Origin: Anaerolineaceae bacterium
GTDB taxonomy: Bacteria > Chloroflexota > Anaerolineae > Aggregatilineales > Phototrophicaceae
Direction: 5' to 3'
Assembly (NCBI GenBank): GCA_007693385.1
Contig: REDR01000031.1
Span: 1 to 38,246, forward strand
DNA: 38,246 nucleotides
In this document: in pieces, positions 1 through 38,246 of the stretch
Layout: the number at the start of each line of letters is the position of its first letter
Numbering within the stretch: position 1 is the stretch's first letter
The notes under the pieces: generated by a model
The model's database searches: none
What the model was told of the DNA's origin: nothing
The model's input: the letters and a program-made list of their open reading frames with translations, nothing else
Translations under genes and position numbers: made by a program

Positions 1-21
1 TAGCGGCGCATACTAGCGGCG

Positions 22-345
22 CTAAAGCTGGAAGCGGTTTTCAAAGATCACGATTTTTCGCTGGTAGCGTTGCGTGTAAGATTTGAGGCGGCGCTCGGCA
101 CGGATGAAACGTTCGTTGTGGATGGCCTGATAGATCACGTCCTGCCCTTCGCAGATGAAATCAATCTGCCGTTCGGGGCGATGGTCGCTGACCACCTGCC
201 ACGCATAGATCATGTGCAGTCCGAGTTTTTGCATCGTCGGCACGAAGTCCCCCAGAACGTAACGATAATACGAACTGTAGTGCAGGGGGTTGATGTCGTA
301 CATCAGCATCAAACGATGGGTTGGTGCAATCACAGTCATAGCCAA
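22..345 (-). CDS. Small dimeric alpha-beta-barrel-like protein (NIPSNAP-like)
   Basis: This 107-residue soluble protein has no signal peptide or membrane segment. A beta-strand-like start (RLMLMYDI) is followed by a helix with YYRYVLGDFVPTMQKLGL and then alternating strands, which resembles NIPSNAP and related dimeric alpha-beta barrels of about 100 residues. Members of that fold range from monooxygenases to proteins with no known activity, so no reaction is assigned. The start is uncertain: a GAGG motif lies 5 bases before a TTG at 345 and 11 bases before an ATG at 339. The TTG fits the ribosome-binding site better, while ATG is the commoner codon. The gene is divergent from the TPR protein starting at 458, and an inverted repeat lies between them. 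The reading frame is complete, ending at 22. Confidence 0.6.
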   Translation of the reverse strand: MAMTVIAPTHRLMLMYDINPLHYSSYYRYVLGDFVPTMQKLGLHMIYAWQVVSDHRPERQIDFICEGQDVIYQAIHNERFIRAERRLKSYTQRYQRKIVIFENRFQL

Positions 346-371
346 AGTCGCCTCATGTCTTCGTGCCTACA

Positions 372-393
372 GTTTAACACAAGCTGATTAAAC
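372..393. promoter_or_regulatory. Inverted repeat in a divergent intergenic region, possible operator
   Basis: The arms GTTTAA (372-377) and TTAAAC (388-393) are exact inverted copies separated by 10 bases. They sit in the 112-base gap between two divergent genes, where both promoters must lie. The shape suits a dimeric regulator, but no second copy was found in the window, and a 6-base arm can arise by chance in an AT-rich stretch. Confidence 0.25.
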
Positions 394-457
394 ATGCACT
401 TGTCTGCGGTGCGGTCTTGCGGTAACGTCATGACGGTGATGTAAGGGGGTGGTAAAG

Positions 458-2863
458 ATGGCCGATTTAGCCGGAAGAATTGAAACATTGCGCGGGCAGA
501 TCAACGCATTAGCCGAACGCGCCCGCGATGAAGATGTATCGTCAGAGGTGGCGGCGTTAGAACGCGCCGCCCGTGATTTGCTGGCCGATGCCAAGAACAC
601 CGCGCAAGAAGCGGCGGCGCAAAGCCTGTTCGCGGAACTCGCCCGCATCAACGCGCCGACATCGCAGACCAGCGCCAATATTCGCGGCCTGTTGCGCCGT
701 GCCCGCATCCGCATCGAGATCGCCGGTGACGACGACGACATCGACGAGGCGATTGACATTCTAGCGCAAGCTATCGCGCTGAATCCCGCCGATGAGGACT
801 GCATCGCGCTGTTGCAATCGGCGGCAAGCAAGACGCCACAGGCGGCACAGCGCGTCGGTGATATGTTCCGGCAATACAACATTGACCGGCCAGCCCGCCC
901 ACAGGCCGACGCGCCGACGGAGAAGCCGACATCGCCGACGATCAGCCGCCAGCCAGACGACGCCGCGCCGCGCACATCACCGCCGCCCAGACGCGACGAC
1001 TCCCCGTCCCCGCCGCGCACGTCACCGCCCGCATCGACGGCATCATCGGCCACGACGCGACGCGATGATCCCGCGCCCCAGTCATCACAGAGCGATGAGC
1101 TTGATTATCTGATGTCGGAGCTGGCACAGACGTATTATGCCGGCGATTATCAGCAGACCGTCGAGGCGGCGAATCGCGTCTTGACGATACAGCCGAACAA
1201 CCCCGCCGCCAAAGACTACCGCGACAAAGCGGAGGATAACTTGATTCGCGGCGTCGTGCCCGATCATCGCATCCCGTTTGATGCGCGGGTGTCGTTCAAC
1301 CGCGCCAATTCGCTGGTGCGGGCGGGCAATTACGAAGAAGCGGAACGGCTATACCGCGAAGCGCGTGACCTCGCCGAGCGCGGCGGCATCCTCACATGGA
1401 AGGACGCGGAGCAGGCGCTACTCGACATTCAGGATTTGGCGCTAGCGCGTGAATTGCTCAATGAGGGGGATCGCCTGATGGCGGCGGATAACTGGCCGGA
1501 CGCCATCCGCAAATATGAGGGCGCGTTGCGCGTGGTCGCCAACGATCCGCAAGCCGAAGAACGGCTGGAGACGGTGCGCCGCGTCCAGCAGGACGCCGAT
1601 CAGGTGGCGGTACAGATCAACATGCTGGGCGGCTCTCTGCGGGAGCAAGCCGGACAGTTGCAGACCATTCTCGCCACCGTTGCCCGCGCCCGCCAGCTAT
1701 TGCCCAATAGTCAACGATTGGGCGGCCTGCAATCGGACGCGCAAACGCGCATGAATAGCCTGAAGGGGCAGATCGCCGAGCAAGCGGAGTCGGCATTGGC
1801 GCGGGCGCGGAATGCGTCGTCGATTGACGAGAAGCTGGTGCTGAGTAACGAGACGTTGCGCCTGCTGGAACTGGGCGTCGAGCTAGACCCCGCCGACGGG
1901 CGATTGACCGGCTTGATGTCCGAAGTGCGGAGCATGTCGGCGGATATGCAACGCGCCAAGCAGATGATCGAGCGTTCGTCGGCGATGATCGCGCAGAATT
2001 TCGACAGCGAGCTATCACAGGCGCGGGGGATGCTGGCCGAACTGAAAGACCACGCGCAGGACGAGCGCTACCGGCTGACGGTCAACGAGCTATTCTCGCG
2101 TTTGATGGAACGCGCCGAGATCGCGCTGGAAGAAGGCGACATCCACGAAGCGCAAACGTGGGTGGACACCATGCACGAAGAACCGTTCCGCTTGCTGGGA
2201 CGGCGGGCGGAATTAACGCGGGTGGAGAATCAAATACGGAGTCTACGCGGGCGCAATCGCATGGTGGCCGGTGGCTCGATCATCGGCATCATCTTGATGC
2301 TGGGGGCGCTGGCTTTCGTCACACAACCGCAATGGGAGCCGATCATCAACCCACCGCCGACGGAGACGCCCACCATCACACCGACGGCCAGCATCACGCC
2401 GACACCAACGGAGACGCCCACCATCACGCCGACGCCCACCGATACATCAACGCCGACACCGACGGCGACATTCACCTACACGCCGACGCCCACCGACACG
2501 CCGACGGCGACATTCACCCATACACCGACACATACGCCCACCGACACGCCGACGCCGACATTCACACCGACGCCCACCGACACGCCGACCATCACGCCGA
2601 CGCCGGTTGAAATCTGCATCGTGGAGACGTTGCCGGATGGCCCGCGCACCTATCTGCGGCGCGAACCGAACACGCAATCGAGCATCATCGCGCTGATCGA
2701 CGCCGGAACGCGGCTGAACGTGTTCCAGCAAGACCGCGACAATCAAAATTTCGTGTGGTATCTGGTGGAAGAACAGGCGACGGCGGGGACGTTTGCGCGG
2801 GGCTGGTTGCGTGCGGACGGGGCGCAGGTCGTCGGTAGCCGTGACTGCCCGCCTGTGCCTTAA
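458..2863 (+). CDS. Membrane-anchored coiled-coil/TPR protein with Pro-Thr stalk and SH3-like domain
   Basis: This is an 801-residue protein in clear modules. Residues 1-150 are Ala/Glu/Arg-rich helices. Residues 150-210 are a Pro/Ser/Thr/Arg linker. Residues about 213-600 are helical repeats of TPR type (for example YYAGDYQQTVEAANRVLTI, and NWPDAIRKYEGALRV) with long coiled-coil stretches. One membrane helix (GGSIIGIILMLGALAFV) lies near residues 602-620. It is followed by a stalk of about 85 residues dominated by TPTPT-type repeats, and a final domain (about 718-797) resembling bacterial SH3 domains, with an YLRREPNTQSS core and the GW motif in RGWLRADG. The topology implied is cytoplasmic repeats and an extracytoplasmic SH3 domain, which often binds cell-wall material. 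ATG at 458 is preferred over GTG at 449 because the AGGGGG site (444-449) lies 8 bases before it. The role is unknown; a scaffold or envelope sensor is an inference. Confidence 0.75.
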   Translation: MADLAGRIETLRGQINALAERARDEDVSSEVAALERAARDLLADAKNTAQEAAAQSLFAELARINAPTSQTSANIRGLLRRARIRIEIAGDDDDIDEAIDILAQAIALNPADEDCIALLQSAASKTPQAAQRVGDMFRQYNIDRPARPQADAPTEKPTSPTISRQPDDAAPRTSPPPRRDDSPSPPRTSPPASTASSATTRRDDPAPQSSQSDELDYLMSELAQTYYAGDYQQTVEAANRVLTIQPNNPAAKDYRDKAEDNLIRGVVPDHRIPFDARVSFNRANSLVRAGNYEEAERLYREARDLAERGGILTWKDAEQALLDIQDLALARELLNEGDRLMAADNWPDAIRKYEGALRVVANDPQAEERLETVRRVQQDADQVAVQINMLGGSLREQAGQLQTILATVARARQLLPNSQRLGGLQSDAQTRMNSLKGQIAEQAESALARARNASSIDEKLVLSNETLRLLELGVELDPADGRLTGLMSEVRSMSADMQRAKQMIERSSAMIAQNFDSELSQARGMLAELKDHAQDERYRLTVNELFSRLMERAEIALEEGDIHEAQTWVDTMHEEPFRLLGRRAELTRVENQIRSLRGRNRMVAGGSIIGIILMLGALAFVTQPQWEPIINPPPTETPTITPTASITPTPTETPTITPTPTDTSTPTPTATFTYTPTPTDTPTATFTHTPTHTPTDTPTPTFTPTPTDTPTITPTPVEICIVETLPDGPRTYLRREPNTQSSIIALIDAGTRLNVFQQDRDNQNFVWYLVEEQATAGTFARGWLRADGAQVVGSRDCPPVP
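2351..2606 (+). repeat. Degenerate Pro-Thr-coding tandem repeat
   Basis: A stretch of about 255 bases inside the TPR/SH3 gene is built from short variants of an ACGCCGACGCCCACC-like unit encoding TPT, TETPT, TDTPT and TFTPT. It forms the extracytoplasmic stalk. Similar shorter Pro-Thr linkers occur in several other exported proteins of this window (genes at 5648, 12246, 27002 and 27786). The unit length drifts, so this is a protein-coding low-complexity repeat and not a CRISPR. Confidence 0.8.
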
Positions 2864-2894
2864 ACACGGCGGATGAACCGAAGGAGACAACATC

Positions 2895-3509
2895 ATGCCC
2901 GCAGTCGATAAGCCGATTTTATTCGATATGCCGGACGTTTTTTACACCGCACGTTGTATCATCCGCGCCCCGCGCGCGGGCGATGGTCAGGCGATGTATG
3001 ACGCGGTGACCGAATCGCAGACGGAAATAGCGACATGGCTGAATTGGGCGATCAACTACGGCCCGCCCGACGAACAGGAAGCGCTGGTCAGGCGCGGCGC
3101 GGCGCGGTACGCGCTACGTGAAGATTTCTGGTTACTGATCTGCGAGCGCGAAAGCGGGCGATTGCTGGGCACAACCGGCCTGCATCGTCTGGATTGGAGC
3201 GTGCCATCGTGCGAGATCGGCTACTGGCTCCGCACCGGTGAGACCGGCAAGGGCTACATGACGGAAGCGGTGGGGGCCGTGACCGACATCGGCTTCGGGC
3301 TGTGCGCGATGGAGCGCATCATGATTCGCATGGACGTTGAGAATCACGCCAGCCGCGCCGTCGCCGAGCGTTGCGGCTATCAATTCGAGGGCATCTTGCG
3401 GGCGGTTGCGCGGCGCACGCTGGACGACACCGTGCGCGATCACCGGCTGTATTCGCGGGTGCGCCCTGAATGGCGGCCTTCCGGCATCCTGCGTGAGGGC
3501 GACGCCTAG
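2895..3509 (+). CDS. GNAT acetyltransferase, RimJ/RimL type
   Basis: This 204-residue soluble protein matches the RimJ/RimL branch of the GNAT superfamily, which moves the acetyl group of acetyl-CoA to an amine such as a protein N-terminus or a small molecule. Visible landmarks are the opening strand ARCIIRAPRAGDGQAMYDAV, the core strand RLLGTTGLHRLDW, the acetyl-CoA pyrophosphate loop in RTGETGKGYMTEAV, and the closing NHASRAVAERCGYQFEGIL segment, where an Asn and the following helix are typical of the family. Length is normal. The AAGGAGA site at 2881-2887 sits 7 bases before the ATG. The gene is 31 bases downstream of the TPR protein and 2 bases before the next gene, so it probably shares a transcript with both. 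The substrate cannot be read from sequence. Confidence 0.88.
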   Translation: MPAVDKPILFDMPDVFYTARCIIRAPRAGDGQAMYDAVTESQTEIATWLNWAINYGPPDEQEALVRRGAARYALREDFWLLICERESGRLLGTTGLHRLDWSVPSCEIGYWLRTGETGKGYMTEAVGAVTDIGFGLCAMERIMIRMDVENHASRAVAERCGYQFEGILRAVARRTLDDTVRDHRLYSRVRPEWRPSGILREGDA

Positions 3510-3511
3510 CG

Positions 3512-5419
3512 ATGCGCCGCCTGATCTTCGCATTGAGCGCGGCCTTCGCGCTGATTTTAGCTTTCGATCTATACCCGGGATTGCGCGGGGGCGGTGGCTG
3601 GCGCTGGACGTATCAGCAGGCGGAAAATCCGTTAGCGCTGGCGGTGCTGGTCGGCGTGCTGGCGGTCTACATCGGCGGGGTGATCGGCTTGCGGCGGCGC
3701 GGCGTCGCCTTGCGGCTGGCGTGGGGCGTGCTGGCTGGCGTGCTGATCGCTTATTCCGCCGTCGCGGTGCGCGGCGATGCGCTGGAATTACTGCTGATCC
3801 GCACGCTATCGCCGGTGCAGACCGGCGCGAGTACCGTCGCGGTGCGCTACATGGCCGAAGATGGCGTCGGCGAGACGCTGGAACGCTGGCCGGACGTGAT
3901 GCGCGAAGCGGGCGAACGCAACATCATTCATTTCACCACCAGCCCGCCCGGACAGCCGTTGATTCATTATGCGCTGGCGGGGATCGTCGGGGACGGTGCG
4001 TTTGTACAGCAGGCGGGCTACGCGCTGAGAGCGTATCAATGTAGCAATCTGGGCGTGATGATCTACGACGACAGCCAGCTATTGAGCGCGGCGCTGGTCG
4101 GCTGGTCAATGCCGTTATGGGCGGCGCTGATGATCGTGCCGGTGTACTTCGCCGCCCGCCGCCTGTTCGATGACACGGCGGCGGCTCTGCAAACGGCGGC
4201 ATGGTCGCCATTGATCCCGACGATCATCTTATTCGCGCCGGTGTGGAATACGCTGTATCCGGCGCTGATCGCGCTGTGCGTCGCGCTGTTGCTGACCGGT
4301 CTGCCCCTGCGCGAAGGCGAACACATGCGCCCGTCGTGGCTGGTGCTGGCTGGCGCGGTGATGTCCGGCGCGACGTTCCTCAACTTCGCGGTTCTGCCCG
4401 TCCTGCTGACGCTCGGCTTGTTGACGCTGGGCGTGGTCGGCTTCCGGCGCGGCGTGATCGCGGGCATCGGTTTCGGTGTCGGCTTGCTGGCCTGCTGGAT
4501 TCCATTCGCCATCGCTAGCAACCTGACGCCGCTTGACCTGTGGGCGGTCACTGCCGAGAAGCACGGCGAATTAGTGGCCGGACGCGACTATCTGACGTGG
4601 TTGATCTTGCATCCGTATGACACCCTGCTGTTCATCGGTTGGCCGCTAGTCGCCCTGCTGGTCTGGCGCGTGATGCGCCTGCGGTGGACGACGCGCACGC
4701 CGTCCGATGTGCTGGTGGTGGCGCTGGTCGTGACGTTCGTCGCGCTGAACGTCTCCGGCATGGTGCAGGGCGAAAACGGGCGCATCCTCAGCTTTTACGC
4801 GCCGTTCGTCATCCTCGCGGCGGGCGGGATGATCGCGGTCAAGTCTGCTGAATGGGGGCTACCGTTGCTGGTGGCGCAGGCCGGATTGTTAGCGGTGATG
4901 GCCGGTGTGCTGGCCGTCGTGCCGCAAGACCTCGACAGCCCACCGCGCCAACCACGCGGCGACGTGGCGCGGCTCGACGACTTCACCCTGCATCCGACCT
5001 CAGCGCGGTTCGATGCGTCGGGCGAGCGCGGCCATGCGACGCTAGAAGCGCACCGCTTCGTCGCCGATGTCGGCGCACAGGTCATCACGCTGGAAACGGT
5101 GTGGCGCGGCGGCGAACGCACCGCCCAGCCGTATTGGATCGAAGTCAGCGCCCGCGCCGAGAACGACATCGACGGCGAGATCATCGTACCGCCGCAACGC
5201 TGGACGCCGCAAAACGGCAATTACCTGCCGACGTGCTGGCGCGATGGGCAGACGATCATCGACACGCAGGCGGTACACTTGCCGACGATCAGCGCGCCGG
5301 TGGTGTGGACGCTGGAATTGCGGCTGGTGAACCCGGCGACGGGCGCGGTGATGGCGGTCACCCTGCCCGATGGCACGACAGCCGATCATGTCCGCCTTGC
5401 ACCGGTCAATTACCCGTAG
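3512..5419 (+). CDS. Polytopic GT-C-type glycosyltransferase-like membrane protein
   Basis: This 635-residue protein has about eleven or twelve hydrophobic segments in residues 1-470, followed by a soluble tail of about 165 residues. A motif after the first long loop, TTSPPGQPLIHY, resembles the PPG-P loop found near the first luminal loop of ArnT/PMT-like GT-C glycosyltransferases, which use polyprenyl-phosphate sugars to modify proteins or lipids outside the membrane. The acidic residues normally found in loop 1 are plausible (RYMAEDGVGE) but not certain. The tail (ITLETVWRGGER, then SARAENDIDGEIIVPP) looks beta-rich and resembles the tail of the other GT-C protein at 25038. Start ATG 3512 lies 2 bases after the GNAT stop, indicating coupling. 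The sugar and acceptor are unknown. Confidence 0.65.
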   Translation: MRRLIFALSAAFALILAFDLYPGLRGGGGWRWTYQQAENPLALAVLVGVLAVYIGGVIGLRRRGVALRLAWGVLAGVLIAYSAVAVRGDALELLLIRTLSPVQTGASTVAVRYMAEDGVGETLERWPDVMREAGERNIIHFTTSPPGQPLIHYALAGIVGDGAFVQQAGYALRAYQCSNLGVMIYDDSQLLSAALVGWSMPLWAALMIVPVYFAARRLFDDTAAALQTAAWSPLIPTIILFAPVWNTLYPALIALCVALLLTGLPLREGEHMRPSWLVLAGAVMSGATFLNFAVLPVLLTLGLLTLGVVGFRRGVIAGIGFGVGLLACWIPFAIASNLTPLDLWAVTAEKHGELVAGRDYLTWLILHPYDTLLFIGWPLVALLVWRVMRLRWTTRTPSDVLVVALVVTFVALNVSGMVQGENGRILSFYAPFVILAAGGMIAVKSAEWGLPLLVAQAGLLAVMAGVLAVVPQDLDSPPRQPRGDVARLDDFTLHPTSARFDASGERGHATLEAHRFVADVGAQVITLETVWRGGERTAQPYWIEVSARAENDIDGEIIVPPQRWTPQNGNYLPTCWRDGQTIIDTQAVHLPTISAPVVWTLELRLVNPATGAVMAVTLPDGTTADHVRLAPVNYP

Positions 5420-5451
5420 GCGATTCGCGGGTTAAGGCCGTCGCGCCACTG

Positions 5452-5482
5452 TTGACACCACGTTCAGCGCCCGTGCTACAAT
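5452..5482 (+). promoter_or_regulatory. Sigma-70-type promoter for the surface-protein pair
   Basis: A perfect -35 hexamer TTGACA (5452-5457) and a -10 hexamer TACAAT (5477-5482, five of six matches) are separated by 19 bases. An extended -10 TG lies one base upstream of the -10, which can compensate for the long spacer. Transcription would start near 5489, giving a leader of roughly 160 bases before the ATG at 5648. That leader contains a repeat shared with another gene. Confidence 0.6.
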
Positions 5483-5529
5483 TAAGGTGACTGGCTGTGG
5501 TTTCTTTATGCTACTTTTTTGAAAGGATG

Positions 5530-5557
5530 CAAAAGTCTTTTTTTGGTTCTTTTTTCT
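5530..5557 (+). repeat. Shared T-rich leader element, copy 1
   Basis: This 28-base segment is CAAAAGTC, seven T, GGTTC, six T, CT. The same segment, differing only by one T in the first run, occurs reverse-complemented at 13281-13307. Both copies lie upstream of a gene for an exported protein and point toward that gene. The element ends 90 bases before the ATG at 5648. A partial GCTAC-T-run-GAAA match just upstream (5510-5523) resembles the hairpin next to the other copy. Confidence 0.6.
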
Positions 5558-5647
5558 GTAGAAAAACCCAGAGAAGATCATTTATCAATCGTCCGCTCCT
5601 ATTTTACCCATGAGCCAACTTATTTCTTGCGGAGATAAAAAAGTCCG

Positions 5648-7114
5648 ATGCGTCGTTCGTTTTTCCTGCTCATAACCTTATGCGCCGGTCTGCTGGTGTC
5701 CGCCGACGCCCGCGCACAGGGCGAGAATCTATTGCGTGATCCGGGCTTTGAAGACACCAACATGAAAGTAATCGCCACCGAAATCGGTGAGGGGACGACA
5801 TTCGCGGTGAATCAAAGCTGGGAAGGCTGGTACACCACCTCCCCGCGTGAGGCGGACTGGCAGAATCGCATCCCCAACGGCACCGGACGCAACAATACCG
5901 GCGCGGGCTTCGTGCGTACCGGCAACCGCTCGATGGAGTTGAGTCGCGGCTTTGCCACATTCACCGCCGCCGTGTATCAGACGGTGAATGTGCCCGTCGG
6001 CGCGACGGTGCGCGGGAGCGCATGGTACGTCATGGACATCAGCGACGGCGCACAAAGTCAGGCGCGGGTGGGGATTCATCCCAACGGCGGCACCAACCCA
6101 TTCGATAGCGCGGTGCGCTGGTCGGACTGGGGCGGCAATCAGCCGGTGACGGCAGGCTGGCGAGAGTTGAGCGTGCAGGCGACATCAACCGCCAACCGCG
6201 TGACCATCTTTCTATACACCACCCAGCGCGCCCCCACCGAGCGCAACGGCATTTTCTGGGATGATGCGTCGCTGGTCATCACCGCGCAGGCCGACGACGC
6301 CGCACAGCCCACCCCCTCCATTGATCTACCGCCCGCGCCCGCCGATGAACCGCGCCCGACGGCGGTGCAGGTGACGCCGGTCGCGCCCAACCCGGACGGC
6401 TCTATTGTGCATCCGGTGCGCGACGGTGAGACGACATCATCCATCGCCCGCGCTTATGGCGTCGGGCTGAATACCGTGCTGGAACTGAATCCGGTACTCG
6501 GCGACGGTAGCCTGATAAGGCCGGGACAACTCATCACGATTTTGCCCTCAGCGAATACGCAACCGCCGACGCCGACGCCGCGCCCGCCGGTGACGTTCAC
6601 GCCGGAGCCGACCATCGTCGCGCAGGCCGCCGAGCCGGAAGGTATGGCGATCTGTGTGATGGTGTATGAAGATGTCAACGACAACCGGCTACGCGAGGAC
6701 GACGAGCCGAACGTGGCCGGCGCGAATGTCCTGCTGGAACATCAGGGGGAGACGATGCAAACCGCCACCACCAGCGACGACAGCGCCCCGTTGTGCTTCG
6801 ATGATCTGGTGGGCGGGCTGTACACGCTGATCGTCGAGCCGCCGCCGGATTACAGCCTGCTATCCAGTTCGCGCCGCCTGCTGAATCTGCAATCGGACGG
6901 GCGCTTGGTGGTCAATTTTCCGGTGGGCGCGATGGCTTCCCAGCCGACGCCCACCCCTGAGCCAACGCCGGAGATGGCCGAGATCATCGAAGCGGAGGCG
7001 ATGTCTGAATCAGACCGCCGCCTGCAAATCATCGGGCTGATATTGGCCGGGATCGCCGGTGCGGGCTTGCTGGCCGGTCTGGGTATCGTGTATTTTCTGG
7101 GAGGTCGTGGTTGA
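5648..7114 (+). CDS. Exported LysM and SdrD-like-domain protein with C-terminal membrane anchor
   Basis: This 488-residue protein starts with a signal peptide (FFLLITLCAGLLVSADARA, cleavage probably after ARAQ). Residues about 25-212 (ENLLRDPGFED at the start, FWDDASLVI at the end) have the look of a carbohydrate-binding-module-like beta-sandwich. A LysM module follows at about 255-300 (RDGETTSSIARAYGV to RPGQLITIL), the fold that binds N-acetylglucosamine glycans such as peptidoglycan. After a Pro/Thr linker, residues 334-410 resemble an SdrD-B/collagen-binding B-type module (ICVMVYEDVNDNRLREDDEP, the EDxNxNG-like calcium loop, and GGLYTLIVEPP). A membrane helix closes the protein (about 459-483). 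GGAGA at 5631-5635 is 12 bases before the ATG, a long spacing. The role is probably surface binding or structure; no enzyme motif is seen. Confidence 0.75.
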   Translation: MRRSFFLLITLCAGLLVSADARAQGENLLRDPGFEDTNMKVIATEIGEGTTFAVNQSWEGWYTTSPREADWQNRIPNGTGRNNTGAGFVRTGNRSMELSRGFATFTAAVYQTVNVPVGATVRGSAWYVMDISDGAQSQARVGIHPNGGTNPFDSAVRWSDWGGNQPVTAGWRELSVQATSTANRVTIFLYTTQRAPTERNGIFWDDASLVITAQADDAAQPTPSIDLPPAPADEPRPTAVQVTPVAPNPDGSIVHPVRDGETTSSIARAYGVGLNTVLELNPVLGDGSLIRPGQLITILPSANTQPPTPTPRPPVTFTPEPTIVAQAAEPEGMAICVMVYEDVNDNRLREDDEPNVAGANVLLEHQGETMQTATTSDDSAPLCFDDLVGGLYTLIVEPPPDYSLLSSSRRLLNLQSDGRLVVNFPVGAMASQPTPTPEPTPEMAEIIEAEAMSESDRRLQIIGLILAGIAGAGLLAGLGIVYFLGGRG

Positions 7115-7830
7115 TGATGCGGCGATATGGGCTGATATGGCTGGCGCTAGTGGCGATGATCGCCCATCTAGCGCTATTAGCGACGGCGCTATTAGTGACG
7201 GCGCAGGAAACCGGCGACGATGACGGCGGCGGTCAGTTCTGCGTGCGGGCGTATGAGGATTTAGACCGCACCGGATCGCGGGCGGTGGGTGATCCCTTCA
7301 TTCAGTCGGGCGTCATCGTCAATTTACAGGACGCGCAAGGCATCGTGATTGACTCGCAACGCATGGAGGATTCGCCGTCACGCGGGCAAGGGCTGGTGTG
7401 CTTTCGCGGGTTGGCGGCGGGGCAATACAGCGTGTTCGTGACGACCAGCCTGTACAGCGCGACGACGGAGGACAACATGACGGCCACCATCGGCGCGGGG
7501 CAACTGCCCGCCCTGCTGGAATACGGCGGCCAGCGCATCGAGTCGGAGGCGGTCATCGCCACCACCACGACGACAACGGCGGGCGATACTGACGACGCGG
7601 TGCGGCGCGTGTTGATCGCGGGGGCGGGGGCGCTGGCGGCGATGCTGGGTGTCGGCCTGCTGGGGGTGATCGCCTTCTGGTTGGTCGTGCGCCCGCGTTC
7701 CGGCCCGGCCAATATCGCGCCGCCGGTTGATCCTGATGCGCCGTTCCGCCCACCACAAGATCGTCGCCGCCAGACGCAGACCACCGAGCGCGAAAAGCCG
7801 CCGGATTATGACTCTTTTCAGGACTTCTGA
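7114..7830 (+). CDS. Exported single SdrD-like-domain protein with membrane anchor
   Basis: This 238-residue protein has an N-terminal hydrophobic signal or anchor (LIWLALVAMIAHLALLATAL), a domain at about 43-130 that parallels the SdrD-like module of the preceding protein (FCVRAYEDLDRTGSRAVGDP, then VCFRGLAAGQYSVFVTT), a Thr-rich stretch, a membrane helix near 168-193 and a charged Pro/Arg/Gln cytoplasmic tail. ATG 7114 shares one base with the TGA of the upstream gene, and a GGGAGG site (7099-7104) lies 9 bases before it, so the two are translationally coupled and probably partners. An in-frame TTG at 7111 is less likely. A 15-base tandem duplication lies in the signal-peptide coding region. 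Function unknown. Confidence 0.65.
   Translation: MMRRYGLIWLALVAMIAHLALLATALLVTAQETGDDDGGGQFCVRAYEDLDRTGSRAVGDPFIQSGVIVNLQDAQGIVIDSQRMEDSPSRGQGLVCFRGLAAGQYSVFVTTSLYSATTEDNMTATIGAGQLPALLEYGGQRIESEAVIATTTTTTAGDTDDAVRRVLIAGAGALAAMLGVGLLGVIAFWLVVRPRSGPANIAPPVDPDAPFRPPQDRRRQTQTTEREKPPDYDSFQDF
7171..7200 (+). repeat. 15-base tandem duplication
   Basis: Two adjacent 15-base units (7171-7185 and 7186-7200) match at 14 of 15 positions and encode ALLAT then ALLVT in the signal-anchor helix of the gene starting at 7114. The unit is a multiple of three, so the frame is kept. It looks like a recent slippage event. Confidence 0.75.
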
Positions 7831-7840
7831 CGCGACGTTT

Positions 7841-8287
7841 TCAGCGCCCGTGCCACGCATCCAGCGCGGGGTCGTTCTTCTCCGCCAGCAAGCGCCCCAG
7901 AAAGCGCGGGTTAGCGACCTGTAGCGCTTCGATGGCGGTGGTCTGTAAATGCGCGAACAGCGCGGACGGCTGATCGTCATAGTCACCGGCGCGGATGGCT
8001 TGCGCCAGCGCCTGATTGCGCGTATCCAGCGCCGCCTGCAACGCCGAAAGCGGCGCGGGCGGTTCGTCGTGGCGGCCATCCAGTTCGGCCAGCCGTCGCC
8101 ATTCGGCGCTCGCGTGTTCGTCGCCGTGTTCGATCTCGCGCTGGGCGATGTGTAGCACGTTGATAGCGACTAGCGTCTGAAAGTACAATTTGCGGTCAGC
8201 GCGGACAGCAGGCACAATACTAGCCTGTAGATGCAGTCGCGCCGCGTCGATCAGTTGCGTCAGTGTCGGTTTATCGTACATGGTCAT
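7841..8287 (-). CDS. DUF6285-like protein
   Basis: This 148-residue soluble helical protein opens with MTMYDKPTLTQLIDAARLHL and contains the KLYFQTLVAINVLHIAQREI helix. That pattern (a short start, a hydrophobic helix, then an RVAANVL-like helix) is that of the DUF6285 family, small proteins of unknown function that in other genomes often neighbour acyl-CoA dehydrogenases and phosphotransferase-like enzymes. Here it is divergent from a cytochrome P450, 50 bases away, and convergent with the surface protein ending at 7830. Two starts are possible, ATG at 8287 and ATG at 8281; neither has a strong ribosome-binding site. No catalytic motif is visible, and function is not assigned. Confidence 0.65.
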   Translation of the reverse strand: MTMYDKPTLTQLIDAARLHLQASIVPAVRADRKLYFQTLVAINVLHIAQREIEHGDEHASAEWRRLAELDGRHDEPPAPLSALQAALDTRNQALAQAIRAGDYDDQPSALFAHLQTTAIEALQVANPRFLGRLLAEKNDPALDAWHGR

Positions 8288-8337
8288 CCCGTCCGTGTAT
8301 CAAAATAGCGTTCAAACAACCCAAAGGTGAAATATTG

Positions 8338-9582
8338 ATGTCGTCTGATAATATGATGTTTTTCAACCCATTATCGCCGGAATTCCGCGCCAATCCGTAC
8401 CCGTATTATGATGTACTGCGGAATGGTGCGCCGATCTTCTACCTGTCCGAATGGAATATGTGGTTCTGCACGCGCCACGCTGATTGTACCGCGCTGTTGC
8501 GCGATAATCGACTCGGCCACGAGATCACGCGCTATAAATCACGCGAGGAACTCGGATTTAACCCGATTGAGGACTTGCCGGAAGCGCATCAGGCGCGAAT
8601 CCGGATGCAGTCGAATTGGATGCTGTTCCGCGATCCGCCCGACCATACGCGCCTGCGCGGGCTGGTACACAAAGCGTTTACGCCGCGCATGGTGCAGAAT
8701 CTACGCGGCCACATCGAGCGCATCACCGCGCAATTGCTAGCCGAAGCGAAAGAACGCGGGCACTTCGACATGATCGCTGATTTTGCCGTGCCGCTACCGG
8801 TGACAGTGATCGCGGAGATGCTCGGCGTGCCGGTGGCTGACCGTGACGTGTTCAAGGGCTGGTCGGATGATCTGGCGCAGACGCTCGATCTGGTGGAAGG
8901 TACGGCGGAATTGTGGGAACGCGCCGCCGAAGCCAACGCGCAATTTGACCCGTACCTGCGCGGCTTAATCGCGGAGCGCCGCGGGCAACCGCAGGATGAT
9001 TTGCTCTCCGCGCTGGTGCAAGCCGAAGAATCCGGCGACACGCTGACCGAGGATGAGATGGTGGCGACCAGCATCCTGTTGCTGATCGCCGGACACGAGA
9101 CAACCAGTAATTTGATCGGCAATGGGATGCTGGCTCTGCTCCGCAATCCGGAGCAGATGGCCGCGCTCCGCGCCGATCCGTCGCTGGTCAATAACGCGGT
9201 GGAGGAACTTCTGCGTTATGACAGTCCGGTGCAGTTGACCAGTCGCTGGGTGCTGGAAGATATGGAATACGACGGCAACCGCTTCAAAGTCGGGCAGGAA
9301 GTCGCCATCGCATTCGCCGCCGCCAACCGCGACCCGGATGTATTCGCCGACGCTGACCGGCTGGACATCACCCGCGCCAACGCGAACAAGCATCTGGCCT
9401 TCGGCAACGGGATTCACTTCTGTCTCGGTGCGCCATTGGCACGGCTGGAGGGACAGATCGCGTTTAATGCGCTGTTGCGCGACCTGCCGAATCTACGGCT
9501 GGCGGATGATGCGACGGTGACGCATCGGCGTTCTTATGTATTGCGCGGCGTGGAGTCGTTGATGGTGCAGACCGGCGATTAA
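8338..9582 (+). CDS. Cytochrome P450, soluble bacterial class
   Basis: This 414-residue haem monooxygenase has the full set of P450 landmarks: the opening FNPLSPEFRANPYPYYDVLR, the substrate-side HTRLRGLVHKAF segment, the I-helix oxygen-activation motif AGHETT (251-256), the K-helix ExxR pair (Glu290 and Arg293) and the haem-binding loop FGNGIHFCLGAPLARLE with Cys362 as the proximal ligand. It has no membrane anchor, and its length fits soluble CYP107-like enzymes that take electrons from a ferredoxin. No ferredoxin or reductase gene lies nearby, so its partner is encoded elsewhere. The start is set by AAAGGTGA at 8323-8330, 7 bases before the ATG; an upstream in-frame start would run into the divergent gene. 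The substrate is unknown; such enzymes often act on fatty acids, terpenes or polyketides. Confidence 0.95.
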   Translation: MSSDNMMFFNPLSPEFRANPYPYYDVLRNGAPIFYLSEWNMWFCTRHADCTALLRDNRLGHEITRYKSREELGFNPIEDLPEAHQARIRMQSNWMLFRDPPDHTRLRGLVHKAFTPRMVQNLRGHIERITAQLLAEAKERGHFDMIADFAVPLPVTVIAEMLGVPVADRDVFKGWSDDLAQTLDLVEGTAELWERAAEANAQFDPYLRGLIAERRGQPQDDLLSALVQAEESGDTLTEDEMVATSILLLIAGHETTSNLIGNGMLALLRNPEQMAALRADPSLVNNAVEELLRYDSPVQLTSRWVLEDMEYDGNRFKVGQEVAIAFAAANRDPDVFADADRLDITRANANKHLAFGNGIHFCLGAPLARLEGQIAFNALLRDLPNLRLADDATVTHRRSYVLRGVESLMVQTGD

Positions 9583-9595
9583 TGCGCGGGGCATT

Positions 9596-9624
9596 TGCGC
9601 CCGCTTCGGGCGGCGCACCCCTAC
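9596..9624 (+). repeat. GC-rich palindromic repeat, copy A
   Basis: TGCGCCCG (9596-9603) pairs with CGGGCGGCGCA (9607-9617, one bulged G) around a three-base loop, followed by CCCCTAC. The trailing GCACCCCTAC is shared with copies D and E; the centre differs. It lies 14 bases after the P450 stop and may also work as a transcript-end hairpin, though no T-run follows. Confidence 0.5.
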
Positions 9625-9692
9625 ACGATGGCGACGCTTTCGTGATATAGTTGTATCAAAATTGTTACAATGGTCACAGAGGCGACGCGCAC

Positions 9693-10604
9693 ATGGACGA
9701 ACGAACAGAGGTTGAATTGGCTCAGGACTTACGCGAGTCGCGGCGCATCCTGCGACGCATACAGGCGCACATCACGCAAGCGCACCGCAATCTCGGCGCA
9801 GAAATGCACGACATGGGGCTGATCGTCGTGCTGTATCACGCCGACAACGATCTGCCGCCGCTTAATTGCGTCATCCCGCGCCGCAAAACAGCATGGCTTC
9901 CCGCGCAGGAAATCACGGCGGGGCTGGACTTCCTGCGCGAACGGGGCAAGACGCCGCGCCTGCATCTGATCGAAGGATTGTATCCGCCGCGCTTCGTGGA
10001 GTCGTTGCACGCCGTCGGGCTGAATCTGGAATGCACGGTCAACTTGATGGCACACGCCGCGCCGTCGGCGGTGACGGGTGACAGGACGGACACCACCACC
10101 GACGCGGGCGATAGCGCCGCATTGTGGGAGAAAGTGCGCGGGGGCGATGGCTACCGCGTGATCGCCGGTGGCATTGAGCCTATCGACATCCGCCGCGAGA
10201 ACGCCCCCCCACCCGCCACACAGCACGATGTAGTCATCGGCGATGTGGTCATCGGCGATGTGGTCATCGGCGATGTGGAGAACGCGCCATCGGGGATCGC
10301 CCGCGTGACGTTCGACCAAGATAGCGCCCACATCGCCACAGCCGCCATCGCCACCGGCAACAGCGAAAACGAAGCGAAGCGCATCGCCGCGCTGTATCGT
10401 CAAGCGCTGAGTGTCGCGGCGGCGCGGGGGTGCGAACTGGTATTCACCGCCGGAAGCGATGAAGCGACACGCCGCATCTACCGGCGGCTTGGATTTGTGG
10501 ACGCTGGCAACCTGATATGTTATGCTCAAAACGACACGACAAACCGAGAATCAGCACAGCAGACGGACGGTAACTCCGGCGGGACGGCGCTATTCATGGC
10601 CTAA
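9693..10604 (+). CDS. Two-part GNAT-family acetyltransferase-like protein
   Basis: This 303-residue soluble protein looks like a tandem GNAT. The first half (LIVVLYHADNDLPPLN, then LYPPRFVESLHAVGLNLE) is a degenerate GNAT-like domain without an acetyl-CoA loop. The second half has the late GNAT pattern: IARVTFDQDSAHIATAAI, a helix with NEAKRIAALYRQALSVAAARG, the strand CELVFTAG and the closing DEATRRIYRRLGFVDAGN. Such didomain proteins acetylate small molecules, but the substrate is unknown here. Between the halves is an acidic linker with three perfect DVVIG repeats. ATG 9693 is chosen because AGAGG (9678-9682) lies 10 bases before it. The acetyl-CoA loop normally reading QxxGxG/A appears weak (ATGNSENEAKR), so activity is not certain. 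Confidence 0.65.
   Translation: MDERTEVELAQDLRESRRILRRIQAHITQAHRNLGAEMHDMGLIVVLYHADNDLPPLNCVIPRRKTAWLPAQEITAGLDFLRERGKTPRLHLIEGLYPPRFVESLHAVGLNLECTVNLMAHAAPSAVTGDRTDTTTDAGDSAALWEKVRGGDGYRVIAGGIEPIDIRRENAPPPATQHDVVIGDVVIGDVVIGDVENAPSGIARVTFDQDSAHIATAAIATGNSENEAKRIAALYRQALSVAAARGCELVFTAGSDEATRRIYRRLGFVDAGNLICYAQNDTTNRESAQQTDGNSGGTALFMA
10227..10277 (+). repeat. 15-base tandem repeat encoding DVVIG
   Basis: Three 15-base units (10227-10241, 10242-10256, 10257-10271) and six bases of a fourth (10272-10277). The second and third are identical and the first differs at one base. Each encodes Asp-Val-Val-Ile-Gly. A run of seven C lies just upstream (10204-10210). The repeat sits in the linker between the two GNAT halves. 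Confidence 0.85.
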
Positions 10605-10649
10605 ACCGCGTCGGCTATCCTCCGTCCGCATAGCTTATGGAAGATAGCC

Positions 10650-11258
10650 ATGACCGCACAAGATCGAGTCCGGTGGGACGCTTATTACCGCGAACGCAAA
10701 AACCAGCCGATGCCCGCGCCGGATCCGTTGCTGTTGCAATGGACGCCGCCAACACGCGAAGGACAGCCCGCCCCGCGTGCGTTGGATGGCGCGGCCGGCT
10801 TCGGGCAAAATGGGCTGTGGCTGGCCGAACAGGGCTACGTCACCGACATCATGGAGATCAGCCGCGTGGCGCTCTCCCGTACCCGCGCTGAAGTCGCCAT
10901 GCGTAACCTACGCAATATCAATCTGCTACAGGTCGATTTCGATGAGCTAGAACTGGATGAAATGGCGTATGATGTGGCCTGCATCTTTCGCTATCTCAAG
11001 CGCGACGTCATGCCTCAGCTTAAGGCGTCGGTCAGGGCGGGCGGGCGCATCATCTACGAGACGTTCAACACGCGCTATCTCGGCATCGCACCGAATTTTA
11101 ACGCCCATTTCTTGCTAGAATTGGGCGAATTAGACGTATTATTCGAGAATTGGACGATTTTACACAGCGCGGAGGTCGATCACGTCTCGCAGATCGTCGC
11201 CATCAAGCCGCAAGCCGACGGGGGAGACGATAGCGCCGATGACGCGCTCGACTGGTGA
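10650..11258 (+). CDS. Class I SAM-dependent methyltransferase, TehB-like
   Basis: This 202-residue protein has the Rossmann-type order of small class I methyltransferases. The family start RVRWDAYYRERKNQPMP is followed by the S-adenosylmethionine motif I, here LDGAAGFGQNGLWLAEQGY (the usual LDxGxGxGxxxxxLAxxG), an acidic motif II strand (DIMEISRVAL), the QVDFDELEL segment and the CIFRYLKRDVMPQLKASVRAGG post-motif helix and strand. These resemble tellurite-resistance TehB-like methyltransferases, a label that often covers enzymes of unknown substrate. Gly-Ala replaces the usual motif I pair as GAAGFG, which should still bind cofactor. GGAAG (10639-10643) is 6 bases before the ATG. The gene overlaps the next one by 20 bases. 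Confidence 0.8.
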   Translation: MTAQDRVRWDAYYRERKNQPMPAPDPLLLQWTPPTREGQPAPRALDGAAGFGQNGLWLAEQGYVTDIMEISRVALSRTRAEVAMRNLRNINLLQVDFDELELDEMAYDVACIFRYLKRDVMPQLKASVRAGGRIIYETFNTRYLGIAPNFNAHFLLELGELDVLFENWTILHSAEVDHVSQIVAIKPQADGGDDSADDALDW

Positions 11259-12249
11259 CGCGCCGCAAGTCTCCGGCGTGTGGGCGTGGCGGGTATGGCT
11301 GGGCGCGGCCTTGCTATTCACCTGCGAAGTTCTGCTGTGGCGCGACGTGGCCGGACACAGCGCGGGGACGTGGCTGGCGCTGGCGGGCGGCTACGTGCTG
11401 GTCGCATCGCTGGCGCTCGATCTGGTGGTGCGCTATCGCATCCGTGACGCGGTGGGATTCATGGCGCTGGCGGTGATCGTCTCGGCGCTGGTAGCGCTGT
11501 TACTGACACCGCACAGCACATTGACCGTCATGCCGGAGCATCTATTCTCGCGGGTGTTGGGCGCGTATGGCGTGATGGCGCTGTCCGCTTTCGGCCTGCT
11601 GGCGTTGATGTGGGGCGGCGCGGCTGGTCGTCTGCGGTGGGTGGCGCTGGCATATGCGACGGCGGGCGGCCTGCTGGTCGGCGTGTGGGCGCATTCCGCG
11701 CACGAATTGAGCGCATGGAGCGCGACGGCGGCCACATTAGAGGGGTTGATCGGCTGGAATCTAGCGGGCGGCGCGGGGCTGGCGGTGGGCGGCGCGGGGC
11801 TGGCACGGCGCGAGCGTCCGGCGGCGGAGGCGCTGTGCTTTGCTGGGCGCGGCTGGGCGATCATCGGCCTGCTGATCGCGCTGATCGTGTTCGCGGGGAT
11901 CGCCACCGAGCGCTATCAGGGCGCGGAATTAACCGGCGCGGGCGGGCTGGCGCTGGTCGGTTGGCTGGCGCTGTGGTTCGAGCATAACGCCAAAAGTCGC
12001 CCGATATTTGATCGTATGCGCCCGCGCATTCCGCCCGCCGCGTCCTATATGGCGCTGTTGCTACTGCTGTACGGCGGCGGACTGTGGGCGGGCTGGCATG
12101 TGCCGGTGGATACGGTGGACGGCCTGCCGCCGGTCACGGTGCTGGAACTGGGATTCGTGGCGCTGGGGTTCGGCTGGTTGCCGGTTCTCAGCGTGTGGAT
12201 CGCGGCGCGGGCGCTGGAACGCGAAAGCCGCAAGATCAACCCGTTTTAG
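11239..12249 (+). CDS. Polytopic membrane protein of unknown function
   Basis: This 336-residue protein contains about nine or ten membrane helices separated by short loops, for example WRVWLGAALLFTCEVLLW, TWLALAGGYVLVASLAL and ASYMALLLLLYGGGLWAG. It is Ala/Gly/Leu/Trp-rich. I do not recognise the family and see no transport or catalytic motif. It starts 20 bases inside the methyltransferase gene, in another frame, with GGGGGAGA about 11 bases before the ATG, so the pair is co-translated. Its stop codon overlaps that of the convergent esterase gene by four bases. Confidence 0.7.
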   Translation: MTRSTGDAPQVSGVWAWRVWLGAALLFTCEVLLWRDVAGHSAGTWLALAGGYVLVASLALDLVVRYRIRDAVGFMALAVIVSALVALLLTPHSTLTVMPEHLFSRVLGAYGVMALSAFGLLALMWGGAAGRLRWVALAYATAGGLLVGVWAHSAHELSAWSATAATLEGLIGWNLAGGAGLAVGGAGLARRERPAAEALCFAGRGWAIIGLLIALIVFAGIATERYQGAELTGAGGLALVGWLALWFEHNAKSRPIFDRMRPRIPPAASYMALLLLLYGGGLWAGWHVPVDTVDGLPPVTVLELGFVALGFGWLPVLSVWIAARALERESRKINPF

Positions 12250-13226
12250 TCGATGCAGGACGGCAGACCGGCGTAATCACGCGGCCAATTATCACCATAA
12301 AACGCCAGATACTCCGACACATGCGCCGACCAGTAATCGTTATCGTGTTCGCCGACGGTGCGGATCACGTAATCATGGGCGATCTGTCGCTCGCGCAGGC
12401 GATCCGATAGCATCTGCAAGCTGGGACTGGCCGAATCGCCCGCGCCGCCATCCATGTACATTCGCAGGTTGGCGGCGGGTAAGATGCTGGAATTACGGGC
12501 GATCTCCAACGGATTGAACGCGGCGGGCACATCGCGTAGATTCTGCGGGAAGAAAGCGCTGTGTCCGCCGACGATGCCGAACACATCCGGATGCCGGAAG
12601 GCGATGCTATACGCCCAGAATCCGCCGCGTGAAATGCCGCCGATGGCGCGGAATTCGCGGTCTTGTCGCGTGCAAATCTGGCGCTCGACGGCGGGGACAA
12701 GCTCTTCGAGAATGTATGTCTCGTAGGACGGATTCGGCGGGAAGTTATTGAACTGCCCCAACTGGCCGAGATACGGCATGACGACCACCATCGGCGGCAG
12801 AGCGCCCAGCCGGATACCTTGATCGAGCGCGTCGAATAGGCCAATGTCGCGCCATTGCTCTTCGTCGTAGTCTAGCCCATGCAGGAGATAGACCACCGGA
12901 AAACGCGCCTGTGTCTCGATGTAGCACGGCGGCAGATACACGTTAAAGCGCAAGTTCTCGCCGCTTGCTACGTCGCTACGGAACGGCGTGAACGCCTCAA
13001 CGCGCCCGCTATCGTCATCGCACGGGAACGGCGTCGCGCTGGGCTGGAGGATGGCCTCCGGCGTCGGGGTGCGCGTCGGCGTCGGCGTGGCGGTACTGGT
13101 CGGCAAAGGTATCGGCGTGATAGACGGAATCGGCGTGACGATCACCGAGACCGGCGTCGGTTGCGGCGCCATCGGGTCGCACGCGGTCAGCAAAATCAAC
13201 GATAAAAGCACAAACCAGCGTTTCAT
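12246..13226 (-). CDS. Lipoprotein putative esterase, alpha/beta hydrolase (esterase D-like)
   Basis: This 326-residue lipoprotein has a signal peptide ending in the lipobox LTAC with Cys16 as the lipidation site. A Pro/Thr linker (PTSTATPTPTRTPTP) follows, then an esterase D/enterochelin-esterase-like alpha/beta hydrolase domain (about 70-326). Landmarks are LRFNVYLPPCY, the oxyanion-region PVVYLLHGLDYDEEQW and the nucleophile elbow GGISRGG with Ser199. A late TVGEHDNDYW segment supplies a probable catalytic His, and an Asp in MDGGAGD is a candidate acid. It should cleave esters of an unidentified substrate at the outer face of the membrane. ATG 13226 is chosen because it opens the signal peptide; an upstream in-frame start at 13295 would bury it. 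A T-rich leader element lies 54 bases upstream. Confidence 0.85.
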   Translation of the reverse strand: MKRWFVLLSLILLTACDPMAPQPTPVSVIVTPIPSITPIPLPTSTATPTPTRTPTPEAILQPSATPFPCDDDSGRVEAFTPFRSDVASGENLRFNVYLPPCYIETQARFPVVYLLHGLDYDEEQWRDIGLFDALDQGIRLGALPPMVVVMPYLGQLGQFNNFPPNPSYETYILEELVPAVERQICTRQDREFRAIGGISRGGFWAYSIAFRHPDVFGIVGGHSAFFPQNLRDVPAAFNPLEIARNSSILPAANLRMYMDGGAGDSASPSLQMLSDRLRERQIAHDYVIRTVGEHDNDYWSAHVSEYLAFYGDNWPRDYAGLPSCID

Positions 13227-13280
13227 CAGGTGAATATCCTCTTGGGCAAAGACGAAAACATCCTTGTTCTTTACTTCTGT

Positions 13281-13307
13281 AGAAAAAAGAACCAAAAAAG
13301 ACTTTTG
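13281..13307 (-). repeat. Shared T-rich leader element, copy 2
   Basis: Read on the minus strand this is CAAAAGTC, six T, GGTTC, six T, CT, identical to 5530-5557 apart from one T. It points toward the lipoprotein gene and ends 54 bases before its ATG (13226). The flanks are partly similar too: CTGTAG after copy 1 corresponds to CTACAG here. Confidence 0.6.
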
Positions 13308-13343
13308 TATTCATTCAAAACCTTTTACCAAAAGTTTTTTTGC

Positions 13344-13369
13344 GCTACCTTTTTTCAAAAAAAGGTAGC
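13344..13369. repeat. Perfect hairpin GCTACC-T6 / A6-GGTAGC
   Basis: The twelve-base arms GCTACC plus six T and six A plus GGTAGC pair perfectly around a two-base loop. No T-run follows on either strand, so it is not a canonical intrinsic terminator. It lies 36 bases after the stop of the TrpC-like gene and may still end that transcript. A shortened version (GCTAC, T-run, GAAA) sits next to the other leader element near 5510-5523, which suggests both belong to one larger mobile or duplicated unit. Confidence 0.55.
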
Positions 13370-13404
13370 AAAACGAAGTACCTGAGTAGTTGCGCAGAAA
13401 GCAT

Positions 13405-14172
13405 TCACAGGCTTTCCAACACGGTTAGCAGGCGCTCACGGCGGGCGGGCGTGCTGATGAGATGTTCGTCGATCTGCACCGCGTCCACTTTAAGGCGCAA
13501 CAACGCCTCTAAATCATCGAAACGATGCACACTACCATACGCGAAGAAGCGCACCGAATACGGCACAAGCGGGCGCAAGCGTTCGATCAGGTCATGGTCA
13601 CGGGCGGAATCAAAGCGCACCGCATCGCCCACGCACACCGCATGAGGCGCTAAGCGCACCGCGTCCGCCATCTGCGCGGCGTCTTTAACGTGAATGGCGA
13701 TGCTCATCTTCAGGCGGTGGCCGAGACTGACCATGTGGCGCAGAGTTTTATACGGCATCAAATCGGCGTGCAGGATCACGCCACCGGCACCACTCGCCCG
13801 CATCTCTAGCACGCCGTAAGGGTCGAGTAGATAATTCTGCGTGAAGACCGGCAGGCGCGGCACGCCACGACTGACCAGCAGAACGTCCTCCGTGCCGTGA
13901 CTGTACACGGTGCGATCTGTGAACAGCGAGACGGCATCAAACCCCAGCCGCGCATAGCGCAGGGCGACGGCTACCGGATCATAGGCTTCTTCGCGCAGAT
14001 GGATATGGCCGAAGATAAGCGGCGCGTCGTTGACGGTATTCAGCGACGGGATCGGGCGCGATTGCATATCGGCCAATGCCATAATCGCCGGTGTGGGAGT
14101 CTGGCGCTGGCGGCGATACAAGCGCTCGCGCTTGGCCTTCAAAATCTGTTCAAGCGTTATGTCGTCAATCAT
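13405..14172 (-). CDS. TrpC-like (beta/alpha)8-barrel protein lacking known catalytic residues
   Basis: This 255-residue protein aligns along its length with indole-3-glycerol-phosphate synthase (TrpC): the N-terminal helix ITLEQILKAKRER, the strand-helix LRYARLGFDAVSLFTD (family AxxYxxxGAxAxSVLTD) and LPVFTQNYLLDPYGVLEM (family LPVLRKDFIIDPYQI). The residues that do the chemistry in Sulfolobus IGPS are changed by my alignment: Glu51 and Lys53 to His56 and His58, Lys110 to Gln112, Glu159 to His161, Asn180 to Gly182 or Asp183, and Glu210-Ser211 to Ala211-Tyr212. The C-terminal phosphate-binding GSS is IDE. The frame is intact, so this looks like a preserved barrel with another role and not a decayed gene. 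It is divergent from the Fur gene. No strong ribosome-binding site precedes ATG 14172. Confidence 0.7.
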   Translation of the reverse strand: MIDDITLEQILKAKRERLYRRQRQTPTPAIMALADMQSRPIPSLNTVNDAPLIFGHIHLREEAYDPVAVALRYARLGFDAVSLFTDRTVYSHGTEDVLLVSRGVPRLPVFTQNYLLDPYGVLEMRASGAGGVILHADLMPYKTLRHMVSLGHRLKMSIAIHVKDAAQMADAVRLAPHAVCVGDAVRFDSARDHDLIERLRPLVPYSVRFFAYGSVHRFDDLEALLRLKVDAVQIDEHLISTPARRERLLTVLESL

Positions 14173-14240
14173 ACGTCAGGCCGATTATCCGTTTTCGCGG
14201 ACACAATGCCGGACATTATAGCGGCATTCGGCGCGGTATT

Positions 14241-14265
14241 GTAGGGGCGTAGCACGCTACGCTCC
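14241..14265 (-). repeat. GC-rich palindromic repeat, copy B
   Basis: GTAG is followed by the arms GGGGCGTAGC (14244-14253) and GCTACGCTCC (14256-14265), which pair at nine of ten positions around AC. It belongs to the family with copies C, D and E, in the orientation with GTAG first. It lies between the divergent TrpC-like and fur genes. Confidence 0.6.
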
Positions 14266-14350
14266 ACCGACAGAATGATTATCACCGGTATGCTGTAAAA
14301 TCGGCAAAACATGATAGAATGGGCGGGAAGTAACGTAGAGACGACGAATC

Positions 14351-14806
14351 ATGAGCGACGAGAAACGCATCCGGCGTCTGCGCGATGCCGGTTACAAACT
14401 GACGAATGCGCGGCTGGCGGTGTTGCGCGTGCTAGAAGAGGCGGGCGAACACATGACCTCCGCCGACGTACTGTCAGCGGTGGGCGACATCGCGCCGGAT
14501 GTCGGGCGGGCGAGTGTGTTCCGCACGCTGGATTTGCTGACGCAACTGAGCATCATCCGCCCGACGTACATCGAGAGTAGCGCCACGCCGCATTATGTCA
14601 TGATGCCGGACGGCCATCACCACCATATCATCTGCACCATCTGTAAAACGGTCATCGAGTTTGATGATTGCGGGCTGACAGATTTAACCAACAGGCTGGA
14701 AGCTCAGTTCGCGGTACAAATCCGTTCTCATTTACTGGAATTTTACGGCATTTGCCAGCATTGCCGAGATCAAGGTGCCAATGGAAGCGACAATCCCAAG
14801 ACCTGA
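14351..14806 (+). CDS. Fur-family metal or peroxide-responsive repressor
   Basis: This 151-residue protein has the standard Fur layout. Residues 1-80 form the winged helix (LRDAGYKLTNARLAVLRVLE, then ASVFRTLDLLTQLSII as recognition and wing region). The dimerisation domain holds the HHHH cluster at 89-92, the pairs Cys95/Cys98 and Cys135/Cys138, and Cys107. Two CxxC pairs are the structural zinc site of many Fur, PerR and Zur proteins. Which metal or signal it senses cannot be told from sequence; the family controls iron, zinc, manganese or peroxide genes. It overlaps the start of the USP-DUF389 gene by 26 bases, so the two are probably one operon. Its start codon has only a weak GTAGAGA upstream. 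Confidence 0.9.
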   Translation: MSDEKRIRRLRDAGYKLTNARLAVLRVLEEAGEHMTSADVLSAVGDIAPDVGRASVFRTLDLLTQLSIIRPTYIESSATPHYVMMPDGHHHHIICTICKTVIEFDDCGLTDLTNRLEAQFAVQIRSHLLEFYGICQHCRDQGANGSDNPKT

Positions 14807-16670
14807 ACCACAAGACGCTATCCCCGCTTATGCCAGTCATGTACTGGTGCCGGTAGCGAATCCGGCCACCGCAATTGACTTGCTTCATCTGGCCGGTGCG
14901 TTAATCGACGCAGAAACCGGTAAAATTTACGCCGTGTCGGTGGTGGAAAATGCCGAACAGCAGGCGAAATCATTCGACGAAATCAACCGCATCGTGGAAG
15001 GCATCCGCGCCGAAGGCTACAACATCGAGCATAAGACGGTGGTCTCGGTCAGCGTATCACGCGGTATTCTGGACGCGGCGCGGGAAATCGGCGCGGATTT
15101 GATCGTGCTGGGCATCCAGCAGAATAGGCGCGGCGAAGTGGCGCTGGGCGTGGTGGCGGAGAACGTGATCGAGACCGCGCCGTGTGATGTGTTGATCTAC
15201 CGTACCGGACGCACGGCGCAATTCAAGCGGCTGGTCATTCCGGTGGGTAGGCCGGAGCAGGCGCGGATCGCCGCCGGTGTCGGCGTGCGGCTGGGGCAGT
15301 TCTACGACATCAAAATAGAGGCGATGCGCGTACAGGCCGGAAGCACCGCGCAATTCGAGGGGCTGGCCTTAATCGAGGAGATGCTGGCCGACGTGCGCAA
15401 CGGCAGTCATATCAAGCGAACGGTGATCGCCGCCACGAACGCCGCCGACGCGATCATCAGCCGAACCGATGAAGACGACCTGATCGTGGTCGGTTTTTCG
15501 GAGCGCAGTGAATTAGAGCGCATGATGTTCGGCGATGTGACGCGCTCGGTACTGCAACAGGCGACGGGGCCGGTGATCGTGGTGTCACGTTCCGCCGAGC
15601 AACCATCCAGAACGGCACGCTGGCGGCGGCGGGCGATTGGCTGGCTACGCCCTGAGATAACGCGCACCGAGCAGGACGACATCGTGCGGCAATCTGACCG
15701 CGACTCGCGGCTGGACATCGACTATATCGCGCTGATCGGCGCGTCGTCCACGATTGCCACGCTGGGCTTGATGCTCAATAGCGCGGCGGTCATCATCGGG
15801 GCGATGCTGGTCGCGCCGTTGATGTCGCCACTCATCGCGCTATCTACCGGCTTGACGGTGGGGCGCGTTCGCATCGCGTGGCGGGCGCTGGGGACGGTGG
15901 TATTCGGGGTGTTGCTGTCGTTGCTGGTGGCGTTCGTGACCGGTACGCTGTTCCCGATTCTACCGACGCCGGAGATGACCGCGCGGGGGATGCCCACCCT
16001 GCTCGATGCGGGGGTGGCGGTAGCATCAGGCGCGATTGGCGCGTATGCCACCGCCCGCAAGGACATCCCCGCCGCGCTCGCAGGGGTCGCCATCGCCGCC
16101 GCGTTGATGCCGCCGTTGTGTACGGTGGGCTTGGGGCTGGCGCTGGGCAACACATCGCTGGCATTCGGCGCGATGTTGCTATTTTTGACCAACATCCTGT
16201 GCATCGTGGTGGCCGGCATGATGGTGTTCATCTATCTGGGCATGACGTTCCGGCGCTATGACGATGTGCCGATCACGTTACAGGTGATTTCCGTCATCCT
16301 GTTGCTAATCGCCGCCGTTCCTGTGGGCACCGAGCTATACATCCTGACGAAAGAAGTCAACGCGGAGCGCGGCGTGCGTGATCGCATCGTGGAGCAGTTG
16401 CCGGACACCGCCGAGCTAGTAGGAATAGAATTTGACCGCACCAACATCACGCGGGTGTCGCGGGTGGTGGCGACGGTGCGTACATCGCTAGATTTTGAGG
16501 TAGAGCAGGTCGAGCGCATCGCGGCGCAGATATATGACCGCTTCCACGATGATGTGGAGTTCGAGCTGGTGTTGATGCCGGTATTCCGCATCCCATCGCG
16601 CATCAGCGAAGCGCCAGACGCCCCGCCCGCGCTGGATGATCCGCCGGAAGTGCCGCCGGATGATGACTAA
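14781..16670 (+). CDS. Tandem universal stress protein fused to DUF389 membrane domain
   Basis: This 629-residue fusion has three parts. Residues about 20-145 are one USP domain (HVLVPVANPATAIDLLHLAG, GADLIVLGIQQNRRGEVALG, CDVLIY). Residues about 150-275 are a second (FKRLVIPVGRPEQ, DLIVVGFSERSELERMMFGD, GPVIVVSRS), whose GxxxR-x-G-like nucleotide loop is better preserved. Residues about 310-520 are a DUF389 membrane domain with five or six helices (NSAAVIIGAMLVAPLMSPL, IAAALMPPLCTVGLGLALG), followed by a soluble acidic C-terminal region. USP domains bind ATP or AMP and signal stress; DUF389 proteins are membrane proteins without a settled function. A fusion suggests nucleotide-dependent control of a membrane process. 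ATG 14781 is preferred over GTG 14775 because AAGG (14772-14775) is 5 bases before it. Confidence 0.85.
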   Translation: MEATIPRPEPQDAIPAYASHVLVPVANPATAIDLLHLAGALIDAETGKIYAVSVVENAEQQAKSFDEINRIVEGIRAEGYNIEHKTVVSVSVSRGILDAAREIGADLIVLGIQQNRRGEVALGVVAENVIETAPCDVLIYRTGRTAQFKRLVIPVGRPEQARIAAGVGVRLGQFYDIKIEAMRVQAGSTAQFEGLALIEEMLADVRNGSHIKRTVIAATNAADAIISRTDEDDLIVVGFSERSELERMMFGDVTRSVLQQATGPVIVVSRSAEQPSRTARWRRRAIGWLRPEITRTEQDDIVRQSDRDSRLDIDYIALIGASSTIATLGLMLNSAAVIIGAMLVAPLMSPLIALSTGLTVGRVRIAWRALGTVVFGVLLSLLVAFVTGTLFPILPTPEMTARGMPTLLDAGVAVASGAIGAYATARKDIPAALAGVAIAAALMPPLCTVGLGLALGNTSLAFGAMLLFLTNILCIVVAGMMVFIYLGMTFRRYDDVPITLQVISVILLLIAAVPVGTELYILTKEVNAERGVRDRIVEQLPDTAELVGIEFDRTNITRVSRVVATVRTSLDFEVEQVERIAAQIYDRFHDDVEFELVLMPVFRIPSRISEAPDAPPALDDPPEVPPDDD

Positions 16671-16674
16671 TGCG

Positions 16675-16697
16675 CCCCGCCGTTATCCGGCACGGGG
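16675..16697 (+). terminator. Possible transcript-end hairpin after the USP-DUF389 gene
   Basis: CCCCG-CCG (16675-16682) and CGG-CA-CGGGG (16688-16697) form an eight-base-pair stem with a two-base bulge and a TTATC loop, four bases after the stop codon. A T-run appears only about 14 bases later, so it is a weak candidate for an intrinsic terminator. Confidence 0.3.
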
Positions 16698-16735
16698 TAT
16701 GATGTTGGCCGTTTTTAGTCTGTTGAGGTGAAACG

Positions 16736-17281
16736 ATGATCGAAGCGATAGCGCGTAAAATCAGCCCGTTGTTAGAAGTATCCATCGTGCGGCAGGTGCG
16801 GCGCAACCATGCGCTAGAACACGCCACCGCCCACATGCTCGCCCGTCGCGTGCCCGATCTGCGGCTATCAGGGCGGGCGAGTGACGACGGCTTCATCCTG
16901 ATATGCGATGTGCCGCAAGAGACGATGGAGGCGGCGGCGCATGAAGGGCTGGAACGCTTACGGGCGGGCGAAGGTCGCTGGGCGGTGCATCCCAACTGCG
17001 GCACGAATCTGGTGACGCTGGCGGCGCTGACGACGGGCGCGGGCGTGGTCGGGCTGGGTGGCAATCGTCAGCTAACATCGGATAGAATCTCGTTCACCAT
17101 GCTGTTGATGATCCCGGCGACGATGATCGCCCGTCCGCTAGGGATGAGCCTACAGAAGCACATCACCACGAAGGGCGACCCGGGCGATCTGGAAATCGTC
17201 AGCGTTAAGCGGCACACGGTCAAGATACCGTTCATCAACAAACAAATCGTGTATTATCGCGTCAATACGCGGCGCGGCTAA
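16736..17281 (+). CDS. DUF6391-like membrane-associated protein
   Basis: This 181-residue protein matches DUF6391, a family I associate with cyanobacteria and Chloroflexota. Landmarks are VRRNHALEHATAHMLARR near the start, the middle SDDGFILICDVPQETMEAAA, and the AVHPNCGTNLVTLAALTTGA segment, in which the HPNCGTN motif is the family hallmark. Two hydrophobic stretches (LVTLAALTTGAGVVGLG and FTMLLMIPATMIARPL) may be membrane helices. The function of the family is unknown. GAGGTGA lies 6 bases before the ATG. It is followed 17 bases later by a small membrane protein, so the two probably form an operon. Confidence 0.8.
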   Translation: MIEAIARKISPLLEVSIVRQVRRNHALEHATAHMLARRVPDLRLSGRASDDGFILICDVPQETMEAAAHEGLERLRAGEGRWAVHPNCGTNLVTLAALTTGAGVVGLGGNRQLTSDRISFTMLLMIPATMIARPLGMSLQKHITTKGDPGDLEIVSVKRHTVKIPFINKQIVYYRVNTRRG

Positions 17282-17298
17282 AGTTTTAGGGGGATTGC

Positions 17299-17511
17299 GT
17301 GGGCAATAGAGAGCCGAATCCGGCGCGGTACTTCGCCGGATTGATCTTATTGATCGGCATGATGGCGTCCGGCGTGGGGGCGGCGCTGGCGGTGGCCGGA
17401 CGGCACGCGCTGAGCGTGCAAATCTGCGCGGGGGCGGTGGTGCTGGCCGTGTTGATCTTATTTTTTGGCGGGCTGATCGTCGGTAAGAACCGCCCGCCGG
17501 ACGACGACTAA
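17299..17511 (+). CDS. Small two-helix membrane protein
   Basis: This 70-residue protein is mostly two membrane helices (YFAGLILLIGMMASGVGAAL and ICAGAVVLAVLILFFGGLIV) with a short charged end (GKNRPPDDD). Start is GTG, with GGGGGATT about 3 to 10 bases upstream. It lies 17 bases after the DUF6391 gene and ends with a stop overlapping the convergent gene by four bases. The family is not recognised and no function is assigned. Confidence 0.6.
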   Translation: MGNREPNPARYFAGLILLIGMMASGVGAALAVAGRHALSVQICAGAVVLAVLILFFGGLIVGKNRPPDDD

Positions 17512-18020
17512 GCCAGCTCGAACGACAGCAGAATATCCCCGATGCTGTACGCGGTGTAGCGCTTGCCGGGTGCGGGCAAGAGCGCATCATCTAGCGTGCT
17601 GATGATAAGCGGCGTGGAATCGGCGAACGTCACCAGCAGATACCCCTCTTGATGGTGGGCGGCGTACAGATGACACACCCCCGTGACTTGATCGACGGTG
17701 TTATTGCGATAGTTGCTCACCGTCTGGTAACTGTCCATAGCCTGCCGCACGCTATAAGGCACGGTCAGCACGCCGACGAGCAGGGCGATAATCAACACCG
17801 CCAGAAACAGATCATCGCGCATGGATTTATAATACAGCGTGGTCAGCATGACCACCACGAACATCGCGCAGTAGATACCAATGCCGATCAAATGGGTGAG
17901 GAAGGTGTGTTGCTGGCCGTCGATGTAGTCGCGCAGGGTGTAATGTTGCTGGGCGCTTAACTCGCCGTTGCGGTTGGCTTGCAGGTCGCTTAATCCGAAA
18001 GAATATGTGCTGAACGTCAC
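17508..18020 (-). CDS. Two-helix membrane protein of unknown function
   Basis: This 170-residue protein has a short cytoplasmic-like start, two membrane helices (LIGIGIYCAMFVVVMLTTLYY and LFLAVLIIALLVGVLTV, near residues 44-90) and a soluble C-terminal half of beta-strand character (GYLLVTFADSTPLIISTLDD). The arrangement recalls small PH-domain-like membrane proteins, but I cannot place it in a family. Start is GTG; an AGGTGATTTT site (18023-18032) gives good spacing. A TATAAT box on the same strand (18046 to 18041) would put transcription only about 15 to 20 bases before the start. The stop TAG overlaps the TAA of the convergent gene. Confidence 0.6.
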   Translation of the reverse strand: MTFSTYSFGLSDLQANRNGELSAQQHYTLRDYIDGQQHTFLTHLIGIGIYCAMFVVVMLTTLYYKSMRDDLFLAVLIIALLVGVLTVPYSVRQAMDSYQTVSNYRNNTVDQVTGVCHLYAAHHQEGYLLVTFADSTPLIISTLDDALLPAPGKRYTAYSIGDILLSFELA

Positions 18021-18040
18021 GATAAAATCACCTATGACTG

Positions 18041-18046
18041 ATTATA
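18041..18046 (-). promoter_or_regulatory. Consensus -10 box upstream of the 18020 gene
   Basis: On the minus strand this reads TATAAT, a perfect -10. No convincing -35 is found 16 to 18 bases upstream, so a promoter here is only suggested. Confidence 0.3.
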
Positions 18047-18200
18047 CGCCTATAAGCATAGCACATGACGCGATAGCGCGAAACACTCCCCCGTGTGACG
18101 GTGTGGCGGGCGGCGGAATAAATTTTGAATCATGACGTTTGCGCCGTGTTGCGTTAAACTCTGATGGTGCTATTGTCAACCAGTCGATGAGGTCATGCTG

Positions 18201-18536
18201 ATGAGTAACGTCAATAACGGCCATACCGCGCCCGGCCACACCACGCGGCGGGCGTATCAAAACGCGGAGAAAGCGCGTAACGACGCGGTTCAGCGCCTGC
18301 TGAGCGCGGCGGAGGCTATCCGCGCCGAAGCCGAAGATGCGCCGGTCAGTAACCGGCAGACAGCGCTGGTCATCGCCCGCAGTCTGGAACAGAGTGCCAA
18401 CATCTTGAACGCCCGCCGCGTCGATGAAGTGGAAGCGCCGCCCCGCGTCGAAGATGACAGTCCGGCATGGTTGGGCTTGCTGATCGCCTTCCTGCTAGGG
18501 ATCATCGCCGGACGCTTGCTCTTGCGCCGCAAATGA
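18201..18536 (+). CDS. Small coiled-coil, tail-anchored membrane protein
   Basis: This 111-residue protein has an Ala/Glu/Arg-rich amphipathic helix region (YQNAEKARNDAVQRLLSAAE, QTALVIARSLEQSANILNAR) and a single membrane helix at the extreme C-terminus (WLGLLIAFLLGIIAGRLLL) with a basic tail RRK. This is the layout of a tail-anchored or ElaB/YqjD-like protein, although no sequence match to those is claimed. ATG 18201 is preferred over ATG 18195 because GAGG (18188-18192) lies 8 bases before the first and 2 bases before the second. The next gene starts 13 bases after its stop. Confidence 0.6.
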   Translation: MSNVNNGHTAPGHTTRRAYQNAEKARNDAVQRLLSAAEAIRAEAEDAPVSNRQTALVIARSLEQSANILNARRVDEVEAPPRVEDDSPAWLGLLIAFLLGIIAGRLLLRRK

Positions 18537-18549
18537 TCGGGCGGATGTG

Positions 18550-18906
18550 ATGTTCAAGTTCATGATTATTTTCCACCAGCCGCAACCGACACAAATCCGC
18601 GATTTCGAGAAAGCCTATACCGCATTACTCGCCCATGTCGAGCAAATGCCGGACATCATCCGCCGTCAGGTGAGTAGCGTGGCCGGTAGCCCGACGGGGG
18701 CATCGCCCTATTACCGCATCCTCGAAGTGTATTTCCAAGACCGCCCGACGATGGAAGCCGCCATGCGCTCCTCCGCCGGACAATTGGCGGGCGCACAATT
18801 AGCGCAATTCCCGGAAGGCGTCTTCGAGATGGCCTTCGCCGATGTCTATGAAGAATCCGGCGGCCTGACGCCGACGGACGACGCCGAGAACACGACAAAT
18901 GCTTGA
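18550..18906 (+). CDS. EthD-like dimeric alpha-beta-barrel protein
   Basis: This 118-residue soluble protein starts MFKFMIIFHQPQPTQIRDFE and continues with a helix (YTALLAHVEQMPDI), a strand (RQVSSVAGSPTG) and YYRILEVYFQDRPTMEAAM, a sequence pattern of EthD and related small dimeric alpha-beta barrels. The family includes enzymes and accessory proteins of polyketide and degradation pathways; many members have no known activity. It is the second such barrel in the window (the other is at 22-345), though the two are not close in sequence. The start may be ATG 18550 or GTG 18547. The ribosome-binding site is weak (GGGCGG). The gene is 44 bases before xpt. Confidence 0.65.
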   Translation: MFKFMIIFHQPQPTQIRDFEKAYTALLAHVEQMPDIIRRQVSSVAGSPTGASPYYRILEVYFQDRPTMEAAMRSSAGQLAGAQLAQFPEGVFEMAFADVYEESGGLTPTDDAENTTNA

Positions 18907-18950
18907 TCTAATCGAACGCACCCGACAGACAGAAGGAAGATGAAAAACAC

Positions 18951-19526
18951 ATGCAGGCGCTAAAAGATCGCATCATAGCAGAAGGGCAAAATCTCGGTAG
19001 CGGGATTTTGAAAATTGACAGCATCCTGAATCATCAGATTTACCCCGATTTGATGGTGGAGATGGGGCGAGAGATGGCCGCCCTTTTCGCCGGTCAGCGC
19101 GTAGATCGCATCCTGACGGCGGAGATTAGCGGCATTGCACCGGCTTTGACGACGGCTATCGTGCTGAATGTGCCGGTGGTGTATGCCCGCAAGAAGAAGC
19201 CGATCACGATGGCCGGGCCGGTGTATCTGGAAACCGCGCCCAGCCACACCAAAGGCGGCGACGTGCCGCTTCTGGTCAGCGCGGAGTTCATCAAGCGTGA
19301 CGAGAACGTGCTGATTATTGATGACTTTCTGGCGACGGGCAAGACGTTGACCGCGCTGGCGCGGATCGTGCGGAGCGCGAAGGCTAATCTGGTCGGCGTC
19401 GGCGTGGTGGTGGAAAAGGCGTTTGATAACGGACGCGAGATCATGAAGAGTGCCGGTTTTGATGTGCCGATCCACGCGCTGGTGACGATCACCAGCATGA
19501 ACGCCGGTCAATTCGAGTTCGCGTAG
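18951..19526 (+). CDS. xpt: Xanthine phosphoribosyltransferase
   Basis: This 191-residue cytoplasmic enzyme converts xanthine and PRPP to XMP. The sequence runs as expected for Bacillus-type Xpt: QALKDRIIAEGQNLGSGILK at the start, the HQIYPDL segment, ILTAEISGIAPA, the conserved VYARKKKPITM and the PRPP-binding signature VLIIDDFLATGKT near residues 120-133. The length equals the family norm. GAAGGAAG lies about 12 bases before the ATG. guaA begins 10 bases after its stop, so XMP made here can be aminated to GMP by its neighbour. No purine-riboswitch aptamer could fit in the 44 bases upstream. Confidence 0.93.
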   Translation: MQALKDRIIAEGQNLGSGILKIDSILNHQIYPDLMVEMGREMAALFAGQRVDRILTAEISGIAPALTTAIVLNVPVVYARKKKPITMAGPVYLETAPSHTKGGDVPLLVSAEFIKRDENVLIIDDFLATGKTLTALARIVRSAKANLVGVGVVVEKAFDNGREIMKSAGFDVPIHALVTITSMNAGQFEFA

Positions 19527-19536
19527 GCGCTGACCG

Positions 19537-21114
19537 ATGACCGATCATTTACGGACAGGCGGCATCATCATATTGGATTTCGGCTCGCAATACACGCAGT
19601 TGATCGCCCGCCGCGTGCGCGAAATTGGCGTGTATGCGCTGGTCTTGCCGCACGACGCCCCACGAGAGGCGATCATGACGCATCAGCCCGCCGGTCTGAT
19701 TTTATCCGGCGGGCCGGGCAGTATCTACGCGACGGACGCGCCGCGTCTGGGCGATGGCGTGCGCGTCGGCGATTGGCCGATGCTGGGCGTGTGCTACGGG
19801 ATGCAGTTGATCGCTGATGCGCTGGGCGGTGCAGTAGCGGCGGGTGATACCCGCGAGTACGGGCGGGCGACGATCACCAGCCACGACGCGACGCTGTTCC
19901 GCGAGATTCCCGCCGCGCTGGATGTGTGGATGTCGCACGGCGATCACGTCACGACGCCGCCGGACGGATTCGCGGTGCTGGCGGAATCGGCTAACGGCAT
20001 CATCGCGGCGATGGGCGACGAAACGCGAGGGTTGTATGGCGTGCAATTCCACCCCGAAGTCGGCCATACACAGGGCGGCATGGACTTATTGCGGAATTTC
20101 GTGCTGGAAATCTGCGGATGCGAGCCGAAATGGTCGCCCGCCGCGTTCATTGACGACGCCATCGAGCGCATACGGGCGCAGGTCGGCGCGACGGGGCGCG
20201 TCCTGCTGGCGCTGAGTGGCGGCGTCGATTCGGCGGTGGCCGGTGCGCTGATCCATCAGGCGATTGACGAACGGCTGACATCGGTATTCGTCAATACCGG
20301 CCTGATGCGGAAGCACGAGCCGCAACAGGTGGTGCAGGTCTTCCGTGAGGAACGCGGCATGAATTTGATCGCGGTGGACGCCACCGAGACATTTCTCAGC
20401 CGGTTGCAGGACGAACACGAGCCGGAAGCGAAGCGGCGCATCATCGGCGCGGCGTTCATCGACGTATTCCGCGAGCAAGCCGACGCGCTGGACGGGGTGC
20501 GCTTTCTGGCGCAGGGAACGATCTACCCCGACGTGATCGAATCCGCCGCCGATCATCAGTCGGCCAAGACGATCAAGAGCCACCACAACGTCGGCGGATT
20601 GCCGCAGGACTTCAAAGAGCGCTTTGATCTGGTCGAGCCTCTGCGCGATCTGTTCAAAGATGAGGTGCGGCGCGTCGGCAAGGCGCTCGGCCTGCCGGAT
20701 CATATCATCTGGCGGCAACCGTTCCCGGGTCCGGGGCTGGGCATCCGTTGTCTGGGCGATATTACATGGGAACGGCTGGAAGCCCTGCGCGAAGCGGACG
20801 CCATCTTCCTTGATGAGTTAGACCGCGCCGGTCTGCTGTATCCTGACGCGGACGGCCACGCGCCCACCGCGCAATGCTTCGCGGTGCTGTTGCCGGTGAA
20901 AAGCGTCGGCGTGATGGGCGATAACCGCACATACGAAGAAGTGTTAGTCCTGCGGGCGGTGACGACGGACGACTTCATGACGGCGGACTGGGCGCGTCTG
21001 CCGTATGATCTGCTGGCGCGGGCCAGTAGCCGCATCGTCAACCGCGTGAAGGGCATCAACCGCGTGACGTTCGATGTGACCAGCAAGCCACCGGCCACCA
21101 TCGAATGGGAATGA
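19537..21114 (+). CDS. guaA: GMP synthase (glutamine-hydrolysing)
   Basis: This 525-residue two-domain enzyme converts XMP, ATP and glutamine to GMP. The N-terminal class I glutamine amidotransferase contains the triad Cys86 (GVCYGMQ), His172 and Glu174 (FHPEVGHT). The ATP pyrophosphatase domain has the PP-loop SGGVDS at 227-232. The C-terminal dimerisation domain includes [15 protein letters not shown] and the final [19 protein letters not shown]-like ending, read here as [18 protein letters not shown]. Length is normal. It follows xpt by 10 bases, which makes a two-step xanthine-to-GMP salvage unit. The next gene is convergent. Confidence 0.97.
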
Positions 21115-21132
21115 TTGGCCGGTTTTAACGGA

Positions 21133-22041
21133 TCAGGTCAATAGTTGCACCAGCACGCTCAACGTCAGGGCGCTGACCGCCGTCGATGCGAGCAGGGTAT
21201 TCGTCACCAGCTCGACATCGCCATCAAATTGAGTGGTCAGCGCGATGGCGATCACCGCCGTCGGCATGGCGTGCTGGGTGATGCCCACCGTCCACGCCAG
21301 CCCCTCCATGCCCAGCAAGGCGGCGATGCCCCACGCCACAAGCGGCGAGATAATCAACGTGCCGAACACGCCTACCGCCACCGGACGCGCCTGTGTGATT
21401 TTGAACTCGAATTGGCTGACCTGTATGCCGATCAAGATGAGCATGACCGGGATCATCGCCGCGCCCAGAATAGAGACGGAGCGCCCCAGCAACAACGGCA
21501 GTTCAATATCGCCTAGATTGATTGCTAGTCCGATGACGGCGGCATAGAATAGCGGCGTGCGGAATACGTTGATCGCCGCCGACGCGAACGACATCGACCC
21601 CGACCCGCGTGAAGCGATGAACACGCCCAGCGTATTGACCACGATCACCGACACTGAATAGTACAAAATCGCCATCGGCTCAGCCTCATCGCCATAGGCG
21701 AAGGTGTTGAACGGCAGGCCGTAGTTCGCGCCGTTGAATAGGATGATCGCCAGTACCAGCGCGTTGGTCGCCCGCACATCCAGCCGCAACAGCCACGCCA
21801 GCAGATAGCCGATGAACGTCAGCGCGATAGCGGAAAACACCACAAGGCCGGTCACCTGCCCCAGCACATCCGGCGTGAAGCGCACCGTCTGAAAGCCGTC
21901 GATGACCAGCGCCGGAGCGAACAGATAAATGATCGCGCTGGAGAATGTTTTGGTGTCCGGCTGTAATATGCGGCCATAGAACATCCCGGCCAGCATCACC
22001 AGAAAGATCGGCGCGATCACATTGATGAGCGTATCGACCAT
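21133..22041 (-). CDS. AEC-family transporter
   Basis: This 302-residue inner-membrane protein has about ten helices and matches the auxin-efflux-carrier (AEC) family, whose bacterial members export or import organic acids. Landmarks are the opening INVIAPIFLVMLAGMFYGRI, the SSAIIYLFAPALVIDGF loop, FNGANYGLPFNTFAYGD with its Asn/Gly-rich break, and MIPVMLILIGIQVSQFEF. The late segment IAALLGMEGLAWTVGITQHA followed by MPTAVIAIALTTQFDGD fits the family's second unwound helix. The substrate is unknown. AAGGA lies about 9 bases before the ATG. It is divergent from the response-regulator gene. Confidence 0.85.
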   Translation of the reverse strand: MVDTLINVIAPIFLVMLAGMFYGRILQPDTKTFSSAIIYLFAPALVIDGFQTVRFTPDVLGQVTGLVVFSAIALTFIGYLLAWLLRLDVRATNALVLAIILFNGANYGLPFNTFAYGDEAEPMAILYYSVSVIVVNTLGVFIASRGSGSMSFASAAINVFRTPLFYAAVIGLAINLGDIELPLLLGRSVSILGAAMIPVMLILIGIQVSQFEFKITQARPVAVGVFGTLIISPLVAWGIAALLGMEGLAWTVGITQHAMPTAVIAIALTTQFDGDVELVTNTLLASTAVSALTLSVLVQLLT

Positions 22042-22104
22042 TGGCTGTTTTCCTTGTTTATTGAGTTAAAAGAGCTGAGAATTAAGAAATTTTTCAGATT
22101 ATTT

Positions 22105-22136
22105 TTGACGTTGATATACTTTTTCTAGCGTATAAT
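22105..22136 (+). promoter_or_regulatory. Promoter of the response-regulator gene
   Basis: A perfect -10 box TATAAT lies at 22131-22136. Two -35 candidates are present, TTGACG (22105-22110, spacer 20) and TTGATA (22111-22116, spacer 14); neither has ideal spacing, so activator help or another sigma factor is possible. The region is distinctly AT-rich. The ATG follows at 22178. Confidence 0.45.
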
Positions 22137-22177
22137 GAACTTGTTAGAAGTTCGTTTAACGGAGATCAACCAACCGT

Positions 22178-22537
22178 ATGCTCAGAATTCTGCTTGTTGA
22201 AGATAACATCGAAATTCTAGAAAATACATCGGAGATATTGACGCTTTCGGGCTTCACGGTATTTACGGCGTCAAGTGCGAAGCAAGGTCTACGAATCGCC
22301 CATGACCAGCAACTGGATGTCATCATAACTGATGTGGTGATGCCCGATGTCGATGGCTGGCAGATGGCGCAGGACTTACGCGGAGATCAGCGCACGGCAC
22401 ATATTCCGATCATCTTCCTGACCGCGCACACCGAAGAAATATACCGCGAACGCGCCCGTGCGCTCGGCGTGGCGGATTATGTGGTGAAGCCATTCACCAG
22501 CCGCCAGTTGATCCAGACGCTACAAAGCTATATGTAG
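22178..22537 (+). CDS. Single-domain response regulator (CheY/Spo0F-like receiver)
   Basis: This 119-residue protein is a receiver domain and nothing else. Glu8 and Asp9 form the acidic pocket, Asp52 is the phosphorylation site (VIITDVVMPDVDGW), Thr82 is the switch residue and Lys104 the conserved lysine (VVKPF). The whole fold is present with no output domain. Such proteins pass a phosphate between kinases and other regulators or act on a protein target. No histidine kinase is near, so it is an orphan here. The CGGAGAT site is about 12 bases before the ATG. Its first half is visibly richer in A and T than its neighbours. Confidence 0.92.
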   Translation: MLRILLVEDNIEILENTSEILTLSGFTVFTASSAKQGLRIAHDQQLDVIITDVVMPDVDGWQMAQDLRGDQRTAHIPIIFLTAHTEEIYRERARALGVADYVVKPFTSRQLIQTLQSYM

Positions 22538-22616
22538 GACAACCTCCCCACACCCCGCGCATCTTCGCCCGTCCGAGCGCATTTCAGGTTATTGGCAATA
22601 ATCATAACGTCAATCT

Positions 22617-22640
22617 GTAGGGGCGCAATGCATTGCGCCC
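22617..22640 (-). repeat. GC-rich palindromic repeat, copy C
   Basis: GTAG followed by a perfect 20-base palindrome, GGGCGCAATG plus CATTGCGCCC (22621-22640). This is the cleanest copy of the family and best shows its core. It lies in the 200-base gap between the response regulator and the SDR gene, which otherwise holds nothing I recognise. Confidence 0.75.
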
Positions 22641-22737
22641 ACGCTGAATTGCACCGCGCAATCCGCCCATATCGGTTAAGATAGAGACGAGCGCAAAACA
22701 TCATTTATTTTTAAGCATACCAAAAGGACAAATTCCG

Positions 22738-23493
22738 ATGACATTACAGGGCAAAGTGGCACTGGTGACCGGCGGCGGTTCGGGAATCGGACGGGCGAGC
22801 GCACGCAAGCTGGCGGCTAACGGCGCGAAAATCTGCGTGGCGGATGTGAACGAGGCGGGCGGCACAGCCACCGTTCAGCAGATCGAGACGGCGGGCGGCG
22901 AGGCGTTCTTCATCGCGTGTGACGTGACGCAAGCTGAACAGGTCGAGGCGATGGTCGAGGCGACGACGGCGCGTTACGGGCGGCTGGATGTGGCGCTGAA
23001 TAATGCCGGTGTCGGCGGCGCGATGACCAACGCCGACAAGCTCGATGAGGCGGTGTGGGACGCGGTAGTGAACGTCAATTTGAAAGGTGTGTGGCTGTGC
23101 ATGAAATACGAAATCCCGCGCATCATCCAGAGCGGCGGCGGCTCGATCATTAACGTGTCATCGCTGGCCGGTCTGGTCGGCTTTCGCGGTAATTCGGCTT
23201 ATTCAGCCAGCAAGCACGGCGTCATCGGGCTGACAAAATCGGTAGCGCTGGAGTATGCGCGGCTGAAATTGCGCGTTAACGCCATCTGTCCGGGCTTCAC
23301 CGAGACGCAGATGGTCGATGAACTGGTGGAGATGGTGCCGTCGATGGCGGAGCGCATCCAGCACAACGCGCCGATGCGCCGTCTGGGACAGGCCGACGAA
23401 ATCGCCGATGCGGTGGTGTTTCTGGCGGGCGATACCGCGTCGTTCATCACCGGACAGGCTATCGCGCTGGATGGCGGCGCGTCGGCGCAATAG
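22738..23493 (+). CDS. Short-chain dehydrogenase/reductase (FabG-like)
   Basis: This 251-residue NAD(P)-dependent oxidoreductase has the classical SDR set: the TGGGSGIG cofactor loop (11-18), NNAG (about 88-91), and the catalytic residues Ser142, Tyr155 and Lys159 (VSSLAGLVGF, NSAYSASKHG). An Asp after the second strand (ICVADVNEAGG) favours NAD over NADP. Length is typical. The C-terminal ITGQAIALDGG is the family ending. The substrate is unknown; FabG-like proteins reduce or oxidise many hydroxy/keto compounds. AAAGGAC lies 9 bases before the ATG. It is a single gene with no close partner. Confidence 0.93.
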   Translation: MTLQGKVALVTGGGSGIGRASARKLAANGAKICVADVNEAGGTATVQQIETAGGEAFFIACDVTQAEQVEAMVEATTARYGRLDVALNNAGVGGAMTNADKLDEAVWDAVVNVNLKGVWLCMKYEIPRIIQSGGGSIINVSSLAGLVGFRGNSAYSASKHGVIGLTKSVALEYARLKLRVNAICPGFTETQMVDELVEMVPSMAERIQHNAPMRRLGQADEIADAVVFLAGDTASFITGQAIALDGGASAQ

Positions 23494-23608
23494 GGCGCGG
23501 CGTTTTGTGCCGCTAGTCATGCGGCGGCGCGATGCGGTATGATAGACACGTCAAAACATGCGTTCAAGATTGATTGTTCGCGTCTAGCAAAGATGGGAGA
23601 AATGCGCG

Positions 23609-24763
23609 ATGGTTGCGGGTTCGATGTTTGATCTAGCCAAGCGGGTACAGACGGCACATCAAGAAGGGTTGATGCGTAAGCAGAACGTCGTCGGCGTGGG
23701 AGTCGGCTATAAGAACGCGGCGGGCGATCCGTCGGTGGTGGTGCTGGTGGAACAAAAGAAATCATTGGACGAACTGCGCCCGGAGGACGTGGTGCCGCGC
23801 CAGATCGACGGCGTGGATACCGACGTTTACGAAGTCGGCAAGCTGGTCGCGTTCGACGCGGTGGACTCCGGCGATGCACAGAGCGCCCCGCACCTATCGG
23901 CCAGCCCGCGAGATCGTCACCGGCCATTCATCCCGGGCGGCGTCAGCTTCGGCCATCATGCGGTGACGGCGGGCACGCTGGGCGTCGTGGTGCGTGATCG
24001 CAAGACCGGCCAGCGCTTGCTACTGTCCAACAATCACGTCATCGCCAACAACAACGAAGCGCGTAAAGGCGACCTGATCTTGCAACCGGCACAATTGGAC
24101 GGCGGGCAAAGTCCGGCGGACGCGGTGGCGGTTTTGGAGCGCTTCATCGCGTTGAACTACGTGGAAGGCGATGTCATCGCGCCGGAATTGCGCGAGCGAG
24201 CGCAGACCGCACAGACCGCGCAAACGGCACAGACCGCTAGCAAAGACGACGGCGGCGGCCTGATGGGTAGCATCTTGCGCCTGCTAGCTCGCTTGTTGAA
24301 CAACAAGCCGACGCCCTCCCCCGCGCCCAAGCCCGACATCGCCGCGATCAAGCAGAACACGGCGGACAACATCGCGGATGCCGCCGTCGCCCGTCCGAAT
24401 GACCGCGCCATGTTCAAAGAGCAGATTCGCGGCATCGGCACGATCCGCAAGACCGCCCAGCCAGAATTGGGGATGCGCGTCCGCAAGACCGGACGCACGA
24501 CGGACACGACGCAGAGTTCGGTCACGTTGCTCAATGCGACGGTGACGGTAGGCTATAACACCAGTCAGGGGCCACGCAATGCGCGACTGGTCGGACAGGT
24601 GATCTGTAACGCCTTCAGTCAGGGCGGTGATTCCGGCTCGCTGGTGGTGGCGGCGGACTCGGGGACGGCGGTTGGCCTGCTGTTCGCCGGTTCAGGACTG
24701 GCGACCATCTTCACGCCGATTGATGTGGTGTTCGATGCGTTGGATATTGAATTGGAGGTGTGA
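23609..24763 (+). CDS. Trypsin-fold serine protease (NAL1-like) with N-terminal domain
   Basis: This 384-residue protein has a chymotrypsin-fold core. The His loop is LSNNHVIA with His143, the nucleophile motif is QGGDSGSLVV with Ser342, and the likely Asp is Asp257 in ADAAVARP. The order His-Asp-Ser and the NNHV/DSGS motifs resemble NAL1-like proteases. Residues about 10-79 form a small N-terminal domain (NVVGVGVGY, then QIDGVDTDVYEVGKL) that reappears as a separate protein in the next gene. Between His and Asp is an insertion with four AQT repeats, an amphipathic stretch (LMGSILRLLARLLNN) and a Pro/Thr linker. There is no signal peptide, so it appears cytoplasmic. GGGAGA is about 8 bases before the ATG. 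The substrate is unknown. Confidence 0.8.
   Translation: MVAGSMFDLAKRVQTAHQEGLMRKQNVVGVGVGYKNAAGDPSVVVLVEQKKSLDELRPEDVVPRQIDGVDTDVYEVGKLVAFDAVDSGDAQSAPHLSASPRDRHRPFIPGGVSFGHHAVTAGTLGVVVRDRKTGQRLLLSNNHVIANNNEARKGDLILQPAQLDGGQSPADAVAVLERFIALNYVEGDVIAPELRERAQTAQTAQTAQTASKDDGGGLMGSILRLLARLLNNKPTPSPAPKPDIAAIKQNTADNIADAAVARPNDRAMFKEQIRGIGTIRKTAQPELGMRVRKTGRTTDTTQSSVTLLNATVTVGYNTSQGPRNARLVGQVICNAFSQGGDSGSLVVAADSGTAVGLLFAGSGLATIFTPIDVVFDALDIELEV
24200..24235 (+). repeat. 9-base tandem repeat encoding AQT
   Basis: Four 9-base units encode Ala-Gln-Thr four times (residues 198-209 of the protease). Units differ only at third positions and one other base. It lies in the loop between the catalytic His and Asp. 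Confidence 0.75.
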
Positions 24764-24766
24764 GCG

Positions 24767-25066
24767 ATGGCCGATAATCCGGCATTTGAAGCGGCACGGC
24801 AGGTACACGCCCGCCACGCGGAAGCACTTCTGCGCTGGCCGAACGTGGTCGGCGTGGCGGTAGGCTATCGGCGGCGCGGCGGCGAGTTGACCGACGAACC
24901 GGCGCTGGTGGTGATGGTCGATCACAAGATCGGCGAGGCAGAACTGGATATAGACGCCATCCTGCCGAAGATGATCGACGGCGTGGCGGTTGATGTGCAG
25001 GATATGGGCGGCAAGTTTGAAGCGGATCAAGCGGACGATGGCGGCGGATTCACGGCGGGCGGCTGA
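24767..25066 (+). CDS. Stand-alone copy of the protease N-terminal domain
   Basis: This 99-residue soluble protein aligns with residues 10-79 of the upstream protease. AKRVQTAHQEGLMRKQNVVG matches ARQVHARHAEALLRWPNVVG; VGVGY matches VAVGY; VVVLVEQK matches LVVMVDHK; QIDGVDTDV matches MIDGVAVDV; and a final VGKL matches GGKF. Only the Gly/Asp-rich tail is new. It starts 3 bases after the protease stop, with GGAGGTG 6 bases before the ATG, so it is made from the same message. It may act as a regulator, inhibitor or folding partner of the protease, by analogy with propeptide-like inhibitors; that is inference. Its last 29 bases overlap the next gene. Confidence 0.75.
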   Translation: MADNPAFEAARQVHARHAEALLRWPNVVGVAVGYRRRGGELTDEPALVVMVDHKIGEAELDIDAILPKMIDGVAVDVQDMGGKFEADQADDGGGFTAGG

Positions 25067-26987
25067 GACGGCGGGCGGTTGGCGGACGGTGGCGGCGGTC
25101 TTGATCGTGTTCGCCGTCCTGCTGGCCGCTTACGTACGGACGCTCATGCCGGGCACCGTCGGCGGCGACGCGGGCGAATTGCAATATGCCGCGCCGTTGC
25201 TGGCGCTGGTGCATCCCACCGGCCAACCGCTTTATGTCCTGCTCGGCAAGCTGTGGACGGCGGTTTTGCCGTTCGGAGAAGAAGCGTACCGCATGAACTT
25301 GCTGGCGGCGGTCAGCGCGGCGCTGGCCGGTGCGTCGCTCACATGGCTGACCATCCGCTTGACGGCGAATCATGTCGTCGCGCTGGTCGCCGGTCTGGTG
25401 CTGGGATTGGGCGGGGCGCTGTGGGGGCAGGCGGTCATCGCGGATAAATACGCCTTCACGGTGTTGCTGGCGGTCTGGATTTGCGGGTTGGCGCTGTGGT
25501 GGGGGCGCGACCACGCCGCGCCACACGCGGATCGCCTGCTCTATGCGCTGTCGGCGGCGTTCGGCATCGGGCTGTTGCACCATCGCAGTCTGGGATTATT
25601 CGCGGCCGGAATCGGCGTGCTGGTGCTGTGGCAGTTGCGCGGGGAGATCGTGCGGCGCTGGCAGAGGACGCTGGTCTGCGCGGCGCTGGTGATCGTCCCC
25701 GCGTTGGTGATGTACCCGACGGTTCTGCCGCTACTGCGGGCGAACGATAATTCGCCGTTGATGTGGCAACCGGATAGCGCCGCCGGATGGGTCGATTTCC
25801 TGCTGGAGCGCCACGTGCTGAGCGATGAGGTGCTGGTGTTCGACGACGCCGGCACGATCAGCGAGCAGTTGGCGCTGTACCGGCGGGCGCTAGTGGCTGA
25901 CCATACGCCGTTTGTCGCGTTGATCGCGCTGGGCGGGGTGGTTCTGCTGGCGCGGCGGCGTCCGGTGTCGGCGGTGTTCATGCTGGTCAGCTTCGGCCTG
26001 CTGGCATTCTTCAGCGCCAACTTTCGCGGCAACGAGCGACAATTCACGTATTATCTGCCGTCATTCGTGGTGCTGGCCTATGCGTTCGCGCTGGGCGCGG
26101 ACGGCCTGACGCGGACGCTCAACCGGCGCGGGCGCGTCGTCGTCGCGCTGGCTCTGCTGGCGATCCCGTTTTACCAGATGGCGACGACATACCCCGAAAA
26201 GCGGCTTGAGGCGACATACGGCGAACCGCTTGACCTGTGGCGGCAGACGCTCAAGACCGGCGACATGGGGCGACGGCTGGCTAGCGGGCTGGATGCGTTG
26301 CCGGAGGGCGCGGTGCTGGCGGCGGACTGGGAGCAGGTGACGATCCTGTGGTACGAGCAAAACGTGGCCGGACGCAGGCCGGATGTGACCATCCTGTACC
26401 CCATCGAGCGTTACGCGGATTTTCTGGGCGAGCGTCCGGTGTGTCTGGCGCGGCATGTGCTGACCGATCCGCGCTGGATTCCGGCCAACGTGGACGCGCT
26501 GATCTGTCTAGAAGATGCGCCGCGCTTCGATCTGCCGGACGACATACAGCCGATCAACACGCGCTTGACCGCGCCCGATGACGGGCGTGAAGTGATCGAA
26601 TTGACCGGCTATCGCTGGGGCGCGGAACCCGCCGCCGTGCGGCGCGGGACGCACATCCCGTTGACGCTGTACTGGCAGGCGCTGGTTGACGACATCGGCG
26701 CGGATTGGTCGCTTTCTCTGCGCGTGCTATCCGCCGATGATTGGTCGGTGTTGTGGATGCGCGACATCGGCGCGCCGGTGATGGGACTGTATGCCACGTC
26801 GCGCTGGGCGGCGGGCGAAATCGTGGCCGATTATCATGAGTTGACCATCCCGCCGGACATCGCGCCCGGGCGTTATCTGTGGGCGGTGGTGGCATATCGT
26901 CAGGTAGACGGTGATTTCGTATCATTGCGCGATCCGCAAGACGGCATTAACATTCTAGGCGGCGTGTTTGACGTGATAGACGATTGA
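25038..26987 (+). CDS. DUF2723/TMEM260-like (GT117-type) membrane glycosyltransferase
   Basis: This protein of about 649 residues has roughly eleven or twelve membrane helices. It matches the DUF2723 family, related to the protein O-mannosyltransferase TMEM260. The first luminal loop carries GGDAGELQYAAPLLALVHPT followed by GQPLYVLLGKL, equivalent to the family's Asp/Glu and HPPGYPLY motifs; YRMNLLAAVSAALAG then follows. It should transfer a sugar from a polyprenyl-phosphate donor to an extracytoplasmic acceptor, but neither is known. Residues after about 500 form a soluble beta-rich tail (IPLTLYWQAL to GRYLWAVVAYR) also seen in the protein at 3512. ATG 25038 is used; an ATG at 24990 and a GTG at 25089 are alternatives, none with a good ribosome-binding site. 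Confidence 0.75.
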   Translation: MAADSRRAAETAGGWRTVAAVLIVFAVLLAAYVRTLMPGTVGGDAGELQYAAPLLALVHPTGQPLYVLLGKLWTAVLPFGEEAYRMNLLAAVSAALAGASLTWLTIRLTANHVVALVAGLVLGLGGALWGQAVIADKYAFTVLLAVWICGLALWWGRDHAAPHADRLLYALSAAFGIGLLHHRSLGLFAAGIGVLVLWQLRGEIVRRWQRTLVCAALVIVPALVMYPTVLPLLRANDNSPLMWQPDSAAGWVDFLLERHVLSDEVLVFDDAGTISEQLALYRRALVADHTPFVALIALGGVVLLARRRPVSAVFMLVSFGLLAFFSANFRGNERQFTYYLPSFVVLAYAFALGADGLTRTLNRRGRVVVALALLAIPFYQMATTYPEKRLEATYGEPLDLWRQTLKTGDMGRRLASGLDALPEGAVLAADWEQVTILWYEQNVAGRRPDVTILYPIERYADFLGERPVCLARHVLTDPRWIPANVDALICLEDAPRFDLPDDIQPINTRLTAPDDGREVIELTGYRWGAEPAAVRRGTHIPLTLYWQALVDDIGADWSLSLRVLSADDWSVLWMRDIGAPVMGLYATSRWAAGEIVADYHELTIPPDIAPGRYLWAVVAYRQVDGDFVSLRDPQDGINILGGVFDVIDD

Positions 26988-27001
26988 ACAGGAAATAGCG
27001 C

Positions 27002-27760
27002 ATGATGAAAAAGGCGGTTGTGCTGGTTTTGTTGCTGGTCATGGCGATGGGGGCGAACGCCGCGACGATCACCCCGACGCCCGAACCGGACGACGAAACG
27101 ATGGGGATTGATACGCAAGAACTTGACTTCGTGCTGGAAGCGGCGGAAGGTCAGGAGATTGACCCGCCCATCACGCTAGAATTGCCCGACGACTGGCTGA
27201 GCGCCAATAGCACGGTGGCGATTCAAGATGTGTTCGGCTTGCAGTTGGTGCCGTTCACGGTGTACGCCGGGCCGGTGACTGGCGGCGAAGGCTTCATCAT
27301 TGTGCTGTGGGGCTATGAATCGACGGGCACATTCAACCCGATCACGCAGGAGTCGAACGTATCGCCTTATCTGGATGCGTTGCGACTGTTCCGGCTGGCG
27401 ATCATCGGCGGCGACTGCGTGCCCGGCGTGGACGTACAACAGGAATTCAGCGTCGGCGATGAAGTCGGCATCGGCGCGAATTTCTCCGCGTATCGTTGCG
27501 AGGCGACGCTGGACACGCGAGGCTGGTTCGTCGGGCTGGAAGTGGACGGCGTCAACATGGGGATTTATGTTTACACTGAACCCATCGACGTGATGGACGG
27601 CATCGCCCCGCAAGAATTACAGGCGATTCTGGATAGCGCCGAGTTCGACGTGGACGGCTTGCGCGTGCGCTTGCGGGAACGCGCCGAAGCGATCCGCGCT
27701 GAGATCGAATTGACCGGCACGCCGCCCGCGCCGACGGTCACGGCGACGCCTGCACCCTAA
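27002..27760 (+). CDS. Secreted protein of unknown function
   Basis: This 252-residue protein has a clear signal peptide (KKAVVLVLLLVMAMGANA, cleavage probably before ATITPTP) and a Pro/Thr linker at both ends. Between them is a domain with strands such as IAIIGGDCVPG-like (the actual run is LAIIGGDCVPG) and a pair of cysteines (GGDC and YRCEA) that could form a disulphide after export. I do not recognise the family. AGGAAA lies 7 bases before the ATG, 14 bases after the glycosyltransferase stop. A second ATG three bases later is possible. It sits between a membrane glycosyltransferase and an M23 peptidase, which suggests a cell-envelope role, but nothing more can be said. Confidence 0.6.
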   Translation: MMKKAVVLVLLLVMAMGANAATITPTPEPDDETMGIDTQELDFVLEAAEGQEIDPPITLELPDDWLSANSTVAIQDVFGLQLVPFTVYAGPVTGGEGFIIVLWGYESTGTFNPITQESNVSPYLDALRLFRLAIIGGDCVPGVDVQQEFSVGDEVGIGANFSAYRCEATLDTRGWFVGLEVDGVNMGIYVYTEPIDVMDGIAPQELQAILDSAEFDVDGLRVRLRERAEAIRAEIELTGTPPAPTVTATPAP

Positions 27761-27785
27761 AACGGCAACTGTTGAGGTTGATGAT

Positions 27786-28829
27786 ATGAGACGCATTGTT
27801 TGGATTCTCGGCCTATTGATGATCGCCTTTGTGCTGGCTTTAACGTCGGCCTCCGCGCCGGTGCAAGCGGACGAGGACGCCGCCACCGAGCCGCCCGCCG
27901 CCACCCCGACGCCGCCACCGGCCACCCTGCCGCCGATCATCGCGCCCACCGCGCCGCCGCCCGCCGTCGATAGCTTCAGCGAAGATGGCGTCACGCTGGA
28001 AGTGCTGTTTGATCGTCTGCAACAGGGGCGCGTCGGCATACTGCGGCTGACCGGCGAAGACTTGATCGGCGGGCGGGTACGCTTCCGCGATCAAGAGGTG
28101 CCGTTCTTCCCCGATAGCGACGACGAGGACACGTTCTACGCGCTGGTCGTGGCTGGCGTGGATTTGACCGCCAACCGCGATTATGAGATCACCGCGCTGG
28201 CTCTGCGCGAAAATGGCGACAGCGTGACGATTAACGGCACGGCTCGCGTCGTGCTGGGCGGGTTCATCCGGCAGGATGTCACGATTCCGGCTGATCGCGC
28301 TTATTTGATTGACCCTATCGTGGAGCGCACCGAACTCGCCCGCCTCAATAGCCTGTTCGAGCAATACACGGCGGAACAGCTATGGGATGAGGACGGGTTC
28401 ATGTTGCCGGTACAGGCGGAGACGACATCGCCATTCGGCGCGTTCCGCGTATTCAATGAGACGACCGAATCGCGGCATACTGGCTGGGACTTCCGCACCG
28501 CTACCGGTACGCCGATTCGGGCGATGGGCGCGGGGCGGGTGGTGTTCGCCGGTTTGCTGGATATACGCGGGAATCACGTCGTTATCGATCACGGCTACGG
28601 CATCTTTTCCGGCTATTCGCATTTCTCGCAGACGCACGTCACACGCGGGCAGGCGGTGCGTAGCGGGCAGATCATCGGCGTCAGTGGCAACACCGGACGC
28701 AGTAGCGGGCCACATCTACATTGGGAGATCGCCGTCAATGGCGAATGGGTGGATAGTCTGGATTTCCTGCGGATGTGGATACCCCCTGCCGCGCCATCTG
28801 AAGATGATGACGCGGTAGTGGGGACATGA
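27786..28829 (+). CDS. Secreted M23-family (LytM-like) metallopeptidase
   Basis: This 347-residue protein has a signal peptide (ILGLLMIAFVLALTSASA), a Pro/Thr/Ala linker (about 35-60), a beta-rich middle domain and a C-terminal M23 peptidase domain. All zinc and catalytic landmarks are present: His231 and Asp235 in RHTGWD, the His of GYSHFSQTHV and His310/His312 in HLHWE. M23 enzymes hydrolyse peptide cross-links of peptidoglycan outside the membrane, so an active hydrolase in cell-wall remodelling is likely. The start is ATG 27786 with GAGGT about 9 bases before it, 25 bases downstream of the secreted protein gene, so the two probably share a transcript. Confidence 0.92.
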   Translation: MRRIVWILGLLMIAFVLALTSASAPVQADEDAATEPPAATPTPPPATLPPIIAPTAPPPAVDSFSEDGVTLEVLFDRLQQGRVGILRLTGEDLIGGRVRFRDQEVPFFPDSDDEDTFYALVVAGVDLTANRDYEITALALRENGDSVTINGTARVVLGGFIRQDVTIPADRAYLIDPIVERTELARLNSLFEQYTAEQLWDEDGFMLPVQAETTSPFGAFRVFNETTESRHTGWDFRTATGTPIRAMGAGRVVFAGLLDIRGNHVVIDHGYGIFSGYSHFSQTHVTRGQAVRSGQIIGVSGNTGRSSGPHLHWEIAVNGEWVDSLDFLRMWIPPAAPSEDDDAVVGT

Positions 28830-28836
28830 TAACGGC

Positions 28837-28859
28837 GGGCGGGGTTATTGCCCCTGCCC
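28837..28859. terminator. Hairpin between convergent genes
   Basis: GGGC-GGGG (28837-28844) pairs with CCCC-T-GCCC (28851-28859) around a TTATTG loop, with one bulged T. It straddles the stop codon of icd between two convergent genes, so it could end transcripts from both sides. It has no T-run on either strand, which weakens the case. Confidence 0.3.
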
Positions 28860-30320
28860 CAGCGAGAAGCCGAGTTCACCGTCGAAGGTGTACAGATTTT
28901 CCGTCTTGATGCAATCCAGACCGGCGTCGTGGGCGCGTTGCAACAGGTTGACGATGGCCTGATGCGTGATCGGCGCGCCGGGGCGCACGCCATCCTCGCC
29001 GGGCGTCTGGAAGCGACAGCGCCAGTGATCGGTGCTGAAAGTTTCCGGCGCACCGTCCGGCCAGACTTTGACGCCGCGATTGGTAATCATCAGCAATTCT
29101 AGCCCGTCGCCGTTGATCGCCCGCAGGCGTTCCGCCAGCGCGTCGGGGTTGCGGCCTTGCTCATCCCAGTCCAAGAACATATCGACGCCGACAAGCTGTT
29201 TATGGCTCGGCTCGCGGCGGATGGGCGGCGTAGCGGGTGGTAGGCCGGTATCTCCGGCGGCGTAGTTGACCGGATGCAACATGATCGGACGCTGGCCGAG
29301 TCGCTCGATGATCGCCGCCGTGAAGTCCTCCGTATTGACGCGCCGCTTGCTGACACCATCCTGATACACGTCGCCGGTGTGGATGCCGTCCTCGATGGTC
29401 TTAAGCCACGCATTGCGGACGCGCTCGGCGGCTTCGTGTTGCTTGATGTGGATGAGCAACAGCACACCGGCGAACAGCAGGCCGGAGGGATTGGCGATGC
29501 CGAGTCCGGCGATGTCGGGCGCGGAGCCGTGTACAGCCTCGAACATGGAGACTTTCTCGCCGATGTTGGCGCTACCGGCCAGCCCGACGGAGCCGGTCAA
29601 CTGCGCGGCGATGTCGCTCACCACGTCGCCGTACAGGTTGGGCATCACGATCACGTCGAAGATTTCCGGCTCGGTGGCCGCCTTCGCCGCGCCGATGTCG
29701 ATGATCCAGTGTTCTTTTTCGATTTCGGGATATTCCGCGCCGATGGTGTCGAAAACCTTATGGAATTGGCCGTCGGTCATCTTCATGATGTTGTCTTTGG
29801 TGAAGCATGTGACCTTGCGGCGATGATTCAAGCGGGCGTATTCAAACGCATAGCGCACGATGCGCTCGCTCCCCGGACGGGAGATCAACTTGAGCGTCTG
29901 GTAGACTTCTTCGGTCTGGCGATGCTCGATTCCGGCATACAGGTCTTCTTCGTTTTCGCGGATGATGGCGATATTGACGTGCGGGTGCTTGGTGTAGACG
30001 AAGGGGTGATAACTCATCACCGGACGCACGTTGGCATATAGGCCGAATGTTTTACGCAGTGTGACGTTGACGCTTTTATAGCCGCCACCTTGCGGGGTGG
30101 TCAAAGGCGCTTTGAAAAAGACGCCGGTACGCCGCAAGCTACCCCACGCTTTATCTTCGATGCCGGTTGCGTTGCCGTTCAGATACTCGGCCTGCCCGAT
30201 GCGGACTTCTTCGATGTCTAGCTGTGCGCCCGCCGCCTGCATGATCTTCAAGCAAGCGTCCATGATCTCCGGGCCGATGCCGTCGCCGCGTGCGACGGTG
30301 ATGGGTGTTGGGTTCGTCAT
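28845..30320 (-). CDS. icd: Isocitrate dehydrogenase, long Thermus/Rickettsia-type
   Basis: This 491-residue enzyme oxidises isocitrate to 2-oxoglutarate and CO2 in the citric-acid cycle. The core has VARGDGIGPEIMDACLKIMQ, the substrate region VNVTLRKTFGLYANVRP, NIAIIRENEEDLYAGIEHR, the catalytic Lys region CFTKDNIMKMTDG, the metal-binding MPNLYGDVVSDIAAQL and the adenosine loop FEAVHGSAPDIAG. The extra C-terminal part (about residues 345-491, with KQLVGVDMFLDWDEQGRNPD) makes it the long form known from Thermus and Rickettsia, about 480-500 residues. Cofactor preference was not determined. AGGAGGAG about 7 bases before the ATG is the strongest ribosome-binding site in this part of the window. 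Two TATAAT boxes lie upstream. Confidence 0.93.
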   Translation of the reverse strand: MTNPTPITVARGDGIGPEIMDACLKIMQAAGAQLDIEEVRIGQAEYLNGNATGIEDKAWGSLRRTGVFFKAPLTTPQGGGYKSVNVTLRKTFGLYANVRPVMSYHPFVYTKHPHVNIAIIRENEEDLYAGIEHRQTEEVYQTLKLISRPGSERIVRYAFEYARLNHRRKVTCFTKDNIMKMTDGQFHKVFDTIGAEYPEIEKEHWIIDIGAAKAATEPEIFDVIVMPNLYGDVVSDIAAQLTGSVGLAGSANIGEKVSMFEAVHGSAPDIAGLGIANPSGLLFAGVLLLIHIKQHEAAERVRNAWLKTIEDGIHTGDVYQDGVSKRRVNTEDFTAAIIERLGQRPIMLHPVNYAAGDTGLPPATPPIRREPSHKQLVGVDMFLDWDEQGRNPDALAERLRAINGDGLELLMITNRGVKVWPDGAPETFSTDHWRCRFQTPGEDGVRPGAPITHQAIVNLLQRAHDAGLDCIKTENLYTFDGELGFSLGQGQ

Positions 30321-30354
30321 AAAATAAGCTCCTCCTGCATGGCTCGCCTCTGTG

Positions 30355-30399
30355 CGATTGATTATATGGATTTATCGCGGGGTTATCGCGTTGATTATA
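30355..30399 (-). promoter_or_regulatory. Putative icd promoter region with paired repeats
   Basis: On the minus strand two perfect TATAAT boxes (30399 to 30394 and 30366 to 30361) each sit in a repeated block, CTATAATCAACGCG and ATATAATCAATCGC, about 33 bases apart. Between them CGCGATAA occurs twice. No good -35 hexamers were found at normal spacing. Two alternative start sites or a regulator-bound repeat are possible. Confidence 0.4.
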
Positions 30400-30463
30400 G
30401 CACGCCGTCCGCGCAAAATTCAGGGCAGATCAAAGCGCGTCATACGGGCACGTTATCATGCGC

Positions 30464-30487
30464 GGGCGCGATGTATCCCGCCCCTAC
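30464..30487 (+). repeat. GC-rich palindromic repeat, copy D
   Basis: GGGCGCGAT (30464-30472) and ATCCCGCCC (30475-30483) pair at eight of nine positions around GT, then CCTAC-type tail CTAC (30484-30487). On the minus strand its CTA is the TAG stop codon of hom (30486 to 30484). Confidence 0.65.
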
Positions 30488-31536
30488 AGATTTTCGTGTG
30501 TCGTGTGCCCGCGATGGATCGCCAGCAGATCAGCCAGCAGGCCGTAGCCGGTTTCCACGCGCCCGGCACCCGCGCCGATCAGCGTCACATCACCCAGCAG
30601 ATCAGTCGTGTAGGTGATCGCGTTGGTTGCCCCGCCGACGCTCGCAAGTGGATGCGCGAGCGGTAAGCGCACCGGCTGAACCGACGCGGTGAAGTCGTCG
30701 TCGCGCTTTTCCACCAGCCCGATCAACTTCCAGCGCTCACCCGCCGCTTTCGCGCTCTCGATGTCGTGCTGTGTGATGTGGCTGATGCCCTTGCACCGGA
30801 CATCGGCCAATGTCAGCGGCAAATCAAGAAGCAGATTAGCGATGATGACCACTTTGGCCGCCGCGTCGTGCCCGTCCACATCACCGGAGGGGTCGGCTTC
30901 GGCGTAACCGTTGGCCTGTGCTTGCGCCAGCGCATCGGCGTATGTCGCGCCGTTTTCCATCTGCGTCAAGATGTAGTTCGTCGTGCCGTTGAGGATGCCC
31001 TGCACCCGCGTAATTCCGGCGGAGGCCAGCGCCGACAATCCCAGATGCAGGGCGGGCGTGCCACTCAATACCGTGCCTTCCACGCCGATAGAGACGCGGT
31101 TTTCGCGGGCGAGACGGCGCAATTCGGGATAGTGCAGGGCGGTTGGTCCTTTGTTGGCGGTGACGACATGCTTTCCGGCGGTGAGTGCCTGCCGGATGTA
31201 GTCGAGCGCCGGTTGGCCGGTTTGCAGGTCGGTATAACTGATCTCGACGATGACATCGGCGTTCGATTCGCGGATGATGCGCGGCGCGTCCCAGCCGGAA
31301 TGCGGCGCGTCGAGCGTCTCGAAGCGATCACCGGCACGGGCGGATTTCAGCAATTGCGCGGCGTCCAGTCCGTCAGGGTTGTAGATGCTCCCGCGACTGT
31401 GCGTGCAGACGGCCACGATCTGAAAGGCGACGCCGGATTGCGCGGCCAGTTCTGCGGCGCGGCGGCTGAGTATCTCCGCCAGACCTTGCCCGACGTTGCC
31501 GAATCCGATCATGGCTAAACGATAGGTCGTTGTCAT
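30484..31536 (-). CDS. hom: Homoserine dehydrogenase
   Basis: This 350-residue cytoplasmic enzyme reduces aspartate semialdehyde to homoserine on the path to threonine and methionine. It shows the Rossmann loop GFGNVGQG (11-18), the GKHVVTANKGPTAL segment with the conserved Lys, the signature GILNGTTNYILTQM, and the catalytic acidic/basic region AEADPSGDVDGHDAAAK. It ends near residue 350 with no ACT domain, so the feedback-regulatory domain of longer homologues is missing. ATG 31536 is preceded by GGAG at about 10 bases. The gene lies upstream of icd on the same strand, 163 bases apart, and palindromic repeats flank it on both sides. Confidence 0.94.
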   Translation of the reverse strand: MTTTYRLAMIGFGNVGQGLAEILSRRAAELAAQSGVAFQIVAVCTHSRGSIYNPDGLDAAQLLKSARAGDRFETLDAPHSGWDAPRIIRESNADVIVEISYTDLQTGQPALDYIRQALTAGKHVVTANKGPTALHYPELRRLARENRVSIGVEGTVLSGTPALHLGLSALASAGITRVQGILNGTTNYILTQMENGATYADALAQAQANGYAEADPSGDVDGHDAAAKVVIIANLLLDLPLTLADVRCKGISHITQHDIESAKAAGERWKLIGLVEKRDDDFTASVQPVRLPLAHPLASVGGATNAITYTTDLLGDVTLIGAGAGRVETGYGLLADLLAIHRGHTTHENL

Positions 31537-31553
31537 GTGTTATTTTCTCCGGC

Positions 31554-31577
31554 GGGCGCAATGCGTTGCACCCCTAC
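31554..31577 (+). repeat. GC-rich palindromic repeat, copy E
   Basis: GGGCGCAATG (31554-31563) and CGTTGCACCC (31564-31573) pair at eight of ten positions, followed by CTAC. It lies 17 bases upstream of the hom start codon and has the same orientation as copy D at the other end of hom. Confidence 0.7.
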
Positions 31578-31679
31578 AAATGCGAAAATAGGCGATAGGT
31601 GCGCGGGCGTAGCCGCCACAAATTTTTACGTGCGGTATGAATCCGGTATTTTGCCATAGCGCGATGCGGAAATACATGC

Positions 31680-31707
31680 TTGACTCTGTGCCACGATAAG
31701 CCACAAT
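31680..31707 (+). promoter_or_regulatory. Candidate promoter of the YitT-family gene
   Basis: TTGACT (31680-31685, five of six) and CACAAT (31702-31707, four of six) are separated by 16 bases. Transcription would begin near 31714, shortly before the ATG at 31733. Moderate to weak. Confidence 0.35.
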
Positions 31708-31732
31708 GCGGGGAATATGCGAAAGGATCAGC

Positions 31733-32680
31733 ATGTCATACAAATTGCCGCCCGTGTCGGGCTTACAGGAATTCGCGGTACGCTTCATCATGATTACGCT
31801 AGGCACATTGATCGGGGCGATCAGTGTGGTGGTCTTCTTCGTACCGGCGCAGATCGCACCGGCGGGCATCACCGGCCTCAGCGTCATCACCAACTACATG
31901 ATCGGCACGCCCATCGGTTTGATGACGCTGATCTTCAATCTGCCGATCTTGTATCTGGCTTACCGGATGCTGGGCGGTTGGTCGATGCTACTATGGACGA
32001 TTTACGTCGTGGTGGCTTACTCGTTCATGATTGATCTGGTCGCGCCGCTATTGCCGACGGACGGCGTGAGCGAGAATAACCTGCTGAATGCGATCTTCGC
32101 CGGTGTGGTCGGCGGACTCGGCGGCGGCATCGTGTTTCGCTGGGGCGGCACGTTCGGCGGCACGGCGACGCTAGGGCGCATCATCCAGATGAAATTGGGC
32201 ACGCCGTTGAGCAGTACCTATTTATACGTCAATCTGGTGATCGTCCTGCTGGTCGGCGTGTTTCTAGGCTGGGAGAGCGCGTTGTTCTCGTTGGTGGCGC
32301 TGGTGATGGATGGCATGGTGGCCGACTATGTGCTGGAAGGCCCCAGCGTGATCCGCACGGTGTTCATCATCACCAACAAGCCGCGTGAAGTCTCGGACGC
32401 GATTCTGGTGCAACTAGAGCGCGGCGTCACCGGCTGGGACGTGACCGGCATGTACACCGGCGAGTCGCGCCACATGCTATATATTGTGGTCAACCGGCCA
32501 CAGGTGAATTCATTGCGGCAGGTGGTATCCGATGTCGATGAAAACGCGCTGATCGTGGTCGGTCAGGGGCATGTGGCGTATGGCGTCGGCTTCCGCCAGA
32601 GGAAAAGGAAGCCGAAAAAGCCGGAGCAGATCGCGGAAGTCAGCACGCCGCCGGACGCTCAAACCGCGTCCGAAGGTTAA
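31733..32680 (+). CDS. YitT-family membrane protein
   Basis: This 315-residue inner-membrane protein matches the YitT (DUF161 plus DUF2179) family. Residues about 20-225 hold five or six helices (FIMITLGTLIGAISVVVFFV, GLSVITNYMIGTPIGLMTLI, GVVGGLGGGIVFRWGGTFGG), and residues about 235-300 form the cytoplasmic DUF2179 domain (VFIITNKPREVSDAILVQLE, GVTGWDVTGMYTGESRHML). A Lys/Arg-rich tail closes it. The DUF2179 fold resembles small ligand-binding domains, but the transported or sensed compound is unknown. ATG 31733 is preferred over an upstream in-frame ATG at 31706 because AAAGGAT lies about 5 bases before it. It is followed by a promoter for the ABC operon. Confidence 0.88.
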   Translation: MSYKLPPVSGLQEFAVRFIMITLGTLIGAISVVVFFVPAQIAPAGITGLSVITNYMIGTPIGLMTLIFNLPILYLAYRMLGGWSMLLWTIYVVVAYSFMIDLVAPLLPTDGVSENNLLNAIFAGVVGGLGGGIVFRWGGTFGGTATLGRIIQMKLGTPLSSTYLYVNLVIVLLVGVFLGWESALFSLVALVMDGMVADYVLEGPSVIRTVFIITNKPREVSDAILVQLERGVTGWDVTGMYTGESRHMLYIVVNRPQVNSLRQVVSDVDENALIVVGQGHVAYGVGFRQRKRKPKKPEQIAEVSTPPDAQTASEG

Positions 32681-32687
32681 TTCCACT

Positions 32688-32715
32688 TTAACAAACGGAC
32701 AGGCGGCGCTATACT
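32688..32715 (+). promoter_or_regulatory. Promoter of the ABC importer operon
   Basis: TTAACA (32688-32693, five of six matches) and TATACT (32710-32715, five of six) are separated by 16 bases. The start would be near 32722, giving a leader of about 90 bases before the ATG at 32813. Confidence 0.5.
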
Positions 32716-32812
32716 CAACGGGCTAGGATTTGCGCGGTTCATAAGCTCAACCGCGTAACTTCTACGGGCATTAACTGGCGTGTGAGATCAACATAGGGAT
32801 GATGGGGGTAAT

Positions 32813-34333
32813 ATGAGCGCAACCCCGGTTGTACTTTCGACACAGGGCATCACCAAACGCTTTCCGGGCGTGCTGGCGAATGACCGCATTGATTTAGAGC
32901 TACATCACGGGCAGGTGCTAGGCTTGCTGGGTGAAAACGGCGCGGGCAAGTCCACGCTGATGAACATGATCTACGGCCTGTATAGCCCTGATGAGGGCGA
33001 GATACGGGTGAACGGCGAGATCGTGAACATCAAAGACCCGAACGACGCCATCAAGCTAGGTATCGGCATGGTGCATCAGCATTTCCAGCTAGTGCCGGTG
33101 CTGACCGTCACCGAGAACATCATGCTGGGCACGGAGTCGGTGCGCGGGCCGTTTCTGGATCGGCGCTCGGCGCGTAAGCGCATCGTGCAAATCTCGGAGC
33201 AATACGGGCTGAAAGTGAACCCCGATGCCCGCGTGCAAGATTTGCCGGTGGGCGTGCAACAGCGCGTCGAGATCATCAAGGCGCTGTACCGCGAGGCGAA
33301 AATCCTGATCCTTGATGAGCCGACGGCGGTCTTGACGCCGCAGGAAACCGAAGGGCTGTTCGAGGTGATGGCGTCGTTATTAGAGCGCGGCGTGAGCATC
33401 ATCTTCATCACGCATAAACTGAAAGAAGCGCTCCGCATTTGCGACCATATCGTGGTGTTGCGCGATGGCAAGATCGCGGGGACTGCCGACCCCAAAACGG
33501 CGACTCAGGCGACTCTAGCTTCGATGATGGTCGGGCGTGAGGTATTGCTACAGGTCGAAAAGCCGCCCGCCCAGCCGACGGATGCGGTGTTAGCGGTGCG
33601 CGACTTGACCGTGCATGATGACCGCGACTTGCCCGCCTTGAAGGATGTCTCATTCGATGTATTCGGCGGCGAAATTCTGGGCGTGGCCGGTGTGCAGGGC
33701 AACGGGCAGACCGAACTGGTGGAGGCCATCGCCGGACTGCGCGAGGTCGTCGGCGGGCAGATCGTCATGGATGGCACGGACATCACCAGCTATACGCCGC
33801 GACAGGTCACCGAAACCGGCGTGTCGCATGTGCCGGAGAACCGGCAGAAGAACGGCATGGTCGCCAATTTCTCGATTGTGGACAACATGCGCCTACAGAG
33901 CTATTACAAGCGTCCGTTTGCGCGGGGCATCGTGGCCGATGAGCAAGCGGTCAACCGCCACGCGCAGGAGTTAGTCGAGGCGTATGACGTGCGGACGCCG
34001 GGCATCTTCGTCAGTATGCAGGCGCTCTCCGGCGGCAATCAGCAGAAAGCGGTGGTCGCCCGCGAATTCTCGCGCCCTAGCCGCCTGCTGATCGTCGCAC
34101 AGCCGACTCGCGGCGTCGATGTCGGCTCTATTGAATTCATCCATAAGCAGATCGTCAAGATGCGCGACGCGGGCACGGCGGTTCTGCTGGTCAGCACGGA
34201 GTTAGACGAGATTTTATCGTTAGCGGATCGCGTCGCGGTGATGTACGCGGGCGAGATCATCGACATTTTGACGGCAGAACAGGCCAACCGTGAGCGCATC
34301 GGCCTGTTGATGGCAGGCGTGAGGGATTCTTGA
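32813..34333 (+). CDS. ABC importer ATP-binding protein, two NBDs (BMP/nucleoside type)
   Basis: This 506-residue cytoplasmic ATPase has two fused nucleotide-binding domains, as in YufO/NupO and RbsA-type proteins. NBD1 has Walker A GENGAGKST (40-48), the signature LPVGVQQR near residue 144 and Walker B LILDEPTAVL near 164-173. NBD2 has a degenerate Walker A (GVQGNGQTEL, Gln in place of Lys) and an intact LSGGNQQK signature near 405, followed by RLLIVAQPTRGVD. This asymmetry is normal for the family, where one site hydrolyses ATP. The substrate of relatives is purine nucleosides or related compounds. GGGGG lies 5 bases before the ATG. It is coupled to the permease that follows: ATG 34333 shares a base with its stop. 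Confidence 0.94.
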   Translation: MSATPVVLSTQGITKRFPGVLANDRIDLELHHGQVLGLLGENGAGKSTLMNMIYGLYSPDEGEIRVNGEIVNIKDPNDAIKLGIGMVHQHFQLVPVLTVTENIMLGTESVRGPFLDRRSARKRIVQISEQYGLKVNPDARVQDLPVGVQQRVEIIKALYREAKILILDEPTAVLTPQETEGLFEVMASLLERGVSIIFITHKLKEALRICDHIVVLRDGKIAGTADPKTATQATLASMMVGREVLLQVEKPPAQPTDAVLAVRDLTVHDDRDLPALKDVSFDVFGGEILGVAGVQGNGQTELVEAIAGLREVVGGQIVMDGTDITSYTPRQVTETGVSHVPENRQKNGMVANFSIVDNMRLQSYYKRPFARGIVADEQAVNRHAQELVEAYDVRTPGIFVSMQALSGGNQQKAVVAREFSRPSRLLIVAQPTRGVDVGSIEFIHKQIVKMRDAGTAVLLVSTELDEILSLADRVAVMYAGEIIDILTAEQANRERIGLLMAGVRDS

Positions 34334-36942
34334 TGACCGACACACAAACCACGCAGGACGCAGTACCGCCCCGCCGCTCGTTTTTCGCGCCGATTGGCCG
34401 CGCATGGGCGCGTGTTTCGCCGTCGCTGGTGCCGGTGCTAGCGGTGATGACCGCTTTAATCGCCATCATCCCGTTGATGGTGGTGACGCAGGGGCGCGGC
34501 AACATCGGGCGCGGGCTGGAGGCCACCGGCCAGACATACGCCGGACTGATGGAAGGGGCGATCGGCTTCGCGTTCAATAGCACGGTCAGCGAGAGCGATG
34601 TGGCCTTCGCGCTGGAATTCGTGCAGGCCAGCAACGCGGTCAGCGAAGCGCGACTCAACGCGCAGGGCATGACGGTTCTCGCCCGCCGCGCTGAGGATTT
34701 AGCCCGCGTCGGGCGCGATAATGTGCGCTTTTATGCGGAAGTCATCGAGCGCTATTATCAGACCGACATCCTGCCGGATAACGTCGCGTTCGACCAACTC
34801 GGCAACGCAATCACCGAGATTCAGCGCATCGGCGCGGATCGCCTGCGCGATTACGGCGCGTTGATCGACGGCTGGAACGAACTGGCGACGGTGGATGTGC
34901 GCGACTTCGGCGAGCTATACGGCGATCTGGACGCGCTGGACGAGATCACCCGCGCCCGTCTGGATGCGCTGTTGCCGGAACTCATGCTGACCGACGACCA
35001 GACATTGCTGGGCGCGTTCGCGTTGATGCGCGATTTTCCGTTCGTTCAGCTTGTGGTGCAGACGCGCAACGTCCGCGACGGCGACGTGACCGACTTCGCC
35101 GAGCAGATCGGCGTCGATAATCTGCAAACTTACGGCGACGTGTTTCTGAGCCTTGATGACCTGCGTAGTACCGGCGTGTTGAATGCGTTCGTGGAGCGCT
35201 TCGGCCTGCTGGATGTGATCGACCTTGACGCACGCGAACAGATCGAAGTGCTGGTGCCCGTCGCCGCCGAATACGACGATGATGAGCTATTCGACGCCAT
35301 CCGGCTACTGCGTGAGCGCACGCTGATCCGGCTGACGCGGGCGCTGGTACAGTTGCGCGTGCTGGATCGACTGGACTTGCAGGCGGACGACGACGACGCG
35401 CAAGCCATCGCCGCGATTCACCGCCTGAGTACAGACCGCACCAACCCCAACGGCATCAGCAACGTGCAACGCATCGACGAAGCAGACCGCACCTTCATCG
35501 CGGCGGGCATTGAGGAGAGCGACATCCCGCAATTGGCGGCGGAGTTGCGTCTGGTGGCGAATCTGTATAACGGCGTGCTGACACGGGCGGATGTGGAACG
35601 CGCCCTGAGCGAAGAATTGCCGGTCCGCGCCGAAGAAATCGCCATCATCCGGCGGCCTAATAGTCAGGTGCTGGTCTTGCAAGACCTGAGCGCCTTCGGC
35701 ATGACTCAGCGCGAACGGACGCGGGTTACAACGTCCGGCAGTGGCGAAGGGCACACCACCGTCACCGAGCAAGTGACCGTGCCAGATCGCCTATTCGCCC
35801 GCGTATTCGACCATTACGTGCTGTTCTCCCCCGCCAGTCTAGAGCAAACGCTGACCCGTTCGCTACCGTTCATCATTGCGGGGCTGGCGGTGGCGCTGGG
35901 CTTCAAGGCCGGTCTGTTCAACATCGGCGCGGAGGGGCAGTTATACATGGGGGCGACGCTGGCGGCGTGGTTCGGCTTCAGCCCGCTATTCGGCAGTCTG
36001 CATCCGGTGTTTCATGTGCCATTGGTGCTGATGGGCGGGTTAATCGGCGGGGCATTATGGGGGATGATTCCGGGTATACTGAAAGCGTATACCGGGGCGC
36101 ATGAGGTGATTAACACCATCATGCTGAACTTCATCGCTATCCGGCTGACCGACTGGCTGATTAAATCGACCAACCCGTACATCATCGGCGACCCGAACGC
36201 CAGCGCCCCGCGCACCCCGTTCCTAGACCTGAGCGCCCGCCTGACCAAGTTCGACCAGATCGGCGCGAGCGTGTTCATCATGGCCGGTCTGCTGGTGGCC
36301 GCGTTCTACATCTTCATGCGCTACAACCAGATCAAGGCGAATCCCCGCGCTATCATCCGCCCGATTATCTACGGCGTGATGGTGGCGGTGGGCGGCTTCG
36401 CGTTGCGCTGGCTGACCGTCGGCGGCAATCTGCACATCGGGCTGGTGGTGATGTTGCTGACCGTGATACTGGTCGATTGGTTCCTGGAGCGCACCACCAT
36501 CGGCTTTGAATTGCGGACGGTAGGCGCGAACGCGGACGCGGCGCAATACGCCGGCATGAACGTCAAGCGCAATGTCATCATCGCCATGACGCTAAGCGGG
36601 GCGCTGGCTGGTCTGGCCGGTATCGTGGAAATCGGCGGCGTGCAGTACAGCATGGAACCGGCGTTCTTCTCCGGCTTGGGCTTCGATGCGATTGCGGTGG
36701 CGTTGCTGGCTCGCAATAACCCGCGCTACATGATCCCGGCGGGCATCCTGTGGGGCGCGTTGCTGACCGGTGCGGCGGCGATTCAGGTGTATAACATCCC
36801 GATTGATCTGGTGAACATCATACAGGCGTTGATTATCATGTTCATCGCGGCGGACGCGATCATCCGCGTGGTGTACCGTATTCCAGAAGCGACAGAAGAA
36901 GAGAAATCGAAAATGGTGTTTTCAACCGGCTGGGGGTCTTAA
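34333..36942 (+). CDS. ABC importer permease with large extra domain (NupP/YufP-like)
   Basis: This 869-residue permease is more than twice the family length of about 350. Residues about 32-52 form a first membrane helix (LVPVLAVMTALIAIIPLMVV). The usual short approach to the permease core (QTYAGLMEGAIGFAF) is then interrupted at about residue 84 by roughly 400 soluble, acidic residues (84-490) of helical pattern. The core resumes near 497 with LEQTLTRSLPFIIAGLAVAL and the hallmark FKAGLFNIGAEGQLYMGA, then carries all the remaining BPD_transp_2-type helices (FLERTTIGFELRTVGANADA, the EAA-like loop). The extra domain should lie outside the membrane and may contact the substrate-binding protein or the wall; inference. 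Start ATG 34333 overlaps the upstream TGA by one base. Confidence 0.9.
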   Translation: MTDTQTTQDAVPPRRSFFAPIGRAWARVSPSLVPVLAVMTALIAIIPLMVVTQGRGNIGRGLEATGQTYAGLMEGAIGFAFNSTVSESDVAFALEFVQASNAVSEARLNAQGMTVLARRAEDLARVGRDNVRFYAEVIERYYQTDILPDNVAFDQLGNAITEIQRIGADRLRDYGALIDGWNELATVDVRDFGELYGDLDALDEITRARLDALLPELMLTDDQTLLGAFALMRDFPFVQLVVQTRNVRDGDVTDFAEQIGVDNLQTYGDVFLSLDDLRSTGVLNAFVERFGLLDVIDLDAREQIEVLVPVAAEYDDDELFDAIRLLRERTLIRLTRALVQLRVLDRLDLQADDDDAQAIAAIHRLSTDRTNPNGISNVQRIDEADRTFIAAGIEESDIPQLAAELRLVANLYNGVLTRADVERALSEELPVRAEEIAIIRRPNSQVLVLQDLSAFGMTQRERTRVTTSGSGEGHTTVTEQVTVPDRLFARVFDHYVLFSPASLEQTLTRSLPFIIAGLAVALGFKAGLFNIGAEGQLYMGATLAAWFGFSPLFGSLHPVFHVPLVLMGGLIGGALWGMIPGILKAYTGAHEVINTIMLNFIAIRLTDWLIKSTNPYIIGDPNASAPRTPFLDLSARLTKFDQIGASVFIMAGLLVAAFYIFMRYNQIKANPRAIIRPIIYGVMVAVGGFALRWLTVGGNLHIGLVVMLLTVILVDWFLERTTIGFELRTVGANADAAQYAGMNVKRNVIIAMTLSGALAGLAGIVEIGGVQYSMEPAFFSGLGFDAIAVALLARNNPRYMIPAGILWGALLTGAAAIQVYNIPIDLVNIIQALIIMFIAADAIIRVVYRIPEATEEEKSKMVFSTGWGS

Positions 36943-38246
36943 TGGCAAGCATGGCGATCACTTCATCAAACGACGGACGGGCGTCAAGCTGGCGCGACTG
37001 GTTCGCCATCACACGGATCGGTATTTTCTCGGTGGTGTTCATCGTGGCGGGGCTGGCGATGCTGTTTCACACGCCGTCGGTCATCCCGGGCGATGTGTCC
37101 TCCACATTGCGCTTTCCGCATCGCGGCGGGCTGGGCTTCGATCTGGTCGTGCCGACGGTGCCGTATGCGCTGGTCGTCGGGTTGTCCTATCTGCTGGGCG
37201 GGCTGTTCGGCTTGTTCGCGCCGTCGCGTTATGAGCGCGTCAAGACAATCTGGCTGATCGTCAACGGCGTGTTGATTATCCCGACGGTGATGGTACTGGC
37301 GGCGGCGGGCAAAGCGACCAATATGGTGTCGATGCTGGCGGCCAGTTTCCGGCTGGCGACGCCGATCATCATCGGCGCGATGGCCGGAATCTGGTGCGAA
37401 CGTTCCGGCGTCATCAACATCGCCATTGAGGGCATGATGCTGACGGCGGCCTGCTTCGGTCTGGTGGCGTATACGTACATCGCGCTGATGTATCCGGGCG
37501 AAGTCGGCCAGTGGATGGGAATCGGCGTGGCGGTACTATCCGGCGGGCTGATGGCGCTGTTGCACGCATGGCTTTCGGTCACGTTCAAGACCGATCAGAT
37601 CATTAGCGGCACGGTCATCAACATCTTCGCGCTGGGGATCACCGCGTTCGCCCGCACCGAACTACTGATTAACGCCGATGCGTCGGTGCAGACCTTGCGC
37701 GAAATTCGCATCCCGTTATTGTCGGAATTGCCGGTGCTGGGTGAAGTCTTGTTTAGCGGCAAGCCGATTTTCTTCTCGATGTTCATCGTGGTCATCCTGA
37801 CGCATGTGATGTTGTATTACACGCGCTGGGGTTTGCGGACTCGCGCTGTTGGCGAGAACCCGCACGCGGCGGACACGCTGGGAATCAACGTGCCGCGCAA
37901 TCGGTATATCAATGTGATTATCGGCGGGATGATCGCGGGGTTGGCGGGCGCGTGGTTCACCATCGAGACGGCGGGCACATTCCGCGAAGCGATCACGTCG
38001 GGCACGGGGTTCATCGCGCTGGCGGCGATGATCTTCGGCAAGTGGACGCCAGCCGGTGCGATGGCGGGCGGGTTGCTGTTCGGCTTCTCGCAGGCGCTCG
38101 ATACGCGCTTTCAGTTCCTTGAGGTTGGCGTGCCGGTGCAATTCATCCAGATGACGCCGTATATCGTGACGATGGTGGTGCTGGCCGGTCTGGTCGGGCG
38201 GGCGATCCCGCCGAAGGCCATCGGCAAGCCATACAGCAAAGAGTGA
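36942..38246 (+). CDS. ABC importer second permease (NupQ/YufQ-like)
   Basis: This 434-residue permease has about nine or ten helices and the family landmarks LATPIIIGAMAGIWCERSGV then INIAIEGMMLTAACFG, the equivalent of the NIGxEG hallmark, a loop with TRWGLRTRAVGENPHAAD then TLGINVPRNRY (the coupling-helix region), and ITSGTGFIALAAMIFGKWTP near the end. It pairs with the permease before it to form the heterodimeric channel. Its ATG (36942) overlaps the upstream TAA by one base, so all three ABC genes are tightly coupled. The stop codon ends at the last base of the window, so it is complete. The N-terminal 60 residues hold one or two extra helices. No substrate-binding protein gene lies in the window. 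Confidence 0.93.
   Translation: MASMAITSSNDGRASSWRDWFAITRIGIFSVVFIVAGLAMLFHTPSVIPGDVSSTLRFPHRGGLGFDLVVPTVPYALVVGLSYLLGGLFGLFAPSRYERVKTIWLIVNGVLIIPTVMVLAAAGKATNMVSMLAASFRLATPIIIGAMAGIWCERSGVINIAIEGMMLTAACFGLVAYTYIALMYPGEVGQWMGIGVAVLSGGLMALLHAWLSVTFKTDQIISGTVINIFALGITAFARTELLINADASVQTLREIRIPLLSELPVLGEVLFSGKPIFFSMFIVVILTHVMLYYTRWGLRTRAVGENPHAADTLGINVPRNRYINVIIGGMIAGLAGAWFTIETAGTFREAITSGTGFIALAAMIFGKWTPAGAMAGGLLFGFSQALDTRFQFLEVGVPVQFIQMTPYIVTMVVLAGLVGRAIPPKAIGKPYSKE

Follow-up and report, generated by a model that had tools for sequence, protein, structure and literature searches.

A putative BMP-type ABC importer of Anaerolineae with a domain, predicted to lie outside the membrane, inserted in permease 1

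The first permease of a candidate BMP-type ABC importer from an Anaerolineaceae bacterium contains a 425 aa insert between its first and second membrane helices. Anatomy and location taken together, the insert is very probably a folded domain at the outer face of the importer, a location supported by a structure model and by homology. The window, which is the whole stretch of 38,246 nucleotides that was analysed, is an entire contig whose last base region is the stop codon of permease 2. Permease 1 (34333–36942, + strand) is a single open frame of 869 aa, running from ATG 34333 to a stop at 36942; TTG 3 bases upstream of this ATG is an alternative start (870 aa). About 400 extra residues in one frame had been predicted originally, and this is borne out. 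PF02653 (BPD_transp_2) matches permease 1 only at residues 503–838 (123.2 bits, cut-off 26.8), and NF047929 (putative B6 ABC transporter permease 2) scores 149.3 bits, under its curated cut-off of 400. The preceding gene (32813–34333, +) encodes the double ATP-binding subunit of the same importer, 506 aa with two ABC_tran stretches; its closest curated family is NF047930, with a score below the cut-off. Permease 2 of the importer (434 aa, 36942–38246, +; PF02653 at residues 132–398) starts where permease 1 ends. The three genes touch and lie on one strand, a layout that suggests an operon.

All parts of permease 1 given here are on the + strand. TM1 (residues 30–52, 34420–34488) is a helix in the AlphaFold model and a hydropathy peak at residues 26–55. 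It is followed by a conserved helix (residues 58–77, 34504–34563), recognised in the model and by homologue comparison as the counterpart of AYxALWxGSFG in insert-less homologues. The inserted domain comprises residues 79–503 (34567–35841), as delimited by alignments with 29 and with 55 relatives and by insert-less homologues. Its 425 aa lie between G78, where the conserved helix ends, and E504, where TM2 starts, close to the block expected at about residues 84–490. The helical part of the insert (residues 87–435, 34591–35637) was assigned from the model and from the fold of a typical 300 aa insert. A beta base (residues 437–498, 35641–35826) was assigned from model strands and conservation, and contains a conserved RRPxN motif. 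The permease core, from TM2 to the last TM, spans residues 500–850 (35830–36882) according to Pfam, the model and a match to BtuC. The insert is acidic, as anticipated from the sequence, with a net charge of −35 over residues 80–500, which hold no lysine and no cysteine.

The AlphaFold model of full-length permease 1 has a pLDDT of 86.2, with values under 50 only at residues 1–8, 215–274, 291–297 and 861–869. Folded alone, a typical insert of about 300 aa gave a pLDDT of 95.3 and a pTM of 0.87. In the model the insert forms a domain of helices and a small beta base, which stands beside a BtuC-like core. The insert begins and ends with strands that adjoin TM1 and TM2, and its beta base is membrane-proximal. 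The predicted core has the fold of a type II ABC importer permease. VIA-align placed model residues 19–842 on residues 1–324 of BtuC (1l7v) with Z 15.2 and an rmsd of 5.3 over 284 residues, and gave Z 14.8 with 4g1u and Z 13.9 with 2qi9. The core fold is therefore shared with type II permeases such as BtuC and HmuU, but the window protein has its insert between the parts that match the first and second BtuC helices. Residues 722–739 (36496–36549, GFELRTVGAN region; model helices 722–732 and 734–739) are putative cytoplasmic coupling helices, a role that we assume from the family. Because seven model helices separate the insert from this coupling helix, the insert would lie outside, provided that the coupling helix is inside. 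The expectation of a non-membrane helical block outside the membrane thus agrees with the model and the helix count, except that the block also has a small beta base.

Searches for relatives of the insert were negative. Whole permease 1 had no match in the PDB by sequence at E 1, and an insert profile gave matches at chance level (best E 0.015). With Foldseek against the PDB, the whole model had no match at 0.001, PsaBC coming closest at E 0.028, and the insert alone had no clear fold match (best E 0.25). The best VIA match of the insert in the PDB was to TrwB; its Z of 4.0 over 68 residues is not high enough to count in a helical domain. These null results say nothing firm about the fold of the insert being new. 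Pfam found no family in the window insert. Among 53 inserts 28 families appeared at 0.1 or better, each in 1–3 members (best 2e-4, Tfb5, in one member); these weak matches look like chance. The insert is thus without a credible relative among the Pfam families, PDB sequences and PDB folds searched.

To trace the insert in other genomes, contigs were scanned with single proteins, which gave no match, and with a conserved-block alignment, which in the best 80 of 485 yielded 60 loci with the insert and 20 with the core only. The insert was found in 85/154 genomes of the order, 83/98 in the window's family and 2 elsewhere, and in 2/400 genomes sampled across the phylum, both from the window's family. 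Named relatives are labelled Anaerolineae or Aggregatilineales. The feature is common, then, only within the window's family, and no description of such an insert was found in the literature searched. In a tree, 30 insert-bearing cores split from 8 insert-less ones (Chloroflexales, Ardenticatenia) with a branch support of 100/100. We infer a single origin; the insert was probably gained once, in the ancestor of one Anaerolineae family. A false fusion of two genes by an assembly or frame error was ruled out, since the same architecture recurs in dozens of other assemblies and the window gene is one open frame; we regard this reading as next to impossible.

The insert alignment took 55/60 insert loci, and two further insert sets consisted of 52 of these plus the window. 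All 55 homologues have an insert at the same place, 217–398 aa long and in 48/55 of them 291–313 aa, so neither position nor length is due to chance. Cysteine is absent from 17,092 aligned insert residues. The usual size is about 300 residues, and the 425 aa of the window copy are partly owing to an internal duplication visible in its sequence. Copy 1 (residues 164–240, 34822–35052) and copy 2 (residues 257–334, 35101–35334) are 31% identical over 78 columns (E 6e-8), and positions 75–152 of the insert profile match the window insert twice. The beta base is the best-conserved part, with a mean pairwise identity of 0.45 versus 0.34–0.36 in the helical parts; in its RRPxN motif R441 is kept in 55/56 and P442 in 53/56 sequences. 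Most conserved insert positions hold G, L, P, R, A, V or D. Over 26 genomes the mean distance was 1.21 for the insert versus 0.49 for the core. This fast evolution, the low identity, the duplication in the window and the reduced length of 217 aa in one genus could mark lineage-specific structural baggage of little function. Near-constant length and retention across the family speak for selection and make baggage improbable.

What the domain does was approached by comparison with known importers. BMP-type nucleoside importers include NupNOPQ and BmpDEFG. Together with the mycoplasma P48 locus they share with the window system a double ATPase, two unlike BPD_transp_2 permeases and, in the window system as a putative partner, a binding protein of the BMP family. 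Permease 1 of insert-less homologues is mostly 377–451 aa, in contrast to 869 aa in the window. The gene described here would be permease 1 of such a nucleoside-like type II importer, made up of ATPase, permease 1, permease 2 and a separate BMP protein. Its inserted domain, helical apart from the small beta base, would sit in the extracytoplasmic TM1–TM2 loop, project from the outer face and dock or retain the BMP protein beside the translocation path. We hold this whole reading tentatively, at a little under even chances, and docking by itself, which is argued from other systems and from the lipid anchors described below, is a slightly more guarded proposal. That the helices of the insert are poorly conserved was counted against docking. 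Few importer permeases are known to carry large folded domains on the extracytoplasmic side. The closest parallel is MalF of MalFGK2, whose P2 region (residues 91–271, beta structure) contacts the binding protein (PMC3150292); like the window insert, P2 is a large addition to a permease subunit on the extracytoplasmic side. The domain would serve the BMP protein as MalF-P2 serves MalE, though its fold and its site in the permease differ. MalF is a subunit of a type I importer and its P2 has beta structure, whereas the window core is predicted to be type II and carries a mainly helical insert directly after TM1 and its following helix; we do not suggest that the two are related. Transposon positions in PMC12892991 imply that the mycoplasma permease 1 may also be about 650 aa, an estimate.

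Among the roles offered by the original prediction, next to binding the binding protein or attaching to the wall, were capture of substrate and replacement of the binding protein. The outer-face position of the insert would suit a domain that does both, and the window contig has no BMP gene. The one PF02608 (BMP) gene of the window genome is on another contig; the last 120 bases at that contig's end share no 20-base stretch with the window. The BMP frame there follows frames that by eye resemble ABC-2 exporters, as it does in genome G028, and the gene is therefore probably simply encoded elsewhere. A close BMP orthologue (E 1e-30) was present in 44/49 searched genomes of the family and was not found in the insert-bearing G005, G023 and G494, which are incomplete assemblies. 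However, 82/83 insert-bearing genomes of the family keep a BMP gene, and at 15/60 insert loci, some of which end early, it is found on the strand of permease 2, no more than 2.5 kb downstream of it. No binding-protein or envelope-binding family occurs among the 25 matches listed of the 28 Pfam families, and the conserved residue types of the insert were also counted against this reading. Replacement of the binding protein was rejected on the BMP count, and the reading that joins it with substrate capture is very unlikely. OpuA and GlnPQ are importers with a binding domain fused to the permease. They share with the window protein an extra extracytoplasmic domain on the permease polypeptide, but the window insert matches no binding-protein family and a separate BMP protein is kept. 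Inspection by eye of the genes clustered near the operon pointed to no substrate.

Docking is favoured by a contrast in lipid anchors: most cognate BMP proteins have none, whereas close insert-less orthologues have kept theirs. Lipobox and linker are absent in 49/55 entries from the window's family, which include at least 3 genome repeats (L094/G525, L106/G511, L085/L093) as well as G017 and G019, in which the insert profile found no insert. They are present in 31/31 close insert-less orthologues, with a median of 46 residues from Cys to domain. These 31 represent few families and were selected either by E 1e-80 or by gene order; those with handles above G060 were called insert-less because the insert profile missed them in the survey across the phylum, whose table names 20 of its 398 no-match genomes. 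Two observations weaken docking: the anchor is missing from most other binding proteins of the family as well, and the BMP protein of the window genome is anchored. No lipobox was seen in 50/55 classifiable proteins (SBP_bac_8 28/28, Peripla_BP_4 22/27); 2 SBP_bac_8 and 3 Peripla_BP_4 proteins were left out as unclear, and L342, one of the 5 Peripla_BP_4 with a lipobox, is doubtful. Since the loss is family-wide, it was rejected as proof of tethering. Loss of the lipoprotein machinery was ruled out by LGT in 154/154 and signal peptidase II in 145/154 genomes of the order.

Four genomes, that of the window, G002, G009 and G028, have a lipoprotein BMP despite the insert. These lipoprotein-only cases fall in the larger half of the insert clade, which is poorly resolved, and may reflect a single ancestral state. 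G041, outside the window's family, combines an insert-less permease with a neighbouring BMP protein that has no anchor. More distant BMP proteins of the order (n=25) comprise 13 with an anchor, 10 without and 2 unclear; the 26 loci include one of the window's family (L250), with which the counts are 13, 11 and 2. We wondered whether most cognate BMP proteins of the family are secreted anchor-less from cells presumed to lack an outer membrane and are tethered by the domain, the anchor having moved from binding protein to transporter. The insert would then have come first, because it is present in members with anchored BMP, and would have made the lipid anchor dispensable. This scenario is unlikely. 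Under the docking reading, a domain found across a family and resembling nothing recognisable would mean that type II importers can have their docking face rebuilt, and the system would offer a test of how anchor-less binding proteins stay near importers in bacteria held to be monoderm.

Instead of docking the binding protein, the domain might bridge to peptidoglycan or surface layers, or space the importer. As a scaffold might be, the insert is acidic, cysteine-free and fast-evolving yet steady in length, and the Chloroflexota count as monoderm, with multilayered envelopes in some members (PMC13319060). The Pfam result described above, with no envelope-binding family among the matches listed, speaks against this, and envelope contact is unlikely.

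Co-variation was examined in 26/28 genomes, G003 and G008 being dropped for short sequence. Insert and BMP distances co-varied weakly (partial r 0.25, p 0.035), and insert and ATPase distances beyond the core more strongly (partial r 0.37, p 0.0005). The insert–BMP co-variation is not specific, because it is the smaller of the two. Tracking of the ATPase would fit a lid that gates the outer cavity or a domain that stabilises the permease 1–permease 2 pair, as would the strands adjoining TM1 and TM2 and the conservation of the membrane-proximal beta base. Insert-less homologues with 46–66% core identity follow the same ATPase gene, however, which argues that this importer type needs no insert, and no positive sign of gating was seen. 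A lid or assembly role is no likelier than envelope contact.

Permease frames were also compared by length. A 539 aa frame was noted in G038. In the window genome, 5/7 other permease matches are frames of 333–375 aa, too short for such an insert, even though anchor loss in the family extends to binding proteins other than BMP. L008, a 712 aa frame of the same genome, looks by eye like an all-membrane protein of LivM type without the insert.

The original prediction that 869 residues are read in one frame was confirmed by the open frame of permease 1 (34333-36942). Its match to the BPD_transp_2 permease domain (Pfam PF02653) is confined to residues 503-838. The gene is touched upstream by a double ATPase (32813-34333) and downstream by permease 2 (36942-38246), both on the same strand. 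In permease 2 about 130 residues precede the BPD_transp_2 match (132-398), and more hydrophobic stretches were seen there by eye. The window spans the whole contig of 38,246 bases.

The insert site lies behind a GSFG-type helix end and ahead of TM2; an example of an insert-less homologue (locus L121) is VPVLAVITALAIGAVIIWLTGKDPIAAFSGLWAGSFGSPRAIERTIIRSTPFIIAGLAVALGFKAGLFNIGAEGQ. The AlphaFold model places TM1 at 30-52, followed by a helix (58-77), a strand (79-84), helices (87-435), strands (437-498) and TM2 (500-525). Structure comparison matches residues 1-324 of BtuC to residues 19-842 of the model, so the insert would interrupt the first extracytoplasmic loop. In the model seven membrane helices separate it from the putative coupling helix, which fits an outside location, as does the acidity of the inserts (D+E 2868 versus K+R 1394, with no cysteine, over 17,092 insert residues). 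Predicted exposure outside the membrane thus agrees with both model topology and composition, and the block is acidic and, in the model, helical, as had been proposed.

A search of 61 genomes with the permease 1 protein yielded best-matched frames. The 29 frames given a locus in other members of the window's family, within the order Aggregatilineales, are 662-875 aa long, against 882 for the window frame. Outside that family, frames within the order are mostly 377-451 aa where uncut, the exceptions being G055 (760, a fusion with the binding protein BMP) and G038 (539). A profile of the insert alone matched 85/154 genomes of the order, including 83/98 in the window's family and two in another family (G479, complete, E 1e-82; G477, a fragment). 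Phylum-wide it matched 2 of 400 sampled genomes, both from the window's family. Of 485 named loci, the best 80 comprise 60 with the insert and 20 that match only the core. Insert-bearing loci bear labels such as Anaerolineae, Chloroflexi and Aggregatilineales, apart from two, Bacteroidetes (L080) and Pleurocapsa (L099), that are probably mis-binned. The insert is a family feature. The original prediction had named a common, described feature as something that would count against it; common it is within the family, but no description was found in the literature searched, which included the available portions of PMC12892991, PMC10127287, PMC3150292, PMC8134467 and PMC13319060. Pfam, PDB sequence and PDB fold searches gave no clear relative, which does not prove a new fold. 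The insert is a family-specific domain within a known importer class.

The stretch from G78 to E504 varies from 217 to 425 aa among 56 aligned permeases and is 291-313 aa in 48. In the window's permease 1, insert-profile positions 75-152 matched twice, and two segments, residues 164-240 and 257-334, are similar to each other (31% over 78 columns, E 6e-8), so an internal duplication, judging from sequence, accounts for some of the extra length. The low-confidence model region (about 208-300) falls within this stretch. Profile matches in G010 overlap similarly (positions 1-175 and 114-300).

BMP (PF02608) genes are present in 96/98 genomes of the window's family, and only G005 lacks one among the 83 that bear the insert. 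The suggestion that the insert could replace the binding protein was therefore abandoned; because BMP genes are retained, the insert supplements the binding protein. A search of 49 family genomes detected a close BMP orthologue (E 1e-30) in 44, and none in insert-bearing G005, G023 and G494. In 15/60 named insert loci a BMP gene lies downstream of permease 2, in the same orientation and no more than 2.5 kb away. The window's genome has a single BMP gene, on a different contig and truncated by the contig end, whose product is a lipoprotein with an acidic linker, a fasciclin domain and BMP.

A fasciclin domain (Pfam PF02469) fused to the BMP protein precedes BMP at L039:586-2412 in the window's genome and, by sequence match, follows it at L098:13669-15243. 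Tandem double BMP domains occur in one frame near the operon at L058, L085, L090, L092-L094, L101, L105, L106, L110, L116 and L119, and also at L120 and L123. At L140:4067-6274 (minus strand; G055, another family of the order) a 735-aa frame, overlapping the ATPase gene by 4 bases, joins a BMP domain (residues 14-303) to an insert-less permease 1 (BPD_transp_2 425-705). There is no space for a signal peptide, and topology would place this BMP domain in the cytoplasm.

Of the 55 entries for BMP orthologues in the window's family, 49 show a signal peptide that lacks a lipobox, with almost no linker. Four family genomes (G000, G002, G009, G028) have BMP as a lipoprotein only, and two (G014, G030) have both kinds. 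Among close insert-less orthologues, the 31 that were classified all proved to be lipoproteins bearing a linker (median 46 residues). More distant BMP proteins from other families of the order (n=25) are mixed: 13 with a lipobox, 10 without and 2 unclear. As a control, other ABC binding proteins of the window's family were classified, and 50/55 classifiable ones (L284-L343) lack a lipobox. The anchor difference therefore follows lineage and by itself cannot be credited to the insert. These proteins lack a lipobox despite the lipoprotein enzymes, Lgt being present in 154/154 and LspA in 145/154 genomes of the order; the cells are presumed to be monoderm. That the insert is a tether for unanchored binding proteins is kept as a bold reading.

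Docking or retention of BMP is tentatively favored as the best-supported function, because the insert is predicted on the face to which a binding protein has to dock, that protein has been retained, and a precedent for a permease-borne loop contacting a binding protein is MalF-P2 of the maltose importer, in the portion of PMC3150292 available. Co-variation analysis does not pick out BMP as the insert's partner. Contact of the insert with the cell envelope is a less likely alternative, as is a role in gating or assembly. At the Mycoplasma bovis P48 locus, transposon coordinates in the available part of PMC12892991 imply a permease of ~650 aa between the ATPase and the second permease, suggesting that mycoplasma permease 1 may be enlarged too.
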